Assembly (NCBI GenBank): GCA_017622995.1
Contig: JAGAQA010000041.1
Location: 1 to 64,000 of the forward strand
Reading direction: 5' to 3'
From: Oscillospiraceae bacterium
GTDB lineage: Bacteria > Bacillota > Clostridia > Oscillospirales > Oscillospiraceae
DNA length: 64,000 bases
Positions 1-64,000 of the stretch are shown here, in pieces. A program made the translations under genes and the position numbers. Below the pieces are notes generated by a model. That model was not told the DNA's origin, ran no database searches, and saw only the letters and a list, made by a program, of their open reading frames with translations. Position 1 is the stretch's first letter, and every line of letters begins with the position of its first letter.

Positions 1-2
1 CC

Positions 3-119
3 TTCGATGACTTCGCCAAACAGCTTGCTGTCAGGCAGAGACGCTATAACGCTTTCCCCATGAGACCCCTCAACTGGATGGCTCCCAAAGATGTTCTTTA
101 TTCTTTTCCTAATGTGTAA
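3..119 (+). CDS. C-terminal end of a DDE-type transposase/integrase (runs off the left edge)
   Basis: The first reading frame is open from the window edge and stops at 117-119. The 38 visible residues include RRYNAFPMRPLNWMAPKDVL. This resembles the tail of integrase-core transposases, where a YN..RP..L....P pattern follows the last catalytic residue. Only the C-terminal end is visible, so neither the IS family nor intactness can be judged. The fragment points to an insertion sequence immediately to the left of the window. Confidence 0.6.
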   Translation, partial: FDDFAKQLAVRQRRYNAFPMRPLNWMAPKDVLYSFPNV

Positions 120-145
120 CACATCATTGACAAACCTACACTTTT

Positions 146-166
146 GTCCTGGAATCAAGCCAGGAC
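146..166 (+). terminator. Hairpin after the transposase fragment, possible terminator
   Basis: A perfect 7-bp stem (GTCCTGG / CCAGGAC) with a 7-nt loop lies 27 bp after the transposase stop. A T-rich run (172-180) begins a few bases later rather than directly at the stem. It could be a weak terminator or part of the insertion sequence end. Confidence 0.35.
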
Positions 167-171
167 GATCC

Positions 172-200
172 TTGCTTTTTCCCCTCCGCAATGATATAAT
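172..200 (+). promoter_or_regulatory. Sigma-A promoter for the YitT-family gene
   Basis: TTGCTT (172-177) and a perfect TATAAT (195-200) are separated by 17 bp, about 50 bp before the start codon at 253. An AACGGAGG ribosome binding site lies at 237-244. Confidence 0.7.
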
Positions 201-252
201 TTTCTTTTATTCGTGAATCAGTATCAATCAGAACAAACGGAGGTTTTATTCC

Positions 253-879
253 ATGAAACGGTTTTCGCCCCGGCTACTGCCCGATTTTTCCTGGGGACGG
301 CTGGGACTGATTCTGCTGGGCTCGGCCATTGCGTCCTTCGGCCTTTACAACATTCACCAGCAGTGCGGCATTACGGAAGGCGGTGTGCTGGGAAGCGTAC
401 TGCTGCTGCACCACTGGCTGGGGCTCCCCGCCTCCATTGCCACCCCGGTGCTGGACATCAGCTGCTATCTGCTGGCTCTGAAGGTTTTGGGCGGCGGCTT
501 TATCCGCTGGTCCATCCTGTCCACCGCCTGCGTATCCTGCTTCTTCCGGCTGTGGGAGTGTAGGCCCCCGGTGCTGCCGGATCTTTCGACGCAGCCCCTT
601 GCGGCGGCGGTGCTGGGCGCCCTGTTTGTGGGTGTGGGCGTGGGACTGGTGGTCCGCCAGGGCGGCTCCTCCGGCGGCGACGATGCCCTGGCGCTGTCCA
701 TTTCCGCTTTGACGGGAAAACGGGTGTCCCTGTGCTATCTCTTCACCGATCTGACGGTGCTGGCCCTGTCTCTGAGCTACATTCCGGCGAAGCGCATTGC
801 CTATTCCCTGGTCACCGTGACCATTTCCTCCTGGCTCATCGATCTGATCCAGGGCGGAAGGAAAGGGGCATCCCAATAA
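253..879 (+). CDS. YitT family (DUF161-type) integral membrane protein
   Basis: This 208-residue protein is strongly hydrophobic, with about five or six membrane segments. It carries the conserved YitT-family signature around residues 35-60 (GITEGGVLGSVLLLHHWLGLP region), and a second glycine-rich GGSSGGDDALAL segment near residue 145. YitT proteins are multi-pass membrane proteins common in Firmicutes; their transport substrate is not established. Length is shorter than the ~280-residue members because the C-terminal cytoplasmic DUF2179 domain is absent. It is monocistronic, with its own promoter and a terminator just after the stop. Family assignment is firm, function unknown. Confidence 0.8.
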   Translation: MKRFSPRLLPDFSWGRLGLILLGSAIASFGLYNIHQQCGITEGGVLGSVLLLHHWLGLPASIATPVLDISCYLLALKVLGGGFIRWSILSTACVSCFFRLWECRPPVLPDLSTQPLAAAVLGALFVGVGVGLVVRQGGSSGGDDALALSISALTGKRVSLCYLFTDLTVLALSLSYIPAKRIAYSLVTVTISSWLIDLIQGGRKGASQ

Positions 880-888
880 CCCACCCAA

Positions 889-911
889 ATTCCGCCCCAA
901 TTGGGCGGAAT
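889..911 (+). terminator. Rho-independent terminator
   Basis: A 9-bp perfect stem ATTCCGCCC / GGGCGGAAT with a 5-nt loop follows the YitT stop by 10 bp, and a T-rich stretch follows. Confidence 0.75.
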
Positions 912-927
912 ATTTGTATATTTTTAC

Positions 928-956
928 TTGACAATTGACTTTATCCCCGATACAAT
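928..956 (+). promoter_or_regulatory. Sigma-A promoter for rny
   Basis: TTGACA (928-933), 17 bp, TACAAT (951-956). Transcription would begin near 963, leaving a leader of about 175 nt before the rny start codon. Confidence 0.8.
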
Positions 957-1139
957 AGAATTTGGTATGGGTTTGCCGTGTACAAGCCCTGTTACCGGTG
1001 CATTGCCGGGGTTAGCGTTTTGCGCCTTGTGGCGTTCTGCGATAGATTGGCCCTTTGGGGCTTAAATTGCACAATTTCACATTGGAACAATCCGCAGCCC
1101 TCCGCGCCAATTAAATGGAAGGAGGTGCGTAGTGGAATT

Positions 1140-2690
1140 ATGGAATGGAAAACGATTCTTTTGATCGTTCTGGGTTTCCTTGCAGTGGGTGCCATCTGCT
1201 TTGCCGGTGGTGTGCTGTACCGGAAAAAGGTTGCGGAACGGGAGATCGGCTCTGCGGAGGCAGAGGCCACCCGTCTGATCAACGAAGCCATCCGCAACGG
1301 TGAAAACCGGAAAAAGGAAATGCTTCTGGAAGCCAAGGACGAGATCCATAAATCCCGCACAGAACACGATCGCGAAGTCAAAGAACGCCGCGCCGAACTG
1401 ACCAAACAGGAACGCCGGCTTGAGCAAAAAGAAACCACGCTGGACAGAAAAACCGAAGCCTTTGAACGGAAAGAGGAAGACCTCAACAAGCGCCTTGCCG
1501 CTGTGGCTCAAACCCAGGCAGAGGCCGAGAAGGTCCGGCAGCAGCAGCTGGAAACCCTGGAGCAGCTCTCCGGGCTGACCCAGGAGCAGGCCAAGCAGTA
1601 TCTGCTGGAAAGCATTGAAAATGATGTCCGTCACGAAGCCGCCATGAAGATCAAGGAGATCGAACAGCAGCTGAAGGACGAGGCAGAGGAAAAGGGCCGG
1701 GAGATCATCGCCACCGCCATCCAGCGCTGCGCCGCCGATCACGCCGCCGAGACTACCGTCTCCGTGGTGCCCCTGCCCAACGATGAGATGAAGGGCCGCA
1801 TCATTGGCCGTGAGGGCCGGAATATCCGGACTCTGGAGACCATCACCGGTGTAGACCTGATCATCGACGACACCCCCGAAGCAATCACCGTTTCCAGCTT
1901 CGATCCCGTCCGCCGGGAAGTGGCAAGACTGGCCCTGGAGAAGCTGATCGTAGACGGCCGGATTCACCCCACCCGCATCGAGGATATGGTGGAAAAGGCC
2001 CGCAAGGAAGTGGACCGCACCATCCGGGAGGAAGGCGAGCGGGCTTGCTACGAAACCGGTGTGCACAACCTGAATCCGGAGCTCATCAAGATTCTGGGCC
2101 GTCAGAAGTACCGTACCTCTTACGGTCAGAACGTTTTGAATCACTCCATCGAGGTTGCCCATATCGCCGGTCTGATGGCCTCCGAGCTGGGCGTGGATGT
2201 GGCCATGGCCAAGCGCGCGGGCCTTCTGCATGACCTGGGCAAGGCCATTGACCACGAGGTGGAAGGCAGCCATGTGCAGCTGGGCGCCGATCTTGCCCGG
2301 AAGTACAAGGAAAATCCCGTGATCATCAACGCCATTGAGGCCCACCACGGCGACGTGGAGCCCAAGACCGTCATTGCCGTCCTCATTCAGGCAGCAGACG
2401 CCATCTCCGCCGCCCGTCCCGGCGCCCGCAGAGAGAACGTGGAAAACTATATCCGCCGCCTGCAAAAGCTGGAGGAGCTCACCGGCTCCTATCCCGGCGT
2501 GGAAAAAGCCTTTGCCATCCAGGCAGGCCGGGAGGTGCGGATCATGGTCAAGCCCGAGGTGGTCACCGAGGACAATATGATCCTCCTGGCCCGGGACATT
2601 GCCAAGAAGATCGAGGCCGAGCTGGAATACCCCGGCCAGATCAAGGTCAATGTGATCCGGGAAACCAAGGCTGTGGAATACGCCAAGTAA
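1140..2690 (+). CDS. rny: Ribonuclease Y
   Basis: RNase Y is the membrane-anchored endoribonuclease that starts bulk mRNA decay in many Gram-positive bacteria. The start is placed at the ATG at 1140, after AAGGAGGT (1119-1126), giving 516 residues, close to the usual ~520; the frame is open further upstream but without a ribosome site. Residues ~5-25 form one membrane segment. Residues ~30-190 are a long charged coiled coil. A KH domain follows ([15 protein letters not shown]). The HD domain carries [10 protein letters not shown] with the metal-binding His-Asp pair. It has its own promoter with a long leader and a strong terminator, so it is a single-gene unit. Confidence 0.95.
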
Positions 2691-2696
2691 GCTCAG

Positions 2697-2727
2697 GAAC
2701 CGGCTCTGTTTGGAGCCGGTTCTTTTT
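2697..2727 (+). terminator. Rho-independent terminator of rny
   Basis: A 10-bp perfect stem GAACCGGCTC / GAGCCGGTTC is followed by five T residues, 7 bp after the rny stop codon. Confidence 0.9.
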
Positions 2728-2759
2728 GCGGAAAAACCGGAAATTCCGGAATTGCCCCC

Positions 2760-2788
2760 TTGACAACAGGAAAATAATATGGTAAAAT
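2760..2788 (+). promoter_or_regulatory. Sigma-A promoter for the tRNA cluster
   Basis: Near-consensus TTGACA (2760-2765), 17 bp, TAAAAT (2783-2788), about 30 bp before the first tRNA. Confidence 0.85.
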
Positions 2789-2819
2789 GCCCTAGCTGAA
2801 TCAGTCAGGTTAGGGCTTT

Positions 2820-2893
2820 GCGGGTGTAGTTCAATGGTAGAACACCAGCCTTCCAAGCTGGATACGCGGGTCCGATTCCCGTCACCCGCTCCA
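2820..2893 (+). tRNA. tRNA-Gly (anticodon TCC)
   Basis: The 74-nt cloverleaf has acceptor stem GCGGGTG / CACCCGC, anticodon stem CCAGC / GCTGG with loop CTTCCAA (anticodon TCC), a normal T arm, and an encoded CCA end at 2891-2893. It is the first of three closely spaced tRNAs. Confidence 0.95.
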
Positions 2894-2901
2894 TTCGACA
2901 C

Positions 2902-2978
2902 GCGCCAATAGCTCAGCTGGATAGAGCAACTGCCTTCTAAGCAGTAGGTCGGGGGTTCGAGTCCCTCTTGGCGTACCA
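2902..2978 (+). tRNA. tRNA-Arg (anticodon TCT)
   Basis: The 77-nt cloverleaf has acceptor stem GCGCCAA / TTGGCGT (one G-T pair at the end), anticodon stem ACTGC / GCAGT with loop CTTCTAA (anticodon TCT), and an encoded CCA at 2976-2978. It lies 8 bp after tRNA-Gly. Confidence 0.95.
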
Positions 2979-2996
2979 TTCAGCACAAGTGCATAT

Positions 2997-3074
2997 GGTG
3001 GGTATGGCCTAGTTGGCTAAGGCGTCAGATTGTGGCTCTGAAGATCGTGGGTTCGAGTCCCATTACCCACCCCA
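2997..3074 (+). tRNA. tRNA-His (anticodon GTG)
   Basis: Acceptor stem GTGGGTA / TACCCAC starts at 2998, with the extra G at position -1 (2997) opposite the discriminator C (3071), a hallmark of tRNA-His. The anticodon loop TTGTGGC gives GTG, and CCA is encoded at 3072-3074. Confidence 0.95.
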
Positions 3075-3075
3075 T

Positions 3076-3110
3076 AAAAGAAAAGCACCCCTTGTGGGTG
3101 CTTTTCTTTT
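3076..3110 (+). terminator. Rho-independent terminator of the tRNA operon
   Basis: A 15-bp stem (AAAAGAAAAGCACCC and its complement) with a CTTGT loop ends in a T-rich arm, starting 1 bp after the tRNA-His CCA. Confidence 0.9.
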
Positions 3111-3120
3111 ATGGGGTGGA

Positions 3121-3410
3121 TGGGACTCGAAGAGAGCGGCCCGCCATTGGGCGGGCAAAAAAGTGTCCAGTGGACACTTTTTTAGCTCGGGGGAGAGTCC
3201 CCTGCGCTTCTGAACGCACCCGTATGGGTGTGGGCGGAAGCGCAGAATCAGGCAGGAGTTGGGTAATGGGACTCGAAAGGCCGGCGGCAGCTTTTGCTGC
3301 CGTAAAAACAGTCCGGTGGACTGTTTTTAGGCCGTGGGAGAGTCCCCTGCGCTTCCGAACGCACCCGCATGGGTGTGGGCGGAAGTGCAGAATCAGGCAG
3401 GTGCGGGCAA
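3121..3410. repeat. Two tandem ~145-bp structured repeats next to the tRNA cluster
   Basis: Unit 1 (3121-3266) and unit 2 (3267-3410) both begin TGGGACTCGAA, the reverse complement of the tRNA-His T arm. They share a conserved second half (GAGAGTCCCCTGCGCTTC, then GAACGCACCCG.ATGGGTGTG). The first halves differ in sequence but each keeps two hairpins. Unit 1 has GCCCGCC / GGGCGGGC and a long A/T-flanked GTCC / GGAC stem (3157-3183). Unit 2 has GGCAGC / GCTGCC and a matching A/T-flanked GTCC / GGAC stem (3304-3328). Open frames crossing this stretch look like chance. Origin and role are unknown. Confidence 0.75.
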
Positions 3411-3483
3411 CCGGCCCGGCCAGGCCGAAGGAGCGTCCCACTCCGTTTGGACAATGCCGTTTCGTTAACGGTAAGACTGCGTT

Positions 3484-3507
3484 GCACCAGAAGGTGCTTC
3501 TTTTTTT
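3484..3507 (+). terminator. Small hairpin with T run, plus-strand terminator
   Basis: A 5-bp GCACC / GGTGC stem with an AGAA loop is followed by TTC and seven T residues. It lies after the tandem repeats and could end a transcript crossing them. No plus-strand gene precedes it within 400 bp. Confidence 0.5.
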
Positions 3508-3543
3508 ACGGAATTCGGTGAGGAATAGGGCACTGGGAATGTC

Positions 3544-3576
3544 CCGCCCCGGGGCAGCACAGCTTCCCCGGGGCGG
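3544..3576. terminator. GC-rich hairpin between the repeat region and the ZIP gene
   Basis: A perfect 11-bp stem CCGCCCCGGGG / CCCCGGGGCGG lies 7 bp beyond the stop of the minus-strand ZIP gene. There is no clear T run on either strand, so it may be a terminator of minor strength or a 3' stabiliser. Confidence 0.45.
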
Positions 3577-3583
3577 ATTGTCT

Positions 3584-4360
3584 TTATCCCAGGAGAACAT
3601 CACTGATGAGCATAATACAGAATCCGGCCAGCAGCGCATAGGTAGCCCCGGTTTCACCGCCGTGGGCATGGGTTTCGGGAATCATTTCATCGCTGATCAC
3701 ATAGAGCATGGTGCCTCCGGCAAAGGCCAGGGCAAAAGGCAGAATTGCCGAAGCGATGCGCACCGCCCAGTAGCCCAAAAGTGTACCCACTACCTCAATA
3801 AGGCCGGTAAACATGGCGCAGGAAAAGGTTTTTCCCGGGGTGACTCCGGCTGCCAGCATGGGTGCGATGATAACCATGCCCTCCGGGATGTTTTGCAGGG
3901 CAATGCCAAAGGCAATCATCATGGCCTGGGAGGTGTCCTCCGTTCCGAAGCTCACACCGGCGGCGATGCCTTCCGGAAGATTGTGGATCGCAATGGCAGT
4001 TACAAACAGCAGCACCTTGTCCAGATTGGTGTTTTTGTGAGTTTCGGTATCGGTGCCCATCAGTCTGTGCAGATGGGGAACCAGCTTATCGATCAGATTC
4101 AGGCACACCGCACCGGCAAAAATTCCGGCAATGGTGATGGGCAGTCCAAATCTGCCATTGTAACCAAGAGACGGAAGAATCAATCCCAACACTGCCGCAG
4201 AGAGCATAACCCCCGCCGCAAAGGACAGTACAATATCCGAAAACCTGTGGGAGATATGTTTAAACAGGAATCCGATCAGACTGCCGAAAATTGTGGCGCC
4301 GCCCACGCCAAGGGCGGTCAGAAATACCATTTTCATAATGTATTGTGCAGGAATCCACAC
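3584..4360 (-). CDS. ZIP family metal (zinc/iron/manganese) transporter
   Basis: This multi-pass membrane protein is about 258 residues from the chosen GTG start (4358-4360), which has GGAG 9 nt upstream; the frame stays open to an ATG at 4441. Two conserved ZIP helices are clear: HNLPEGIAAGVSFG and ALQNIPEGMVIIAP, carrying the H-N-x-P-E-G and N-x-P-E-G metal-site motifs. A short His/Asp-containing loop (HLHRLMGTDTETHK) lies between helices, as is usual in ZIP proteins. ZIP transporters move divalent metals into the cytoplasm. The gene diverges from a DUF134-NifX gene whose product has a His/Cys tail, so a shared metal-related role is likely but inferred. Confidence 0.85.
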   Translation of the reverse strand: MWIPAQYIMKMVFLTALGVGGATIFGSLIGFLFKHISHRFSDIVLSFAAGVMLSAAVLGLILPSLGYNGRFGLPITIAGIFAGAVCLNLIDKLVPHLHRLMGTDTETHKNTNLDKVLLFVTAIAIHNLPEGIAAGVSFGTEDTSQAMMIAFGIALQNIPEGMVIIAPMLAAGVTPGKTFSCAMFTGLIEVVGTLLGYWAVRIASAILPFALAFAGGTMLYVISDEMIPETHAHGGETGATYALLAGFCIMLISDVLLG

Positions 4361-4412
4361 AGCGGAAAACTCCTGCAGCCTCCTTTCTTTCAAGCAAAGC
4401 ACAGTGTCTTCC

Positions 4413-4441
4413 AGTATAACCCTATTTTTGACATTAGTCAA
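4413..4441 (-). promoter_or_regulatory. Sigma-A promoter of the ZIP gene with an internal palindrome
   Basis: On the minus strand, TTGACT (4436-4441), 17 bp, TATACT (4413-4418). The inverted repeat TTGAC-N4-GTCAA (4428-4441) overlaps the -35 box and is a candidate operator for an unidentified regulator. Confidence 0.7.
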
Positions 4442-4449
4442 TTATATTC

Positions 4450-4478
4450 TTGACATATGCTGGAAATAAACATATACT
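4450..4478 (+). promoter_or_regulatory. Sigma-A promoter of the DUF134-NifX gene
   Basis: TTGACA (4450-4455), 17 bp, TATACT (4473-4478). Its -35 box is only 8 bp from the -35 box of the divergent ZIP promoter, so one bound protein could affect both. Confidence 0.8.
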
Positions 4479-4506
4479 CATGGTATCTGCAAAGGAGGTG
4501 TGCCCG

Positions 4507-5271
4507 TTGCCAAGGCCAAAGAAATGCAGGAGCGTCTGCGCGCTTCCTCAGACGGTTCTCTTTTCGCCGGAGGGCCCGTCTGAATCCGCGCAGACCGTGA
4601 TCCTTACTGTGGAGGAATACGAAACCATCCGCCTGATTGACAAAGAAGGACTTTCCCAGGAGCAATGCAGCCAGCGGATGCAGGTGGCACGCACCACCGT
4701 ACAGCAGATTTACGCCGATGCCAGGAAGAAGCTGGCAGAGGTGCTGGTGGAGGGGCTTCCTCTGCGGATTGCGGGGGGAGATTATCGGATCTGCACCGGC
4801 GGAAGCAGCGGCTGCGGCTTCTGTTACAAAAAGCAGCTCGGTCAAATTCATGTAAAACCGAAAGGAGAAACCACTATGAGAATTGCGGTAACCTATGAAA
4901 ACGGAGAGATTTTTCAGCACTTTGGCCATACAGAGCAGTTCAAGCTTTATGATGTTCAGGACGGGAAAATAATCGGGTCTGAGGTCATCGATACCAACGG
5001 CAGCGGACACGGGGCGCTGGCAGGTCTGCTCAGCACTCTGAAGGTGGACGCGCTCATCTGTGGCGGCATCGGTGGTGGCGCCCAGATGGCACTGGCGGAA
5101 GCGGGCATCAAACTGTACGGCGGTGTTTCCGGCAGCGCGGACGCGGCAGCAGAGGCGCTGGCGGCGGGCAAGCTGGACTTCGACCCCAATATCCGGTGTG
5201 ATCATCACGACCACCATGGGGAAGGCCACAGCTGCGGCTCTCACGGCTGCGGCCACCATTCCTGCGGCTGA
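4507..5271 (+). CDS. DUF134 protein fused to a NifB/NifX-type (dinitrogenase cofactor) domain
   Basis: The start is the TTG at 4507, 6 nt after AAAGGAGGTG (4491-4500), giving 254 residues beginning (M)PRPKKCR as DUF134 proteins usually do. Residues ~1-95 are the DUF134 helix-turn-helix-like domain (EYETIRLIDKEGLSQEQCSQ). Residues ~124-230 are a NifX/NifB-type domain (MRIAVTYENGEIFQHFGHTE; ICGGIGGGAQ). The tail is rich in His and Cys and looks metal-binding. An internal AAAGGAG at 4861 stands 8 nt before an in-frame ATG (4876), so the NifX half may also be made alone. Such proteins occur in organisms without nitrogenase; the cofactor role is unknown here. Confidence 0.85.
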   Translation: MPRPKKCRSVCALPQTVLFSPEGPSESAQTVILTVEEYETIRLIDKEGLSQEQCSQRMQVARTTVQQIYADARKKLAEVLVEGLPLRIAGGDYRICTGGSSGCGFCYKKQLGQIHVKPKGETTMRIAVTYENGEIFQHFGHTEQFKLYDVQDGKIIGSEVIDTNGSGHGALAGLLSTLKVDALICGGIGGGAQMALAEAGIKLYGGVSGSADAAAEALAAGKLDFDPNIRCDHHDHHGEGHSCGSHGCGHHSCG

Positions 5272-5413
5272 AGCGGCGGCAGCATCACGGATTTCTTTTG
5301 CACGACAGCATAATGTAATACCGAAAAAGCGGGAAAACCACATATCATTGACCCCAAAAAGCCATCGGTTGTGATGCCTGTGCCAAAAGCCGGCGCTTAA
5401 AGCGTGAAAAAAG

Positions 5414-5634
5414 GGCTGTCTCATTAAGAATTTGTTTCGTCAAATAGCACAAAAGAAAAGAAGAACTGTCATTGCGAACCAGTGACCGATGTCACTGGTG
5501 TGGCAATCTCCCAACTTTTTGGATGCGTTTCGGTAAGCATTTCCATTCAACCGGGGGATTCCCACGCCAGTGGCGAGGACTGGCTCGGAATGACAGTTCT
5601 ATTATTTGTGCAATTTTATCTTAATGAGACAGCC
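5414..5634. repeat. MITE-like palindromic element containing a TGTCATTGCGAACC core
   Basis: The outer ends are perfect 14-bp inverted repeats, GGCTGTCTCATTAA (5414-5427) and its complement (5621-5634). Inside, a second 12-bp inverted pair (AGAACTGTCATT, 5462-5473, and 5589-5600) bounds a palindromic core (GCGAACCAGTGAC...GTCACTGGTGTGGC). The core matches the repeats at 21571-21747 and 27402-27552. No open reading frame of note lies within, so it is non-autonomous. It fills most of the gap between 5271 and 5668. Confidence 0.8.
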
Positions 5635-5667
5635 ACAGCTGAAACAGATTGGGAATAAAACGTCCGA

Positions 5668-6381
5668 TCAGAAAGCAAACTGAATGGGGGTCGCGCCGGA
5701 CATGGCGTCGGCAGCCAGCAGATTGACGGTGACGTTCTCAATGTGCAGGGTTTCAAAGGTCTTGGTTCCGTCGGCTTCCGTGGTAAACTCCACAGTCAGG
5801 GAAGCATCCACAGGAGCGGTGATGGAGAAGTCCACGGAAGCGCCGTCTTCCATGCCGCTGCCTGCCAGATTCTCTCCCTTTTCGCCGCCGTTCAGATAGA
5901 CATACAGCTCAGAGACGGTGGTGCCGGTGGTGTTGACCAGCTTGTAGCTGCCGGTGTCCTCCGGAACGCCGAAGCGGATGGGTGTCGCGCCGCTGGTGGC
6001 ATCCACGGACTGCATGGCAATGGGGACTTCTTCAATATGCAGCGTCTCAAACTTTGCGGAAACACCGCTCTCGGTGACATATTCCAGGGTCAGGGCCGCG
6101 TCGGCTGCCGCGTCATAGGTCAGAACCAGCTTCTTGTTGTTCTTCATCCCATCGGGAATGCGGTTCTCGCCCTTGTCGGAACCGGTTTCGTACAGGTACA
6201 GCTCCGTCAGCTTTTCACCGGTAACGTTGTACAGGGTGTAGGTACCGGTAGCCATCTCGGCAGCGGCCGTGGTGGCCGGAGCAGTGGTGGGGGCAGGGGC
6301 GGCAGTCTTGCCGCAGCCGACCATAACGGAAACCAGCAGCAGGGTCAGCAGCAGGGCAGACGCCTTTTTGCACATCTTCAT
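5668..6381 (-). CDS. Secreted lipoprotein with two copies of a ~90-residue domain
   Basis: The 237-residue product starts with a lysine-rich signal peptide and a lipobox ending at Cys23 (VSVMVGCGK), then a Thr/Ala/Pro linker (~25-43). Two homologous repeats follow. Each begins GTY.LYN / GSYKLVN and contains TELYLY / SELYVY, KGEN, and FETLHIE. Repeat 1 ends DATSGATPIRF and repeat 2 ends DAMSGATPIQF. The D-x-x-S-G-A-T pattern resembles the site where ApbE attaches FMN to extracellular electron-transfer proteins, but the rest does not obviously match the FMN-binding domain. Function is otherwise unrecognised. It is divergent from the AraC-type regulator at 6547. Confidence 0.7.
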   Translation of the reverse strand: MKMCKKASALLLTLLLVSVMVGCGKTAAPAPTTAPATTAAAEMATGTYTLYNVTGEKLTELYLYETGSDKGENRIPDGMKNNKKLVLTYDAAADAALTLEYVTESGVSAKFETLHIEEVPIAMQSVDATSGATPIRFGVPEDTGSYKLVNTTGTTVSELYVYLNGGEKGENLAGSGMEDGASVDFSITAPVDASLTVEFTTEADGTKTFETLHIENVTVNLLAADAMSGATPIQFAF

Positions 6382-6460
6382 AGATTGTTTCTCCTTGTTC
6401 TGTTTGTTTTTTCAGCGAGGAAATTCCGATCAATTTCATCAGATTTCCCGCCGCCGGTGT

Positions 6461-6469
6461 ATTATAGCA
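6461..6469 (-). promoter_or_regulatory. Extended -10 promoter for the lipoprotein gene
   Basis: Minus-strand TGCTATAAT is a perfect extended -10 element, with no good -35 box at 17 bp. The transcript would carry a leader of ~75 nt with AAGGAG before the ATG at 6381. Confidence 0.6.
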
Positions 6470-6546
6470 TATTGGTACTTGTATTTTTCATTACAATAGT
6501 TTAATATATTCTTACTTATTTTACTGTGAAAGGAACCATTTGGAAA

Positions 6547-7446
6547 ATGATGCAGAATGTTCCTCGGATTCAGAAACACACTGTCTCCATCAGTCCCTTC
6601 TGCCGGCGTTTTCTCTCCTTTGCTTTGCGGGCGGTCTCCTACGGCACCGTGCATACCCAAACAGACGACCCAAACGGAGAGCGGTTTTCCTTCTATCACC
6701 GGCTGAACTATGTGGTCTCCGGAAATCCCTGCCTTCTCATCGGCGACAGGCGCATAGTGCTTGCCCCGGGCTGTCTGGTGTATCTCCCGCCAAACCAGAT
6801 CCTGGAAATTGACAGCAGCCGTCCCCCGGTGGATTTGCTGTTTGTAAATTTTGAGGTTGGGGCGCTGGATATGCTGGAGGAGGTCCGCAGCTTCCTCCAA
6901 GACCTGTTCCCGGAGCAGCATGTATATGATCCCGATCAGGAGCTCCTTGCCATCCTGCGCACCATTCAAAAAATCGGGATGCGGAATCAGGTGGGCACGG
7001 GCTTGGAAATCCAGAACCTTTTCGAGAATCTCATTGTGCACACCGTTCGGCTTTCGGAACACTTTTCCCAGCTTCAGGATGATCCCGTGTCCAGCGGAGG
7101 AGCCAACATTCTGGGCAAGGCCATGAACTATATCAACGAAAACCTGGGCCACAGCTTCCGGTTAAGCGATATGGCCGATGCGCTCAGTATCAGCGAAAAC
7201 TATCTGTACAAACTATTTGTCTCAAAAACCGGGAAATCTCCGGCGGCTTTTATCCAGAATCTGCGGATGGAAACCGCGAAGCAGGCCCTGGCAAACCATT
7301 CTCTGCCCATCAAAATGATTGCCGCGCACCTGGGGTATCCGGACGCCTCCCACTTCTCCACCGTTTTTAAGCGAACCTGGGGAGTCTCCCCACGGGCATA
7401 CCGGGACAGTCTGACCAATGGGCATCCCCCGGGGGGCACCGCCTGA
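6547..7446 (+). CDS. AraC family transcriptional regulator with cupin-like N-terminal domain
   Basis: The ATG at 6547 (AAAGGA 12 nt upstream) gives 299 residues; a GTG at 6526 is in frame but lacks a ribosome site. Residues ~30-95 resemble an AraC-type sensory cupin (YVVSGNPCLLIGDRRIVLAPGCLVYLPP). The C-terminal ~100 residues hold two helix-turn-helix motifs (LSDMADALSISENYLYKLF and IAAHLGYPDASHFSTVFKRTWGVSP). It probably senses a small molecule and may control the divergent lipoprotein gene or itself; the target is inference. It ends in a terminator shared with the convergent peptidase operon. Confidence 0.9.
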   Translation: MMQNVPRIQKHTVSISPFCRRFLSFALRAVSYGTVHTQTDDPNGERFSFYHRLNYVVSGNPCLLIGDRRIVLAPGCLVYLPPNQILEIDSSRPPVDLLFVNFEVGALDMLEEVRSFLQDLFPEQHVYDPDQELLAILRTIQKIGMRNQVGTGLEIQNLFENLIVHTVRLSEHFSQLQDDPVSSGGANILGKAMNYINENLGHSFRLSDMADALSISENYLYKLFVSKTGKSPAAFIQNLRMETAKQALANHSLPIKMIAAHLGYPDASHFSTVFKRTWGVSPRAYRDSLTNGHPPGGTA

Positions 7447-7448
7447 AA

Positions 7449-7485
7449 AAAGCACACGGTCCAAAACGGATCGTGTGCTTTCTAT
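7449..7485. terminator. Bidirectional terminator between AraC and M20 genes
   Basis: A 10-bp perfect stem AAAGCACACG / CGTGTGCTTT (7449-7458 / 7472-7481) lies between convergent stops, with an A-rich left and T-rich right flank that suit both strands. Confidence 0.8.
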
Positions 7486-7499
7486 TATCTCCGGAAGGC

Positions 7500-8927
7500 T
7501 TATTTCCGGGACAGAATCAGGTTGCGGTAGAACCGTACCGCGCCGGGCAGGCAGTTGTATTCGATATTCTCATTCAGGCCGTGCATACCGCCCAGCTGCT
7601 CCGGTCCGTAGATCACGGGGGAGAAGCGAATGCAGTTTTTGCAAACCGGCTCATAGAACATGGCGTCGGTGGCGCCGGTTACCACATAGGGCGATACCGG
7701 CAGCCCGGGGAAGGTATCCCGAATCACCTGCTCAAACTCCAAAAACGCGGCTCCCCCAATGTCCACGGGCTTTGAATAGTCGTTGGAGTGAAGCACTTCC
7801 ATTTCCAGGCCATGCTTTTGGGCCACGGACCGAACCAGCGCCAGGCTTTCCGCCTCCCCCTGATGGGGAATGAAGCGCATGTTGGCGCTGACTGTGGCCT
7901 CCTGGGGCAGCACATTGCAGGCATTGGAGCCGGACTGCATGGTAAAGGCAATGGTGGTTTTCAGCATGGCGCCTGCCTGGGCGCTGATGGCCAGCATCAC
8001 CGCGGTCAGCAAAGGCCGGAACAGCCAGAGATTGCCGAACAGGAACCGGAGGCCAAAGGACGCGTAGGGCGCCAGCCGGGCAAACATGGCCGCCACCTCC
8101 GGCATGAGCTTTTTCCGGAAGGGGCTGTGGGTTTCCATCTCCTGAACAAAGGCCGAAAGCCGGGCAATGGGGGTGTTTTTGCCCGGAGCGCTGGCGTGGC
8201 CCCCGGCGCTGTGGGCCGTAAACCGCAGGTCGGCCTTGCCCTTTTCGAACACGCCCACCATGGCAAAATTGCCGGGGATCCCGGCGATGGGCTCCCGGAT
8301 AATGGCGCCGCCCTCGTCACACAATAGATACAGCTCCACGCCCCGGCGCTGCAGCTCCGCCACCAGCTTGGGCGCGCCGTCGCCGCCCCATTCCTCCGTG
8401 CAGGAGGAGGCCAGGTACACGTCCTGTTGGGGAGTAAACCCTTCCTTCAGCAGCTGCTCTGCCGCTTCCAGAAAGGCCATCACGCTGCATTTGGTATCCG
8501 CCGTACCTCTGCCGTAAACCTTGCCGTCGGCAATGTCCCCGGAAAAGGGTCCGTGCTCCCAGGTGCCCTCGGCGGGCACCACGTCCTGATGGCTCATCAG
8601 AAGAATCGGCTTGTCGCTGCACGCTCCCTTCCAGTAAAACAGCAGGTTCCCGTCTATCTCCGTCTTTTCCAGCCGGGAGAACACCAGGGGAAACAGCTCC
8701 TCCAGGGTTTTGTGGAAGCTCCGGAATTTTTCCGTTTCCTGAATGCCGGAATGGGAGGTGGTATCCACCTGCACCATCCGGGACAGCTTCCGGGCCAGGC
8801 GCAGGCTTTCCTCCTCCGCTTCCCGGGGCGCATAGGCCGCTTTTTGGGCCGGAGTCAGCAGGGTTTTCACCAGGGCGATCAGCAGCAGCCCCAAAATCAC
8901 CCCAGGGATCAGCAGCAGCCATTTCAT
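7500..8927 (-). CDS. M20 family metallopeptidase (PM20D1/carboxypeptidase S-like), membrane-anchored
   Basis: The 475-residue protein has one N-terminal membrane segment (~3-22) and the M20 di-zinc motifs in order: LLMSHQDVVPAEG (His, Asp), GRGTADTKCSVM (bridging Asp), SSCTEEWGG (catalytic Glu pair), CDEGG and GMHGLNENI (C-terminal His). Length and the YG.GT.D.K segment suit the CPS1/PM20D1 branch, which hydrolyses peptides or N-acyl amino acids. It overlaps the preceding membrane protein gene by 4 bp (ATGA) and is last of three minus-strand genes, so it probably cleaves a compound handled by the two membrane partners. Confidence 0.85.
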   Translation of the reverse strand: MKWLLLIPGVILGLLLIALVKTLLTPAQKAAYAPREAEEESLRLARKLSRMVQVDTTSHSGIQETEKFRSFHKTLEELFPLVFSRLEKTEIDGNLLFYWKGACSDKPILLMSHQDVVPAEGTWEHGPFSGDIADGKVYGRGTADTKCSVMAFLEAAEQLLKEGFTPQQDVYLASSCTEEWGGDGAPKLVAELQRRGVELYLLCDEGGAIIREPIAGIPGNFAMVGVFEKGKADLRFTAHSAGGHASAPGKNTPIARLSAFVQEMETHSPFRKKLMPEVAAMFARLAPYASFGLRFLFGNLWLFRPLLTAVMLAISAQAGAMLKTTIAFTMQSGSNACNVLPQEATVSANMRFIPHQGEAESLALVRSVAQKHGLEMEVLHSNDYSKPVDIGGAAFLEFEQVIRDTFPGLPVSPYVVTGATDAMFYEPVCKNCIRFSPVIYGPEQLGGMHGLNENIEYNCLPGAVRFYRNLILSRK

Positions 8928-9619
8928 GTCTTGTTTTCCTCCTTCTTCTTTCCGGCTTTTCTGTATTCCAGGAAGGCAAACCCAATGGCAATGGCGCCGC
9001 TGGGAATAATCAGCATACTGGTAGACCCGGTGAGAGAAGGCACCAGGATGAACAGCAGGCCCATGATTCCCAGGGGCAGCATGGCCAGCTTCAGGTTGTG
9101 CCGGTAATATTTGCAGGCCATGGCGCCGAACAGGGCGGGGACCACATTCTCAAAGGCAGGCTGCAGCGCCGGGCTTTGCAGCACCGGACGCAGCGGCGTC
9201 AGCGCCGCCACACCCAGAGCCAGCACCAAAATGGTCACCAGAGAGGAAGTGGCAATGGAAAGGGTGGAAATCACCTCATTTTCCTTTGTGCCCACCTTTG
9301 TCCCCACCGTGTCACGGGCGGTGACGGCACAGGGAATTTTCATATTGATCAGGTTCCCGGTGACAAAGGCAAGGTAGCCTCCGCCGGAGCCCAGCATGGG
9401 CGTATAGATTAAGAATTCCGCCACGCTGCTGACCACCCATACCAGGCCCACGGAGAAGAAGGCCTTTCCGGCGGCCCCCAGATCCGGGTAGGCCCCCAGG
9501 TAGCTTCCAATTAAAAAGGGCGCGCACACCAGCATTGCCAGCACAAGGATGCTGCTGACCCGGCCCAGCAGGTGGGTGGTCCGGCTGTAGCGCTCCCACA
9601 GTTCTTTGGTTTCGTCCAT
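8924..9619 (-). CDS. Multi-pass membrane protein, partner of the DUF5058 protein
   Basis: From the ATG at 9619 (GGAGGGAAG upstream) the protein has 231 residues with about six membrane segments and an acidic amphipathic N-terminus. It contains GSYLGAYP and GSGGGYLAFVTGN segments that echo the GSYLGDFVSGGGMLAF stretch of the upstream gene product, suggesting the two are distantly related halves of one membrane complex. I do not recognise a named family with certainty. It sits 14 bp after the DUF5058 gene and overlaps the M20 peptidase by 4 bp. A transport role for the peptidase substrate is inferred from context only. Confidence 0.65.
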   Translation of the reverse strand: MDETKELWERYSRTTHLLGRVSSILVLAMLVCAPFLIGSYLGAYPDLGAAGKAFFSVGLVWVVSSVAEFLIYTPMLGSGGGYLAFVTGNLINMKIPCAVTARDTVGTKVGTKENEVISTLSIATSSLVTILVLALGVAALTPLRPVLQSPALQPAFENVVPALFGAMACKYYRHNLKLAMLPLGIMGLLFILVPSLTGSTSMLIIPSGAIAIGFAFLEYRKAGKKKEENKT

Positions 9620-9633
9620 CGTTTCTTCCCTCC

Positions 9634-10389
9634 TCACACCATAAGTCCGATCAGCACTGCCGCTGCCATACTCACAAGCATACTCAGTGCAATGGAGAAG
9701 CTCTCCACCCACTCCATATTCTTCCTTTCCGAAAGCCGGATCAGGCACCCCATCACCAGCGCGGACACCGCCGCCACAGCCAGAGGCATCCAGTTCCCAC
9801 GGAAGGCAAGCATCCCCCCGCCGGAGACAAAGTCCCCCAGATAGCTCCCCAGATAGGCGCTGACCAGGCCGATAAACATAGCCGTCATGGCCCGATCCGC
9901 AAAGCCCATGGTCTTCCCACCGGAGGAACCGCCCAGCTTTTGGGTATACTTTTTATTGAAGAAGATGGACAGCACCATTCCCCAGATGATGCACAGGCTC
10001 ATCATCAGCGCGATGGTGGAGAAGCCGGAGGCCGTCATTTCCGCGGCAGACAGTGTTTTCATACCCACCTGCTCCGCCGCCGCCTGGGCCACCTGGGTCT
10101 CGTAGTGCAGCGCGCCGATGACGGACAGACGCAGCCAGGGCCAGGGGATTCCCAAGGCCCCCGCCAGGGCAATCACGCCCAGCAGAATGCCGATGCTGGG
10201 CAGCACCGAAAAGGAGGCGCTGGAAAGGATCACCCGGTGAAGCTTCCTTTTGTCCATTCCCAGCCGGATGCCCACCCGGTAGGCGCGAACCAGAAACACC
10301 ACACACACCAGGGCAACAAACCCGATGATTGCGCCGCAGATCCCGTACAGAACCGGACTGTTCAGTTTTTCCACAATTGACATATCCAT
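9634..10389 (-). CDS. DUF5058 family integral membrane protein
   Basis: The 251-residue protein starts at the ATG at 10389 (GGTGGGATGG upstream). It has about six membrane helices, and the segment GIPWPWLRLSVIGALHYE at ~80-97 is characteristic of the DUF5058 family as I recall it. The N-terminus faces a short periplasm-side stretch, followed by a cytoplasmic GMDKRKLHRVILSSASFS segment. It is first in a three-gene operon ending with an M20 peptidase. DUF5058 proteins have no proven function; pairing with a peptidase suggests uptake of peptides or acyl amino acids. Confidence 0.7.
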   Translation of the reverse strand: MDMSIVEKLNSPVLYGICGAIIGFVALVCVVFLVRAYRVGIRLGMDKRKLHRVILSSASFSVLPSIGILLGVIALAGALGIPWPWLRLSVIGALHYETQVAQAAAEQVGMKTLSAAEMTASGFSTIALMMSLCIIWGMVLSIFFNKKYTQKLGGSSGGKTMGFADRAMTAMFIGLVSAYLGSYLGDFVSGGGMLAFRGNWMPLAVAAVSALVMGCLIRLSERKNMEWVESFSIALSMLVSMAAAVLIGLMV

Positions 10390-10430
10390 CCCACCTTTCG
10401 GCCTTTCCGGAAAAGGCCGTTCTTACCCTG

Positions 10431-10458
10431 ATTGTACCATGCTTTTTCCAAAACACAA
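10431..10458 (-). promoter_or_regulatory. Promoter of the DUF5058-M20 operon
   Basis: Minus-strand TTGTGT (10453-10458), 16 bp, TACAAT (10431-10436). The leader contains a hairpin CGGCC...GGCCG (around 10399-10419). Confidence 0.6.
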
Positions 10459-10498
10459 GAACAAATGCTGGCCCCATTCCGCCTTTGCAAGGAAGGGC

Positions 10499-10527
10499 TT
10501 GCATTTTCCGGAAAAATCGGGTATAAT
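10499..10527 (+). promoter_or_regulatory. Sigma-A promoter of the thiamine operon
   Basis: TTGCAT (10499-10504), 17 bp, perfect TATAAT (10522-10527), placing the start of transcription a few bases before the riboswitch. Confidence 0.8.
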
Positions 10528-10540
10528 GCGCCTGTAACAA

Positions 10541-10627
10541 AATACAGGGGAGCTTGTATCGGCAGGCTGAGAGGAAGTCATCAACTTCGACCCATAACCT
10601 GATGCGGATAATGCCGCCGTAGGAAGT
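10541..10627 (+). ncRNA. TPP (THI-box) riboswitch
   Basis: The aptamer is recognised by the conserved blocks in order: ACAGGGGAGC, GGCTGAGAGG, GACCC with ATAACCTGAT, and GGATAATGCCGCCGTAGGAA. Binding of thiamine pyrophosphate folds the RNA so that the following terminator hairpin forms and the operon is switched off. It precedes a set of genes entirely concerned with thiamine precursor uptake and salvage, which fits. Confidence 0.95.
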
Positions 10628-10644
10628 CATAGGCTTTGATTTTT

Positions 10645-10676
10645 TACAGGAGGCATTGGGCGCCTCCTGTATTTTT
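10645..10676 (+). terminator. Riboswitch-controlled terminator
   Basis: A 10-bp stem TACAGGAGGC / GCCTCCTGTA with a 7-nt loop and five T residues lies just after the TPP aptamer. The CAGG arm could instead pair within the ligand-free aptamer region. Confidence 0.85.
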
Positions 10677-10752
10677 ATCCTTTGGAAAGGAGGAAACGGA
10701 AATCCACATAGGTGGCGGACTGAGGGGGAGCGCCCTGAGTCTTGTAACGCAG

Positions 10753-10798
10753 CGATGGGAAGCCGTGTTCCGGCGTGAGAGGATGCCAGTAAGCATCG
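10753..10798 (+). ncRNA. Putative three-way-junction RNA in the thi leader, unknown class
   Basis: Between the riboswitch terminator and thiW lie ~220 nt without a convincing gene. At 10753-10798 the sequence folds into a neat three-way junction: P1 CGATG / CATCG, P2 GGAA / TTCC (loop GCCGTG) and P3 GGCGT / ATGCC (loop GAGAGG), with AGTAAG as a joining strand. A CCAC / GTGG hairpin and an imperfect GACTGAGGG / CCCTGAGTC hairpin precede it. It does not match a riboswitch class I know. It could be a second sensor, a processing site or a relic. Confidence 0.4.
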
Positions 10799-10894
10799 AC
10801 CGATCTTCCGTGTGGAATCCTCAGGGGTTTTGCGCCTATTTTGGAAGCGTCGCTGCCATACAGCCGTTTCCTGACAATCAAAGGAGTAATGGAT

Positions 10895-11413
10895 ATGAAA
10901 AAGACAAATGTGAAAAAGCTGGCTGTGGCCGGTGTTCTGTGCGCGGTGGCCGTGGTGGGCAGCCTCTTCTCCTTCCCGGTGTTCGGCAGCAAATGCGCCC
11001 CGGTGCAGCATATGGTGAACATTCTCTGCGCCGTGTTCCTGGGCCCGGGCTACGGTGTGGCCGCGGCCTTTGCCGCGTCCCTCATCCGGAACATTCTGGG
11101 CCTGGGCAGTCTGATGGCCTTCCCGGGCAGTATGTTCGGCGCTCTGCTCTGCGGGCTTGTCTACCGGAAAACCGGGAACATCCTGGCCACCCTGGCAGGT
11201 GAGGTCTTCGGCACCGCCATTCTGGGCGGTCTGTGCGCTTACCCCGTGGCCATCCTCTTCATGGGAAAAAGCGCTGCGGAACTGGCCTTCTATGCCTACA
11301 TCATCCCCTTCCTGATTTCCACCGCCGGCGGCGCCCTGATTTCCGCCGTTCTCATTTACAGTCTGAAGAAAACCAACGCCCTCCATTCCATGCAGGAAGC
11401 CCTGGGGGAGTAA
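10895..11413 (+). CDS. thiW: ThiW, S component of an ECF-type thiazole transporter
   Basis: This 172-residue membrane protein has five or six helices and the ThiW pattern (KLAVAGVLCAVAVVGS near the start; CAPVQHMVNILCAVFLGPGYG; GLGSLMAFPGSMFGALLCGL). The ATG at 10895 is chosen over the ATG at 10889 because the GGAG at 10883-10886 is then 8 nt away. ThiW is the substrate-binding component for hydroxyethylthiazole, working with shared ECF energising subunits that are not in the window. It is the first gene after the TPP riboswitch and is followed by the kinase that traps the imported thiazole. Confidence 0.9.
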   Translation: MKKTNVKKLAVAGVLCAVAVVGSLFSFPVFGSKCAPVQHMVNILCAVFLGPGYGVAAAFAASLIRNILGLGSLMAFPGSMFGALLCGLVYRKTGNILATLAGEVFGTAILGGLCAYPVAILFMGKSAAELAFYAYIIPFLISTAGGALISAVLIYSLKKTNALHSMQEALGE

Positions 11414-11422
11414 GGAGAATCT

Positions 11423-12244
11423 ATGTTCCGGGAAATGCTTGAAAATGTCAGAGAAAAACGCCCTCTGATCCACAACATCACCAATTATGTAACCGCCAAC
11501 GACTGCGCCAATATGCTGCTTGCCTGCGGCGCGTCCCCCATTATGGCAGATGACGAACAGGAGGCAGCGGACATTACAGGCATTTGCGACGGACTGACCA
11601 TCAATCTGGGCACCCTCAGCAGCCGGAAGCTCCGGGCCATGCACCTTGCGGGAAAGCGGGCCAATGCCCTCTCCCATCCGGTGATTCTGGACCCGGTGGG
11701 GGTAGGCGCCTCCTGCTGGCGGAGGGAGGCGGCTCTGGGCCTGCTGGAAGAAGTGAAATGCACGGTAATCCGGGGAAATGCCTCCGAAATCAAGGCCCTG
11801 GCCCTGGGCCGGGGTGGGGCAGCCGGGGTAGACGCGGATCTGGCCGATGAAATCACCCCGCAGAATCTGGAGAAAATGACGGCTTTTGCCAAGGCCTTCG
11901 CGGAGAAGACCGGGGCGGTGGTGGCGGTCACCGGGGCCATCGACATCGTGGCAGACAGCCGGACCGCCTACCGGATCCGGAACGGTCACCCCATGATGTC
12001 CGCGGTAACCGGCGCGGGCTGCCAGCTTTCCGCCCTAACTGCCGCCTTTGTGGCGGCAAACCCGGACCGCCCCCTGGAAGCGGCCGCGGCGGCGGTATGC
12101 GCCATGGGGCTTGCCGGAGAAATTGCTTTCGGCAGGCTCTCCCCACAGGATGGAAACGGAACCTACCGCAATTATCTCATCGACGCCATCTACCGTATGA
12201 CCCCCCAGACCCTGGAGAAAGGTGCAGACTATGAAGTGCGATAA
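11423..12244 (+). CDS. thiM: Hydroxyethylthiazole kinase
   Basis: ThiM phosphorylates 4-methyl-5-(2-hydroxyethyl)thiazole so it can be joined to the pyrimidine. The 273-residue length is typical. Recognisable family segments include LIHNITNYVTANDCANMLLA at ~15-34, ILDPVGVGA at ~88-96 and the phosphate-binding VTGAGCQLSALTAAF near residue 194. AAGGAG precedes the ATG. Its end overlaps the start of thiE by 14 bp, indicating translational coupling. Confidence 0.95.
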   Translation: MFREMLENVREKRPLIHNITNYVTANDCANMLLACGASPIMADDEQEAADITGICDGLTINLGTLSSRKLRAMHLAGKRANALSHPVILDPVGVGASCWRREAALGLLEEVKCTVIRGNASEIKALALGRGGAAGVDADLADEITPQNLEKMTAFAKAFAEKTGAVVAVTGAIDIVADSRTAYRIRNGHPMMSAVTGAGCQLSALTAAFVAANPDRPLEAAAAAVCAMGLAGEIAFGRLSPQDGNGTYRNYLIDAIYRMTPQTLEKGADYEVR

Positions 12245-12878
12245 CCAAATGCTTCGGCTCTATGCCGTAACCGACCGGTCCTGGACCGGCAGGCAGAGCC
12301 TTGCCCAGCAGGTGGAGGCCGCGCTGAAGGGCGGCGTAACCTGTGTGCAGCTCCGGGAAAAGGCCCTCAGCCAGGAAGCCTTTCTGGCTGAGGCCCTGGA
12401 AATCCGGGAGCTGTGCAGCCGCTACGGCGTACCCTTCATCATCAACGACAACGTGGACATTGCCATTGCCTGCAAGGCGGACGGCGTCCATGTGGGCCAG
12501 GAGGATATGGCGGCGGCCAAGGTCCGGCAGCGGGTAGGCGACCATATGATCATCGGTGTTTCCGCCCACTCGGTGGAGGAGGCCCTGGAAGCGGTAAAGC
12601 ACGGGGCCGACTACCTGGGCTCCGGAGCCGTATTCGGCTCCGCCACCAAAACCAACGTGCAGCCCATGTCCCGGCAGACCCTGGCGGATATCTGCGCCGC
12701 GGTGGACATTCCGGTGGTGGCCATCGGCGGCATCACCAGGGAAAACCTTCCCCGGCTGGCAGGCACCGGTGTGGACGGCGTGGCGCTGGTCAGCGCCATC
12801 TTTGCCGCCGAAGACATTGAGGCGGAATGCCGGCTGCTCCGGCGCCTGTCGGAGGACATGGTAAAGGATAAAAAATGA
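12231..12878 (+). CDS. thiE: Thiamine-phosphate synthase
   Basis: ThiE joins hydroxymethylpyrimidine diphosphate and thiazole phosphate into thiamine monophosphate. From the ATG at 12231 the product has 215 residues, a TIM-barrel with family motifs LRLYAVTDRS, GVTCVQLREK, FIINDNVDIAIACKADGVHVGQED and the phosphate loop VAIGGIT. A GTG at 12222 is in frame but less well placed. The gene overlaps thiM at its start and the HAD gene at its end (ATGA at 12875). Confidence 0.95.
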   Translation: MKCDNQMLRLYAVTDRSWTGRQSLAQQVEAALKGGVTCVQLREKALSQEAFLAEALEIRELCSRYGVPFIINDNVDIAIACKADGVHVGQEDMAAAKVRQRVGDHMIIGVSAHSVEEALEAVKHGADYLGSGAVFGSATKTNVQPMSRQTLADICAAVDIPVVAIGGITRENLPRLAGTGVDGVALVSAIFAAEDIEAECRLLRRLSEDMVKDKK

Positions 12879-13531
12879 AATACGCCATCTTTGATTTCGA
12901 CGGAACCCTCTTTGATTCCATGTTTATCTGGGAGACCCTGGGTGAGGATTATCTCCTTTCTCTGGGGAAACAGCCCAGACCCGGCCTGCGGGACGCGCTG
13001 CGGCCCATGAGCACATACCAGTCCGCCTGTTACCTGCAAAAAGAATACGCGCTCACCCTGACTCCGGAGGAAATCACCCGGGGCATCAACGAACGGATAG
13101 AGGACTTCTATTTCCACAGGGTACAGCCGAAGCCCGGCGTAATCCCCTTTCTGGAGCGGCTGCGGCAGGGGGGCATTCCCATGGCCGTGGCCACGGCATC
13201 GGAACGGTCCCATGTGGAGGCCGCCCTGAAGCGGTGCGGCATGGATTACTTTTTTGAAGCGATTCTCACCTGCGGGGAGGTGGGCCGGGGAAAGGATTCG
13301 CCCCTGGTTTTCCGCAGAGCCATGGAGGCTCTGGGCGGGGACCGCGCCGGAACGGCCGTCTTTGAGGATGCCCTCCACGGGGTGCGGACAGCCAAGGCAG
13401 ACGGCTTTTTTGTCTGCGGGGTATATGACCCCAGCGAGCCCCGCCCGGAAGAGCTGAAAGCTCTCTGCGATTGTTACCTTACGGATTATTTCCACACCGA
13501 ACCCTTTTGGAAGCTTGCGTCGGCCCAATAG
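12875..13531 (+). CDS. HAD family hydrolase in the thiamine operon
   Basis: The 218-residue protein has HAD motif I IFDFDGTLFDS at residues ~5-15, motif II VATAS (~107), a lysine in the GRGKDSP segment (~142) and motif IV VFEDALHGVRTA (~166), with a helical cap at ~18-85: a subfamily-I phosphatase. Its ATG overlaps the thiE stop, so it is co-translated with the enzyme that makes thiamine monophosphate. A plausible role is dephosphorylating thiamine monophosphate or a toxic precursor phosphate; this is inference from position, as HAD substrates cannot be read from sequence. Confidence 0.8.
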   Translation: MKYAIFDFDGTLFDSMFIWETLGEDYLLSLGKQPRPGLRDALRPMSTYQSACYLQKEYALTLTPEEITRGINERIEDFYFHRVQPKPGVIPFLERLRQGGIPMAVATASERSHVEAALKRCGMDYFFEAILTCGEVGRGKDSPLVFRRAMEALGGDRAGTAVFEDALHGVRTAKADGFFVCGVYDPSEPRPEELKALCDCYLTDYFHTEPFWKLASAQ

Positions 13532-13616
13532 GCCGATGGCTTCACAGCGGCACATTGGGGGCACCACCTTGTGCCGCGATAAAAAACAATGCTGAAAAGT
13601 CGAAAGGAGAAACGAA

Positions 13617-14426
13617 ATGAACGTAAAAACAGCATTGACCATTGCGGGCAGCGACTGCAGTGGAGGCGCCGGAATTCAGGCTGATCTGAAAACGATGACC
13701 ATGAATGGTGTGTATGCCATGAGCGCCATTACCGCCCTCACGGCCCAGAACACCACCGGCGTAAGCGCGATTCTGGAGTCCACTCCCGAATTTTTGAAGC
13801 AGCAGATTGACGCGGTCTTTGAGGACATCCGTCCCGACGCGGTGAAAATCGGCATGGTGGCATCCAGCGAACTCATTCGCGTGATTGCCGACCGGCTCCG
13901 GTTCTACCGGGCGGAGAATGTGGTGGTGGATCCCGTCATGGTGGCCACCTCCGGTTCTTCCCTGATGAAGACCGACGCGGTCCAGACCCTGACGGAAGAG
14001 CTGCTGCCCCTGGCCGCCCTGGTCACCCCCAACATCCCGGAGGCCCAGGTGCTCTCCGGCATGGAGATTGGAAGCGTACAGGACATGGAAGCCGCCGCGA
14101 AGAAAATCGGGGATACCTACCGCTGCTCCGTGCTGCTGAAGGGCGGCCACTGCGTGAATGACGCCAACGACCTTCTTTACGACAAGGGAGAAACCATCTG
14201 GTTCCCCGGAAAGAGAATTGACAATCCCAATACCCACGGCACCGGCTGCACCCTGTCCTCCGCCATCGCCGCCAATCTGGCAAAGGGCTTTTCTCTCCAT
14301 GCTTCCGTCCGCCGGGCAAAGGACTACATTTCCGGCGCCCTGGCTGCCATGCTGGATCTGGGCAAGGGCTCCGGTCCCATGAACCACGCCTTCGATCTGG
14401 GGGGCGAATTCTCAAAGGAGGCGTAA
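13617..14426 (+). CDS. thiD: Hydroxymethylpyrimidine / phosphomethylpyrimidine kinase
   Basis: ThiD makes HMP diphosphate for ThiE in two phosphorylations. The 269-residue ribokinase-fold protein shows ALTIAGSDCSGGAGIQADLK (~6-25), VVVDPVMVATSG (~101-112) and the C-terminal anion-hole motif THGTGCTLSSAIAANLA (~207-223). GAAAGGAG precedes the ATG. The 85-bp gap after the HAD gene holds two hairpins, TCGGCC / GGCCGA (13520-13536) and GCGGCACA / TGTGCCGC (13547-13577), which may process the mRNA without a T run. Confidence 0.95.
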   Translation: MNVKTALTIAGSDCSGGAGIQADLKTMTMNGVYAMSAITALTAQNTTGVSAILESTPEFLKQQIDAVFEDIRPDAVKIGMVASSELIRVIADRLRFYRAENVVVDPVMVATSGSSLMKTDAVQTLTEELLPLAALVTPNIPEAQVLSGMEIGSVQDMEAAAKKIGDTYRCSVLLKGGHCVNDANDLLYDKGETIWFPGKRIDNPNTHGTGCTLSSAIAANLAKGFSLHASVRRAKDYISGALAAMLDLGKGSGPMNHAFDLGGEFSKEA

Positions 14427-14429
14427 CAC

Positions 14430-15608
14430 ATGGAAGAAAAACGTACCTCCGTATTTGAAAACGGCCTCATCTGGTTCGGCGCGGCGGTCTCCATCGCGGA
14501 GATCCTCACCGGCACCTACTTTGCCCCCCTGGGCTTTGGGAAGGGTCTGCTGGCCATTCTCCTGGGCCATGTCATCGGCTGCGTCATGCTGTATCTGGCG
14601 GGGCTCATCGGCGGCAAGGTCCGCAAAAGCGCCATGGATACCGCCAAAATGAGCTTCGGCTCCAAGGGCGCGCTGCTGTTCTGCATTCTGAACATCGTCC
14701 AGCTGGTAGGCTGGACCGCCATTATGATCTTTGACGGCGCCCTGGCCGTCAACGGCATCTGGGGCATCGGCAGCTGGGTCTGGGCCATCGTCATCGGCGG
14801 CCTCATTGTGCTGTGGATCCTCATCGGCATTCAGAACCTGGGAAAGCTCAACACCGTGGCCATGACCGCCCTGTTCCTGCTGACCATTGTGCTGAGCTTT
14901 GTGATCTTCGGTAAAGGAAACCTCCACTACGGAGGAGAAGGGGGCATGACCTTCGGCGCGGCGGTGGAGCTTTCCGTGGCCATGCCTCTTTCCTGGCTGC
15001 CCCTTATCAGTGACTATACCCGGGAAGCAAAGGAGCCCAAAAAGGCAACCGCCGCCAGCGCCATTGTTTATGGGCTGGTCAGCTGCTGGATGTATGTCAT
15101 CGGCATGGGCGCGGCCATTTTCACCGGGGAATCCGACATCGCGCAGATTATGGTGAAGGCCGGTCTGGGCATTGCGGGTCTTGTGATCATTGTGTTCTCC
15201 ACGGTGACCACCACCTTCCTGGATGCCTATTCCGCAGGCGTATCCAGCGAATCCCTCCATGGGCGCATCAACGGCAAATGGGTTGCCGTGGGTGTAACGG
15301 TCATCGGCACCGTAGGCGCCATCTGCCTGCCGCTGGAGGATATTACGGATTTTCTGTACCTTATCGGGTCTGTCTTCGCCCCCATGATCGCCATTCAGAT
15401 CGCGGATTTCTTCATTCTGAAAACAAATTCGGAGGACACGGGGTTCTGCGTTCAGAATCTGGTGATCTGGCTGGTTGGCTTTGTGCTGTACCGGCAGCTC
15501 ATGAAGGTTGACATCCTTGTGGGCAACACCCTGCCGGATATGCTCCTGACCATTGCCCTCTGCGTCGCAGTGAGCAAGCTCCGGGGCAGCATCCAAAAGA
15601 AGAACTGA
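14430..15608 (+). CDS. cytX: CytX, putative hydroxymethylpyrimidine transporter
   Basis: The 392-residue protein is a 12-helix member of the NCS1 nucleobase:cation symporter family. The N-terminal helix has IWFGAAVSIAEILTGTYFAPLG, and mid-protein MPLSWLPLISDYTREAKEPKKA is typical of CytX. It starts 3 bp after thiD in an operon under TPP control, consistent with CytX importing the HMP precursor that ThiD phosphorylates. The operon has uptake and kinase genes for both halves of thiamine but no thiC or thiG here, so it is a salvage set. Confidence 0.9.
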   Translation: MEEKRTSVFENGLIWFGAAVSIAEILTGTYFAPLGFGKGLLAILLGHVIGCVMLYLAGLIGGKVRKSAMDTAKMSFGSKGALLFCILNIVQLVGWTAIMIFDGALAVNGIWGIGSWVWAIVIGGLIVLWILIGIQNLGKLNTVAMTALFLLTIVLSFVIFGKGNLHYGGEGGMTFGAAVELSVAMPLSWLPLISDYTREAKEPKKATAASAIVYGLVSCWMYVIGMGAAIFTGESDIAQIMVKAGLGIAGLVIIVFSTVTTTFLDAYSAGVSSESLHGRINGKWVAVGVTVIGTVGAICLPLEDITDFLYLIGSVFAPMIAIQIADFFILKTNSEDTGFCVQNLVIWLVGFVLYRQLMKVDILVGNTLPDMLLTIALCVAVSKLRGSIQKKN

Positions 15609-15627
15609 TTTTCCCCCCGTCCCCTAA

Positions 15628-15790
15628 GGACCCTCTGAACAAATCGTCTGCGGCTGAGCAGCGGATCTTTTGCTCTGACAGCGCAGTTTGAAAAACAGGA
15701 AATACATACAGTATTCCTCTGTTTTCCAAACCTTCTGTCCAATCAAAAGCTCTCGCTGTCAGCGCTTGCCGACTGATTCAGAGCTTCCCT
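15628..15790. repeat. Long-palindrome MITE, copy 1
   Basis: The ~163-bp sequence is one imperfect giant hairpin. Ends GGACCCTCTGAAC and the complement of GGAAGCTCTGAATC pair, flanking arms are similar over ~60 bp, and the centre is GGAAATAC...GTATTCC. The reverse strand shares GGAATACTG.ATGTATTTCC and CAAAAGATCCGC with the element at 52378-52538, so both belong to one family. It lies directly after the thiamine operon and could act as its terminator. Confidence 0.7.
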
Positions 15791-15827
15791 AAAAATGCAG
15801 GATTGAAAAAAAGATATTGCAAAGCAC

Positions 15828-15856
15828 TTGACAAAGTCAACAAAACAGAGTATAGT
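15828..15856 (+). promoter_or_regulatory. Sigma-A promoter of the amino acid ABC transporter operon
   Basis: TTGACA (15828-15833), 17 bp, TATAGT (15851-15856). An inverted repeat TTGAC-AAA-GTCAA covers the -35 box, and AAAGCAC / GTGCTTT flanks the promoter (15821-15827 / 15855-15861), both possible operators. Confidence 0.75.
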
Positions 15857-15894
15857 GCTTTGTATAATTTAACACACCAAAAAACTTGAAAACC

Positions 15895-15942
15895 AAAGGC
15901 GTTTTTCTTCCGGTATTCCGGTCGAAAAGCGCCTTTTTTCTG
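15895..15942 (+). terminator. Leader terminator (possible attenuator) before the ABC transporter
   Basis: A 13-bp stem (AAAGGCGTTTTTC with GAAAAGCGCCTTT, one G-T pair) ends in a run of T residues 30 nt before the first gene of the operon. An upstream CACACCAAAAAAC (around 15873-15885) can pair with GTTTTTGGTG just after the hairpin. A terminator placed between promoter and first gene suggests regulated readthrough. Confidence 0.65.
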
Positions 15943-15967
15943 TTTTTGGTGCTTTGGAGTTGAGAAA

Positions 15968-16693
15968 ATGATAAAACTGGAACACGTCGATAAGTATTTC
16001 GGAGATCTCCATGTTCTGAAAGATGTGAATCTGGAAGTGAAGGAAGGAGAGAAGCTGGTCATCATCGGCCCCTCCGGCTCCGGCAAATCCACAACCGTGC
16101 GGTGCATGAATTTTCTGGAAACACCCACCAGCGGCCACGTATACATCGACGGTGAGGAGCTGACCGCAAAGAACAAAACCAGGCTGATCCGCCGCACCAC
16201 CTCCATGGTATTCCAGCAATTCAACCTCTACCCCCATATGACGGTGCTCCGCAACCTGACCCTGGCCCCCACAAAGCTGCACCACAAATCCCGGAAGGAG
16301 GCCGAAGAGCTGGCCTATCACTATCTGGACGTGGTGGGCCTGCGGGACAAGGCCCATGTCTATCCCACAACCCTCTCCGGCGGACAGCAGCAGCGGATTG
16401 CCATTGCCCGGGCCCTGTGTGCCCAGACCAAAATCATCCTGTTCGACGAGCCCACCTCCGCCCTGGACCCGGAAACCATTCAGGAAGTGCTGGATGTGAT
16501 GATCCGTCTGGCAAAGGAAAACATCACCATGGTGATTGTAACCCACGAAATGGGCTTTGCCCGGCAGGTTGCGGACCGCATGATCTTTATGGCGGACGGC
16601 ATGATTCTGGAGGAAGGAACGCCGGACCAGTTCTTTGAGAATCCCACAAATGAACGGCTGAAGCAGTTCCTGGGAAAAATCATCCGGAAATAG
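15968..16693 (+). CDS. Polar amino acid ABC transporter, ATP-binding protein
   Basis: The 241-residue ATPase has Walker A GPSGSGKST (~35-43), Q-loop VFQQFNLYPH, ABC signature LSGGQQQRIAIARAL, Walker B IILFDEPTSALDPE and the switch His in VTHEMGFA. Its closest recognisable type is GlnQ/ArtP-like, energising uptake of polar amino acids. It is the first gene of an operon with a binding protein and two permeases and lies after a leader terminator. The 206-bp gap to the next gene has no second gene. Confidence 0.9.
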   Translation: MIKLEHVDKYFGDLHVLKDVNLEVKEGEKLVIIGPSGSGKSTTVRCMNFLETPTSGHVYIDGEELTAKNKTRLIRRTTSMVFQQFNLYPHMTVLRNLTLAPTKLHHKSRKEAEELAYHYLDVVGLRDKAHVYPTTLSGGQQQRIAIARALCAQTKIILFDEPTSALDPETIQEVLDVMIRLAKENITMVIVTHEMGFARQVADRMIFMADGMILEEGTPDQFFENPTNERLKQFLGKIIRK

Positions 16694-16899
16694 CCGGCAG
16701 GGCCGACTGCCAATGCGTTACGAACCCCGGCAGTCATCCTGCATCCTTTGGGCCCCTCGACCGGAACCGCCGGGAAAAGGCCAACAGTCCGAAAGTTCAT
16801 CTCCGGCAGTGCCCTTTCCGCCGGAAAAATATCGGTTTCTCCCATCCGGCCTGACCCCCGGGTGGATGAAATAAGCAATCCATTTAGGAGGAAAAGATT

Positions 16900-17817
16900 A
16901 TGAAAATGAAGCGTTTTGTATCCATCGTTCTGTGCGCGCTGTTGCTGCTGCCGGTTTTGGCCGGTTGCGGAGCCAAGACCGAGACTCCCGCCGCCACCAC
17001 GGCTCCTGCCGCCACCGAGGCCCCCGCTGCCCCCGCCGAAACCGAGACGGAGGCCCCTGCTCCCCTCAGTGAAGACGTTCAGAAGATTGTGGACCGCGGC
17101 GTGCTCCGTGTAGGCGTAAAGAATGCCGTTCTGGGCTTTGGCTTCCAGGATGAGCTCACCGGCGAATACACCGGCATGGAAATTTCCCTGGCAAAGAAGA
17201 TCGCGGAATACCTGGGCGTGGATGTGGAATTCACCGCCGTAACCGCCGCAACCCGTACCGAGCTGCTGGATTCCGGCGATATTGACTGCGTGCTGGCCAC
17301 CTTCACCATCACCGAGGAGCGTAAGAAGAGCTGGGATTTCACCACCCCCTACTATACCGACTATGTAACCGTTCTGGTGGAGGATGCCTCCGGCATCAAG
17401 ACCCTCGGGGATCTGGTTGACAAGAAGGTGGGTGTTTCCTCCGGCTCCACCTCCGCCAAGGCTCTGGTGAAGGCCATGATCGAGGCAGGCGTCATCTCCG
17501 GCGACGGCTTTGATGCCGATACCTTCGATCCCGCCACCTGGACTGCCGGTGTAAGCTTTGCCCAGTACGACGACTATCCCACCATTTCCACCGCTCTCAG
17601 CGCCGGTGAGGTGGACGCCTTCTGCGTGGACAAGTCCATCCTGGCCGTATACCACACCGATGGCCGCTCCTACATCGATGACAAGTTCTCTCCCCAGGAG
17701 TACGGCATTGCCACCGTCAAGGGTTCCGGCATGAGCGAGCTGTGTGAGACGCTGATCACCGGCTGGCTGGCAGACGGCACCATTGATGCCCTGATCGCCG
17801 AAAACGGCATCGCGTAA
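16900..17817 (+). CDS. Amino acid ABC transporter substrate-binding lipoprotein
   Basis: The 305-residue product has a signal peptide with lipobox VLAGCG (Cys near residue 23) and a Pro/Ala/Thr/Glu linker to ~56. The rest is a family-3 solute-binding fold (IVDRGVLRVGVKNAVLGFGF; SLAKKIAEYLGVDVEF; DFTTPYYTDYVTVLVE; LVDKKVGVSSGSTS; IST.LSAGEVDAFCVDKS). It would be tethered to the outer face of the membrane and deliver substrate to the two permeases that follow. The ligand is not predictable; the fold suits a polar amino acid. TTAGGAGG precedes the ATG. Confidence 0.9.
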   Translation: MKMKRFVSIVLCALLLLPVLAGCGAKTETPAATTAPAATEAPAAPAETETEAPAPLSEDVQKIVDRGVLRVGVKNAVLGFGFQDELTGEYTGMEISLAKKIAEYLGVDVEFTAVTAATRTELLDSGDIDCVLATFTITEERKKSWDFTTPYYTDYVTVLVEDASGIKTLGDLVDKKVGVSSGSTSAKALVKAMIEAGVISGDGFDADTFDPATWTAGVSFAQYDDYPTISTALSAGEVDAFCVDKSILAVYHTDGRSYIDDKFSPQEYGIATVKGSGMSELCETLITGWLADGTIDALIAENGIA

Positions 17818-17836
17818 ATCCGAAAAAGAAAATCCC

Positions 17837-17862
17837 GGGCAGCCGCCAATGGGCGGCTGCCC
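17837..17862 (+). other. Intercistronic hairpin after the binding-protein gene
   Basis: An 11-bp perfect stem GGGCAGCCGCC / GGCGGCTGCCC without a T run separates the binding-protein gene from the permeases. Such hairpins commonly stabilise the upstream mRNA so more binding protein than permease is made. Confidence 0.65.
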
Positions 17863-17883
17863 TGTGGGTAATGGAGGGATCCT

Positions 17884-18606
17884 ATGGCTGGACTATTTTC
17901 CGCAGAGGCGTGGAACAAAATATGGACCTACCGCAGCACATTTCTGCTGGGCCTTGAGAATACCGCGGTGACCGCCCTTTTCGCGCTGATGCTGGCGCTG
18001 GCGCTGGGGATTCTGTTCGGACTGCTGGCCACAAGCGGCAAGCGCATTCCGGCAGCCATTGCCAGAGTGTATGTGGAGGTGATTCAGAACACACCGGTTC
18101 TGCTCCAGATGTGCTTTCTCTACTACGCGCTGGCCTTTTCCAATCACAGCATCGGCATCATCCGCACGGGCATCCTGACCCTGGGGATCTACCATGGCGC
18201 CTATATGGCGGAGGTGGTCCGCTCCGGTATTGAAGCCATTCCCAGGGGGCAGTTTGAAGCCGCCGCATCCCAGGGCTTTGGCTACCTGCAGCGGATGTAC
18301 TATGTCATACTGCCCCAGAGCATCAAGATCATCCTGCCGCCCATGGTCAACCAGGTGGTGAACCTGATCAAGAACACCTCCTGCCTGTATATTGTAGGCG
18401 GCGCGGACCTGATCTCCGTAACCTACAGCTTTGTCACCGGCGAGAATACCGGCGGCGCCTATGCCCCCGCGTATCTTGTAAGCGGCCTTCTGTTCTTTAT
18501 TGTCTGCTGTCCGCTGTCCAGCATTGCGAGTATGTGGGAAATCTCTCTGAAAAAACGGGATGTCCGGGTGGGCAGACCGGCCAAAAGTCTGGAAGGGGTG
18601 AGGTAA
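17884..18606 (+). CDS. Amino acid ABC transporter permease 1
   Basis: The 240-residue HisM/GlnP-type permease has about five membrane helices and the characteristic cytoplasmic coupling loop YHGAYMAEVVRSGIEAIPRGQFEAAASQGF followed by LPQSIKIILPP. It starts with GGAGGGAT upstream of the ATG and is directly joined to the second permease (next ATG at 18607). The two probably form a heterodimeric channel with the ATPase from 15968. Confidence 0.9.
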   Translation: MAGLFSAEAWNKIWTYRSTFLLGLENTAVTALFALMLALALGILFGLLATSGKRIPAAIARVYVEVIQNTPVLLQMCFLYYALAFSNHSIGIIRTGILTLGIYHGAYMAEVVRSGIEAIPRGQFEAAASQGFGYLQRMYYVILPQSIKIILPPMVNQVVNLIKNTSCLYIVGGADLISVTYSFVTGENTGGAYAPAYLVSGLLFFIVCCPLSSIASMWEISLKKRDVRVGRPAKSLEGVR

Positions 18607-19380
18607 ATGGAAGCGCTGAGAGGCAGTCTGACCATGATCACAAATCCCGCCGTGCTTACCTACATTCTGAAGGGCGTGGGCTTTACGGTGGTAATCTCCG
18701 TGGTTGCCGTGCTCTGCGGCATTCTGTTCGGCTCCATCCTTGCCATGGTCCGGAACTACTGCACCGGAAAGAAAACCAGGGTGTTTCAGTGGCTTTCCGT
18801 TGCCTATATTGAGATTTTCCGCAATACCCCCCTGCTTCTGTGGATCTTCATCTGCCTTGTGTTCTGTCCCTGCCCCAGGGCTCTGGAGCACAAAATGCTG
18901 GGCCTTTCCTCCGCGGAAATCAAGCTGCTGTTTAAGACGGCTGTGGCCCTGATTCTGTTCACCTCCTCCGTCATCGCGGAGATTGTCCGGGGCGGCCTCA
19001 ATTCCGTCGCCCACGGCCAGTTCGAGGCAGGCCATTCCCAGGGCTTTTCCACGGTGCAGATTATGTGCTTCATCGTTCTGCCCCAGGCCTACCGCAACAT
19101 TGTGCCCACCCTGCTGAGTCAGGTGATCACCACCATCAAGGACTCCTCCTATCTGGCAAACGTTGCCACCATTGAGCTGATGAGCCGGGTGAAGAAGCTC
19201 CTGAGCTCCGCCCACCGCTACAACGGGCTCAACACCGTAAACGTATCCGATGTGTTTGTGCTGTTCGGCTTTGCCTGTGCCGTGTATTTCATCATCAATT
19301 TTACCCTTTCCTGCATCGTCCGCAGTTTGCAGAAGCGGAAGAAAGCCGTGCCGGTAAGACGGCAGGAGGTTGCACCATGA
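18607..19380 (+). CDS. Amino acid ABC transporter permease 2
   Basis: The 257-residue membrane protein has the same family loop in a variant form (SSVIAEIVRGGLNSVAHGQFEAGHSQGF, then LPQAYRNIVPTL). An N-terminal FTVVISVVAVLCGILFG helix and IEIFRNTPLLLW match the HisM/GlnP family. Its start abuts the stop of permease 1, and its end overlaps the cytidylate-kinase-like gene by 4 bp (ATGA at 19377). Confidence 0.9.
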   Translation: MEALRGSLTMITNPAVLTYILKGVGFTVVISVVAVLCGILFGSILAMVRNYCTGKKTRVFQWLSVAYIEIFRNTPLLLWIFICLVFCPCPRALEHKMLGLSSAEIKLLFKTAVALILFTSSVIAEIVRGGLNSVAHGQFEAGHSQGFSTVQIMCFIVLPQAYRNIVPTLLSQVITTIKDSSYLANVATIELMSRVKKLLSSAHRYNGLNTVNVSDVFVLFGFACAVYFIINFTLSCIVRSLQKRKKAVPVRRQEVAP

Positions 19381-19970
19381 AGCAGTATGTTGTCACCATT
19401 TCCCGGCAGTTCGGTTCCATGGGCCGTATGATTGCCCAGCAGCTCTCCCGGGAGCTGGGGGTGGAGTTCTACGACCGGGACATTGTGGAGGAAACCGCCA
19501 GCCGCATGGGGCTTCCGGTGTCCGTCATCAGCAATGCCGAGGAAAACGCCAAATCTGTCTATTTCAAGCAGCAGTATCCCCTGGGAATGGGGATGGCCAA
19601 TATGCGGGACGAAATCTTCCTGATTCAGAAAAACATCATCCGGGATCTTGCCAAGAAGGAATCCTGCATCATTGTGGGCCGCTGCGCGGACAGCATTCTG
19701 ATGGATATGGAAAACCATCTGAATGTGTACATCTACGCCCCCATGGACGCCCGGATCCGGAACGCGGAAGAGATCGCCAAGATGGACGAAAAAACGGCAA
19801 AGAAGATGATCCGGGAAATTGACCGCTCCCGGGAGCTGTACCACCGCAGGTACTGCCCGGAGTATGTGGACGCTTCCACCAACAAGGACATCATGCTGGA
19901 TTCCAGCCGCTTCGGCGCGGATGGGACCGTAAGGCTCCTGGCCGGTCTGGTGCGGGAGCTGTTTGCCTGA
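19377..19970 (+). CDS. Cytidylate kinase-like family protein
   Basis: The 197-residue protein begins MKQYVVTISRQFGSMGRMIA, a P-loop NTPase start where the usual G-x4-GK-S/T is changed to RQFGSMGRM, as in the cytidylate-kinase-like family (PF13189). Other family segments are VEFYDRDIVEETAS, SCIIVGRCAD and ARIRNAEEIAKMDEKTAKKMIREID. The true substrate of this family is not established. Translational overlap with an ABC permease suggests co-expression with amino acid uptake, an arrangement I cannot explain mechanistically. Confidence 0.75.
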   Translation: MKQYVVTISRQFGSMGRMIAQQLSRELGVEFYDRDIVEETASRMGLPVSVISNAEENAKSVYFKQQYPLGMGMANMRDEIFLIQKNIIRDLAKKESCIIVGRCADSILMDMENHLNVYIYAPMDARIRNAEEIAKMDEKTAKKMIREIDRSRELYHRRYCPEYVDASTNKDIMLDSSRFGADGTVRLLAGLVRELFA

Positions 19971-19971
19971 A

Positions 19972-20217
19972 AAGCGGCGCTTCCCGCGCCGCTTCAGACT
20001 ATCAAAAAAGCCTCGCAGAGTTCGCTGCGTTAGCAGCGAAAAGGATTCAATCATTTTCTGCCGGGGCGTGTACCTGGCAGAAAATACATCTCAGGCTGCA
20101 AGTGTGGAATTTGTTCGCCTACGGCGAACAAATTATGCGCGCGGCAGACTGCAAAAACTGGCGGAAAAGCCCGAAGGGGTTTTCCGCCAAGCTCAAGCGG
20201 CGCTTCCCGCGCCGCTT
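19972..20217. repeat. Array of six perfect hairpins between the kinase-like and FUSC genes
   Basis: Six perfect inverted repeats lie within ~245 bp. The first (19972-19994) and last (20195-20217) are identical: AAGCGGCGC-TTCCC-GCGCCGCTT. Between them are TTCGCTGC / GCAGCGAA (20021-20040), ATTTTCTGCC / GGCAGAAAAT (20053-20085), AATTTGTTCGCC / GGCGAACAAATT (20108-20134) and GGCGGAAAA / TTTTCCGCC (20160-20188). The last is followed by three T residues. An open frame runs through but has no ribosome site of its own. The density far exceeds what termination needs. Confidence 0.7.
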
Positions 20218-20265
20218 TTTGGAGGTTTTTCGCGTTCAGCGGGAAAAGGAGAGGAAAAGCAAACC

Positions 20266-21564
20266 ATGCATACACCCGGAAAACTGCCGCCCATCGGCGC
20301 GCGCATCATCAAGTCCTCCCTGGGCGCTCTGATTTGCGTGGGAATCTATTTTATTCGGGAGCTGCTGCCCATCGGCAGCGGCATTCCCTTTTACAGCATT
20401 CTGGCGGTGCTCTGGTGCATTCAGCCCTATACCAATTCCACCCTGGCCATGGCAAAGCAGCGCACCATCGGCACCTTTCTGGGCGCGGCCTTTGGGCTGG
20501 TCTTCCTGCTGGTGTTCCGTGCCTTTGGCGGCGGCTCCAAAATGCTGGTCTACAGCACGGCCTGCCTGATGCTGATTCCCATTCTCTACACCACCGTGCT
20601 TCTGGAAAAACGCAATGCCTCCTATTTCTCCTGCGTGGTATTTCTGACCATATCCATCAACCACGGGCTGGACGGAAATCCATACCTGTTTGTGTTCAAC
20701 CGGGTTCTGGACACCCTCATCGGCATCGGCGTGGGGGTGCTGCTGAATTCCTTCCACCGCCCCATCCGGCATAAGGAGAACATTCTCTACGTCAGCGGCA
20801 TTGATTCCGTTCTGGTGTCCAGCAAGCAGGTGATGATTCCCTACAACAAGGTAGAGCTGAACCGGCTGATTGAGGAGGGCATCCGCTTTACCATTTCCAC
20901 CATACGCACACCGGCCTCCATGCTGGAGCCACTGAGCGGCATCAACCTGAAGCTCCCGGTGATCGCCATGGACGGGGCGGTGCTCTATGATATTCGGGAA
21001 AACCGTTATCTGGATGTGTTCCCCCTGGAGCCCCAGGCGGCAGCCCGGGCAGAAGCCATCATCGAAGGGGCCGGGGACCATGTCTTTGTAAACGTCCTGC
21101 GGGACAACACCCTGCTGATCTATTATGGAACCTTCCGCAACGATGCCGAAAGGGCAATGTTTTCCCGGCTTCGCCGCTCCCCCTACCGCAACTATACCGG
21201 AAAGCAGTACCGGCGGCAGGACGAAGGGGAGCGGGTCATCTACCTGATGACCCTGACCCAAAGGGACCACGCTCAGGAGCTTGCCCGGAGGCTGCGGGAG
21301 GAACTGGGAGACGCTGTACGGGTTGTGGTGTCGCCTGCGTCGGAATACCAGGGCTACGCCTATCTGAAGGTCTATTCTTCCCAAGCCTGCAAGGCCAATA
21401 TGCTGGAAAAGCTGCGCCAACGGGTGGGGGCGGAACGGGTGATTACCTTTGGCAGCATTCCCGGGCAGTATGATGTCTATATCCACGATGACGGCGGCAA
21501 CTCCGCCGTAAAGCTGCTGAAAAAGCTCTCCAAAGGGAATCCTCGACAGCTGCGGAATCCATAA
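20266..21564 (+). CDS. FUSC/aromatic-acid-exporter-like membrane domain fused to a degenerate HAD domain
   Basis: The ATG at 20266 (GAGG at 20251-20254, 11 nt upstream) gives 432 residues. Residues ~15-165 form about six helices of FUSC/ArAE type (IKSSLGALICVGIYFIREL; QRTIGTFLGAAFG; NRVLDTLIGIGVGVLL). Residues ~185-425 resemble a Cof-type HAD hydrolase (IEEGIRFTISTIRTPASM; LKLPVIAMDGAVLYDI; LEKLRQRVGAERVITFGS). The catalytic DxDGT is replaced by GIDSVLV and the final GDxxND by GSIPGQYDV, so the phosphatase is probably inactive and may serve as a sensor or regulator. The frame is open to 19963, but that part crosses the hairpin array. Confidence 0.75.
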   Translation: MHTPGKLPPIGARIIKSSLGALICVGIYFIRELLPIGSGIPFYSILAVLWCIQPYTNSTLAMAKQRTIGTFLGAAFGLVFLLVFRAFGGGSKMLVYSTACLMLIPILYTTVLLEKRNASYFSCVVFLTISINHGLDGNPYLFVFNRVLDTLIGIGVGVLLNSFHRPIRHKENILYVSGIDSVLVSSKQVMIPYNKVELNRLIEEGIRFTISTIRTPASMLEPLSGINLKLPVIAMDGAVLYDIRENRYLDVFPLEPQAAARAEAIIEGAGDHVFVNVLRDNTLLIYYGTFRNDAERAMFSRLRRSPYRNYTGKQYRRQDEGERVIYLMTLTQRDHAQELARRLREELGDAVRVVVSPASEYQGYAYLKVYSSQACKANMLEKLRQRVGAERVITFGSIPGQYDVYIHDDGGNSAVKLLKKLSKGNPRQLRNP

Positions 21565-21570
21565 CAGGGG

Positions 21571-21747
21571 CTGATAAAAAAGTTGTGTCATTCCGAAGAA
21601 GTAGAGCACACTGGCGTGGTGACCGAAGGGAATACTCTTGAGTAGAATCCCCCGGTTTTAGGGGAAACCTGTCCATTACCGACCGAAATAGTTCAGGGAT
21701 TGCCACACCAGGCTGCGGCCTGGTTCGCAATGACAGGTTTATCGACA
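21571..21747 (-). repeat. TGTCATTGCGAACC palindromic element, copy 2
   Basis: On the minus strand it begins TGTCGATAAACCTGTCATTG, continues with GCGAACCAGGCCGCAGCCTGG and TGTGGCAATCCC, and ends with CGGAATGACAC. The first ~50 bp match the element at 27402-27552 exactly as read by eye. The middle is longer here, with an extra ~25 bp around TACTCAAGAGTA, itself a palindrome. No coding capacity. Confidence 0.75.
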
Positions 21748-21752
21748 CGCTG

Positions 21753-21783
21753 ACCGCGCCCTTTCGCGTGGGGCGCGGTTTTC
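21753..21783 (+). terminator. Rho-independent terminator
   Basis: A 9-bp stem ACCGCGCCC / GGGCGCGGT is followed by TTTTC. It lies ~190 bp after the FUSC-HAD stop, with the palindromic element in between. Confidence 0.65.
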
Positions 21784-21804
21784 GTCTGCCGGAAATTCCC
21801 TTGG

Positions 21805-21875
21805 CCCAGCCTTCCGGCTTAGCTCCCCCTTTGGGGGAGCTGGCAGGTTGAAGCCGTGACTGAGAGGGTGCCCTC
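21805..21875 (+). repeat. REP-like element (CTCCCCCTTTGGGGGAG)
   Basis: A perfect palindrome AGCTCCCCC-TTT-GGGGGAGCT (21821-21841) is flanked by CCAGCCTTCCGGCTT and GAAGCCGTGACTGAGAGGGT. This arrangement is a common interspersed element in Clostridia genomes of the human gut. The remaining ~230 bp to degV hold only this, a duplicated CGGTAGAG motif and a promoter. Confidence 0.65.
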
Positions 21876-22014
21876 CGAACAAAAGACCACCTCTTCCGCC
21901 CTCAAAGAGGCATATTTTTGCGCAAAACGCCACTCTACTGCCGGTAGAATTCCCCCTATTCTGGCGGTAGAGCGGTAGAGTTCCAACAGTCGATCTGCAT
22001 TTTGTGGTTTGCAC

Positions 22015-22043
22015 TTGCGCGAATCGGGCAATTCCGGTATAAT
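22015..22043 (+). promoter_or_regulatory. Sigma-A promoter of the degV-family gene
   Basis: TTGCGC (22015-22020), 17 bp, perfect TATAAT (22038-22043). Confidence 0.7.
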
Positions 22044-22109
22044 AGAGCCAGAAAAACAAAAAGGGATCGGACCTTTTGCCCTGTTTTCCCTGGAAATCCG
22101 GAGGTAAGT

Positions 22110-22973
22110 ATGTCATTTGTTGTGTTTGCGGACGGCAGCGCCAACCTGCCCGCGTCCAAGCTGGAAGGGATTACCCTGCTTCCCTGCACCTACACCGTGG
22201 AGGGGGTTCAGAAGGAGTACCTGGGGGATGTGGACAGCTTCGATGCCCACTCCTATTATGATCAGCTGAAAAACGGCTGCAAGATCACCACCAGTCTGCT
22301 GAATACCCACCTGTTTCTGACCCATTTCCGCTCCGTACTGGAGCAGGGGCAGGATGCGGTGTATGTCTCCATGTCCTCCGGCATCAGCGGCACCTATCAG
22401 GCAGCCGTGCTGGCCAAGCAGGAGCTGGAAGAGGAATTCCCGGACCGGTTTGTGCACATTGTGGATTCCCGGGGCTGCGGCTTTGGCAGCGGTTTGCTGG
22501 CCATCCGGGCAGCAGAGCTGAGCCGCATGGGCACCCCGGTCCGTGAGGCGGCGGCGCTGCTGGACCAGGAAGTGCCCCATATGTGCCAGTATTTTACGGT
22601 GGATGATCTGAATTTCCTGAAACGCAGCGGCCGGGTCAGCGGCGCCACCGCCATGATCGGCACGGTGCTGAACATCAAGCCCATTCTCTACGGCACCGCC
22701 GACGGCCATATCGTCTCCTGCGGCAAGGTCCGGGGCCGGAAAAAGGCCATCGAGGCCCTGGCCCAGGTGTACGCCGAAAAGCAGGTGGACGCGGGAAACC
22801 GGATTGTGGCCATCTCCCACGGGGACTGCCCGGAGGATGCCAGGGAGTTGGCGGAGCGCGTCAAAGCCATTGCCGCCCCCGGGGAGCTGATTCTGGTTCC
22901 CCACGAGCCCTTCTCCGGCGCCCATGTGGGCCCCGGCATGCTGGCCCTGTTTTTCTACGGAAAAGAACGATAA
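22110..22973 (+). CDS. DegV family fatty-acid-binding protein
   Basis: From the ATG at 22110 (CCGGAGGTAAGT upstream) the product has 287 residues. It shows DegV features: FVVFADGSANLPAS at the start, SMSSGISGTYQAAVLA (~90) with the fatty-acid head-group serines, DSRGCGFGSGLLAIRAAEL (~120) and FSGAHVGPGMLALFFYGKER at the end. DegV/FakB proteins bind a fatty acid for phosphorylation by FakA; no fakA is in the window, so partnership is inferred. The gene is monocistronic. Confidence 0.9.
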   Translation: MSFVVFADGSANLPASKLEGITLLPCTYTVEGVQKEYLGDVDSFDAHSYYDQLKNGCKITTSLLNTHLFLTHFRSVLEQGQDAVYVSMSSGISGTYQAAVLAKQELEEEFPDRFVHIVDSRGCGFGSGLLAIRAAELSRMGTPVREAAALLDQEVPHMCQYFTVDDLNFLKRSGRVSGATAMIGTVLNIKPILYGTADGHIVSCGKVRGRKKAIEALAQVYAEKQVDAGNRIVAISHGDCPEDARELAERVKAIAAPGELILVPHEPFSGAHVGPGMLALFFYGKER

Positions 22974-22983
22974 GCACTTTTTC

Positions 22984-23016
22984 TCCACAGGCGGGTTTCC
23001 TGCCTGTGGATTTTTT
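22984..23016 (+). terminator. Rho-independent terminator of the degV-family gene
   Basis: A 9-bp stem TCCACAGGC / GCCTGTGGA with a 9-nt loop is followed by six T residues. Confidence 0.9.
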
Positions 23017-23038
23017 GCGGGGAAAGAAGGAGTTATCG

Positions 23039-23212
23039 AATTGACAATTGACAGTTGACAGTTGACAATTTTGGTATCCCTTCGGGATGAATTTGAATAT
23101 TTTGGATTAGAACATAGAAAAAATCCAATAGTTCTTCCGGATTATCGAATTTTTTTATTTATCCCCGAAGGGGATTCCTTCATTGTCAATTATCAATTAT
23201 CAATTGTCAATT
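23039..23212. repeat. Heptad (TTGACAA)-ended MITE-like element, copy 1
   Basis: The left end is tandem TTGACA(A/G) heptads followed by GGTATCCCTTCGGGATGA. The right end is ATCCCCGAAGGGGATTCC, TTCATTGTCAA and tandem reverse heptads, so the ends are inverted repeats. The ~75-bp AT-rich middle has no gene. Other copies lie at 27286-27598, 33864-34033 and 52621-52804. Confidence 0.8.
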
Positions 23213-23260
23213 CAGATAAATCCCCCGATTGTTGACGAGAAACAATTCCCTTAAAGCCTA

Positions 23261-23289
23261 TTGACAAAATAGGAATTAAGCGTTATAAT
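23261..23289 (+). promoter_or_regulatory. Sigma-A promoter of cysK
   Basis: Perfect TTGACA (23261-23266), 17 bp, perfect TATAAT (23284-23289). It drives a leader of ~105 nt containing a short ORF. Confidence 0.9.
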
Positions 23290-23319
23290 CCCATCATCCA
23301 ATTTCTGGAGGAGATCCAA

Positions 23320-23346
23320 ATGACCCACCCGGTATTTCGATGTTGA
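23320..23346 (+). CDS. Eight-residue leader peptide MTHPVFRC upstream of cysK
   Basis: An ATG at 23320 stands 6 nt after GGAGGAG, as good a ribosome site as any in the window, and reads MTHPVFRC then TGA. The final codon before the stop is cysteine (TGT). A 6-bp hairpin CTTCCG-ATC-CGGAAG (23348-23362) starts 2 nt after the stop. A ribosome slowed at the Cys codon or at the stop would cover this hairpin. Since the next gene is cysteine synthase, a cysteine-sensing leader peptide is likely, though it is too short to prove by sequence alone. Confidence 0.6.
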   Translation: MTHPVFRC

Positions 23347-23400
23347 CCTTCCGATCCGGAAGACGAAAAACAGGATACATATTTGAAAGGAAGGAATCTT

Positions 23401-24336
23401 ATGTCTCACATCTACACCTCCGCTGATCAGCTCATTGGCCGTACCCCCCTTCTGGAGCTGACCCATATTGAACAGGAAGAAAAGCTGGAAGCCAAAATTC
23501 TTGCCAAGCTGGAATACTTCAACCCCGCCGGTTCCGTAAAGGACCGGATTGCCAAGTCCATCATTGATGACGCGGAGCGCAGCGGCGCCCTGAAGCCCGG
23601 CGCCACCCTCATCGAGCCCACCTCCGGCAACACCGGCATCGGCCTGGCCTCCGTGGCTGCCGCCCGGGGCTACAAGCTGATCATCGTCATGCCGGACACC
23701 ATGAGCGTGGAGCGCCGCCAGCTGATCAAGGCCTACGGTGCCGAGCTGGTGCTCAGCGAGGGCGCCAAGGGTATGAAGGGCGCCATTGCCAAGGCCAACG
23801 AGCTTGCCGCCCAGATTCCCGGCAGCTTTATCCCCGGCCAGTTTGTGAACCCCGCCAACCCCAAGGCCCATTTTGAGACCACCGGCCCGGAAATTTATCA
23901 GGATACCGACGGCCAGGTGGACATCTTCGTGGCAGGCGTGGGCACCGGCGGCACCATCACCGGCACCGGCGAGTACCTGAAGAGCAAAAAGCCTGATGTA
24001 AAGGTGGTTGCGGTGGAACCCGCCACCTCCCCGGTCCTCAGCCAGGGCGTTGCCGGTCCCCACAAGATCCAGGGCATCGGCGCAGGCTTTGTGCCGGATG
24101 TGCTGAACACCAAGGTTTACGACGAAATCATTACCGTAGCCAATGAGGATGCCTTTGCCACCGGCCGGACCGTGGGCAAGAAAGAAGGCGTTCTCGTGGG
24201 CATCTCCTCCGGCGCAGCCGTGTGGGCGGCCATTCAGCTTGCCAAGCGGCCCGAGAACAAGGGCAAGAACATTGTGGTTCTGCTGCCCGATACCGGCGAC
24301 CGGTATCTGTCCACGCCCCTGTTTGCGGAAAAGTAA
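23401..24336 (+). CDS. cysK: Cysteine synthase A (O-acetylserine sulfhydrylase)
   Basis: CysK condenses O-acetylserine with sulfide to give cysteine. The 311-residue PLP enzyme carries the lysine motif [14 protein letters not shown] (~40-54), the substrate loop [12 protein letters not shown] (~73-84), the phosphate-binding [16 protein letters not shown] (~180-195) and GISSGAA near the end. AAAGGAAGG precedes the ATG at 23401. It has a strong promoter and a leader with a Cys-ending ORF. No cysE lies beside it. Confidence 0.95.
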
Positions 24337-24351
24337 TCGGTTCTAAAGCTT

Positions 24352-24387
24352 CCCCTCCCGCGTATGGTGATTGCGGGAGGGGATTTT
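24352..24387 (+). terminator. Hairpin after cysK that also holds the pdaA ribosome site
   Basis: A perfect 10-bp stem CCCCTCCCGC / GCGGGAGGGG with an 11-nt loop is followed by ATTTTC, so it can act as the cysK terminator. The 3' arm GGGAGGGG is also the only ribosome site for the ATG at 24390, so translation of pdaA from readthrough RNA would be restrained. Confidence 0.65.
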
Positions 24388-24389
24388 CT

Positions 24390-25163
24390 ATGGGCAAACG
24401 GGACACTGCCATCTTTCTGACCGCCATCGCCCTGACGGTTCTGGGAGTGGTGCGGGTATTTTATGAGGCGGCGGTGCCGACAGCCAGCTGGGGCCTGAGC
24501 TTCCGGCAGGAGGGCAGCGCGCCGGTGGGAACCGCGGGGATGGAGCAGCTGCGGCAGTACGATGCCGCCTACCTGGGGGATACCCGGGAAAAGGTGCTGT
24601 ATCTGACCTTTGACGCGGGCTACGAAAACGGCTGCACGGAACAGGTGCTGGACACACTGAAAAAGCATCAGGTGAACGCCGCCTTTTTCCTGGTTGGCAA
24701 CTACATAGAGCGCAACGCGGACCTGGTCCGGCGGATGGTGGAGGAGGGTCACATTGTGGGCAACCACACCATGCACCACTACGATATGTCCAAGCTCAGC
24801 CAGAAGGAAACCTTTTCCAGGGAGCTGACGGATCTGGAGGAGCTGTTCCGCCAGACCACCGGGAAGGAGCTGCCCAAATTCTACCGGCCGCCCCAGGGGG
24901 TGTACAGTCAGGAAAATCTGAAAATGGCCAAGGAGTTGGGCTATAAAACCGTATTCTGGAGCCTTGCTTATGTGGACTGGCTCAACGACAAGCAGCCCAC
25001 CCGGGAGGAGGCCTTCCGCAAGCTTCTGCCCCGGACCCACAACGGCGCCGTGGTGCTGCTGCACTCCACCTCCAAAACCAACGCGGAGATTCTGGACGAT
25101 CTTCTGACCCAGTGGGAAAACCTGGGCTACCGGTTCGGCACCCTTGAGGAGCTGTTTGTATAG
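24390..25163 (+). CDS. pdaA: Polysaccharide deacetylase, PdaA-like (spore cortex delta-lactam formation)
   Basis: The 257-residue protein has an N-terminal membrane/signal segment (~5-22) and a NodB-type domain. Its motifs are LTFDAGYENGCTEQVLD, AAFFLVGNYI, HIVGNHTMHH (metal His pair), KFYRPPQGVYS and VVLLHSTSKTNAEILDDL. TFD-GYENG and VFWSLAYVDW are characteristic of PdaA, which deacetylates muramic acid during cortex synthesis so that muramic delta-lactam can form. This points to an endospore-forming host. No clear promoter of its own is seen; it follows cysK by 53 bp. Confidence 0.85.
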   Translation: MGKRDTAIFLTAIALTVLGVVRVFYEAAVPTASWGLSFRQEGSAPVGTAGMEQLRQYDAAYLGDTREKVLYLTFDAGYENGCTEQVLDTLKKHQVNAAFFLVGNYIERNADLVRRMVEEGHIVGNHTMHHYDMSKLSQKETFSRELTDLEELFRQTTGKELPKFYRPPQGVYSQENLKMAKELGYKTVFWSLAYVDWLNDKQPTREEAFRKLLPRTHNGAVVLLHSTSKTNAEILDDLLTQWENLGYRFGTLEELFV

Positions 25164-25168
25164 CAGAA

Positions 25169-25193
25169 CCCCCGGCCTTGGCTAGGCCGGGGG
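25169..25193. terminator. Hairpin between convergent pdaA and small-protein genes
   Basis: A perfect 9-bp stem CCCCCGGCC / GGCCGGGGG lies between convergent genes. T runs are not well placed on either strand, so termination strength is uncertain. Confidence 0.5.
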
Positions 25194-25198
25194 AAAAA

Positions 25199-25369
25199 TT
25201 ATGTGTTTTCTTCCAGTTTTTCCCGGATGGCGGCGGCGATCATGCACTCGCTTTCGTAGGGGCAGCAGCCGTAATTGCAGTCGGCTTCAAACCCCGCTTC
25301 ATCCGTTTCCAGCAGCACCCGGCGGCTGGCATCGATGTTCCGGCAGTAGCCGGAGAGAAAATATTCCAT
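25199..25369 (-). CDS. Small cysteine-rich protein (56 residues), unknown function
   Basis: The ATG at 25369 follows the GH13 stop by 1 bp and its GGAGGA ribosome site lies inside the GH13 coding end, so the two are tightly coupled. The product begins MEYFLSGYCRNIDASR and has a cluster DCNYGCCPYESEC, with five cysteines in all, suggesting a zinc or iron-sulfur site. I recall similar unnamed small proteins in Clostridia but cannot assign a family. The C-terminus is a short acidic helix. Confidence 0.6.
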   Translation of the reverse strand: MEYFLSGYCRNIDASRRVLLETDEAGFEADCNYGCCPYESECMIAAAIREKLEENT

Positions 25370-25370
25370 C

Positions 25371-27212
25371 TCATTCCTCCACAATGCAGAAGCCTCTGGG
25401 GGCCAGCACCAGCCGGTCGTAGGCCACCGTGTCCATGAGCTTGCCCATGAGCACATGGCCGGTTTCCACTTCCCAGGGGTCGCCGCTGCGGTTTACATAA
25501 ACTTTGCAGGTCTTTCCCTCAAAGCTCCGGGTAAAGCCAATGTGCTTGTCTCCCGCGGCGAAGAAGCGGATGTCGCCCAGCCGCAGCTCTTCCCGCTCCT
25601 TCCTGAGCCGTCCCAGGTGGCGGAAGAAGGAGAGAATCTCCTGGTCCTCCCTGCCCCAGGGGTAGGTCCGGCGGTTGAAGGGATCCTTGTAGCCCTCCAT
25701 CAGCGCCTCGTCGCCGTAGTAGAGGCTGGGGCTTCCCGGCAGGGTGTACTGGAGGAAAGCGGCCATTTGCAGCCGGTCCCGGGCCACCTCCCGCTGATTT
25801 TTGGTCAGGCGGCGGGCGGCCTTTTCCTCCCGGCTGCCGTCAAAATCATCCACCAGGGCGGTGAGAATCCGGGGGGTATCGTGGGTGCTCAGCAGGTTCA
25901 TATTACAGGCCACCACCTGCGGAGGGTAGTTTTCCACAATGGTCATCACCGCGTCCTTGAGCCCCTTACCGCTGTCCCGGCCCCGCATGAAGTTGAGGAT
26001 CGCCGTGCGGAAGGGGTAGTTCATCACGCTGTCCAGCTCCCCGTCCACAAAGTACCGGCGGCGCACGTCATAGGCCACCTTGTTGGAGGCATCCTCCCAC
26101 ACCTCGCCCATGAGCAGAGCGTCGGGCTTCACCTCCCGGATGCGTTTGCGCAGCAGGGAGATAAAGGCATCCGGCAGCTCGTCGGCCACATCCAGCCGGA
26201 AGCCGTCGGCCCCCAGCTTCAGCCAGTGGGCCACCACGCTGTCCTCATCCCGGATGATGTAGTCCAGGAAGGATTCATCCATTTTGTTGACGGTGGGCAG
26301 GGTATCAAAGCCCCACCAGGAATTGTAGGAGTTGGGCCAGTTGTAGAAGGTGTACCAGCTGTAGTAGGGGCTGTCCTGCCGGTTGTAGGCGCCGTTGCCG
26401 CCGAAGGTTTTCTCCCGGTCGAAGTACAGGCTGTCGGAGCCGGTGTGGGAGTAAACACCGTCCAGGATTACCCGGATGCCGTGGCTGTGGGCAGCCCGGC
26501 ACATGGCCTGGAAGTCGCTTTCCGTACCCAGCATGGGGTCCGGGGTCTTGTAGTCGCCGGTATCGTACCGGTGGGAGGAAAAGCTTTTGCTGATGGGATT
26601 CAGGTAGAGAATGGTGGCGCCCAGGGAGGCGATATAGTCCATTTTCTCGGTGATGCCCTTGAAATTGCCGCCGTAGAAGTCGTTGTTCAGCACCCGGCCC
26701 TGGCTGTCCGGCTGCCAGTGGACCTCCTCGTACCAGTCATCGTGGACAGTATAGGGCCGCAGCTTTCCCCACAGATCCACCTCTCCGCTTTTGCGGAACC
26801 GGTCCGGGAACACCTGGTAGATCACGGCGCCCCTGGCCCACTGGGGGGTATAGAAGTCCTCGGGAATGACGCTCACCTGCCAAAGGTCCCCCGCTTCCAT
26901 GTTGGTGTCGTCCCCTTCCTTCAGGAGCCGGAAGGTGCCGTGGGGGTCCGTGATCCGGAAGAAGTAGAAATAGAGGCCCCGCTCCGAAAGGGTAAAGGAG
27001 CCGGTCCAGTATTCGTAGGGACCCACGGTTTGTTCGTAAGCCATGGGAAAGGAGCCGATCTGGTTTCCGTCCTGGGCGCACAGGGCGATTTCCACCGCCC
27101 GGGTGTTCACCGCAACCGGTATATGAATATGCAGGGTGCAGATTTGCCCCGGGGTCAGGCACCCGAAGGGGATCTTGAACGCTTCCTGCTTGCTGTCGAA
27201 AAGAATTCTCAT
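25371..27212 (-). CDS. GH13 alpha-glycosidase (neopullulanase/cyclomaltodextrinase type)
   Basis: The 613-residue enzyme has an N-terminal beta-sandwich (~1-110), a GH13 barrel and a C-terminal domain. Catalytic regions are recognisable: DGVYSHTG (region I), DGFRLDVADELP (nucleophile Asp), LMGEVWED (acid/base Glu) and LLSTHDTPR (transition-state Asp). The substrate-side segment YQVFPDRF is typical of the GH13_20 subfamily. There is no signal peptide, so it acts inside the cell on maltodextrins or cyclodextrins. It lies next to glgA-glgD-glgC, fitting turnover of glycogen-type glucans. Confidence 0.9.
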   Translation of the reverse strand: MRILFDSKQEAFKIPFGCLTPGQICTLHIHIPVAVNTRAVEIALCAQDGNQIGSFPMAYEQTVGPYEYWTGSFTLSERGLYFYFFRITDPHGTFRLLKEGDDTNMEAGDLWQVSVIPEDFYTPQWARGAVIYQVFPDRFRKSGEVDLWGKLRPYTVHDDWYEEVHWQPDSQGRVLNNDFYGGNFKGITEKMDYIASLGATILYLNPISKSFSSHRYDTGDYKTPDPMLGTESDFQAMCRAAHSHGIRVILDGVYSHTGSDSLYFDREKTFGGNGAYNRQDSPYYSWYTFYNWPNSYNSWWGFDTLPTVNKMDESFLDYIIRDEDSVVAHWLKLGADGFRLDVADELPDAFISLLRKRIREVKPDALLMGEVWEDASNKVAYDVRRRYFVDGELDSVMNYPFRTAILNFMRGRDSGKGLKDAVMTIVENYPPQVVACNMNLLSTHDTPRILTALVDDFDGSREEKAARRLTKNQREVARDRLQMAAFLQYTLPGSPSLYYGDEALMEGYKDPFNRRTYPWGREDQEILSFFRHLGRLRKEREELRLGDIRFFAAGDKHIGFTRSFEGKTCKVYVNRSGDPWEVETGHVLMGKLMDTVAYDRLVLAPRGFCIVEE

Positions 27213-27285
27213 GTGGTGGTTGTCTCCTTAATAAACTCTCCTTCCCCTTGGGAAAAGAGATTGCCTGTAGGATTTGGATGAATCG

Positions 27286-27598
27286 AATTGACAGTTGACA
27301 ATTGTGGTATCCCTTCGGGATGAATTTGATTTTCTTTGCGGGAACAGGATGGTATTCATGCTTTATCGCAATGATTCATCATCCCCGAAGGGGATTCAGA
27401 GTGTCGATAAACCTGTCATTGCGAACCAGGCCGCAGCCTGGTGTGGCAATCCCCAAACTATTTCGGGCCGCAATGGATGAGTTTCCCCTTAAAACCGGGG
27501 GATTCCCACGCCAGTGTGATCACTGGCTCGGAATGACACCACTTTTTCGACAGCCTGCATCCCCGAAGGGGATTCCTTCATTGTCAATTGTCAATTGA
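27286..27598. repeat. Heptad element copy 2, split by a nested palindromic element
   Basis: The left end GAATTGACAGTTGACAATTG with GGTATCCCTTCGGGATGA and the right end ATCCCCGAAGGGGATTCCTT with reverse heptads match the other heptad elements. The right part contains the 151-bp insert at 27402-27552, and ATCCCCGAAGGGGATTC appears on both sides of it. With the nested copy this fills the gap between GH13 and glgA. Confidence 0.75.
27402..27552 (+). repeat. TGTCATTGCGAACC palindromic element, copy 3 (nested)
   Basis: The ends are short inverted repeats TGTCGA / TCGACA. Inside are CCTGTCATTGCGAACCAGG, the palindrome GGCCGCAGCC, TGTGGCAATCCCC, GGGGGATTCCCACGCCAGTG and CACTGGCTCGGAATGACACC. It is inserted in the heptad element at 27286-27598, so this family moved, or was copied, more recently than its host element. 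Confidence 0.75.
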
Positions 27599-27617
27599 AA
27601 GAAAGGCTTTCACAAGA

Positions 27618-27650
27618 AATACCGCCCAAGGGGTTGGGCGGTATTTTTAT
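27618..27650. terminator. Terminator at the end of the glg operon
   Basis: A perfect 12-bp stem AATACCGCCCAA / TTGGGCGGTATT with a GGGG loop lies 20 bp beyond the glgA stop. T residues flank it on both strands. Confidence 0.8.
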
Positions 27651-27669
27651 TGTGTTTTACCGACGGGAT

Positions 27670-29118
27670 TTACCAGGAAAGCATCTTCCGGAAGGCATCC
27701 ATATACTTTTCGGCGGGCTTGTCCCAGCCGAAGTCCTGCTCCATGTCCCGCTTGCGAAGGGCCTCGAACCCGGCCCGATCGTTTTCGTACAGGTTGAGGC
27801 AGCGCTTGATGGCGCCGTAGAAATCGTCGGCATTGTAGCTCTGGAAGGTAAAGCCCAGACCCGTGTGACCGGCTTCGTCACAGGGCGGAACGGTATCCTT
27901 CAGGCCGCCGGTGGCATGGACCACAGGCACAGTGCCGTAGCGCATGGCGTTCATCTGGCTCAGGCCGCAGGGCTCGCTCTTGGAGGGCATCAGGTAGATG
28001 TCACCGGCAGCGTAAACTCGGGCAGCCAGACCCACATTGAAGGTGATCTGGGCGGAAACCTGCTCGGGGAACTGCTCCTCCAGCTCCCGGAAGAAGGTTT
28101 CATACTGGGCCTCGCCGGTGCCGATGAGCACCAGTTGGGCATTCTCCTCCCACATCAGCCGCCGGGCGATGTAGCACAAAAGGTCCAGACCCTTGTGCCC
28201 TGCCAGTCGGGTGATCATGATCATCATGGGCGTGTCCGGATTTACGGGCAGGCCCAGCTCCTTTTGCAGAGCGGTCTTGCACTGGGTTTTGCCGGGGTGG
28301 ATTTTGGCGGCGCTGTACTTGGCAGGCAGATTGCGGTCGGTCTCCGGATTGAAGACCTTGGTGTCGATGCCGTTGGTGATACCCGTCAGCTTCCAGGCGT
28401 TCCGGGCCAGGATGCCGTCCAGACCGTGGGCGTAGTAGGGATACATCAGCTCCCGGGCGTAGGTCTCGGAAACGGTGGTCACCAGGTCAGCGGTTTCAAT
28501 GGCGCCCTTCATCACGTTTACGGAGCCGTTCATATCCAGGCAGCCCCGGTACTCCCAGGGCAGACCCAGCACGTCGTCGAAGAAGCTGGCGTTGGCCCAG
28601 CCCTGATACTCGATGTTGTGGATGGTGTACATACACCGGGTATGCTTCAGGGGGGTGGTGTGGTAGGTGGCTTTCAGGTAAACGGGAATCATGGCCGTCT
28701 GCCAGTCGTTGCACTGGATCACATCCGGGGTGAATTCCAGGGCCAGGATGGCGTCCAGGCAGGCCTTGGAGAAGTAGGCGAACCGCTCGCCGTCATCCAT
28801 GTCGCCGTAGATGGCGCCGGTACGGGTGCCGAAATAGTAGTCGTTGTCGATGAAATAGACCTGGAAGCCCCGGGGACAATCCAGGAGCTTCCGCAGGCCG
28901 GCGTACTGCTGCCGCCAGCCCATCTGCACCCGGAACTGGGCCACCTGCTCTGTCTCATAGGCGGTATTGGTTTTGATCTTGTTGTAGTAGGGCAGGAACA
29001 GAACCACCTGATTGCCCTCGATTCGGCTCAGGGCAGCAGGCAGGGCCTCCATCACGTCCCCAAGTCCGCCGGATTTGGCGTAAGGGGCCGCTTCCGATGC
29101 GCAGATGGCAATTTTCAT
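27670..29118 (-). CDS. glgA: Glycogen (starch) synthase
   Basis: GlgA elongates alpha-1,4-glucan from ADP-glucose. The 482-residue GT5 enzyme shows the N-terminal ADP-glucose motif YAKSGGLGDV (~13-22), DVIQCNDWQTAMIP, YTIHNIEYQG and the C-terminal SKSEPCGLSQMNAMRYGTVPVVHATGGLKDTV. Its ATG overlaps the glgD stop by 4 bp. It is last of three co-directional genes. Confidence 0.95.
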   Translation of the reverse strand: MKIAICASEAAPYAKSGGLGDVMEALPAALSRIEGNQVVLFLPYYNKIKTNTAYETEQVAQFRVQMGWRQQYAGLRKLLDCPRGFQVYFIDNDYYFGTRTGAIYGDMDDGERFAYFSKACLDAILALEFTPDVIQCNDWQTAMIPVYLKATYHTTPLKHTRCMYTIHNIEYQGWANASFFDDVLGLPWEYRGCLDMNGSVNVMKGAIETADLVTTVSETYARELMYPYYAHGLDGILARNAWKLTGITNGIDTKVFNPETDRNLPAKYSAAKIHPGKTQCKTALQKELGLPVNPDTPMMIMITRLAGHKGLDLLCYIARRLMWEENAQLVLIGTGEAQYETFFRELEEQFPEQVSAQITFNVGLAARVYAAGDIYLMPSKSEPCGLSQMNAMRYGTVPVVHATGGLKDTVPPCDEAGHTGLGFTFQSYNADDFYGAIKRCLNLYENDRAGFEALRKRDMEQDFGWDKPAEKYMDAFRKMLSW

Positions 29119-30236
29119 ACGGTATCCCCCCGCTTAATGACAATGGGATTGTTGCGGGTGCCGATGAGCTTGGCACCGGGACGGACGGTGACGTTCTTGT
29201 CCAGAATCACGTTCTTCAGCTCCGCGCCCTCGCCGATGTCGGTATCGTTCATCACGACGCAGTCCTCAATATGGGCGCCGGGGGCCAGGGTCACCTGACG
29301 GAACAGGATGGAATCCTTGGCGGAGCCGCCCAGCATGCAGCCGTCGGCCACCATGCAGTTGTCGATGCTGCTGTCCGCGCCGTAGTAGGAGGGAACGCGG
29401 TCCCGAACCTTGGTGTAAACCGGGTGTACCCGCTCGAAAATATCCTTGTGGACCTCGGGCTTCAGCAGAGCCATGGAGTTGTCGAAGTAGTCCTGCACAC
29501 TCTCGTTGTACAGCGTGATGCCCTCGAACTCAAAGGCGTTGACGCTGACCTTGCCGCTCTGCCAGCCGCCCAGGATCAGATCCCGGTCCATGTGGAAGGC
29601 GTTGTGGGCCATGCATTCCCGGACCATATTGATCAGCCACTTCTTGGTGGTGACGAACAGATCCAGGGAGGCCAGGTATTCGGGAGAAGCGGCGTAGTCC
29701 ACCACGATGTCGCTGACTTCCTTGTTCTCGTTCAGGGTCACCGCCAGATCCAGCATCCGCTTGCTGTTGGCAACGCCACGCTTGACCACCACGGTGATGT
29801 CCTTGCCGCTCTTGATGTGGTCGGCCAGAACCTTCTTCAGGTCGATGTTGTAGGTAACGGCGGAATCCACCAGGAATACATACTCGTCTTCCTTGCCGTA
29901 TTCCAGGAAGGGCAGGGCGTTGTACAGGCTCTCCAGCTTGCCCCGGTAGCTGTGGGTCTGGGAGTTTGCGTAGGGGGTGATATACTGCAGGCCGCCCTCG
30001 CCCAGCTCCAGGCCCCACTCTTCGCCGTCGCCGATGTGGTCCATCAGGGACTGGTAGTTGAACCGGGAGATAATGGCCAGGTGGTGCACGCCGGCCCAGC
30101 TCAGGTTGGTGAGGCCGAAGTCTACCTGACGGTAGCGGCCGCCAAAGGGAATGGAAGCGATGGACCGCTTGGCGGTCAGATCGCCGATATTGGCATCATT
30201 GGTGAAGAGAATACCCATTACGTTCATAGCGTTCAC
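29115..30236 (-). CDS. glgD: GlgD, non-catalytic-type ADP-glucose pyrophosphorylase subunit
   Basis: The 373-residue protein has a nucleotidyltransferase-like N-terminal half and a C-terminal left-handed beta-helix (CMVADGCMLGGSAKDSILF; ILDKNVTVRPGAKLIG). Compared with GlgC it lacks the LAGGQGSRL nucleotide loop, having MGILFTNDANIGDLTAKR instead. This is typical of GlgD, which in Firmicutes pairs with GlgC and tunes its activity. It lies 5 bp after glgC. Confidence 0.95.
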   Translation of the reverse strand: MNAMNVMGILFTNDANIGDLTAKRSIASIPFGGRYRQVDFGLTNLSWAGVHHLAIISRFNYQSLMDHIGDGEEWGLELGEGGLQYITPYANSQTHSYRGKLESLYNALPFLEYGKEDEYVFLVDSAVTYNIDLKKVLADHIKSGKDITVVVKRGVANSKRMLDLAVTLNENKEVSDIVVDYAASPEYLASLDLFVTTKKWLINMVRECMAHNAFHMDRDLILGGWQSGKVSVNAFEFEGITLYNESVQDYFDNSMALLKPEVHKDIFERVHPVYTKVRDRVPSYYGADSSIDNCMVADGCMLGGSAKDSILFRQVTLAPGAHIEDCVVMNDTDIGEGAELKNVILDKNVTVRPGAKLIGTRNNPIVIKRGDTV

Positions 30237-30241
30237 CCTCC

Positions 30242-31429
<1,188 letters not shown>

Positions 31430-31564
31430 GGTCACAGCTCCTTATGTGAAGATAAAAATAACCGTTGGAAAACGCCAGGAAGGGCAAGTGCGAAATCCGG
31501 TGCCGATTCCGGGGAAAAAGTTGATTTTGGCACAAAACCGGCGTTCTTCTCCACGCATAACATA

Positions 31565-32161
31565 TCATACTTTTTTCGTTTCCGAAAGTGACATTTTGCC
31601 TAAATAATTCCCGATACTTTGTGCAGATTTTCTAAACTCCGGCCATGGAATCGGGAAATTACTGGGAATTTCGACTGAATCCGTGGTTTTTTCCAACCAA
31701 TAGACATCCAGAAGACGGCCAAATTTCAGCCCGCAGCCCCGAAAAAGCCCGCATTGGCGGTAGCCCAGCCTTTCGTGGAAGCGCAGGCTCCGGGTGTTCT
31801 CCCCCGTAATGACGGCGAAAAGCACCCGGTAGCCCATCCGGAAAAGGAGATCTTCCAGAATTCCGTAGAGGATTTTTCCGATTCCCTTGCCCTGCGCCCG
31901 GGGGTCTAAGTAGATGGAGGGTTCGGCGCACCAGCGGTAGGCCGCCCGCTCAAAGGGCAGGCTGGCGTAGGCATAGCCCAGGACCAGGCCCTCCTCCTCA
32001 TACACCAGCCAGGGAAATGATTCCGTAATGCCGTAAAATCTTTGGGTAAATTCCGCAAGGGTGGGCACTTCATATTCAAAGGTAACGGTTGTGGAGCGGA
32101 TATAGGGCGCATAAATATCCAGCATCCGGGGAATATCCGAAGGATCGGCAAGACGAACCAT
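31565..32161 (-). CDS. GNAT N-acetyltransferase, phosphinothricin acetyltransferase-like
   Basis: From the ATG at 32161 (AAAGGGATGG upstream) the product has 198 residues. It begins VRLADPSDIPRMLDIYAPYI, followed by STTVTFEYEVPTLAEF, the typical opening of Pat/Bar-type acetyltransferases. The acetyl-CoA loop is YLDPRAQGKGIGKILYGILE (~95-114). Such enzymes acetylate small amines or methionine sulfoximine analogues; the substrate here is unknown. The last ~30 residues beyond the usual end are not recognised. It is divergent from the mgtE unit. Confidence 0.85.
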   Translation of the reverse strand: MVRLADPSDIPRMLDIYAPYIRSTTVTFEYEVPTLAEFTQRFYGITESFPWLVYEEEGLVLGYAYASLPFERAAYRWCAEPSIYLDPRAQGKGIGKILYGILEDLLFRMGYRVLFAVITGENTRSLRFHERLGYRQCGLFRGCGLKFGRLLDVYWLEKTTDSVEIPSNFPIPWPEFRKSAQSIGNYLGKMSLSETKKV

Positions 32162-32220
32162 GTTTATCCATCCCTTTCTTTTTTGTACCATTTTATTCCC
32201 GGCCAATGGCGCTGTCAAGG

Positions 32221-32249
32221 TTGACTTTTCTCCGGAATGGGGATAGAAT
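32221..32249 (+). promoter_or_regulatory. Sigma-A promoter of mgtE
   Basis: TTGACT (32221-32226), 17 bp, TAGAAT (32244-32249). The resulting leader of ~145 nt holds a short ORF and two hairpins. Confidence 0.75.
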
Positions 32250-32283
32250 AGACACAGTATGTGTAAACAAAGGAGGGATACCC

Positions 32284-32355
32284 ATGGATGCCGGAGGAAG
32301 CGGCAATATACCCGGCCGAAGTAGACGCCTGCCCGACATCCGTCGGGCAAGCTGA
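32284..32355 (+). CDS. 23-residue leader ORF upstream of mgtE
   Basis: The ATG at 32284 has AAAGGAGGG 6 nt upstream, stronger than the site for mgtE itself. The peptide is Gly/Ser-rich, then ends PGRSRRLPDIRRAS. Its last codons lie in a 7-bp hairpin GCCCGAC-ATCC-GTCGGGC (32331-32348). The mgtE ribosome site follows an A/T palindrome TATAAAAATTTTATA. A proline- and arginine-containing leader before a magnesium transporter recalls the mgtL logic of enteric bacteria, where ribosome behaviour on the leader controls the transporter. No M-box riboswitch is recognisable. Confidence 0.55.
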   Translation: MDAGGSGNIPGRSRRLPDIRRAS

Positions 32356-32399
32356 TCTGCTTTGCGCCAATATAAAAATTTTATATTGGAGGTAATCAA

Positions 32400-33779
32400 A
32401 TGGCAGAACGCTTTGAACTGGTCGAAAAGGCCCTTTTGAAGATGCTCTCGGAGAAGAAGTATGCCTCTCTGCGGGACATCCTGGTCACCATGAACCCCAT
32501 CGACGTGGCCGGCCTTTTTGACGATCTGGAAGAAAAACAGATTCCCGTCATGTTCCGTCTGCTTCCCAAGGAGCAGGCGGCGGAAACCTTTGTGGAAATG
32601 GAACCGGATGCCCAGCAGCTGCTGATCCAGGGCTTTTCAGACAACGAGCTCCGGGAAGTCCTGGATGAGCTGTATGTGGACGACGCGGCGGACCTGGTAG
32701 AGGAAATGCCCGCCAATGTGGTGCGCCGGATTCTTGCCCAGGCGGACCCGGAAATGCGCCGGTCCATCAATCAGATTCTTCGCTACCCCGAAAACTCCGC
32801 CGGCGCCCTGATGACCATGGAGTATGTGTCCCTGCGGCCGGAAATGACCGTGGAGGAGGCCATCCTCCGTATCCGCCGGCAGGGTGTGGATAAGGAAACC
32901 ATCTATACCTGCTATGTGCTGGACAGGGACCGGACGCTGCTGGGCATTGTCACCGTCAAGGACCTGCTCCTGGCGGAAAGTGACGACACGGAGATCCGGG
33001 AGATCATGACGGAAGCCGTTATCTCCGTCAATACCCAGGACGACCAGGAAGAGGTCGCCAAGATGTTCTCCAAGTACAATTTCCTGGCTCTGCCGGTGGT
33101 GGATACGGAAAGCCGGATGGTGGGCATCGTCACCTTCGACGACGCCATGGACGTTATGGAAGAAGAGGCCACCGAGGATATGGAAATCATGGCCGCTATG
33201 ACCCCTTCCGAAAAGAGCTACCTGAAGAGCACCCCCTTTGATCTGTACAAGCACCGGATCCCCTGGCTGATGCTGCTGATGGTGTCGGCCACCTTTACGG
33301 GCATGATCATCTCCTCCTTCGAAAGCGCTCTGGCGCTGCTCCCCGCCCTGACCGCCTTTATCCCCATGCTGATGGATACCGGCGGCAACTGCGGCTCCCA
33401 GTCCTCCGTTACCATCATCCGCTCCCTGAGCCTGGACGAGCTGGAGTTTTCCGACCTGCTCACCGTCCTGTGGAAAGAGGTCCGCACGGCGCTGCTCTGC
33501 GGCCTGACGCTGGCGGCCCTGTGCTTCGGTAAGGTGCTGCTGGTGGACCGGCTTCTTATGGGCAATGCCAGTATTAGCCTATCTGTGGACCTGGTGATCT
33601 GCCTGGCCCTGGGTGTGACCGTGGTCATCGCCAAGATCGTGGGCTGCACCCTTCCCCTGCTGGCCAAGAAGCTGGGCTTTGACCCAGCGGTGATGGCCTC
33701 CCCCTTCATCACCACCATTGTAGACGCCCTTTCCCTGCTGGTCTATTTCCTGTTCGCAAAGACCATTCTGGGACTTTGA
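32400..33779 (+). CDS. mgtE: MgtE magnesium transporter
   Basis: MgtE is a gated Mg2+ channel whose cytoplasmic domains close it when Mg2+ is abundant. The 459-residue protein has the N domain (~1-125; MNPIDVAGLFDDLEEKQ), two CBS domains (~130-255; DRTLLGIVTVKDLLLA, SRMVGIVTFDDAMDVM), a connecting helix and five membrane helices (~285-459). The channel signature is MDTGGNCGSQSSVTIIRSLSL. GGAGGT precedes the ATG. It is monocistronic with promoter, leader ORF and terminator. Confidence 0.95.
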   Translation: MAERFELVEKALLKMLSEKKYASLRDILVTMNPIDVAGLFDDLEEKQIPVMFRLLPKEQAAETFVEMEPDAQQLLIQGFSDNELREVLDELYVDDAADLVEEMPANVVRRILAQADPEMRRSINQILRYPENSAGALMTMEYVSLRPEMTVEEAILRIRRQGVDKETIYTCYVLDRDRTLLGIVTVKDLLLAESDDTEIREIMTEAVISVNTQDDQEEVAKMFSKYNFLALPVVDTESRMVGIVTFDDAMDVMEEEATEDMEIMAAMTPSEKSYLKSTPFDLYKHRIPWLMLLMVSATFTGMIISSFESALALLPALTAFIPMLMDTGGNCGSQSSVTIIRSLSLDELEFSDLLTVLWKEVRTALLCGLTLAALCFGKVLLVDRLLMGNASISLSVDLVICLALGVTVVIAKIVGCTLPLLAKKLGFDPAVMASPFITTIVDALSLLVYFLFAKTILGL

Positions 33780-33789
33780 CAACAATTTA

Positions 33790-33821
33790 CCGCCCTTCCC
33801 GTTTGGAAAGGGCGGATTTTT
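33790..33821 (+). terminator. Rho-independent terminator of mgtE
   Basis: Stem CCGCCCTTCC / GGAAAGGGCGG (one bulged base), followed by ATTTTT. Confidence 0.8.
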
Positions 33822-33863
33822 GGTGGCTGATTTGGAAATTCGGCAGGAATAGGGGACTTTTGT

Positions 33864-34033
33864 GAATTGACAATTGACAATGAACAATTGACAATTATGG
33901 TATCCCTTCGGGATGATTCAAATGAATTGGTTAGGAAGTCTGCCAAATACTCAGAAAACTTCCAGTTTCACAATCCTATTTTATTCATCCCCGAAGGGGA
34001 TTCCTTCATTGTCAACTGTCAATTGTCAACTGA
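33864..34033. repeat. Heptad (TTGACAA)-ended element, copy 3
   Basis: The left side is three TTGACAA-type heptads, then GGTATCCCTTCGGGATGA. The right side is ATCCCCGAAGGGGATTCC and TTCATTGTCAACTGTCAA. The middle ~75 bp differs from the other copies. It fills most of the gap between convergent mgtE and thrB. Confidence 0.75.
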
Positions 34034-34062
34034 GCTCAATCCTTCTTTTCCTGATTGCCTGT

Positions 34063-34953
34063 TTATTCCTCCGGGAAGGCCTGGGCGCCCTGGAACTCCA
34101 CGTGCAGGGGCAGGATTTCCCAATTGTGCTGGGTGATGGCAGGCAGCTTTCCGGCAAGCTTTTGGGAGAGCCCCTTGTCCCGGGTGATGCACAGCAGGGT
34201 GGGCCCTGCGCCGCTGAGGCAGAAGGCCGCGCCGTAGGTCCGGGCCAGGGCCTCAATTTTTTCGTAGTCCGGGATCAGCTTTTTCCGGTACTTCTGGTGG
34301 AGCCGGTCCTGCATGGCGTTGCGCAGCAGCTTCTCGTCTCCCAGCTCCAGGGCCTTCAGCACCATGGCGCCGTGGGAAATGTTGTAGATGGCATCTGCCC
34401 GGCTCACCTGCTCGGGAAGCACGGAACGGGCCAGGGTGGTGGGCAGGTCAAAGTCCGGGATGAGGGCCAGAAATTCCCAGCTGGGATGCAGGGGAAAGCT
34501 GACGGTAACAGGCAGGCCGTTGTCCACCATGGAGGCGGTAAGGCCGCCGTAAAAGGCGGGAGCCAGGTTGTCCGGGTGGCCTTCCATGGCGTTGGTGATG
34601 TTGAGCAGACCCTGGGTGCTGAGCTTGCTGCCCCGCAGCACATTGGCGCCCATGGCGCCGGCCACCAGCAGGGCTGCAGAGGAGCCCAGACCCCGGCAGA
34701 TGGGGATATGGGCGTCGATGTGGATTTTCACGCCCCGGACCTCCTCGCTGAGGGAGGCCAGCACGGCGCAGTAAGAGGTGTAGGCCAGATTGTCGGGCCC
34801 CTGGTAGGCCTCGTCGCAGCCGGTAATCTCCAGACCGGCGTCCGTTTCTTCAAAGGTCACATCGGTGTACAGTCCCAGGGCGCAGCCGAAGGCGTCAAAG
34901 CCCGGGCCCAGGTTGGCGGTGGTGGCGGGTACACGGACGGTTACACGTTTCAT
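34063..34953 (-). CDS. thrB: Homoserine kinase
   Basis: ThrB phosphorylates homoserine on the way to threonine. The 296-residue GHMP kinase has the N-terminal VRVPATTANLGPGFDAFGCA, the ATP loop IPICRGLGSSAALLVAG (~83-99) and the C-terminal GAAFCLSGAGPTLLCI. GGAGAGAG precedes the ATG. It is the last gene of the ppaC-holB-ricT-thrB unit; linkage of a threonine enzyme to DNA replication and RNA-maturation genes has no evident logic, and no thrC or hom is nearby. Confidence 0.95.
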   Translation of the reverse strand: MKRVTVRVPATTANLGPGFDAFGCALGLYTDVTFEETDAGLEITGCDEAYQGPDNLAYTSYCAVLASLSEEVRGVKIHIDAHIPICRGLGSSAALLVAGAMGANVLRGSKLSTQGLLNITNAMEGHPDNLAPAFYGGLTASMVDNGLPVTVSFPLHPSWEFLALIPDFDLPTTLARSVLPEQVSRADAIYNISHGAMVLKALELGDEKLLRNAMQDRLHQKYRKKLIPDYEKIEALARTYGAAFCLSGAGPTLLCITRDKGLSQKLAGKLPAITQHNWEILPLHVEFQGAQAFPEE

Positions 34954-34977
34954 TCTCTCTCCTCCGATTTACATAAC

Positions 34978-36342
34978 TTAGGAGTTATTGTCGCCTTTGC
35001 TCTGGGGCTTGGGACCTCTGCGGTAGCCCCGGTAATTCCGGCGGCGGGGGTGGCCGGTGTTTTCCGGACCTTCTCCGGGAGACTGGTCCTGCTTCCGGGC
35101 GGGGGCGGGTTTCTGGGCCTCAGCGGGCTTGGGGCCGGCGTCCTTTTTGCCGCCGCCCCGGCGGGATCTGCCGGGCTTTCCCTCGGCCCTGGGCTTCTGG
35201 GGCTTGGCTTCGGAGTCGGGGGCGGCATCGGAGCGCTCCTCCGGGGTCTCCCGGCGGGGCCTTTTGCGGCTGTCCCGACGGGGGTTCTGCTTCCGGGGGC
35301 TCCGCTCCTGGGGGGCTTCTTCGGAAGCGGCTTCTTCCTCCGCGGGGGCAGCCTGCCGCTCCTCGGCAATGGTATCGGTGGAATAGCGGAACCGGATGGA
35401 TTCCAGCACCGGGCCGTCCGCTTCCTCCACAGGCTTCCTGACGGACTTCTTGCCGCTGCCGGAGATGGGCGCCAGGTCCGCGGGGATGGGGGCATCGGTC
35501 TTCTTGGCCTTGCCGCTGCGCAGAACGGCCACATCCGCGTTCTCGAAAACACCGATGGTTTCCGGGTTGTTTTCCATCCGGACCTTCACCCGCTGGCGCA
35601 AAATATCCGCTTCCACAACGGTGCCCCGGCCCTCGGGGGTATCCACAAAGGATTCCAGCTTGGGGCTGGTGCGGATCAATGCCTCATAGGTGTCCTGCTC
35701 GTACTTGAGGCAGCACATAAGCCTGCCGCAGGTGCCGGAGATTTTGGTGGGGTTCAGGCTCAGGTTCTGGGACTTGGCCATTTTGATGGATACGGGCTGG
35801 AAATCGTCCAGGAAGCTGGCGCAGCAGAAGGGCCGGCCGCAGATGCCCAGTCCCCCCACCATCTTTGCCTTGTCCCGGACTCCGATCTGCCGCAGCTCGA
35901 TCCGGGTGTGGAAAATACCGGCCAGGTCCTTAACCAGATCCCGGAAGTCCACCCGCTCGTCGGCGGTGAAGTAGAAAAGAATTTTGCTGCCGTCAAAGGC
36001 GCACTCGGCGCAGACCAGCTGCATATCCAGTCCGTGGTCCTGGATCTTCTGGGCGCAAACGCTTTCCGCCCTGGCTTCCTTGGCGCGGTTTTCCGCCACG
36101 ATTCTTTCGTCCTGGGCCGTGGCAATGCGCAGCACCTTCCGCAGGGGGGCCACCACATCCTTTTCGGGGATCCGGTGGATGCCGGAGGCGCATACCCCGT
36201 ATTCGGCGCCCCGGGCGGTGTCAATAATCACATGGTCGCCCTGGACGCAGGGGATGTCCGCGGGGTCGAAGAAGTAGACCTTCTGCCCGGGGCGGAACTG
36301 AATATCCACAACGGATACCAGGGGATTGTTCGTTTCTTCCAT
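34978..36342 (-). CDS. ricT: RicT (PSP1 domain, YaaT) with a long basic disordered tail
   Basis: RicT, with RicA and RicF, forms an Fe-S complex that directs RNase Y processing of some transcripts and affects sporulation and competence. Residues ~1-270 are the PSP1 domain with paired cysteine motifs GICGRPFCCASF and GTCGRLMCCLKYE. Residues ~300-454 form a low-complexity, Arg/Pro/Glu/Lys-rich tail (RRDSRKRPRRE; RRRNYRGYRRGPKP) that is not part of the core family and may bind RNA. At 454 residues it is far longer than the ~275-residue B. subtilis protein. It follows holB, as in many Firmicutes. Confidence 0.9.
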   Translation of the reverse strand: MEETNNPLVSVVDIQFRPGQKVYFFDPADIPCVQGDHVIIDTARGAEYGVCASGIHRIPEKDVVAPLRKVLRIATAQDERIVAENRAKEARAESVCAQKIQDHGLDMQLVCAECAFDGSKILFYFTADERVDFRDLVKDLAGIFHTRIELRQIGVRDKAKMVGGLGICGRPFCCASFLDDFQPVSIKMAKSQNLSLNPTKISGTCGRLMCCLKYEQDTYEALIRTSPKLESFVDTPEGRGTVVEADILRQRVKVRMENNPETIGVFENADVAVLRSGKAKKTDAPIPADLAPISGSGKKSVRKPVEEADGPVLESIRFRYSTDTIAEERQAAPAEEEAASEEAPQERSPRKQNPRRDSRKRPRRETPEERSDAAPDSEAKPQKPRAEGKPGRSRRGGGKKDAGPKPAEAQKPAPARKQDQSPGEGPENTGHPRRRNYRGYRRGPKPQSKGDNNS

Positions 36343-36357
36343 GATTTGCTCCTTACT

Positions 36358-37311
36358 TTATCGGAGTGTCCAGGCCAGAAATCCGCATACGGCGGCTGGG
36401 GACACGTTGCTCAGGGTGTATTCCCTGGCTTTTTTTACGGTTTCATACATGGCGTACAGGTCCCGGCTCTCCCGGCTGGCAGCCAATGCCCTTGCCAGGG
36501 GCGATACGGCCTGGGATCCGCAGGCGGTGGCCAGAGCGCTTTCCAGCAGCTCCTGCCAGAGCTTCAGGGTGTCGGCCAGGGCATCCCGCTTCCATTTCTC
36601 CATGGGCACCAGCACCTGGGTCAGCTTCAGGCTGTCCCGGCTGCACAGGGCATCCGCCAAAAGCCGGGTTTCCTCCGGTATCTGACTGCCCACTGCCAGC
36701 AGCGCCTGGGCCTGGCCCAAAAAACCGCCGCTGCGGTTGGCTGCCGCCTGCAGGTCCTCCGGCTCCGCCTGGGGAAACTGCCGGGCAAGGGCCTCCAGAA
36801 GAACATTCCGGGGCAGGGCCTGCATCCGGATTTCCGTACACCGGGAACGGACGGTGGGCAGCAGGGCGTCGGGATTGGTGGTCAGCAGCAGAAACACGCC
36901 GTAGCTGGGCGGCTCCTCCAGCACCTTTAACAGGGCGTTCTGTCCGGGAATGCCCATATCCTGGGCCCGGGGAAAGAGGTAGAGCTTGTGCTCGGATTCG
37001 TTGGGCATGACATACATATCTGCCCGGGCCTGACGGATCAGATCCACCGGCACGGTTTTCTTTTCCGGGTCGTCCACGGTGATAAAATCCGGGTGAACCC
37101 CCTCCAGAACCTTCCGGCAGGCGGTGCACCGCATACAGGGCCTGTCCGCCCCGGTGCAGAGAATGGCCGCGGCCAGCAGCCGGGCCAGGGTATGCTTTCC
37201 GGAGCCTTCCGGCCCGGAGATCAGATAAAAGTGGGAAATCCGGCCCTTTTTCAGGGCCAGACCCAGATTTTCTTTGGTTTGGTCGTTGCCCAGCAGCGTA
37301 TCAAAGCCCAT
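36358..37311 (-). CDS. holB: DNA polymerase III delta-prime subunit
   Basis: The 317-residue AAA+ clamp-loader subunit has Walker A GPEGSGKHT (~33-41), a zinc module CTGADRPCMRCTACRK (~52-67) and the sensor region LLLTTNPDALLPTVRSRC (~140-157). Delta-prime helps load the sliding clamp at replication forks. It is 4 bp downstream of ppaC and 15 bp upstream of ricT. The unusual PVDLIRQARADM and QNALLKVLEEPP segments match HolB rather than DnaX. Confidence 0.95.
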   Translation of the reverse strand: MGFDTLLGNDQTKENLGLALKKGRISHFYLISGPEGSGKHTLARLLAAAILCTGADRPCMRCTACRKVLEGVHPDFITVDDPEKKTVPVDLIRQARADMYVMPNESEHKLYLFPRAQDMGIPGQNALLKVLEEPPSYGVFLLLTTNPDALLPTVRSRCTEIRMQALPRNVLLEALARQFPQAEPEDLQAAANRSGGFLGQAQALLAVGSQIPEETRLLADALCSRDSLKLTQVLVPMEKWKRDALADTLKLWQELLESALATACGSQAVSPLARALAASRESRDLYAMYETVKKAREYTLSNVSPAAVCGFLAWTLR

Positions 37312-37315
37312 GATC

Positions 37316-38929
37316 TTAGCCCCACAGAGCGGACAGCATGGGAATGATCTGCTTCTTCCGGCTCATGACCCGGGGCAGGAACACGGTGTTCTCCTTGGGG
37401 GCCACGCCAAAGGCCTGCTGGATGGTGTCGTCCTCGCCCAGGTAAATGAGCTGGGTTCCCTCCAGCAGCACGTCGGTGAGCATCAGGATCACCATGGTCA
37501 ACTTTTCCTTTTTGGCCTGCTTGCGCATATGGGTCAGGAAGTCTTCCTTCCGTTCCAGCATGGTGGGGCTGTCCACACAGGTGATCTGGCTGACGGCAAA
37601 ATCGTGGCCCGCGATGTGGAATTCCTTGTAGTCCGTAAACAGCAGCTCTTCAGCGGTTTTGCCCTCCAGAGAGCCGGAGAAAATGGCCTTGCCCAGCTCA
37701 TCCAGGGAGATGTCGGCCATTCTTGCCAGACGCTCGGCCATCTTCCGGTCCCGCTCGGTGCAGGTGGGGGACTTGAACATGACGGTGTCCGAGAGAATGG
37801 CGGCGGCCATCATACCGGCCATGCCCTTGGAGGGCATCAGGCCCCGGTCCTGATACATTCCGGCGAGAATTGTATTGGTGGAACCCACGGGCTCATTGCG
37901 CACATAGATGGGGTTGGTGGTCTGAATGTCGGCCAGACGGTGGTGGTCGATGATTTCCAGAATTTCGGCTTCCTCCAGACCGGGAACGGACTGGGCGGCC
38001 TCGTTGTGGTCCACCAATACCACCCGCTTCCGGCGGGGCCGCAGCAGATGATAGCGGCTCAAGAGCCCCGCGATCTTTTCCTCCCCGTCCAGAATGGGAT
38101 AGCTGGATTCCCGGTGCTTGAGAACCAGCTCCTTTACGTCGTCCACCCGGTCTTCCAAATGGAAGCAGACCAGGCCCTCCTTGCGGCAGATCCGGCCGAT
38201 GGGGGTGGACTGGAAGATCATCCGGGTGGCCCGGTAGGCGGCGTAGGGGGTGGAGATGATGCAGGTGGTGGTGGGGAGCTTCCGCATTTCCTCGTCCAGC
38301 TCCGCCTGGCAAAGCACCAGGGCGGTGACGTTCATTTCCAGGGCCCGGCGGATCATATCCGGCTGATGGCCGCAGAAAACGATGGAGTCCTTCCTGCTCC
38401 ACAGCAGGCTTTCCCGGCTCTGGGGCAGGGCGATGGTCACCTTGCCGGAGATGGTGTCCACCTGGTCCCCGGCATCGTTGAGGACCTTGCCCTCCAGCAC
38501 GGACAGAACGTTGAACAGAGGCACGTTTTCCAGCTCCGCTCCGGCGATCAGGTCCATGTTGTAGGTGGCGATGTAGTCCTTGGAGAGCATTCCGTACAGG
38601 GTGCCGTCCTCATTGGCCACCGGCAGGGCGGAAATGGTGGGCTGGCCCTGGAAGGTTTTCCAGGCCTGGGCCACGGTGACGTTGGCATCCAGCACCGGGG
38701 GCGTATCAAATTCCAGGTCCTGAACCTGGGTGAACATACTGGTAATGCGGGTGGGGGCCTCAAAGCCGAAGCGGTCCAGCACCAGCTGGGTCTCATCGGA
38801 TACCCGGCCCAGGCAGGCAGCCTTGTATTCCCGGTCCCCAAGGGCGTTGCGCAGGGCTGCGTAGGCCATGGCGGCCACGATGGAGTCGGTATCCGGATTC
38901 CGGTGTCCGGTGACGTAAATGGGGTCCAT
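37316..38929 (-). CDS. ppaC: Manganese-dependent inorganic pyrophosphatase with CBS-DRTGG regulatory insert
   Basis: The ATG at 38929, 5 nt after AGGAGG, gives 537 residues; the longer open frame is not coding. It starts DPIYVTGHRNPDTDS (DHH motif I). Residues ~65-300 are an inserted regulatory unit of two CBS domains around a DRTGG domain (SALPVANEDGTLYGMLS; SYPILDGEEKIAGLLS). The catalytic domain resumes with LVDHNE and IIDHHRLAD, and ends in the DHHA2 domain (VLLEGTQLIYLG). Family II enzymes of this CBS type are switched by adenine nucleotides. It removes pyrophosphate made by biosynthesis. Confidence 0.9.
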   Translation of the reverse strand: MDPIYVTGHRNPDTDSIVAAMAYAALRNALGDREYKAACLGRVSDETQLVLDRFGFEAPTRITSMFTQVQDLEFDTPPVLDANVTVAQAWKTFQGQPTISALPVANEDGTLYGMLSKDYIATYNMDLIAGAELENVPLFNVLSVLEGKVLNDAGDQVDTISGKVTIALPQSRESLLWSRKDSIVFCGHQPDMIRRALEMNVTALVLCQAELDEEMRKLPTTTCIISTPYAAYRATRMIFQSTPIGRICRKEGLVCFHLEDRVDDVKELVLKHRESSYPILDGEEKIAGLLSRYHLLRPRRKRVVLVDHNEAAQSVPGLEEAEILEIIDHHRLADIQTTNPIYVRNEPVGSTNTILAGMYQDRGLMPSKGMAGMMAAAILSDTVMFKSPTCTERDRKMAERLARMADISLDELGKAIFSGSLEGKTAEELLFTDYKEFHIAGHDFAVSQITCVDSPTMLERKEDFLTHMRKQAKKEKLTMVILMLTDVLLEGTQLIYLGEDDTIQQAFGVAPKENTVFLPRVMSRKKQIIPMLSALWG

Positions 38930-39049
38930 AATATCCTCCTGGCAGTTGAAATTGGGAAAATATACTGAAAAAGCCAAATTGCCGGGAAAGGGTCCCCGGC
39001 GGGGCCGAATGGGGCGCTTCCTGCGGATTGGCATAGTCTGCTATTTAAC

Positions 39050-39078
39050 ATTATAGTCCCGAAAGGGGAAAAACGCAA
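39050..39078 (-). promoter_or_regulatory. Promoter of the ppaC-holB-ricT-thrB operon
   Basis: Minus-strand TTGCGT (39073-39078), 17 bp, perfect TATAAT (39050-39055), leaving a ~115-nt leader before ppaC. Confidence 0.75.
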
Positions 39079-39109
39079 GAATAAAACATGGGATTTTACA
39101 AATCCGTGA

Positions 39110-39138
39110 TTGCAATTTTGGCAGGACTGTACTAGAAT
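39110..39138 (+). promoter_or_regulatory. Sigma-A promoter of galE
   Basis: TTGCAA (39110-39115), 17 bp, TAGAAT (39133-39138), 35 bp before the start codon. It diverges from the ppaC promoter. Confidence 0.7.
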
Positions 39139-39173
39139 AGGGGCAATGAACGGAAGAAAAAGGAGGATGCAAT

Positions 39174-40190
39174 ATGAACGTTCTGGTTACCGGCGGCGCC
39201 GGGTATATCGGCTCTCATACCTGTGTGGAGCTGCTTGACAGCGGCTACGGCGTGGTGGTCATCGATAATCTCTGCAATGCCAATCCCCTTTCCCTGGAGC
39301 GGGTGGAAGCCCTCACCGGCAAAAAGGTCACCTTTTACGAGGGGGATGTTCGGGACGAGGCGCTGCTCCGAAAAATCTTCGCGGAGAATGACATCTCCTG
39401 TGTGATCCATTTCGCCGGGCTGAAGGCAGTGGGTGAAAGCGTGGCAAAGCCCTGGGAGTATTACGACAACAACCTGAACACCACCCTGGTTCTTACCAAG
39501 GTGATGAAGGAAGTGGGCATGAAGAATATTATCTTCTCCTCCTCCGCAACAGTCTATTCCGCCGACAATGAAATGCCCCTGAAGGAAGAAAGCCGCACCG
39601 GCGGCTGCACCAACCCCTACGGCTGGACCAAGTACATGACCGAGCAGATCCTTTCCGGCATTTCCCATGCGGATCCGGACTGGTCTGTGGTGCTGCTGCG
39701 CTATTTTAATCCCATCGGCGCCCACAAGAGCGGCCTCATGGGCGAGGACCCCAGAGGCATCCCCAACAACCTGATGCCCTATATCACCCAGGTGGCCATC
39801 GGCCGCCGGGAAAAGCTCAGCATTTACGGCAACGACTACCCCACCCACGACGGCACCGGTGTCCGGGACTACATCCATGTGGTGGATCTGGCCAAGGGCC
39901 ATGTGGCGGCGGTGAAGTACGCCACCGGGAACAAGGGCACGGAGGTCTTCAACCTGGGCACAGGCATCGGCTACAGCGTGCTGGATATGGTGAACACCTT
40001 TATGGAGGTAAACCATGTGGAGGTGCCCTACCAGATTGTAGGCCGCCGGGCCGGAGACATTGCCGCCTGCTACGCGGACCCCACCAAGAGTAGGGATGTC
40101 CTTGGCTGGACCGCCCAGGAGACCCTGGCGGATATGTGCCGGGATTCCTGGAACTGGCAGAGCAAGAACCCCCAGGGGTACGGAGAATAA
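39174..40190 (+). CDS. galE: UDP-glucose 4-epimerase
   Basis: GalE interconverts UDP-glucose and UDP-galactose using bound NAD. The 338-residue short-chain dehydrogenase-type protein has NAD loop VTGGAGYIGSH (~5-15), active-site serines FSSSATVYS and the catalytic Tyr-Lys in NPYGWTKYMTE. FNLGTGIGYSVLDMV and DVLGWTAQ are typical of the family C-terminus. AAGGAGG precedes the ATG. It has its own promoter and terminator and no other gal genes beside it. Confidence 0.95.
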   Translation: MNVLVTGGAGYIGSHTCVELLDSGYGVVVIDNLCNANPLSLERVEALTGKKVTFYEGDVRDEALLRKIFAENDISCVIHFAGLKAVGESVAKPWEYYDNNLNTTLVLTKVMKEVGMKNIIFSSSATVYSADNEMPLKEESRTGGCTNPYGWTKYMTEQILSGISHADPDWSVVLLRYFNPIGAHKSGLMGEDPRGIPNNLMPYITQVAIGRREKLSIYGNDYPTHDGTGVRDYIHVVDLAKGHVAAVKYATGNKGTEVFNLGTGIGYSVLDMVNTFMEVNHVEVPYQIVGRRAGDIAACYADPTKSRDVLGWTAQETLADMCRDSWNWQSKNPQGYGE

Positions 40191-40196
40191 TATGCA

Positions 40197-40230
40197 AAAC
40201 CGGAAGGCGGCTGCCTTCCGGTTTTTTATA
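40197..40230 (+). terminator. Rho-independent terminator of galE
   Basis: A 12-bp perfect stem AAACCGGAAGGC / GCCTTCCGGTTT with a GGCT loop is followed by TTTATA. Confidence 0.9.
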
Positions 40231-40231
40231 C

Positions 40232-40390
40232 TGATTCTCTTTTGAAAGTGGACAATCGCTTGCGAGAGGCCACTTTCATTAGAGAATCATAATGAGACGG
40301 GAATCTGTGATTTTTCTTCCCAAAAATCACAGATTCGGCATCGCGGTCAAGCGATGCCGTTTCAATTGAAAGACTACTTTCAATTGAAAC
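40232..40390. repeat. Array of four consecutive hairpins between galE and rrf2
   Basis: Hairpin 1 (40232-40289) pairs TGATTCTCT / AGAGAATCA and GAAAGTGG / CCACTTTC. Hairpin 2 (40301-40336) is a perfect 15-bp stem GAATCTGTGATTTTT. Hairpin 3 (40337-40358) is GGCATCGC / GCGATGCC. Hairpin 4 (40359-40390) is a perfect 14-bp stem GTTTCAATTGAAAG. Hairpins 2 to 4 abut with no spacing. Only galE's own terminator is needed here, and the rrf2 gene ends 7 bp to the right on the other strand. Confidence 0.7.
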
Positions 40391-40396
40391 ATAGTA

Positions 40397-40831
40397 TTAG
40401 ATGACATAATCATTTCCCACGGAGGATGCTTTCCGGTCCAGAATATCCTGGAGGGTAATGGAATCCAGGTACTCGTTGACCACCCGGTCCAGCCCCTCCC
40501 AAACGGGCTTGGTCAGGCACTCCGGCTCCCGGGGGCAGGTCTGGGCGCCGGGCTCCAGGCAGGCCACGATGGAAAGGTTGGTTTCCGTGGCCCGGAGAAT
40601 ATCCCCCAGGGTGTATTCCGCAGGCTTCCGGGACAGGCGGTAGCCTCCCTGCACCCCCCGGCTGGTCTGCAAAAGCCCGGCCCGGTTCAGCACGGGAATG
40701 ATCTGTTCCAGATATTTTTTGGAAATTTCCTGCCGGGCGGCAATGTCCTTCAGGGAAACGTAGCCTTCCGCGCAGTGCTCGCTCAGATCCAGCATCATCC
40801 GCAGGGCATAGCGTCCTCTTGTGGAGATCAT
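40397..40831 (-). CDS. Rrf2 family regulator, IscR/CymR-like
   Basis: The 144-residue protein begins MISTRGRYALRMMLDLSEH, the Rrf2 winged-helix signature, with the recognition region ISKKYLEQIIPVLNRAGLLQTSRGVQGGYRLSR. Three cysteines in CLEPGAQTCPREPECL (~91-106) match the IscR-type Fe-S ligands, so it may sense iron-sulfur status; CymR-type members instead sense cysteine metabolism. Its start overlaps the comEB stop by 4 bp. No isc or suf genes are in the window, so its targets are not known. Confidence 0.85.
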   Translation of the reverse strand: MISTRGRYALRMMLDLSEHCAEGYVSLKDIAARQEISKKYLEQIIPVLNRAGLLQTSRGVQGGYRLSRKPAEYTLGDILRATETNLSIVACLEPGAQTCPREPECLTKPVWEGLDRVVNEYLDSITLQDILDRKASSVGNDYVI

Positions 40832-41331
40832 TTGGCGGCAGCCCTCTCTTCCTCCGGAACAAAGTCCAGGGTGATGGAATGCAGCCTGGGCCGCAGCTGG
40901 GTAAACTTCACCCCGGCGGATTGGAGCATCCGCTTGGAGGCCAGGGTTGCCATGGAGTCGGCATACTTATCGGAAAGATACAGCACTTCCTTCACGCCGC
41001 TCTGAATGATGGCCTTGGCGCACTCGTTGCAGGGGAACAGGGCCACAAACAGGCGGCTTCCCTGCAAGGATCTGCCGTGGGCGTTCAGAATGGCGTTGAG
41101 CTCCGCGTGGACAACGTAAGGGTACTTGGTTTCCGCACCCTCCCGCTCCCAGGGGTATTCGTCATCGGAGCAGCCCTTGGGCATGCCGTTGTAGCCGGTG
41201 GAAAGGATGATGTTGTCCTGGGAGACGATGCAGGCCCCCACCTGGGTGTTGGGGTCCTTGGACCGCCTGGCCGCCAGCATGGCAATGCCCATAAAATATT
41301 CGTCCCAGCTGATATAGTCTTCCCGTTTCAT
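40828..41331 (-). CDS. comEB: dCMP deaminase family protein (ComEB-type)
   Basis: The 167-residue zinc hydrolase has the cytidine/deoxycytidylate deaminase motifs VVHAELNAIL (zinc His, catalytic Glu) and LFPCNECAKAII (zinc Cys pair), and the N-terminal SWDEYFMGIAMLAARRSKDP typical of dCMP deaminases. These convert dCMP to dUMP for thymidylate synthesis. The comEB name is by similarity of type; no other competence genes adjoin. It lies between hemW and rrf2 in one operon. Confidence 0.85.
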   Translation of the reverse strand: MKREDYISWDEYFMGIAMLAARRSKDPNTQVGACIVSQDNIILSTGYNGMPKGCSDDEYPWEREGAETKYPYVVHAELNAILNAHGRSLQGSRLFVALFPCNECAKAIIQSGVKEVLYLSDKYADSMATLASKRMLQSAGVKFTQLRPRLHSITLDFVPEEERAAAK

Positions 41332-41346
41332 GGCAATACCTCCTGT

Positions 41347-42540
41347 TTACAGCTTCTTCAGGGGCTCGGACGCGTCCTGTGCAATGAGCAGGTCCGAAAT
41401 AATGTCGTTGGATACCAGAAAGCCTCTGGGGGTCAGGGACCACCGGCCGTCTTCAGACTGGGTGGTGCGGTAGTAGGCCCGGTATTTGAGCAGAATTTCC
41501 TCCAGGGGCTTGAAGGGCAGCAGGAAGGTGCGCTCGTATTCCTCGGCATAGATGCCGGCGGTGGTCCGCAGCCGCAGCATCAGGTATTCACCGGCCCGCT
41601 CCCGCAGGGGGATCTCCTGCACATCCTCCATGATGTTGCCGCCGGTGCGGATGCCCTGAATGTATGCCTGCAGGTCCCGTACCATGGTAAAGCGCTTCCC
41701 CGCGAAATCGGAGCTGGCGCTGGGGCCGAAGCCCAGATACTCGCCGCCGGTCCAGTATTTGGTATTGTGGCGGGAGTACAGGCCCTTCCGGCAGAAGTTG
41801 GAGATTTCATACTGCCGGAAGCCCCGGTTGTTCAGAGCCTCAATGGCTGCCATATACATATCCGCCTGGGTGTCGTCATCGGCAAGCCCCGCGAAGTCCT
41901 TGATTTCGTAAAGCGGGGTGCCCTCTTCCACCTTCAGGCCATAGCAGGAGATGTGCTCCGGGTTCAGCCGCAGTACATTTTCCAGAGTTTCCTTCCAGTC
42001 GTGAAGGCTCTGCCCCGGCAGGCCGTACATCAGGTCCAGAGATACGTTCCGGAAGCCGGCCTTGCGGATGCGCTGGTAGGCGGTCACCGCCTGGGCATAG
42101 GTGTGGGGACGGCCCAGCTTCTTAAGGATGTCATCGTTGTCGCACTGAACGCCCAGACTGACCCGGTTAAAGCCCTCGGCCTTCAGCCGGTGCAGCAGCC
42201 GGTCGGTGACGGAATCGGGGTTGGCTTCAAAGGTGATCTCCGCGTCGTTGGCCACATCAAAATTCCGCCGCAGGGTGGTCAGAATAATGGCCAGGGCATC
42301 GGCGCCGTAATAGCTGGGGGTGCCGCCGCCGAAGTAGATGGTGTCCACCCGGTAGCCGGGACACAGGGCCCCCGCCTCCTTGATGTGGGCGCAGAGGGCG
42401 TCCAGATAGGCGTCCATCAGCCGGTCATCCTTACAGGGCTGGGAGTAGAAGTCACAGTACTGGCACTTGCTGCGGCAGAAGGGAATGTGAATGTAGATTC
42501 CCAGGGGAGTCTTGTTGATTCGTTTGGTTAAGATGGGCAT
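41347..42540 (-). CDS. hemW: Radical SAM protein HemW (heme chaperone / coproporphyrinogen oxidase-like)
   Basis: The 397-residue protein has the radical SAM triad CRSKCQYC (~22-29), with the following CDF typical of the HemN/HemW family, then YFGGGTPSYY and MYGLPGQSLHDW. HemW binds heme and delivers it to client proteins rather than oxidising coproporphyrinogen. It follows lepA by 31 bp, the usual lepA-hemW order in Firmicutes. The gap holds a lone CAATTGACAATTG heptad fragment (42556-42568). Confidence 0.9.
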   Translation of the reverse strand: MPILTKRINKTPLGIYIHIPFCRSKCQYCDFYSQPCKDDRLMDAYLDALCAHIKEAGALCPGYRVDTIYFGGGTPSYYGADALAIILTTLRRNFDVANDAEITFEANPDSVTDRLLHRLKAEGFNRVSLGVQCDNDDILKKLGRPHTYAQAVTAYQRIRKAGFRNVSLDLMYGLPGQSLHDWKETLENVLRLNPEHISCYGLKVEEGTPLYEIKDFAGLADDDTQADMYMAAIEALNNRGFRQYEISNFCRKGLYSRHNTKYWTGGEYLGFGPSASSDFAGKRFTMVRDLQAYIQGIRTGGNIMEDVQEIPLRERAGEYLMLRLRTTAGIYAEEYERTFLLPFKPLEEILLKYRAYYRTTQSEDGRWSLTPRGFLVSNDIISDLLIAQDASEPLKKL

Positions 42541-42571
42541 GGGAAACCTCCGGTTTCAATTGACAATTGGT

Positions 42572-44380
<1,809 letters not shown>

Positions 44381-44430
44381 ATTTGGGCGACCTCTCTTGA
44401 TGAATTGGGCATACAAATTGCATTTTATCA

Positions 44431-44459
44431 ATTATAACGGGAATTTCCAGAAAAGTAAA
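44431..44459 (-). promoter_or_regulatory. Promoter of the lepA-hemW-comEB-rrf2 operon
   Basis: Minus-strand TTTACT (44454-44459), 17 bp, perfect TATAAT (44431-44436). Confidence 0.7.
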
Positions 44460-44554
44460 CCGTATGTTTTCACGAAAAAAGGGGAAAACTCCAAGCGTCG
44501 CCCAGAAAAATCCGACAATTTGCGCAAAAAGGGAATTCATTTTTGAAAAAACCC

Positions 44555-44583
44555 TTGCCGAAAACAAAAAATCGGGGTATAGT
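44555..44583 (+). promoter_or_regulatory. Sigma-A promoter of rpoD
   Basis: TTGCCG (44555-44560), 17 bp, TATAGT (44578-44583), about 55 bp before the ATG. Confidence 0.75.
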
Positions 44584-44643
44584 CTTATGGCGTGAGAAAA
44601 TGCTGTGACACACATCGCTTTGAGAAGATGAGAGGGATAGAAT

Positions 44644-45801
44644 ATGAGTACTGCCAAAAAGCCGGTGAAGCCCGGGGAAGACCTTCAGGCATCCATGCAG
44701 GCCCTGATCCTGAAGGGCAAAAAAGAGGGCATGATCAAGGACACGGAGCTGAATGCCATCCTTGAAAAAATGCAGCTGTCCCCGGAAAAGATTGAGGAAA
44801 TCTATGACCGGTTTGATTCCATGAATATCCAGGTCGTGACCACCGAGCTGGAAATTGACGATACCCTGGACGTGCTGGGCGACGGCCTGGGTGACGGCCT
44901 GGATGACGGCCTGGACCTGCGCAGCATCGAGGAAGAGGAGCTCATCGACCCCGTAGACCTGGCTGCCGAATACAGCCTGGATGATCCCGTGCGGATGTAC
45001 CTGAAGGAAATCGGCCAGGTAAAGCTCCTGTCCGCCGAGGAAGAGGTGGAGCTTGCCAAGCGGGTATCCGAGGGAGACCAGGAGGCAAAGAACAAGCTGA
45101 CGGAGGCCAACCTCCGGCTGGTTGTCTCCATCGCCAAGAAGTATTCCGGCCGGGGCCTGCACATCCTGGATCTGATTCAGGAGGGCAACACGGGCCTCAT
45201 TCGTGCCGTGGACAAGTTTGACTGGACAAAGGGAAACAAATTCTCTACATATGCCACCTGGTGGATCCGGCAGGCCATCACCCGTGCCATTGCCGACCAG
45301 GCCCGGACCATCCGGGTGCCGGTGCATATGGTTGAGGTCATCAATAAGGCCACCCGCTGCAACCGAAAGCTGGTCCAGGAGCTGGGCCGGGAGCCCACCA
45401 TGGAGGAGATTGCCGCGGAGCTGAACCTGCCTGTGGAAAAGATCATCGAGGCCAACCGGACCGCCGCCGATACCCTGAGCCTGGACACCCCCGTGGGCGA
45501 TGAAGAGGATACCTCCATCGGCTCCTTTGTGGAGGACGAGCGGACCCCCGGCCCTGCCGACGCCACCTCCAACGCATTGCTTGCCGAGGCCCTGAAGGAG
45601 ATTCTGGGGACGCTGACCGAGCGGGAGGCCGACGTGCTGCGGATGCGCTTCGGTATGTACGACGGCCGGACCCACACCCTGGAAGAGGTGGGCCAGATCT
45701 TCGGCGTGACCCGGGAGCGGATCCGCCAGATCGAAAACAAGGCCATCCGCAAGCTCCGCCACCCCAGCCGCGCCAAGAAAATCCGGGATTTCTACTGCTG
45801 A
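44644..45801 (+). CDS. rpoD: RNA polymerase primary sigma factor
   Basis: This is the housekeeping sigma-70 (SigA) that reads the -10/-35 promoters seen throughout. At 385 residues it is close to Firmicutes SigA. A short region 1.1-like N-terminus is followed by an acidic repeat ([17 protein letters not shown], ~79-95), then region 1.2 ([18 protein letters not shown]), region 2 ([41 protein letters not shown]), region 3 and region 4 ([20 protein letters not shown]). It stands alone here, without dnaG upstream, unlike the classic dnaG-rpoD arrangement. Confidence 0.95.
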
Positions 45802-45807
45802 TGCTTT

Positions 45808-45836
45808 CCCCGCCGCAGTCTGCGGCGGGGATTTTT
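45808..45836 (+). terminator. Rho-independent terminator of rpoD
   Basis: A 10-bp stem CCCCGCCGCA / TGCGGCGGGG is followed by ATTTTT. Confidence 0.9.
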
Positions 45837-45924
45837 GCGTGACCGCGGCGGCTGTTTGCCGTTACGCAACAATTGTTTTTGCATTTTTGACAAATATACA
45901 TTTCAAATTTTACACGAATAGGGA

Positions 45925-45953
45925 TTGCAAGGCCCCGCCTGGAATGCTATAAT
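45925..45953 (+). promoter_or_regulatory. Sigma-A promoter of the dicarboxylate/amino acid symporter
   Basis: TTGCAA (45925-45930), 17 bp, perfect TATAAT (45948-45953). Confidence 0.7.
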
Positions 45954-46013
45954 GAATTCATCTCGGCAGGAAACTGCTTTTTGTAAAAGGAAAAAGAAAA
46001 GGAGCGTTTATTC

Positions 46014-47240
46014 ATGCAGGAAAAGAAAAAAATGTCTCTGGCCATGCAGATCTTTATCGCAATGCTGCTTGCGATCTTCGCGGGTCTGCTGCTGCAGGGA
46101 CGGGCGGAGTTCGCCACCAATTTCATCAAACCCTTCGGCACCATCTTCCTGAACCTGGTGAAATTCATTGTTGTGCCCATCGTGCTGTTCTCCATCATGT
46201 GCGGCATTATCTCCATGAAGGACATCCGGAAGGTGGGTTCCATCGGCCTGAAGACCGTGGTCTTCTACCTGTGCACCACCGCCTTCGCGGTCACCATCGG
46301 TCTGATCGGAGGCAACCTGTTTAAGGGTCTGTTCCCCGTCATTGCCACCACGGACCTCAGCTACGAGGCCAAAGAGGCTACCTCCTTTATGGATACCCTG
46401 GTAAACATCTTCCCCTCCAACTTCTTTAAGCCCCTGGTGGAGGCCAATATGCTGCAGGTCATCGTCATGGCTGTGCTCATGAGCTTCTCCATCATCCTGG
46501 TGGGCGAAAAGAATGCCCGTGTGGTCTCCGCTTTCAACGACCTGAACGACATCTTCATGAAGTGCATGGAGCTGATTCTGAAGCTGTCCCCCATCGGTGT
46601 GTTCTGCCTGCTGTGCCCCATCATCGCCACCAACGGCACCGCCATCATCGGCTCTCTTGCCATGGTGCTGCTGACCGCCTACATCTGCTACGTCTTCCAC
46701 GCGGTTCTGGTGTATTCCCTGTCTGTCAGGGCCATGGGCGGCATGAGCCCCGCCAAGTTCTTTAAGGGTATGATGCCCGCCATCATCTTCGCCTTCTCCA
46801 GCGCCTCCAGCGTGGGCACTCTGCCCATCAACCTGGACTGCACCCAGAAGCTGGGCGCTAAGAAAGAGGTTGCCTCCTTCGTGCTGCCCCTGGGCGCCAC
46901 CATCAACATGGACGGCACCGCCATCTATCAGGGCGTGTGCGCCATCTTCATCGCCGCCTGCTACGGCATTCAGCTGACCCTGCCCCAGATGCTGACCATC
47001 GTGCTCACCGCAACCCTGGCCTCCATCGGCACTGCCGGTGTTCCCGGTGCGGGCATGGTCATGCTGGCCATGGTGCTGACCTCCGTAGGTCTGCCTGTTG
47101 ACGGCATCGCCCTGGTTGCCGGCGTGGACCGGATCTTCGACATGGGCCGTACCTGCGTCAACATCACCGGCGACGCCGCCTGCGCCATCGTAGTCTCCAA
47201 CCTGGAGGACAAGCGGGAAAAGAAGCTGGCGAACAAGTAA
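46014..47240 (+). CDS. Dicarboxylate/amino acid:cation symporter (GltP/DctA family)
   Basis: The 408-residue protein is an eight-helix elevator transporter of the SDF family. Signature segments are the hairpin-1 serine motif SSASSVGTLPIN (~265), the helix 7 motif GATINMDGTAIYQG (~293), hairpin 2 (IGTAGVPGAGMVML) and VAGVDRIFDMGRTCVNITGDAA (~368-389). Members take up glutamate, aspartate, serine/threonine or C4-dicarboxylates with Na+ or H+. The Arg in the last segment (MGRTCVN) suits an acidic substrate. AAAAGGAGCG precedes the ATG. It is monocistronic. Confidence 0.9.
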   Translation: MQEKKKMSLAMQIFIAMLLAIFAGLLLQGRAEFATNFIKPFGTIFLNLVKFIVVPIVLFSIMCGIISMKDIRKVGSIGLKTVVFYLCTTAFAVTIGLIGGNLFKGLFPVIATTDLSYEAKEATSFMDTLVNIFPSNFFKPLVEANMLQVIVMAVLMSFSIILVGEKNARVVSAFNDLNDIFMKCMELILKLSPIGVFCLLCPIIATNGTAIIGSLAMVLLTAYICYVFHAVLVYSLSVRAMGGMSPAKFFKGMMPAIIFAFSSASSVGTLPINLDCTQKLGAKKEVASFVLPLGATINMDGTAIYQGVCAIFIAACYGIQLTLPQMLTIVLTATLASIGTAGVPGAGMVMLAMVLTSVGLPVDGIALVAGVDRIFDMGRTCVNITGDAACAIVVSNLEDKREKKLANK

Positions 47241-47256
47241 AGAAAAACAGCCATAG

Positions 47257-47291
47257 AAATCTGCCATTGCAGCCGCAATGGCAGATTTTTT
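47257..47291 (+). terminator. Rho-independent terminator
   Basis: A 14-bp perfect stem AAATCTGCCATTGC / GCAATGGCAGATTT with a 4-nt loop ends in six T residues. Confidence 0.9.
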
Positions 47292-47313
47292 CATAGGGAA
47301 AAGGGGGCTTTTG

Positions 47314-47335
47314 TGAATTGACAATTGACAACTGA
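47314..47335. repeat. Heptad repeat remnant
   Basis: GAATTGACAATTGACAACTG is the outer end of the heptad element family without the GGTATCCC hairpin or the right half, so it is either a solo end or a deletion remnant. Confidence 0.55.
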
Positions 47336-47417
47336 GCATAATCCTGCTTTCGCGGCCCTTTTCATCTATTTCCCTTTTTGAACAAAAATAACCGGTGTTA
47401 TTTTGCTCCGGAAGGAA

Positions 47418-47446
47418 TTGACGATTGCATCGCTTCTTGGTATGAT
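47418..47446 (+). promoter_or_regulatory. Sigma-A promoter of the nfeD-SPFH operon
   Basis: TTGACG (47418-47423), 17 bp, TATGAT (47441-47446). Confidence 0.75.
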
Positions 47447-47482
47447 AGTGCCGTAAGCTAGAAACGCAGAGGAGGAAAGGAA

Positions 47483-47932
47483 ATGAACGTATATGCTTAC
47501 CTCTGGCTGGGTCTGCTGATCGTATTTCTGATGATCGAGGGCGCCAGCGTGGCCCTGGTTTCCGTCTGGTTTGCCATTGGGGCTGTCGCCGCGGCCATTG
47601 CCGCGCTGCTGGGCGCGTCGCTGATCCTTCAGATCTTCCTTTTCCTGGCTGTGGCGGTGGTGCTGCTGGCACTGCTCCGGCCCGCGGTCCGGAAGTATCT
47701 GAACCCCAAAATTCAGAAAACCAATGCAGATTCCCTGGTCGGGAAAGAGTGCCCGGTGACGGAAGGCATCTGCAACCTTCGTTCCCAGGGCCAGGTAAAG
47801 GTAAACGGTATGACCTGGAGCGCCCGCAGCGCCGATGATTCGGAGCTCCCGGCAGGCTCCATCGTCCGGATTGAGCGGATCGAGGGCGTCAAGCTCATTG
47901 TAAGCCCCCTGTCCGTTCCCGAAAAAGTGTAA
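47483..47932 (+). CDS. NfeD family membrane protein
   Basis: The 149-residue protein has two or three membrane helices in its first ~70 residues (YLWLGLLIVFLMIEGA; LILQIFLFLAVAVVLLALL) and a C-terminal OB-fold-like NfeD domain (LVGKECPVTEGICNLRSQGQVKVNGMTWSARS; IVRIERIEGVKLIV). It is the short NfeD type without the N-terminal protease. NfeD proteins are co-encoded with SPFH/stomatin proteins, exactly as here, 20 bp upstream, and act with them in membrane microdomains. Confidence 0.85.
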   Translation: MNVYAYLWLGLLIVFLMIEGASVALVSVWFAIGAVAAAIAALLGASLILQIFLFLAVAVVLLALLRPAVRKYLNPKIQKTNADSLVGKECPVTEGICNLRSQGQVKVNGMTWSARSADDSELPAGSIVRIERIEGVKLIVSPLSVPEKV

Positions 47933-47952
47933 TTTTTTAAGGAGGAAAAATC

Positions 47953-48867
47953 ATGTTTGTTGTCATCATTCTGATCGTTCTGGCGATTTTGCTGATCGTC
48001 ACCAACATCGCCGTTGTCCAGCAGTCCCGGGCTTACGTCATCGAGCGGCTGGGCGCCTTCCATAGCGTCTGGGGTGTGGGTATGCACTTCAAGGTTCCCT
48101 TCATTGACCGCATTGCCCGGAAGGTCAGCCTGAAAGAGCAGGTTCTCGACTATCCTCCCCAGCCCGTGATTACCAAGGACAACGTTACCATGCAGATTGA
48201 TACCGTTGTCTACTTCCAGATCACCGACCCCAAGCTCTACTGCTACGGTGTGGAGCAGCCCATGATGGCCATGGAAACCCTGACCGCCACCACCCTGCGT
48301 AACATCATCGGCGACCTGGAGCTGGACCAGACCCTGACCTCCCGGGATGTGGTCAACACCAAGATGCGCTCCATTCTGGACGAGGCCACCGATCCCTGGG
48401 GCATCAAGGTCAACCGTGTGGAGCTGAAGAACATTCTGCCTCCCGCCGACATCCAGAACTCCATGGAAAAGCAGATGAAGGCCGAGCGTGACCGCCGTCA
48501 GTCCATCCTCCAGGCCGAGGGCCAGAAGAAGTCCGCCATTCTGATTGCGGAAGGCGAGCGGGAATCCGCCATCCTGAAGGCCGACGCGGAAAAGCAGGCC
48601 GCCATCCTGCGGGCCGAAGCCGAAAAGCAGGCTGCCATCCTGAAGGCCGACGGCGAAGCCCAGGCCATCCGTTCCGTGCAGCAGGCTCTGGCCGATTCTC
48701 TGGAAATGCTGAACGAAAAGGCCCCCAACGACAGCGTGCTGAGGCTGAAGGCCATCGAGGCCATGCAGAAGGTGGCCGACGGCAAGGCAACCAAGATCAT
48801 CATCCCCAGCGAAATGCAGGGTCTGGTGGGTCTTGCCAACGGCATCGTGGAAAGCGCCAAGGAGTAA
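47953..48867 (+). CDS. SPFH/stomatin-like membrane scaffold protein (QmcA type)
   Basis: The 304-residue protein has an N-terminal membrane segment (~2-20) and a prohibitin-homology domain (~20-190; QQSRAYVIERLGAFHSVWGVGMHFKVPF; GDLELDQTLTSRD; WGIKVNRVELKNI). A helix follows with four 11-residue repeats (AILIAEGERES, AILKADAEKQA, AILRAEAEKQA, AILKADGEAQA; ~199-242) and a C-terminal MLNEKAPNDSVLRLKAIEAM. Such proteins form large membrane rings that organise proteases or lipids. TTAAGGAGG precedes the ATG. Confidence 0.9.
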   Translation: MFVVIILIVLAILLIVTNIAVVQQSRAYVIERLGAFHSVWGVGMHFKVPFIDRIARKVSLKEQVLDYPPQPVITKDNVTMQIDTVVYFQITDPKLYCYGVEQPMMAMETLTATTLRNIIGDLELDQTLTSRDVVNTKMRSILDEATDPWGIKVNRVELKNILPPADIQNSMEKQMKAERDRRQSILQAEGQKKSAILIAEGERESAILKADAEKQAAILRAEAEKQAAILKADGEAQAIRSVQQALADSLEMLNEKAPNDSVLRLKAIEAMQKVADGKATKIIIPSEMQGLVGLANGIVESAKE

Positions 48868-48875
48868 ACCCAATG

Positions 48876-48903
48876 CCCCGCCGCCCACAGGCGGCGGGGT
48901 TTT
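48876..48903 (+). terminator. Rho-independent terminator of nfeD-SPFH
   Basis: A 10-bp perfect stem CCCCGCCGCC / GGCGGCGGGG with a CACA loop is followed by TTTT. It lies before a small gene that may be reached by readthrough. Confidence 0.85.
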
Positions 48904-48918
48904 CAGAAGGAGAAGAAT

Positions 48919-49104
48919 ATGGAGAAGCGTTTTGTCCGCACCCTGAGTCAGGGTGTGTTTGGTACTACGGAAATCTGGGTGGATACCCAGACCGGCGTCA
49001 ATTATCTCTTCCATCAGAGCGGCTATGCCGGCGGCCTGACGGTGCTGCTGGACCGGGAGGGAAAGCCCGTTATCTCCCCCCTGCCGGTGCAGGAAACCCG
49101 ATAA
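48919..49104 (+). CDS. DUF6440-type small protein (61 residues)
   Basis: The short protein reads MEKRFVRTLSQGVFGTTEIW at its start, then VDTQTGVNYLFHQSGYAGGLTVLLDREGKPV, which matches the small DUF6440-type family as I recall it. It is predicted as a compact beta-rich cytoplasmic protein; the function is not known. AAGGAGAAG precedes the ATG. It sits between two terminators with no evident own promoter, so it is probably expressed by readthrough from the SPFH operon. Confidence 0.75.
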   Translation: MEKRFVRTLSQGVFGTTEIWVDTQTGVNYLFHQSGYAGGLTVLLDREGKPVISPLPVQETR

Positions 49105-49111
49105 ACAGATT

Positions 49112-49139
49112 CCCCCGCCCTTCAAAAAGGCGGGGGCTT
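49112..49139 (+). terminator. Rho-independent terminator
   Basis: An 8-bp stem CCCCCGCC / GGCGGGGG with a 9-nt loop is followed by CTTTG. Confidence 0.7.
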
Positions 49140-49187
49140 TGCTTTCGGCGGGAAAAGAAGTCAATTAACCCAAGCTTCCGATTCCCG

Positions 49188-50480
49188 TCAGTCTTCCTTC
49201 ACCACCCCGAACAGGCCGTCTTCGTAAAGGCCGGTGATGGTCACCTGCCGCAGCTGGTTGTGGAGCGCCTCTCCGGCGGCGTATACCTTCATATAGTTGG
49301 GGGTGTGCCCGGCATAGAGGGCCAGGTGCCGGTCTTCAAACAGCACCTCCTGGACAGAGCCGATCATATCCTCCCGGTAGGCCCGGTTCATCTCCCCGGC
49401 AACGGCAATTGCCTCCCTGCTCCGGGCCTCCTTTATGGCGTTTCCCAGTTGGCCGGGCATTTTGTCCGCCGGTGTGCCGGGGCGGCGGGAATAGGGGAAG
49501 ATGTGCATATCCGCAAAGCCGCATTTGCGGATGAAGCGAAGGCTCTCCCGGAATTCCTCCTCGGTTTCTCCGGGGAAGGCCACAATCATATCCGTGGTCA
49601 GGGCGCAGCCGGGGAAGGCCTCCCGCAGCAGCTCTACACTTTCGTAGTACCGGGCAGTGTCATACTTCCGCTTCATTCTGGAAAGAACCGTGTCGCAGCC
49701 GGACTGCATACTCAGGTGGAACTGGGGGCAGAGATTCGGGCAGTTTTTCAGCCGGTCACAGAATTCCCGGGTGATCACCCGGGGCTCCAGACTGCCCAGA
49801 CGGATCCGCTCCTCCGGCACCGCCTGACACAGGCTCTCCACCAGGTCGATGAGGGTGGGCTTTCCCGGCAGATCCACGCCCCAGCTGGCAATCTCGATGC
49901 CGGTGACCACGATTTCCTTGTAGCCCTGGTCGGCGATGGCTCTGGCCTGCTCCAGGGCGGTGTCCAGGGGCGCGGAACGGACGGGTCCCCTGGTGTAGGG
50001 AATGATGCAGTAGGTGCAGAAGTTCACACAGCCGTCCTGGACCTTCAGCATGGCCCGGGTCCGTTCCTCCAGTCCGCCGGGGGGCAGAATTTCAAATTCC
50101 CGGCGGCCCAGGGCGTTGTCCAGGTGGTCGGTGTGGGCCTTCCCTTCCAGGGCGGCCATCAGATCCTCCAGGAACGCCTGCCGTCCGCCGGAACCGCCCA
50201 GCACATCCACCCCCAGCGCCCGGACAGCCTCCGGGTCATGCTGGGTATAGCAGCCGCACACGCCGATGACGGCGCCGGGGTGCTCCCGGCGGCACCGGCG
50301 GATCATGGCCCGGTTCTTTTTGTCCGCGATGGCGGTGACGGAGCAGGTGTTGATGACGTAGGCGTCGTTCTTTTCCTCAAAGGAGCCGATCTCGCAGCCC
50401 GCCTTTTCCAACAGCTGCTCCATGGCCTGGGTCTCGTACTGATTGGTCTTGCAGCCCAGGGTATAAAACGCAATCCGCAT
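49188..50480 (-). CDS. mtaB: tRNA (N6-threonylcarbamoyladenosine-C2)-methylthiotransferase MtaB
   Basis: MtaB adds a methylthio group to t6A37 of tRNA. The 430-residue protein has the N-terminal UPF0004 domain with cluster cysteines (FYTLGCKTNQYE; VINTCSVTAIADKKN; GVCGCYTQ), the radical SAM triad CVNFCTYC (~151-158), and a C-terminal TRAM-like domain. The RGPVRS, GIEIASWG and SMQSGCDTVLSRMKRKY segments fit MtaB rather than MiaB. No ribosome site is within 25 nt of the ATG; an AAGGAG lies ~30 nt upstream, so initiation looks weak. Confidence 0.92.
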   Translation of the reverse strand: MRIAFYTLGCKTNQYETQAMEQLLEKAGCEIGSFEEKNDAYVINTCSVTAIADKKNRAMIRRCRREHPGAVIGVCGCYTQHDPEAVRALGVDVLGGSGGRQAFLEDLMAALEGKAHTDHLDNALGRREFEILPPGGLEERTRAMLKVQDGCVNFCTYCIIPYTRGPVRSAPLDTALEQARAIADQGYKEIVVTGIEIASWGVDLPGKPTLIDLVESLCQAVPEERIRLGSLEPRVITREFCDRLKNCPNLCPQFHLSMQSGCDTVLSRMKRKYDTARYYESVELLREAFPGCALTTDMIVAFPGETEEEFRESLRFIRKCGFADMHIFPYSRRPGTPADKMPGQLGNAIKEARSREAIAVAGEMNRAYREDMIGSVQEVLFEDRHLALYAGHTPNYMKVYAAGEALHNQLRQVTITGLYEDGLFGVVKED

Positions 50481-50538
50481 ATTGTTAATATCGCCAAATA
50501 TTCAGGCGTCTCCTTGTGATAATCAGCCAAATAGACAA

Positions 50539-50566
50539 TTGAATTTCGCAAAGACTATGGTATAAT
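50539..50566 (+). promoter_or_regulatory. Sigma-A promoter of the HPr-like gene
   Basis: TTGAAT (50539-50544), 16 bp, perfect TATAAT (50561-50566). Confidence 0.65.
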
Positions 50567-50646
50567 GAACGCAAATCTTGTTTTTTGGCCATAGCAGGCA
50601 TATTATACACGAAAACCAATCGTTTGTACAGTCACTGGAGGTTTTT

Positions 50647-50880
50647 ATGCAGGAATTCGTAATACGCCTACGTTCCGTGCGGGATGTGAACGATTTCGTT
50701 GCCATGGCAGCCCCTCTGTACAAGGTCTCTCTTTCCGACGGTGTCCGCACCGTAGACGGCAAAAGCTTTATGGAAATCTTCTGCCTGCGGCTGTCCGCCC
50801 CTGTAACGGTCTGTGCCGAGTGCACCCAGGAGGAATTTGACCGCTTCTACCAGGAAGCCGAGAAATTCCTGGTACAATAA
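50647..50880 (+). CDS. HPr-like protein lacking the phosphorylatable histidine
   Basis: The ATG at 50647 (GGAGG 6 nt upstream) gives 77 residues. The fold and length resemble HPr: VSLSDGVRTVDGKSFMEIFCLRLS aligns with the strand-2/serine-46-helix region (GKS-M-x-x-M/F-x-L), and the C-terminal helix EEFDRFYQEAEKFL fits. The usual catalytic His15 segment (LHARPA) is replaced by RSVRDVNDFVA, so it cannot take phosphate from Enzyme I. The serine of DGKSF could still be a HPr-kinase site, as in Crh. The role may be regulatory. Confidence 0.65.
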   Translation: MQEFVIRLRSVRDVNDFVAMAAPLYKVSLSDGVRTVDGKSFMEIFCLRLSAPVTVCAECTQEEFDRFYQEAEKFLVQ

Positions 50881-50897
50881 ATACGGCTCTTAGCAGC

Positions 50898-50929
50898 ACC
50901 GCCTTGGGAATACTCGGGGCGGTTTTTTT
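50898..50929 (+). terminator. Rho-independent terminator
   Basis: Outer stem ACCGCC / GGCGGT (50898-50903 / 50918-50923) with seven T residues beginning at the end of the stem. Confidence 0.8.
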
Positions 50930-50941
50930 GTGCCCGATTGT

Positions 50942-50970
50942 TTGACTTTCCTACCGGGCCATGATAAAAT
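50942..50970 (+). promoter_or_regulatory. Sigma-A promoter of lspA-rluD
   Basis: TTGACT (50942-50947), 17 bp, TAAAAT (50965-50970). Confidence 0.75.
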
Positions 50971-50998
50971 GGTTCTGCTTTTTACGGAGGAAATACCT

Positions 50999-51475
50999 AT
51001 GCAGTTTGTTTTTTATGTGATTTTTGCTGCCGCTGTGGTGCTGGCGGATCAGCTTACCAAGGCGCTGGTGGTGGCCAATATCCCCCTGGGGGGCCATGCG
51101 GCGTTTCTGCCGGGCTTCCTGGATTTTACCTATGTGCGCAATACCGGCGCGGCCTTTTCCTCCTTTGAGGGAATGCAGTGGCTGTTTGCCCTGATTTTCC
51201 TGGTGTTCACCCTGGGGATTATCTATGAATACTTCTGTAAACGGATGCCCTTTACCGGCTTTGAGCGGTGGATGATCGCGGCAATCTATGCCGGGGGCCT
51301 GGGCAATATGATCGACCGGCTGCGCCTGGGTTATGTGGTGGATATGATTGAGACCCAGTTTATGGAGTTCCCGGTATTCAACGTGGCGGACTGCTTCATC
51401 ACCTGCGGCTGCATCGCCCTGTTTGTGAGCCTGGGATTGTTCAACAAGGAATTCTGGAAGGAAGAGAAGAAATGA
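50999..51475 (+). CDS. lspA: Lipoprotein signal peptidase (signal peptidase II)
   Basis: LspA cleaves prolipoprotein signal peptides before the lipidated cysteine; the lipoproteins in this window would be clients. The 158-residue protein has four membrane helices and conserved segments ADQLTKALV, FTYVRNTGAAFS, the catalytic Asp regions GGLGNMIDRLRLGYVVDMI and FNVADCFITCG. CGGAGG precedes the ATG at 50999. Its end overlaps rluD by 4 bp, the common lspA-rluD arrangement. Confidence 0.95.
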   Translation: MQFVFYVIFAAAVVLADQLTKALVVANIPLGGHAAFLPGFLDFTYVRNTGAAFSSFEGMQWLFALIFLVFTLGIIYEYFCKRMPFTGFERWMIAAIYAGGLGNMIDRLRLGYVVDMIETQFMEFPVFNVADCFITCGCIALFVSLGLFNKEFWKEEKK

Positions 51476-52377
51476 TCCTGACCGCCTCAATGGACGGCGA
51501 GCGGCTGGACGCGTTCCTCAGCCGCAGCGCGGAGGGCCTCAGCCGCAGTGCTGCCCAGAAGCTGATTGCCGATGGAAACGTGCTGCTCAATGGCAGGCCC
51601 GCCAGGAAAAACGACCGGCTGAGGGTGGGGGATTCCGTGGAGCTGACCATTCCGGAGCCCAGGGAAGTGGACATCGCGCCAAAGCAAATGCCCCTGGACA
51701 TTGTCTACGAAGACGAGGACGTGGCGGTGATCAACAAGCCCAAGGGGCTGGTGGTCCACCCGGCGGCGGGGCACCAGGACGACACCCTGGTCAACGGCCT
51801 GCTCTACGCCATGGGGGATAGCCTTTCCGGCATCAACGGCGAGCTGCGCCCGGGCATCGTCCACCGCATTGATAAGGATACCTCGGGCCTTTTGGCCATT
51901 GCCAAAAATGACCTTGCCCACACGGTGCTGGCCTCCCAGCTGAAGGACCATTCCATGGCCCGGACCTACGAGGCCATTGTCTGCGGCTCCTTCAAGGAGG
52001 ACAGCGGCACCGTGGATGCCCCCATCGGGCGGCACCCCACAGACCGGAAGAAGATGTGCGTCACCCAGCGCAATTCCAAGAGCGCCGTCACCCATTGGGA
52101 GGTGGTGGAGCGCTTCCGGGGCTATACCCACATCCGCTGCCGGCTGGAAACCGGACGCACCCACCAGATCCGGGTACACATGGCCTACATCGGCCACCCC
52201 ATCCTGGGGGATACGGTTTACGGCCACAAGAAACCAGAACTGGGCCAGGACAGCCAGTGCCTCCACGCCGGGGCCCTGTGCTTCCGTCATCCCCGGGACG
52301 GCCGTCCCGTGATGGTCTTCGCCCCCCTGCCGGACTATTTTCAGTCCGTGCTGGAAAAGCTCAGAAAAATGGAGTAA
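51472..52377 (+). CDS. rluD: RluA/RluD family rRNA pseudouridine synthase
   Basis: The 301-residue enzyme has an N-terminal S4 RNA-binding domain (~10-60; RLDAFLSRSAEGLSRSAAQKLI) and the catalytic motif GIVHRIDKDTSGLLAIAK with the essential Asp, then TGRTHQIRVHMAYIGHPILGD. It converts specific uridines to pseudouridine, in 23S rRNA for RluD. Position after lspA is that of ylyB in Bacillus, so the precise target is not certain. ATGA overlap couples it to lspA. Confidence 0.9.
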   Translation: MILTASMDGERLDAFLSRSAEGLSRSAAQKLIADGNVLLNGRPARKNDRLRVGDSVELTIPEPREVDIAPKQMPLDIVYEDEDVAVINKPKGLVVHPAAGHQDDTLVNGLLYAMGDSLSGINGELRPGIVHRIDKDTSGLLAIAKNDLAHTVLASQLKDHSMARTYEAIVCGSFKEDSGTVDAPIGRHPTDRKKMCVTQRNSKSAVTHWEVVERFRGYTHIRCRLETGRTHQIRVHMAYIGHPILGDTVYGHKKPELGQDSQCLHAGALCFRHPRDGRPVMVFAPLPDYFQSVLEKLRKME

Positions 52378-52538
52378 GGCAGCACCGCATAATGGGGCAA
52401 GGAGATTCGGCGAGAGATTTTGGCACAAGCGAAAGCATGAAAAATGCGGGAATACTGGATGTATTTCCCATTTTTCATGCTGCGCGATTGGGGCAAAAGA
52501 TCCGCCGAAGCCCGCAGTTCCCATTGTGCGGTGTTGCC
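52378..52538. repeat. Long-palindrome MITE, copy 2
   Basis: Terminal inverted repeats GGCAGCACCGCATAATGGG and the complement of CCCATTGTGCGGTGTTGCC match at 17 of 19 positions. The centre (GCATGAAAAATGCGGGAATAC, then GTATTTCCCATTTTTCATGC) makes the whole element one hairpin. It shares GGAATACTG.ATGTATTTCC and CAAAAGATCCGC with the minus strand of 15628-15790. It begins right after the rluD stop codon. Confidence 0.75.
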
Positions 52539-52544
52539 TAAAAG

Positions 52545-52580
52545 AATCCGCCTCTGGATACAGTCCAGGGGCGGATTTTG
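52545..52580 (+). terminator. Rho-independent terminator of lspA-rluD
   Basis: Stem AATCCGCC / GGCGGATT with an inner CTGGA / TCCAG helix is followed by TT-G. It lies beyond the palindromic element. Confidence 0.75.
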
Positions 52581-52620
52581 CAGTTTCGGAAATTCCTTGA
52601 TCAGGAAAAGGGAGCTTTTG

Positions 52621-52804
52621 ATAATTGACAATTTACAATTGATAATTGACAATTGCGGTATCCCTTCGGGATAGAATGGAATATTTGGAATGAAAATATT
52701 TGGGAATTCGCATTATACCTCGAGTATTTTAAACAAATTATTTAAAATATCCCCGAAGGGGATTCCTTCATTGTCAACTGTCAATTGTCCATTGTCAATT
52801 GAGC
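52621..52804. repeat. Heptad (TTGACAA)-ended element, copy 4
   Basis: Left heptads are followed by GGTATCCCTTCGGGAT. The right half has ATCCCCGAAGGGGATTCC and TTCATTGTCAACTGTCAA. The AT-rich middle contains AAATTATTTAAAAT. It fills the rest of the gap between rluD and tcdA; nothing coding is seen in it. Confidence 0.75.
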
Positions 52805-52824
52805 TTAATCCCTCTTTCCCTCAT

Positions 52825-53556
52825 CTACCGTTCTCCCCGGTCAAATTGGGTCAGGTCCTTAATCACCTCTCCTGCCAGCAGCATTCCGGCGGCGGCCACG
52901 GCAAAGGCGCTGGAGCCCGGCAGGCTCCGTCGCTGGGGGTCCGGCTCGCAGCCGGGGATTTCCAGAGGGCGGATGGGGCTTTCCTGGGAGTAGACCACCT
53001 TCAGCTTTTGAATGCCGTTTTCCCGGCAGAGCTTCCGCATGACCCGGGCCAGGGGGCAGCCGCTGGTCTGGTAGATGTCCGCAACCCGAAAGGCGGAGGC
53101 ATCCACCTTGTTGCCCGCGCCCATGGCGCTGATTACGGGCACACCGGCCTCCCGGGCGCACAACAGAATTTCCTTTTTCCCGGTGACGGTATCAATGGCA
53201 TCCACCACATAGTCGTACTGGGAAAAGTCAAACAAAGCCCTGGTTTCCGGCAGAAAGAAGGTCTGATAGGTCCGGACCCGGCAGTTTGGGTGGATGTCCA
53301 GCACCCGGTCCCGGGCCACCTCCACCTTGGGCCTGCCCACCGTGGAGTGGGTGGCCAGAATCTGCCGGTTGATGTTGGAAAGAGATACGGTGTCGTGGTC
53401 GATGAGGTCCAGCGCCCCAAGGCCGCAGCGGGCCAGGGCCTCCACCACATAGCCGCCCACACCGCCTACGCCGAAGACGGCCACCCGGCAGCGCCCCAGA
53501 CGTTCCATTGCTTCTTCGCCGAAGATCAGGGCCATTCTCACAAATTGTTCGTCCAT
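52825..53556 (-). CDS. tcdA: tRNA threonylcarbamoyladenosine dehydratase
   Basis: TcdA (CsdL) cyclises t6A37 in tRNA to ct6A using ATP. The 243-residue ThiF/HesA-type protein has the nucleotide loop VAVFGVGGVGGYVVEALARCG (~25-45), LIDHDTVSLSNINRQI, VVDAIDTVTGKKEI and a C-terminal conserved SSAFAVAAAGMLLA. It starts 2 bp after the tatD stop. MtaB at 49188 acts on the same t6A37 position, though in a separate transcription unit. Confidence 0.92.
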   Translation of the reverse strand: MDEQFVRMALIFGEEAMERLGRCRVAVFGVGGVGGYVVEALARCGLGALDLIDHDTVSLSNINRQILATHSTVGRPKVEVARDRVLDIHPNCRVRTYQTFFLPETRALFDFSQYDYVVDAIDTVTGKKEILLCAREAGVPVISAMGAGNKVDASAFRVADIYQTSGCPLARVMRKLCRENGIQKLKVVYSQESPIRPLEIPGCEPDPQRRSLPGSSAFAVAAAGMLLAGEVIKDLTQFDRGER

Positions 53557-53558
53557 GG

Positions 53559-54329
53559 TTACTCCTTGTTCATCCGGTACAGCCGCCGTCCGTTTTCATA
53601 GGTGATGGCCTGGGCCTCCTGGGGGGAGACCTGCCACAGCTGGGCCAGGACCTCCGCCATGCGGTACAGGTTCCGGGGGTCATTCCGCCTTCCCCGGAAG
53701 GGCTCCGGGGACATATAGGGGCAGTCGGTTTCAATGACCACCCGGTCTCTCGGCAGGGCGGCAGCGGCCTCCAGAGCCCGTCTGGCGTTTTTGAAGGTCA
53801 ACACCCCGGTAAAGCCCAGGAACCAGCCCCGGGAAACCAGCTGCTTTGCCAGCTCCGCGGAGCCGGAGAAGCAGTGAAATACCCCCGTTACCTCCGGAAA
53901 TTCTTTGATCATGGACAGACCGTCCTCGTGGGCCTCCCGCTCATGGACAATGACGGGGAGCTTCAGCTCCCGGGCAAGCTCCAGCTGCATCCGAAAGGCC
54001 CGCTTCTGGATTTCCCGGGGGATGTCCTCATAGTGGTAATCCAGGCCGATTTCCCCGATGGCCACCACCTTAGGGTTCTCCCGGACCAGCTGCCGGTAGG
54101 CGTCCAGAAGATTTTCCGTCACTTCGTCCGCGGCATCCGGGTGGGAACCGACGGCGGCGTAGATAAAGGGATACCGCTCTGCCAGGGCGCAGGCGGCTTT
54201 GGAGGAAAGAAGGCTGCAGCCGGGGTTCACCAGCAGACCGATGCCTGCTTCCGGCAGAGCGGCGATGAGGGCTTCCCGGTCCGTGTCAAAGGCCCGGTCG
54301 TCCAGATGGGCGTGGGTATCAAAAAGCAT
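53559..54329 (-). CDS. tatD: TatD family metal-dependent DNase
   Basis: The ATG at 54329 (AAGGAGACAG upstream) gives 256 residues. TatD motifs in order: FDTHAHLDDRAF (metal His-x-His), AIGEIGLDYHYE, VIVHEREAHED, FHCFSGS, IETDCPYMSPEPFRGRRNDP. These proteins are 3'-exonucleases or deacylases of uncertain main substrate. The gene lies 14 bp after the phosphopantetheinyl transferase gene. Confidence 0.92.
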   Translation of the reverse strand: MLFDTHAHLDDRAFDTDREALIAALPEAGIGLLVNPGCSLLSSKAACALAERYPFIYAAVGSHPDAADEVTENLLDAYRQLVRENPKVVAIGEIGLDYHYEDIPREIQKRAFRMQLELARELKLPVIVHEREAHEDGLSMIKEFPEVTGVFHCFSGSAELAKQLVSRGWFLGFTGVLTFKNARRALEAAAALPRDRVVIETDCPYMSPEPFRGRRNDPRNLYRMAEVLAQLWQVSPQEAQAITYENGRRLYRMNKE

Positions 54330-54343
54330 AGACTGTCTCCTTT

Positions 54344-54814
54344 TTACTCTACAATCATTCCGATGAGGCAGCCGTCCCACTCCCAGACCCGGGGATCCTC
54401 CAGCCGGAAATGGGTGTGGTTGGGAAAGCCCCGCAGGCCCAGGCCGGTGCGCTTCACGCTGGCCTCCTTCAGAACCCAGAAGGTCAGCATGGCCCGGTGC
54501 TTGTCCGGGGCCTGTTCAAATTGAACCAGCTCCGTATCGGACAGAATCCGCTGGGCAAGGCGCAGATTGACCCGCCGGTCCAGCTCCTCGGCGTCCAGGC
54601 CCACACTGTGCCTGCCCAGCACGCAGAAGGCGTGACGGTGGGTATGGCTGATGGAAAAATGGTAGGGGCTGTCCGGGAAATAGGGGCGGCCCCCGGGGGA
54701 AATATGAATGGGAGGCAGCGCCTCACCGGTTTCTTCCCGGTAGAGCGCTTCCAGCAGGGCCCGTCCGGCCTGATGGCCGGTCTGCCCGGACAGACGGCAG
54801 GCGGCGAATCTCAT
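54344..54814 (-). CDS. Sfp-type 4'-phosphopantetheinyl transferase, short form
   Basis: From the ATG at 54814 (overlapping the DUF308 stop by 4 bp) the protein has 156 residues. It has the superfamily motifs HFSISHTHRHAFCVLG, VGLDAEELDRRV (Mg2+ Asp) and FWVLKEASVKRTGLGL (W-x-x-K-E-x-x-x-K). It transfers phosphopantetheine from CoA to a carrier protein. It is shorter than Sfp (~224 residues) and larger than AcpS (~120), lacking much of the N-terminal lobe. No carrier protein or synthase gene is in the window, so the client is unknown. Confidence 0.85.
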   Translation of the reverse strand: MRFAACRLSGQTGHQAGRALLEALYREETGEALPPIHISPGGRPYFPDSPYHFSISHTHRHAFCVLGRHSVGLDAEELDRRVNLRLAQRILSDTELVQFEQAPDKHRAMLTFWVLKEASVKRTGLGLRGFPNHTHFRLEDPRVWEWDGCLIGMIVE

Positions 54815-55341
54815 TGGGAATCGATGATGCTGCCCCCGTCCGAGAGGGGCATTCCGTTTTTCAGCCGGTCCCAGGCCATCAAAACGCCCAGCAGGGCCAC
54901 CAGCAGGCCCAAAAGCACCATCACAATCCGGGAGGTGGTCATGGGCAGCAGAATCAGCACGGCGCCCACAATGGCGCTGATCAGGGCATAGCGCATACCG
55001 CATTTCCAGCGGGAGGCGTTGATCATGTCCTGAACGCCCCGGATAAGGATCAGCACACCGGCGATCCTTCCGATGGCGGCTGCCAGCCCCAGGGGGTTGC
55101 GCACCAGCCATACACCGGCTGCCAGAGCCGCGGCGGCAAAAAGGATCTTCCCCGTCAGGGCACTGGGGATCAGAAGGCTGTCCAGAATCAGGCCGCCGCC
55201 CAAAAGAATCAGCGCCCAGCCGCCGATTTTGCCCACCAGGGCAGAGCCGGAGTCCGGCCGGACCATCAGCACCACGCCCAGCAGGATCATCAGCAGGGGG
55301 GTCAGCAGCAGCTTTGCATACATCGTGAAGTTCTTTTTCAT
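54811..55341 (-). CDS. HdeD-like DUF308 membrane protein
   Basis: The ATG at 55341 gives 176 residues, with AAAGG 10 nt upstream (an ATG at 55347 is also in frame). The protein has about six short membrane helices in repeated pairs with the DUF308/HdeD pattern GxxxIxxG (GKIGGWALILLGGGLILDSL; GRIAGVLILIRGVQDMINA; VLLGLLVALLGVLMAWDRLKNG). HdeD is an acid-stress membrane protein in E. coli; its role in Firmicutes is unclear. It is first in the DUF308-PPTase-tatD-tcdA operon. Confidence 0.8.
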   Translation of the reverse strand: MKKNFTMYAKLLLTPLLMILLGVVLMVRPDSGSALVGKIGGWALILLGGGLILDSLLIPSALTGKILFAAAALAAGVWLVRNPLGLAAAIGRIAGVLILIRGVQDMINASRWKCGMRYALISAIVGAVLILLPMTTSRIVMVLLGLLVALLGVLMAWDRLKNGMPLSDGGSIIDSQ

Positions 55342-55401
55342 AACCATCGCGCCTTTCCGCAATTGAAAGCAAAGAATGGGCCGCGCCAGCGGGATACATC
55401 T

Positions 55402-55430
55402 ATGATACCCGTTTTTCCCAAAGCTGTCAA
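55402..55430 (-). promoter_or_regulatory. Promoter of the DUF308-PPTase-tatD-tcdA operon
   Basis: Minus-strand TTGACA (55425-55430), 17 bp, TATCAT (55402-55407). Confidence 0.8.
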
Positions 55431-55482
55431 TCCGCCGGGCCGGGGAGAAAAAGACGAGATTGTGAACATTTTGGAATGCCTC

Positions 55483-55511
55483 TTGGCGAAATGGGGGAAA
55501 TATGATAGAAT
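55483..55511 (+). promoter_or_regulatory. Sigma-A promoter of the GH25 gene
   Basis: TTGGCG (55483-55488), 17 bp, TAGAAT (55506-55511). Confidence 0.65.
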
Positions 55512-55586
55512 AGGGCGAAACAGAACGAATACGGTTTGCCGGAAGCGCCAGTGGGCTTTTCGGCGGCGTTGGAATCGAGGTGCTCC

Positions 55587-56522
55587 ATGGAGCAGGAGAA
55601 ACAGAAAAAATCCCTCCGGCCGGAAACGGTGATGGCGGTCATTGCCCTCCTATGTCTGGTGGGGCTGATCGTTGTGGTGGCCCTCTGCGTACCCCATTTC
55701 ACCCAGGCGGCGGATCCGGAGTCCCTGCTGCAGCATATCCGGGAGGAGGCGCAGAACCGGGAGGAGGTGGATCCGCTGGAGCCCACGGAGGAGGCCGCGG
55801 AGGAAACCACCGAGCCCACCATCCCGCCGGAGGCAAACCCCTACTCCAAGTGGGATTTTCAATATGACCGCAGCAACTACCTCTACTGCACCCGGCAGGA
55901 CAGCTTCCCAGGCATCGACGTATCCTCCTTCCAGGGAGAGATCGACTGGAAGCGGGTGAAGGAATCCGGCATCCGCTTTGCCATGGTGCGTCTGGGCTAC
56001 CGGGGCTACGGTATGGCCGGCAACATGGTGGAGGATGAATACGCCAGAAGGAATCTGGAAGGCGCCCGGAAGGCGGGGCTGGAGGTGGGGGCCTATTTCT
56101 TCTCCCAGGCCACCAGCATTGACGAGGTGGATGACGAGATCTTCTTCTTTATGAAAACCCTGGGGGACTTTCCCCTGACCATGCCCATTGTCCTGGACTG
56201 GGAATATATCAGTGACACCGCCCGGACGGCCTATGTGGATGCCCGGACCCTGACGGATATGCAGAAGCACTTCTGCAAGACCATGGTGGATTTCGGCTAT
56301 CAGCCCATGGTATATTTCAACTGGTCTCTCAGCAGCAAGCGGCTGTACCTGAACGAGCTGGAGGATTATCCCTTCTGGCTGGCCCTGTACCAGGACGAGA
56401 TGGTATATCCCTTCCGGGTGGAAATGTGGCAGTATACCTGCACCGGCCGGGTCCCCGGCATCCAGGGGGATGTGGACATCAACGTGTTCATGCCGGATTC
56501 CAGAAAAACCTGGATCAGTTAA
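55587..56522 (+). CDS. Membrane-anchored GH25 lysozyme (muramidase)
   Basis: The ATG at 55587 (GAGGT upstream) gives 311 residues. A membrane anchor at ~14-36 is followed by an acidic Glu/Pro/Thr linker to ~85. The GH25 domain has FPGIDVSSFQGEIDWKRVKESG (nucleophile-side Asp), FAMVRLGYRGYG, VGAYFFSQA, MPIVLDWEYIS (catalytic Asp-x-Glu) and MWQYTCTGRVPGIQGDVDINVF. GH25 enzymes cut between MurNAc and GlcNAc in peptidoglycan. It would act on the cell's own wall. The gene is monocistronic. Confidence 0.92.
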   Translation: MEQEKQKKSLRPETVMAVIALLCLVGLIVVVALCVPHFTQAADPESLLQHIREEAQNREEVDPLEPTEEAAEETTEPTIPPEANPYSKWDFQYDRSNYLYCTRQDSFPGIDVSSFQGEIDWKRVKESGIRFAMVRLGYRGYGMAGNMVEDEYARRNLEGARKAGLEVGAYFFSQATSIDEVDDEIFFFMKTLGDFPLTMPIVLDWEYISDTARTAYVDARTLTDMQKHFCKTMVDFGYQPMVYFNWSLSSKRLYLNELEDYPFWLALYQDEMVYPFRVEMWQYTCTGRVPGIQGDVDINVFMPDSRKTWIS

Positions 56523-56528
56523 TCAAAA

Positions 56529-56557
56529 GGGGCTGCCCAAGGGCAGCCCCAAATTTT
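56529..56557. terminator. Terminator between GH25 and the SGNH gene
   Basis: A 10-bp perfect stem GGGGCTGCCC / GGGCAGCCCC with an AA loop, followed by AAATTTT, lies between convergent genes. Confidence 0.75.
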
Positions 56558-56577
56558 GTATTCCGGTCCGGGACCGG

Positions 56578-57834
56578 TCAGATCCACCACTGGCGGCGGG
56601 TGACTTCCGCGCCGTCTTTTCCGTAGACGATCAGGGTCCAGCCCCCTCCCGCGGGGACGCGAAGAGTTTCCAGCCGGTCGCCCATGGCGTCCAGCAGCTT
56701 CTGTGCCTGGTCATTCATCCGGAAATCCTCCGAAATTTCCACCCGGGCCCGGAAGTCTTCAATTCCCAGAATGGAGAGGATTTCCCACAGGTCCTCGGAA
56801 GCTGCCAGGGTTTCCGCCAGGTACGCGTCATAGGCCTCGTAATCCTCCGCCCAGCCAGCGTCATCGCTGTGGTCCTCCAGATCGTAATTCTCCATCAGAT
56901 AGTCACCCAAAGCCCGGGTGACTTTTTTCGCGCCCAGGGGATTCAGGTGGCCCACATTGTCATACCAGTCCGTGTCCTGGTCAATGAGGTCCATATGCTG
57001 CAAATTAATGGCGGCAGCCCCCAGCTCCCGGGCAAGGCGCAGGGCGGCATTGGAATAGCGCTGGTATTCCTCGGAGTTGCCATCCTGAAAGGGAATGTAG
57101 GCAACCACCGGAATGACATCCTCCTCCTGGCAGAAGCGGATGAATTTTTCCAGGTATTGCAAAGCGATGGTATTGCTGTCCTGGGGATAGTCATCGGCGG
57201 GAACCAGGATGGGGTCAGTATTCCGGCAGACCGATGCCCGGATCTCCCCGCCCTTCTGGGTGGTGTCCGGCGTTTCCAGGCCCGCGCCCCGGCGGAGCAT
57301 CTGGGTATCCAGGTCCTTCCACCGGTTGTGGAACACGTCCAGGGGGAAGAACATTTCCATCCGGTCCTTGCTGTCCGGGAAAATGTCCAGGATGGCCTGG
57401 GCCTTGGTTTCGGTCATGGGGAAGGGATCCAGCACCGCGTGGGCAAGGGCGGTTTCCATTTCGGTATACTGGGCGTGGGCCAGGAAGGTGTCCATCACCG
57501 CGATTTTGGGCTTGTGGTGGTCAAAGGCATTCCGCGTCATCCAGTAGCTGGCGGCCATGGAGCCCCCGTGAATGCCCAGATTGTAGGAGGTAATGCCGTA
57601 TTCCTTCCACAGCTGCATGGGCAGCACCCCGTTGATGATGTGGCTGGTTCCGAAAATCAGAACGTCGTATTCCCGGTCATCCTCCAGAAAGGGCCGGTTT
57701 TTGTAATAGCCGTCATTTACCCGCAGGGCCCGGGAGAAAAAGGCCAGTCCCCCTGCCAGCAGGGCCAGCAGGACCAAAATACTGACCGCCCTCCGAAATC
57801 GCTTAGAACTGAAAATAGATAAAGCTGGACGCAT
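56578..57834 (-). CDS. DltD/AlgX-like SGNH hydrolase-fold protein, partner of the MBOAT enzyme
   Basis: The start is the ATG at 57834, inside the end of the MBOAT gene (32-bp overlap), giving 418 residues. A membrane anchor at ~18-40 places the rest outside. The SGNH features are VLIFGTSHIINGVLP (nucleophile Ser), NLGIHGGS and the C-terminal pair YDNVGHLNPLGAKKV (Asp-x-x-His). Such proteins finish O-acylation of surface polymers with acyl groups exported by the MBOAT partner. The long acidic segment at ~300-345 is unusual. The polymer modified here is not known. Confidence 0.8.
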   Translation of the reverse strand: MRPALSIFSSKRFRRAVSILVLLALLAGGLAFFSRALRVNDGYYKNRPFLEDDREYDVLIFGTSHIINGVLPMQLWKEYGITSYNLGIHGGSMAASYWMTRNAFDHHKPKIAVMDTFLAHAQYTEMETALAHAVLDPFPMTETKAQAILDIFPDSKDRMEMFFPLDVFHNRWKDLDTQMLRRGAGLETPDTTQKGGEIRASVCRNTDPILVPADDYPQDSNTIALQYLEKFIRFCQEEDVIPVVAYIPFQDGNSEEYQRYSNAALRLARELGAAAINLQHMDLIDQDTDWYDNVGHLNPLGAKKVTRALGDYLMENYDLEDHSDDAGWAEDYEAYDAYLAETLAASEDLWEILSILGIEDFRARVEISEDFRMNDQAQKLLDAMGDRLETLRVPAGGGWTLIVYGKDGAEVTRRQWWI

Positions 57835-59260
57835 TGAAGCCGTTCCCCCAAATTCCAAAAATAAAGACGATCAGGATGAAGGTGATCAGCAGCAGCTCCC
57901 GGAAGAGCCAGTTCTGTTCCGCAAACCAGGCCTGCAGGTCAACGCCCCGGTTATGCAGAATATCGGCCCCCAGCAGGGACAGTACAGCCAGCACCAGCAC
58001 CCGCATTTCGGGGCCGTCCAGACCCATGGTATGGTTTCTCAGGGCATCCATCAGCGGGAAAAGTCCCGGATCGGCAAGGATGCGGCCAATCACCGCCACA
58101 GCGGCGCTGAGGTTCTCCGCCCGGAAGAAAATCCAGGCAAAGTCCACCAGAAGGAAGGTCACCGCCATTCGGAGGACCCGGAAGCAGTCGGTATCCCTGT
58201 TGACACCCAGGGCGTCCAGAGCCTTTTCCCGGCAGGGTCTGGTTGCCCTGCCGATGATCTGGTAAAGACCGTGCAGCAGCCCCCATACCACAAAGGACCA
58301 GTTGGCCCCGTGCCACAATCCGCTGAGCAGGAAGACAATGAGGATATTGCGGTAGGTTTTCCACCTGCCGCAGCGGCTGCCCCCCAGAGGGAAGTAGACA
58401 TAATCCCGGAACCAGGTGCTTAAGGAGATGTGCCACCGCCGCCAGAATTCCTGGATGGACTGGGCAAAATAGGGGGCGTTGAAGTTTTCCGGCAGGCGGA
58501 TGCCCAGCATCCGGGCAGCGCCGATGGCCATGGAGGAGCAGCCGGAAAAGTCGCACAGGATCTGCAGGGCGTAGAGCATGGTGGCAAACACCAGGCAGAT
58601 GCCGGGAAAGTCCTGGATATTTCCATAGACGGTATCCACCAGAATGGCAGCCCGGTCGGCAATCACCAGCTTCAGAAAATACCCCCAGGTCAGGGTCAGA
58701 AGACCCGCCCGGAGGTCCTGAAAGCGGGGCTTTTCCGGAGCGGCATATTGGGGCAGCAGCTGATCCCCCCGGCCGATTGGACCGGAAACCAGCTGGGGAA
58801 AGAAGGAGACAAACAGGGCAAACCGGACAAAGTTCTCCTCCGGGGGATATTTTCCCTTATAAACATCGATCAGATACCCGGCAGCCTGGAAGGTGAAAAA
58901 GGAGATGCCCATGGGCAGAATCAGATTCAGCCGGGGAAGGCTGCGGTCCGATCCCAGCTTACCCAGCAGCTTTTCCAGGGTATAGAGGGCAAAATCCGTG
59001 TATTTGAACAGGGCCAGCACGCCCAGAAGGATGGTCAGGCCGCCCCAAAAGGCCCACTTCCGGTTCCGCAGAAGCCGGGCGGCGAAGTAGACCACCAGTG
59101 TGCAGCCCAGCAGCAGCAGGCAGTAGCGCTTGCTGAAGCAGCTGTAAAAATAGTAGCTTGCCAGCAGCAGCGCCGGGTTCTTCCACCTGGCGGGGACCAG
59201 ACCCACGGCAATCAGAACCAGGGGGAAAAACAGCAGAAAAGAATAGGAATTAAACAGCAT
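57803..59260 (-). CDS. MBOAT family membrane O-acyltransferase (AlgI/DltB-like)
   Basis: From the ATG at 59260 (GGAGGGT upstream) the protein has 485 residues and about 11-12 membrane helices. Conserved MBOAT stretches are LPMGISFFTFQAAGYLIDVYKGK, SFFPQLVSGPIGRGDQLLPQ, FNAPYFAQSIQEFWRRWHISLSTWFRDYVYFPLGG and SGLWHGANWSFVVWG with the invariant His. MBOAT proteins pass acyl groups across the membrane for modification of extracellular glycans or teichoic acids. It precedes and overlaps its SGNH partner. No dltA/dltC are present, so acetylation by an AlgI-like system is more likely than D-alanylation. Confidence 0.9.
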   Translation of the reverse strand: MLFNSYSFLLFFPLVLIAVGLVPARWKNPALLLASYYFYSCFSKRYCLLLLGCTLVVYFAARLLRNRKWAFWGGLTILLGVLALFKYTDFALYTLEKLLGKLGSDRSLPRLNLILPMGISFFTFQAAGYLIDVYKGKYPPEENFVRFALFVSFFPQLVSGPIGRGDQLLPQYAAPEKPRFQDLRAGLLTLTWGYFLKLVIADRAAILVDTVYGNIQDFPGICLVFATMLYALQILCDFSGCSSMAIGAARMLGIRLPENFNAPYFAQSIQEFWRRWHISLSTWFRDYVYFPLGGSRCGRWKTYRNILIVFLLSGLWHGANWSFVVWGLLHGLYQIIGRATRPCREKALDALGVNRDTDCFRVLRMAVTFLLVDFAWIFFRAENLSAAVAVIGRILADPGLFPLMDALRNHTMGLDGPEMRVLVLAVLSLLGADILHNRGVDLQAWFAEQNWLFRELLLITFILIVFIFGIWGNGFNASSFIYFQF

Positions 59261-59302
59261 AGACCCTCCAGGCATCAAGGGAGTTTTCGGAATGACGGTG
59301 CC

Positions 59303-59331
59303 ATCATACCACATTTTTTTCAGAAAAGCCA
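59303..59331 (-). promoter_or_regulatory. Possible promoter of the MBOAT-SGNH operon
   Basis: Minus-strand TGGCTT (59326-59331), 17 bp, TATGAT (59303-59308). The -35 match is poor. Confidence 0.4.
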
Positions 59332-59360
59332 CAGTATTTTTAAAGAAAGCGGTCTTTCTC

Positions 59361-59388
59361 TTGACGAAAGGGGAGAATATGTTATAAT
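59361..59388 (+). promoter_or_regulatory. Sigma-A promoter of the flavoprotein gene
   Basis: TTGACG (59361-59366), 16 bp, perfect TATAAT (59383-59388). Confidence 0.75.
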
Positions 59389-59450
59389 CAAAGTGAAAGC
59401 GGCATTCATCATCCCCAAATATCGAGTGAACAACAGGAGAATGGAACGTT

Positions 59451-60824
59451 ATGAACTATGATGTGCTTATTATTGGCGCCGGCCCCGGCGGCATTTTTTC
59501 TGCATACGAGCTGGCGCTGCGGGCGCCCGGCCTGAAGATCGGCGTTTTTGAGGCCGGTCATCCGCTGAACAAGCGGGCCTGCCCCATCAACGGCACCACC
59601 ATCAAGAGCTGCATTGGCTGTAAGAGCTGCTCCATCATGTCCGGCTTCGGCGGCGCGGGGGCCTTTTCCGACGGAAAATACAACATCACCAATGATTTCG
59701 GTGGCACCCTCTACGAGTATATCGGCAAGAAGCGGGCCCTGGACCTGATGAAGTATGTAGATGACATCAACATGGCCTACGGCGGCGCGGGCACCAAGCT
59801 CTATTCCACCGCGGGCACCAAGTTTAAGACCATCTGCATTCAGAATGACCTGCACCTGCTGGACGCCTCCGTGCGCCATCTGGGCACCGACATCAACTAT
59901 GTGGTGCTGGAAAACCTGTACGCGTTCCTTCAGGACAAGGTGGACTTCCACTTTGATACCCCGGTCCGGGGCATCCGCTGCGTAAGCGGCGGTTACGAGG
60001 TCCGGTGTGACAGCGCCTCCTATACCTGCAAACAGTGCATCGTCTCCGTAGGCCGCAGCGGCAGCAAGTGGATGGAAGAGATCTGCCGGGAGATGGAGAT
60101 CCCCACCCAGTCCAACCGTGTGGACATCGGCGTCCGTGTGGAGCTGCCGGCGGTGGTGTTCTCCCACCTGACCGACGAGCTCTACGAGAGCAAAATTGTC
60201 TACCGCACCCAGAAGTATGAGGATAAGGTCCGCACCTTCTGCATGAACCCCAAGGGCGCCGTGGTCAACGAGAACACCAACGGCATCATCACCGTCAACG
60301 GCCACAGCTACGAGGATCCCGCCAAGCAGACGGAGAACACCAACTTTGCCCTGCTGGTTGCCAAGCACTTCTCCGAGCCCTTCAAGGATTCCAACGGCTA
60401 CGGTGAGTCCATCGCAAGGCTCAGCAATATGCTGGGCGGCGGCGTCATTGTTCAGCGCTTCGGGGATCTGATCCGGGGCCAGCGCTCCACCCCCAAGCGG
60501 ATGGAGGAGAGCTTCGTCACCCCCACCCTCAACGCCACCCCCGGGGATCTGAGCCTGGTGCTGCCCAAGCGGATTCTGGACGGCATCATCGAAATGCTCT
60601 ATGCCCTGGATAAAATCGCCCCCGGCACCGCCAACGACGACACCCTGCTGTATGGCGTGGAGGTCAAGTTCTACAATATGGAGGTTGCCGTGGACGAGCA
60701 TCTGGAAACCAAGTATCCGGGCCTCTATATCATCGGCGACGGCAGCGGCATCACCCATTCCCTGTCCCATGCCTCTGCCAGCGGCGTCCATGTGGCCCGC
60801 CGGATCGCCGGCTTCCAGGAGTAA
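59451..60824 (+). CDS. FAD-dependent oxidoreductase (NAD(P)/FAD family), Cys-rich
   Basis: The 457-residue protein starts MNYDVLIIGAGPGGIFSAYE, a Rossmann FAD loop. It has a cysteine cluster CPINGTTIKSCIGCKSCSIM (~44-63), then GFGGAGAFSDGKYN, and ends with YIIGDGSGITHSLSHASASG, the FAD-ribityl motif. This architecture fits the uncharacterised flavoproteins related to the YhiN/BaiN and GidA-like dehydrogenases; the C-x2-C-x2-C segment may hold an Fe-S cluster. Reaction unknown. It is monocistronic and convergent with the recombinase-SpoVT gene. Confidence 0.8.
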   Translation: MNYDVLIIGAGPGGIFSAYELALRAPGLKIGVFEAGHPLNKRACPINGTTIKSCIGCKSCSIMSGFGGAGAFSDGKYNITNDFGGTLYEYIGKKRALDLMKYVDDINMAYGGAGTKLYSTAGTKFKTICIQNDLHLLDASVRHLGTDINYVVLENLYAFLQDKVDFHFDTPVRGIRCVSGGYEVRCDSASYTCKQCIVSVGRSGSKWMEEICREMEIPTQSNRVDIGVRVELPAVVFSHLTDELYESKIVYRTQKYEDKVRTFCMNPKGAVVNENTNGIITVNGHSYEDPAKQTENTNFALLVAKHFSEPFKDSNGYGESIARLSNMLGGGVIVQRFGDLIRGQRSTPKRMEESFVTPTLNATPGDLSLVLPKRILDGIIEMLYALDKIAPGTANDDTLLYGVEVKFYNMEVAVDEHLETKYPGLYIIGDGSGITHSLSHASASGVHVARRIAGFQE

Positions 60825-60846
60825 GTCTTTCCAATACGACAAGCCA

Positions 60847-60882
60847 GGTCCCCCTTATCGTCGTGATAAGGGGGACCATTTT
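60847..60882. terminator. Terminator between the flavoprotein and the recombinase-SpoVT fusion
   Basis: A 12-bp perfect stem GTCCCCCTTATC / GATAAGGGGGAC with ATTTT on the plus side lies between convergent stops. It was presumably the original spoVT terminator on the minus strand. Confidence 0.8.
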
Positions 60883-60887
60883 CGTAT

Positions 60888-63041
60888 TCAGCTTTCCATC
60901 TGCTTTCCCAGAAAGCCGGCGATGGCTTTGGTCAGACCCTGTTCGCTCTGACCCAGGGGCTTGTCATGTTCTTCCAGCAGGAGCAGGACGCTTCCCATCA
61001 GGTCCCCCTGAGAAAGGATGGGGGATGCGGCGCCCAGATGGTACTTGCTCTCCCCCTGGGAGGCCTTTATGGGATTGTCGCCCTGCTGATAGAGATAGTT
61101 TTTCCGCTGCTCCATCAGCTTTTCCAGCTCCGGGGAGTTGGGTTTGTCCAACAGCTCCTTCCGGGGTGCCCCATGAAGGGCGATGATTCCGTCCCGGTCC
61201 GTAATGGCCGTAATGTGCCCCGTGGCGGCGCTGACGGATTCACACATCTGGCTGGCAAATTCCTGCAAATCCCCCATGGGGGAGTATTTCCGGAAGATCA
61301 CGCCCCCGTCCTTTTCCGTGTAAATCTCCAAGGGGTCACCGTTACTGATAACATTGACACGGAAAACCTTGTCCTCGTGGTTTTTTGAGGACTGAATCAG
61401 CCGGTTTTCGATATTTTCCGTGCCCGAATTAAAATTTACGGCGTTCTCCTTTTCGCTCACGTGAAGCAGAGCGTCAATGTCCGCCTGTAAATAGATTTCC
61501 AGCCGATCTTCATAGACCTGAATACGCTGGATGATAAGCTCCAAATCGTTTCGGTCAAGGGATTCCTTATTCAGAATGTCTTCAAACACATCCAAGGCAG
61601 TCTTTGCCGTTCGGTTAATCTGGATGATGGTGTTACGCTTGTCGGACAGCATGGTGATCTGATGATCCAGCCCCTCAATCTTCTTTTGCAGGTCGGCTTC
61701 CAGTTCGTCGTAGGTTTCCGCCAGCAGTTCCTCCTGTTCCGGGTGCTTCATGATGTCCCGGATGCGCTGCCGCTTGGTGGCTTTCAACTCCTCCCGCAGC
61801 TGACCCATCACCTGCGCCAGATGGTCGGCGGACTGCTCGGTTTCCAGGACATCCTCGGTTTTCCGTGCCAAATCGGCGTTGAGCTGCGCCAGCATGGAGC
61901 GGGAGTTTTCTTTTACCTTTTTCACATAGAGCTTGAGAAGCTCGTCCAGCTTGTCTACTCTTATATGGTGAGAGGAACAGGCAGCACGCCCCCGGCGGTG
62001 ATAGGTGCCGCAGGTGTAGGCGGGGCTTAAATCCTTGCGGCTCATGGCGAACATGGGACTGCCGCAGTCGCCGCAGAAGAGAAAGCCGGAGTAAACATTG
62101 CCGTATTTCTTCACGCCACGGTAGTTGGCGGTGGAGCGCTTCTCCCGCAACGCCCGGGTGGTGGCGAAGGTGCGGTAATCGATGATGGGCTGGTGGTGGT
62201 TCTCAATGACGATGTGTTCCTCCTCGTCCCGGCGGACATCCTTGCCGTTGATTTTGGCACGGGTATATTTCGCCTGCCGCAGGGTGCCGATATAGAAATC
62301 GTTGTCCAGAATCCCCTGCACCGTCACAATCGCCCAGGCGGCTTTGGTTTTCCGGGTGGTGGTTTCGCCCTCGGCTTCCTTGCGCATTTGCTCCGACATC
62401 CGGGGGGTGGGAATGCCCTGCTCGGTCAGGTAGTTGGCGATTTTTTTGTAGCCCCAGCCGTGGTTGTTGTAGAGATCAAAAATCTGCCGCACAACTTCTG
62501 CTTCCGTCGGCACGATCTCGAATTCTTTCTGCTTGTTGATGATGTAGCCGTAGGGCGCAGCGCAGAGCCATTTGCCGTCCGCCTGCCGCCGCCGGATGAC
62601 ATTCTTCACCTTTTTGCTGGTGTCGGTGACAGGCATTTCGTTAATGAGGAACTGGAACTGAATTTTCAGCCAGTCGTCATCGTTGGGAAAGTCAATGTTG
62701 TCGCCGATGGAGATGATCCGCACGCCGGCATCCCGCAAATCCTCCAGCTCCACCAGTCCCCGGCTGTTCCGCCGGGAGAATCGGGAAAAGTCCTTTACCA
62801 CCAGAATGTCATACTGATGACGAATCAGACCCTTTCGCATGGCCTGATAGCCTTCCCGCTGTTCAAAGGTATAGCCGGAGCGATCCCGATCTTCGTAGAA
62901 TGTCAGGGAGCTTCCCGGGAAGCGGGTATTGACGAAATCCTGAATGATGGCCTTCTGGTTTTCGATGGACACATTGTCCCGATCCAGTTCCTCATCCACG
63001 GAGATACGGCAGTAGCCTGCTATGTCAAAGTGTTCAATCAT
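60888..63041 (-). CDS. Large serine recombinase fused in frame to the C-terminal domain of SpoVT
   Basis: The ATG at 63041 (AGGAGGTGCAAC upstream) gives 717 residues. Residues ~5-150 are the serine resolvase domain (GYCRISVDEE with catalytic Ser; VVKDFSRFSRRN). Next come the recombinase domain (EAEVVRQIFDLYNNHGWGYKKIANYL), a zinc ribbon (FLFCGDCGSPMF; CGTYHRRGRAACSSH) and a coiled coil to ~520. Residues 568-717 (60891-61340), from GDPLEIYTEKDGG to GFLGKQMES, are SpoVT without its first ~30 residues, including FRKYSPMGDLQEFA and the GAF domain. The AbrB-type DNA-binding half is thus incomplete. The simplest reading is integration of a mobile element into spoVT, with its recombinase reading across the attachment site. 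Confidence 0.9.
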   Translation of the reverse strand: MIEHFDIAGYCRISVDEELDRDNVSIENQKAIIQDFVNTRFPGSSLTFYEDRDRSGYTFEQREGYQAMRKGLIRHQYDILVVKDFSRFSRRNSRGLVELEDLRDAGVRIISIGDNIDFPNDDDWLKIQFQFLINEMPVTDTSKKVKNVIRRRQADGKWLCAAPYGYIINKQKEFEIVPTEAEVVRQIFDLYNNHGWGYKKIANYLTEQGIPTPRMSEQMRKEAEGETTTRKTKAAWAIVTVQGILDNDFYIGTLRQAKYTRAKINGKDVRRDEEEHIVIENHHQPIIDYRTFATTRALREKRSTANYRGVKKYGNVYSGFLFCGDCGSPMFAMSRKDLSPAYTCGTYHRRGRAACSSHHIRVDKLDELLKLYVKKVKENSRSMLAQLNADLARKTEDVLETEQSADHLAQVMGQLREELKATKRQRIRDIMKHPEQEELLAETYDELEADLQKKIEGLDHQITMLSDKRNTIIQINRTAKTALDVFEDILNKESLDRNDLELIIQRIQVYEDRLEIYLQADIDALLHVSEKENAVNFNSGTENIENRLIQSSKNHEDKVFRVNVISNGDPLEIYTEKDGGVIFRKYSPMGDLQEFASQMCESVSAATGHITAITDRDGIIALHGAPRKELLDKPNSPELEKLMEQRKNYLYQQGDNPIKASQGESKYHLGAASPILSQGDLMGSVLLLLEEHDKPLGQSEQGLTKAIAGFLGKQMES
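61332..61340 (-). other. Approximate attachment-site junction between element and spoVT
   Basis: The SpoVT-like sequence begins at minus-strand GGTGACCCC, coding Gly-Asp-Pro of the conserved GDPLEI segment. To the right the reading frame is recombinase sequence. The crossover must lie at or near this point; the exact dinucleotide cannot be fixed without the other end or an empty site. Confidence 0.6.
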
Positions 63042-63151
63042 GTTGCACCTCCTGTTCTGATAATATCTATTTGAATATTGATGTTTATAGATAACATTGT
63101 ATATCATGAATCTACAAATTGCAAGAACTTTTTTCGGGAGTCTGTTGGCAG

Positions 63152-63192
63152 CAAAAGTTACCGCACGCTTTCCCGGCGTGCGGTAACTTTTG
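63152..63192. terminator. Perfect 17-bp hairpin upstream of the recombinase gene
   Basis: Arms CAAAAGTTACCGCACGC (63152-63168) and its full complement (63176-63192) with a 7-nt loop lie 14 bp beyond the stop of the small gene at 63207 and ~110 bp before the recombinase start. TTTT on the minus-strand 3' arm fits a terminator that would separate recombinase expression from the upstream genes. Confidence 0.7.
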
Positions 63193-63206
63193 AGACGAGC
63201 AGGAAA

Positions 63207-63470
63207 TTACAGCTCCATCTGGGCGGACTTCTGTGCCTTCTCCCGCCGGACTGCCAGCTCTGCACAGCGCTTTTTGTTGTATGCCAACAAATCCAGGGTG
63301 CTTCGTTGCAAGTCCTCTTTCCCGGAACGGAAGACGGCTACCATATACTTCTGCTTCTTCCATTGGGCATACATGGGTTTCAGGTTCGCCTGTACAGCAG
63401 CATCCTCAGCCTCTTTCCGAGTTAGCCACACCTGAACCAGTTTCTTTGCATCGTCCTGAATAATCTCCAT
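63207..63470 (-). CDS. Small mobile-element protein (87 residues), unknown function
   Basis: The product begins MEIIQDDAKKLVQVWLTRKE and contains LKPMYAQWKKQKYMVAVFRSG and DLQRSTLDLLAYNKKRCAEL. I recall similar short proteins next to serine recombinases on conjugative elements of Clostridia, but no function is known to me. It is highly charged, mostly helical in appearance and has no signal peptide. It lies 165 bp upstream of the recombinase, separated by a terminator-like hairpin. Confidence 0.6.
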   Translation of the reverse strand: MEIIQDDAKKLVQVWLTRKEAEDAAVQANLKPMYAQWKKQKYMVAVFRSGKEDLQRSTLDLLAYNKKRCAELAVRREKAQKSAQMEL

Positions 63471-63587
63471 GTTAATGCCCCCTTTTCTTCAAATTATTGC
63501 CATATCTTTCTCTTTTAATGCGAATAGGCGTGCTCCTTTCTCCGGCAGGCAATCCTGCGCGTGTTGGTTTACGAACCTCGTTTTCGG

Positions 63588-63824
63588 TCAATCGTCTCTT
63601 CGCTTCTGCCAGACAATTTCATAGCCCAGTATATCGGCAAGCTCCAGCACCTCCCGATAGCGAAGGGTCTGGTCGCTCAGCTTAGCGGAAAAGTTGGAAT
63701 CGCTGTCACTCCAACCGTACTCCGCGGAGCAGGCTTCCACCGCTTCCTTCTGGGTATAGCCCGCCGCGATGATGTGGGACTGGATGTCACATTTCACTTT
63801 GTTGATTTTTCTTCCCTTTTTCAT
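63588..63824 (-). CDS. Small helix-turn-helix-type regulator of the mobile element (78 residues)
   Basis: The protein reads MKKGRKINKVKCDIQSHIIA, then AGYTQKEAVEACSAEYGWSDSDSNFSAKLSDQTLRYREVLELADILGYEIVWQKR. The GWS..SNFSAKLSDQTLRYREV.ELAD.LGY pattern is typical of small XRE/LLM-like DNA-binding proteins of conjugative transposons. AGGAGGGAACG precedes the ATG. It probably regulates element genes. The 117 bp between it and the next gene, and the 176 bp to the window end, hold nothing else that I can support. Confidence 0.6.
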   Translation of the reverse strand: MKKGRKINKVKCDIQSHIIAAGYTQKEAVEACSAEYGWSDSDSNFSAKLSDQTLRYREVLELADILGYEIVWQKRRDD

Positions 63825-64000
63825 GTTCGTTCCCTCCTGTATTTGATGCTGTTTTCTGTGAAGTTGGTTTCCTGTATGGTGCTTTTTCTACGTAACTGTA
63901 AATTCCTTCCATTTTCTGTCAGCCATGTCCGGGTCATGGACAGGTCTGGCAAATGTTGTGTATGGCGAACCAATTGCGCAGCCGGTGCAGTCCTTTCCCG

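Follow-up and report, generated by a model that had tools for sequence, protein, structure and literature searches.

The locus analysed here raises the question of why a large serine recombinase (LSR) shares one open reading frame with the C-terminal half of the sporulation protein SpoVT, and where the start of the spoVT gene is to be found. The window, that is, the whole stretch of DNA analysed (64,000 nucleotides, C31:1-64000), belongs to a 2.55-Mb draft genome in which contig C31 runs to 82,687. The initial annotation had described a single 717-codon frame at 60888..63041 joining a complete LSR to the SpoVT C-terminal half, and this was confirmed; the frame was found to lie on the minus strand (ATG at 63041, stop at 60888), and an alternative upstream in-frame ATG at 63107 would give a 739-aa chimera. 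The Pfam matches were, in order, Resolvase PF00239, Recombinase PF07508, Zn_ribbon_recom PF13408 and SpoVT_C PF15714, the first three of which, in a single protein, define a large serine recombinase, and the last of which was matched over positions 1-128 of 128 (E 1.5e-37). The SpoVT portion starts at GDPLEI, and the first half of its AbrB-like DNA-binding domain is absent. The features at this end of the locus, and the core at the far end, are:

60888..63041, minus strand: chimeric frame, LSR plus in-frame SpoVT C-terminal half, 717 aa (open reading frame list, Pfam)
61341..63041, minus strand: recombinase portion, with catalytic, recombinase and zinc-ribbon domains and then a linker ending DKVFRVNVISN (Pfam, alignment)
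61333..61340, minus strand: right attachment core GGTGACCC (sequence comparison of ends)
60891..61340, minus strand: 3′ half of spoVT, with the rest of the AbrB-like domain and the SpoVT_C domain (Pfam, contig search)
61340..64000, no strand: in-window part of a 20.65-kb element that extends to contig position ~81985, the start of the 5′ spoVT fragment (contig reading)
63588..63824, minus strand: 78-aa open reading frame of the element, predicted protein (weak PHROGs match, E 0.0028, to a family of unknown function)
C31:81985-81992, outside the window, minus strand: left attachment core GGCGACCC (sequence comparison of ends)

The missing start of spoVT was found on the same contig outside the window, at C31:81981-82082 on the minus strand, where a ribosome site and an ATG are followed by 33 codons to GDP and then by a tail with a stop. 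The proposal that the element lies inside spoVT was borne out, as this 5′ fragment adjoins the GGCGACCC site and the right end carries GGTGACCC on the same contig, the two ends having GGNGACCC in common. The insertion point is at codons 31-33 (GDP) of spoVT, and 20,652 bp separate a base of one GDP codon from its equivalent in the other; the right end of genome G281 has VDP in place of GDP, which places the exchange point within GACCC if the site is identical throughout. The initial annotation had held that a complete separate spoVT, with no 5′ fragment, would speak against an interrupted gene; the fragment was present, and the rest of the window genome (estimated to be 100% complete) yielded neither a complete spoVT nor a further SpoVT_C match above the cut-off. 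That the island splits spoVT at one codon, with the recombinase frame continuing into SpoVT, is a secure reading of the sequence.

When the two halves from the window genome were joined in silico, the product was a gapless SpoVT of 180 aa. A matching spoVT start was present in 16 of the 25 family genomes with a fused open frame and was not found in the other nine, most of which are draft assemblies. All 16 joined proteins were 179-181 aa long, with 0-1 gap positions relative to the best intact SpoVT and up to 99% identity, the value reached by those of G281 and G197 with intact proteins of the same genus. One of the 16, from G367, has its first nine codons replaced, a damaged start and two stops. 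Uninterrupted spoVT genes, as the initial annotation had suggested seeking in relatives, were present in eight of the ten members of the window's genus, the remaining two being G000 and G399. Flanks of spoVT are not shared within that genus, and the empty-site test therefore rests on genera g52 and g21. The well-aligned pair is in g52, in which interrupted G197 and intact G137 have a downstream flank in common over 2,565 bp at 88.9% and 809 bp at 88.8% identity; in g47 the intact start was unrecognised, and in g32 the alignment was just 63 bp. The element lies inside a coding sequence, joining at the GACCC core restores the frame in silico and the recombinase is at the border, as in sporulation gene-intervening elements.

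The arrangement was found at 57 distinct loci carrying 13 family labels, always at the same spoVT codon and always in frame, although the in-frame state was partly selected, as loci were first picked by a long open frame and a junction profile and, in the later collection, were admitted only with an in-frame stretch upstream. Because the arrangement recurs at these 57 loci, a chance origin can be excluded. SpoVT_C was present in 318 of 400 family genomes, and the fused frame occurs in at least 31 of these 318: 25 recognised through open frames, the window's included, and six (G039, G128, G134, G145, G194 and G202) added by the profile search. The same junction profile search gave at least 32 spoVT fusions in 394 genomes of the order and at least six in 391 of the class, G000 and G440 belonging to both sets. 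In a scan of named genomes, all 80 of the best 80 of 450 relatives were fused (these loci overlap the collection of 57), with host titles mainly of Oscillospiraceae and other Clostridia. The carrier records include Butyricicoccus pullicaecorum DSM 23266, Flintibacter muris DSM 110149, Pseudoflavonifractor sp. An85 and Flavonifractor sp. An100 and An306, the last of which appears to be G367, with its damaged spoVT start. It might be supposed that the chimera is an artefact of assembly, as most of the genomes are drafts or metagenomes and as the halves in G031 are in reversed order on one contig. This is scarcely credible: independent assemblies concur, including the single-contig genomes G078 and G128, and the fused end is also in named-strain records such as that of B. 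pullicaecorum DSM 23266.

The initial annotation had further suggested that signal binding by the GAF domain, or competition of the chimera with intact SpoVT, could control excision. The fusion is not needed for using the site, as non-fused recombinases occur at the same core in at least three loci. In G150, G499 and G1114, the recombinase frame has no linker and stops before the core, and an interpretation of these three as frameshifted members of the fused lineage was rejected on those grounds; the right-end DNA of G460 is the same as that of G499 and G1114. In G767 and G367, the first codons of spoVT are replaced just before DDLGR, in G767 with a recombinase-like C-terminus there. Recombinases of the fused lineage also occur elsewhere, among the matches listed in G573 and in G515, where the frame is fused to another gene at GGCGAC. 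The non-fused and other users of the same site indicate that SpoVT is a recurrent target and that the fusion is a property of one lineage. The long open frame of G131, which had been considered as a chimera, was rejected because it holds a full SpoVT.

These observations bear on whether selection acts on the recombinase-GAF protein as such, in a fixed fusion in which spoVT is never rejoined. All 57 collected junctions are in frame, as would be expected of such a product, but the in-frame state was probably inherited from one ancestor, so that the 57 loci are not 57 independent events. A fixed fusion is very improbable in light of the non-fused recombinases at the same site, the matching spoVT starts in 16 of the 25 genomes, with promoters where readable, and the weak protein constraint in the 30 codons before the core (median pN/pS 0.76). 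The same 30 codons show low synonymous change in close pairs, which is expected of an attachment site.

Upstream of the recombinase, the following features were found:

63096..63124, minus strand: sigmaA-like promoter of the recombinase, TTGCAA, 17 nt, TACAAT, with 9 of 12 consensus bases (promoter scan)
63153..63191, minus strand: inverted repeat between the 87-aa gene and the recombinase, putative terminator (by eye; absent from the terminator scan)
63207..63470, minus strand: 87-aa conserved small protein, candidate recombination directionality factor (location, promoter pattern)
63492..63521, minus strand: near-consensus forespore-type promoter before the 87-aa gene, GCATT, 15 nt, GGCAATAATT (sequence reading)

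By eye, a TACAAT box is present before 18 of 24 LSRs with printed upstream sequences and absent in six. A homologue of about 87 aa is near the LSR in 42 of the 57 loci, and none was recognised in the other 15, some of which have little upstream sequence. The window's 87-aa protein had no Pfam or PHROGs match, and we regard it as a candidate recombination directionality factor from its position and from the promoter pattern before its gene family. The interrupted spoVT of the window genome has the promoter GCATA-16-AAACACTA, 33 nt before the ATG, and the forespore-type pattern was found before spoVT at 35 loci among 54 upstream stretches, intact and interrupted together. The pattern G[ACT]ATA-15..18-RRANAHTA, which had been loosened from the spoVT promoter after inspection of the sequences, was found within 120 nt of the start of the 87-aa gene in 19 of the 42 copies (13 of 42 in a stricter form), these genes being related by descent. 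The controls gave a mean of 0.2 and a maximum of 3 of 42 in 300 rounds of shuffling, 0 of 46 LSR upstream sequences and 0.56% of 5,700 random windows. The window's own copy fails the pattern and is just near-consensus, and a matrix trained on spoVT promoters had no matches over the whole window island; the GCATT-15-GGCAATAATT arrangement is conserved in L159 and nearly so in L160.

The reading that we favour, and consider probable, is that a 20.65-kb island inserted into spoVT by the LSR excises in the forespore by means of the 87-aa factor, restoring SpoVT. The LSR would be made in growing cells and would keep or put the island in place; the 87-aa-family protein would be expressed at an early stage in the forespore, under a sigmaF-like promoter, and would turn recombination toward excision, so that SpoVT would be restored where it is needed. 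The excised island might then persist as a circle and reinsert after germination, or it might be lost from that lineage and regained by transfer. Excision restoring spoVT during sporulation is the best-supported function, although unproven, and we infer the forespore timing, the reversibility and a possible role for the swapped C-termini described below.

Excision could instead be stochastic, with a low rate of loss in growing cells and only island-free cells sporulating, without any cell-type programme. A precedent is the yin element in yabG of Clostridium botulinum, of which, in the part of PMC10747680 that describes it, integrated and circular forms coexist within a culture. In G399, moreover, the contigs that carry the two spoVT halves break off at the core or no more than ~25 nt from it, as does the viral contig L264, and mixed junctions would cause such breaks. 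That 19 of the 42 copies of the candidate directionality gene are preceded by the forespore-type pattern points away from excision of this kind, which we judge to be unlikely. The viral contigs L240-L242 had been considered as circles and were rejected, as L240 and L241 enter SpoVT at the contig end and L242, like L264, ends at the core.

A forespore target would set the island apart, as the interrupted sporulation genes named in the cited literature (sigK, spsM, spoVFB, spoVR, gerE and yabG) act in the mother cell. The mother cell dies, and the spore therefore keeps the element in these cases; SpoVT acts in the forespore, and excision there would therefore occur in the cell that founds the next generation. 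Passages of PMC3789822 on spoVT of Clostridioides difficile report that it depends on sigmaF and sigmaG and that the mutant yields no heat-resistant clones. The skin element in sigK of the same species (recombinase CD1231, directionality factor CD1234), as described in the relevant sections of PMC5025042, is likewise an LSR-carrying insertion in a sporulation gene; its constitutive recombinase, under a sigmaA-type promoter, and its separate small gene under developmental control, which encodes a mother-cell-specific directionality factor, have putative counterparts in the spoVT island. The spoVT island differs from skin in that its target is a forespore gene and not mother-cell sigK, its recombinase is fused in frame to the target protein, its putative control gene has a forespore-type promoter pattern and its cargo varies between relatives. 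The gin element in gerE of Bacillus cereus is likewise a non-prophage intervening element that encodes a recombinase and, as a small accessory protein, GirX, but its target is a mother-cell gene, GirX is 42 aa long, and a recombinase-target fusion is absent from the description of gin in the excerpts of PMC5595907. Other excisable elements that interrupt sporulation genes are yin, SPbeta in spsM, vfbin in spoVFB and an element in spoVR; these have other targets, and spoVT is unnamed among them in the portions of PMC10747680 and PMC5025042 that list them. Among the papers listed by searches of the open-access PMC literature, none described spoVT as carrying an element or a recombinase, the combination of 'spoVT' and 'serine recombinase' matched no paper, and spoVT is unnamed in the excerpts of a systematic LSR survey (PMC10083194). 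PMC3789822 mentions both spoVT and a recombinase, on separate matters.

The left end of the element indicates what the recombinase frame might encode outside spoVT. All 22 distinct left ends available encode a tail of 23-31 residues past the core, most with a W..FC..MLDLAKR-like pattern. Three close pairs gave a tail dN/dS of 0.07, 0.13 and 0.14, and the more distant G000/G031 pair gave 0.31; the median pN/pS of the tail was 0.52 (120 pairs), similar to the 0.47 of the C-half and much higher than the 0.06 of the N-half. The third codon position had 40% of the changes in the tail versus 34% past the stop, which is a signal of modest size. On a circular form of the island, the LSR frame would run on into this tail; as the frame reads into SpoVT when integrated and into the tail in the circle, integration would swap the C-termini of the two proteins, with the LSR's own tail replaced by the SpoVT GAF domain and the SpoVT start gaining the LSR tail. 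A circular-junction pattern was found in none of the 400 family genomes, and its one match among viral contigs was a chance match in an unrelated 92.8-kb contig. In engineered serine integrase-RDF fusions, according to the available text of PMC5737554, the attached protein shifts the direction preference of the integrase; in the chimera, it is a GAF domain of the host, and not an RDF, that is joined to the recombinase, and the exchange is made by the recombination itself. It is conceivable, although doubtful, that the island is a reversible germ-line switch in which forespore excision alters the spore chromosome, the tailed LSR reinserts the island after germination and the swapped tail or GAF domain biases the direction.

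The islands themselves vary in size and content. For ten islands, a single contig carries the two ends in the order expected, and subtraction gave lengths of ~6.8, 8.0, 15.0, 15.6, 16.0, 17.3, 20.7, 32.4, 38.3 and 40.1 kb. In the window island, 8 of the 10 open reading frames scanned had Pfam matches, comprising a LacI-type regulator, a sugar-binding protein, ThuA, a major facilitator, a xylose-isomerase-like protein, an AlbA/schlafen-type regulator, a UvrA-like ABC protein and DUF6061; others we take, from their sequences, to encode a ribokinase, RbsD, a transporter ATPase and permease and an alcohol dehydrogenase. Within the first 25 families of each list, other complete islands carry glycan biosynthesis genes in G078, restriction and abortive-infection genes in G281, and Cas9 and acetyltransferases in G197. 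The closest relative among the best 80 of 450, L159, has 93% identity over the chimera and a 6.8-kb island with similar ends and different cargo. No common set of left-end genes was found, DUF6061 being present in 4 of 18 left ends, some of which are short. The 13 open reading frames of the window island that were scanned with Pfam included no phage structural genes and so do not mark it as a prophage; its DUF6061 protein, one of four put to PHROGs, matched a phage family of unknown function (E 1.1e-24). In the three other islands, a tail-tube-like gene in G078 was the single one among the first 25 of 46, 34 and 40 families, and no relaxase or conjugation genes were found among these families or the window-island open reading frames.

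In pairs with pS of 0.15-0.55, the median pN/pS of the C-half was 0.534 for interrupted genes (84 pairs) versus 0.528 for intact genes (59 pairs), and the interrupted C-half is under the same constraint as the intact one; dN/dS of the N-half was 0.016, 0.049 and 0.066 in the three computable pairs. The islands of G134 and G194 align in nine colinear blocks (~8.3 kb, 78-92% identity, recombinase and C-half included) beside a downstream flank of 2.57 kb at 89% identity, with an LSR dS of 0.43, a C-half dS of 0.29 and a C-half dN/dS of 0.04, and this island was likely co-inherited with its host. In G231/G392, the LSR dS (0.56) and C-half dS (0.59) also agree, and parts of the left ends align. Other pairs are discordant, with an LSR dS of 0.21 versus a C-half dS of 1.65 in G145/G202 and an LSR dN of 0.078 versus a C-half dN of 0.343 in G079/G084, and two cross-family pairs had a C-half dN/dS of 0.24 and 0.42. 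These mismatches and raised values suggest that the insertions may in many cases be recent. In a tree of 55 of the 57 recombinases, host families are mixed, and family label f1 needs at least seven changes on well-supported branches. The discordant pairs and the mixed tree, set against the co-diverging pairs, indicate that the islands move, yet persist in some lineages.

Gut Clostridia can lose sporulation, and the island might accordingly be a parasitic knock-out of non-sporulating carriers, in which the apparent conservation of spoVT would be due to recent insertion and frequent precise loss. The mixing of host families in the tree, with its forced changes for f1, and the LSRs that are far less diverged than SpoVT in G145/G202 and G079/G084 would fit this explanation. 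It is nevertheless quite unlikely, as the island and flank of G134/G194 diverged together while the C-half dN/dS stayed at 0.04, the spoVT promoter, ribosome site and N-half are preserved, and the window genome retains matches to sporulation proteins (two to Spo0A_C and one to SpoIVA).

Taken together, the best reading of the spoVT island, as far as genome comparison can take it, is that of a sporulation intervening element with skin-like logic and a new target, a forespore gene. The named carrier strains on record open the question to direct test, and the natural swap of integrase C-termini offers a way to probe how the direction of a serine integrase is set. The four islands examined carry sugar-transport, glycan, restriction or Cas9 genes, and the arrangement spans 13 family labels of Clostridia. 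Probably, these islands of gut Clostridia must leave for spores to form, and they would make sporulation, and with it the passage from host to host, depend on the state of a mobile island.

In three genomes, the recombinase frames were unfused and stopped ahead of the same GACCC attachment core at spoVT codons 31-33: G150 (locus L127), G499 (L129), and G1114 (L136). The right-end DNA was nearly identical among G499, G1114, and G460 (L137), the last being a locus of which the right-end DNA was all that was seen. These four loci represent one attachment site used separately from the fused lineage, in which the recombinase reads through the right core into SpoVT. Recombinases of the fused lineage were also found at sites other than spoVT, in G515 (L128) and G573 (L126), and the G515 frame continues into an unrelated gene at GGCGAC.

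In G767 (L135) and G367 (L058), spoVT codons 1-9 were replaced by other DNA immediately ahead of DDLGR, with a recombinase-like C-terminus at the replaced start in G767. This is possibly a second insertion site within spoVT, and in G367 it may be occupied along with the first.

On the contig of the window genome (C31), two further features were identified:

L009 7044-9518 (contig C31:67044-69518), an 824-aa UvrA-like ABC protein, cargo of the island
L010 ~2203-2687 (contig C31 ~82203-82687), a CRISPR-type repeat array, read by eye

The array lies immediately upstream of the interrupted spoVT and extends past the contig end.

G279 (L050), a member of the window genus, has a complete spoVT and, ~2.3 kb upstream of it, an additional spoVT start with an element-like tail, perhaps an island relic; a hydrolase-like gene separates the two. 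On G031 contig C23 (L049, L068, L048), the spoVT halves occur in reversed order, ~18.6 kb apart, and are separated by genes that look chromosomal; this is either a rearrangement or a misassembly. Contig C10 of the family genome G294 contains two SpoVT_C matches ~16 kb apart (44303-44680 and 60014-60391).

Contigs of G399 (L083, L084), also of the window genus, and the IMG/VR record L264 stop at or near the attachment core, which is what an assembler might do with a mixture of integrated and excised forms.
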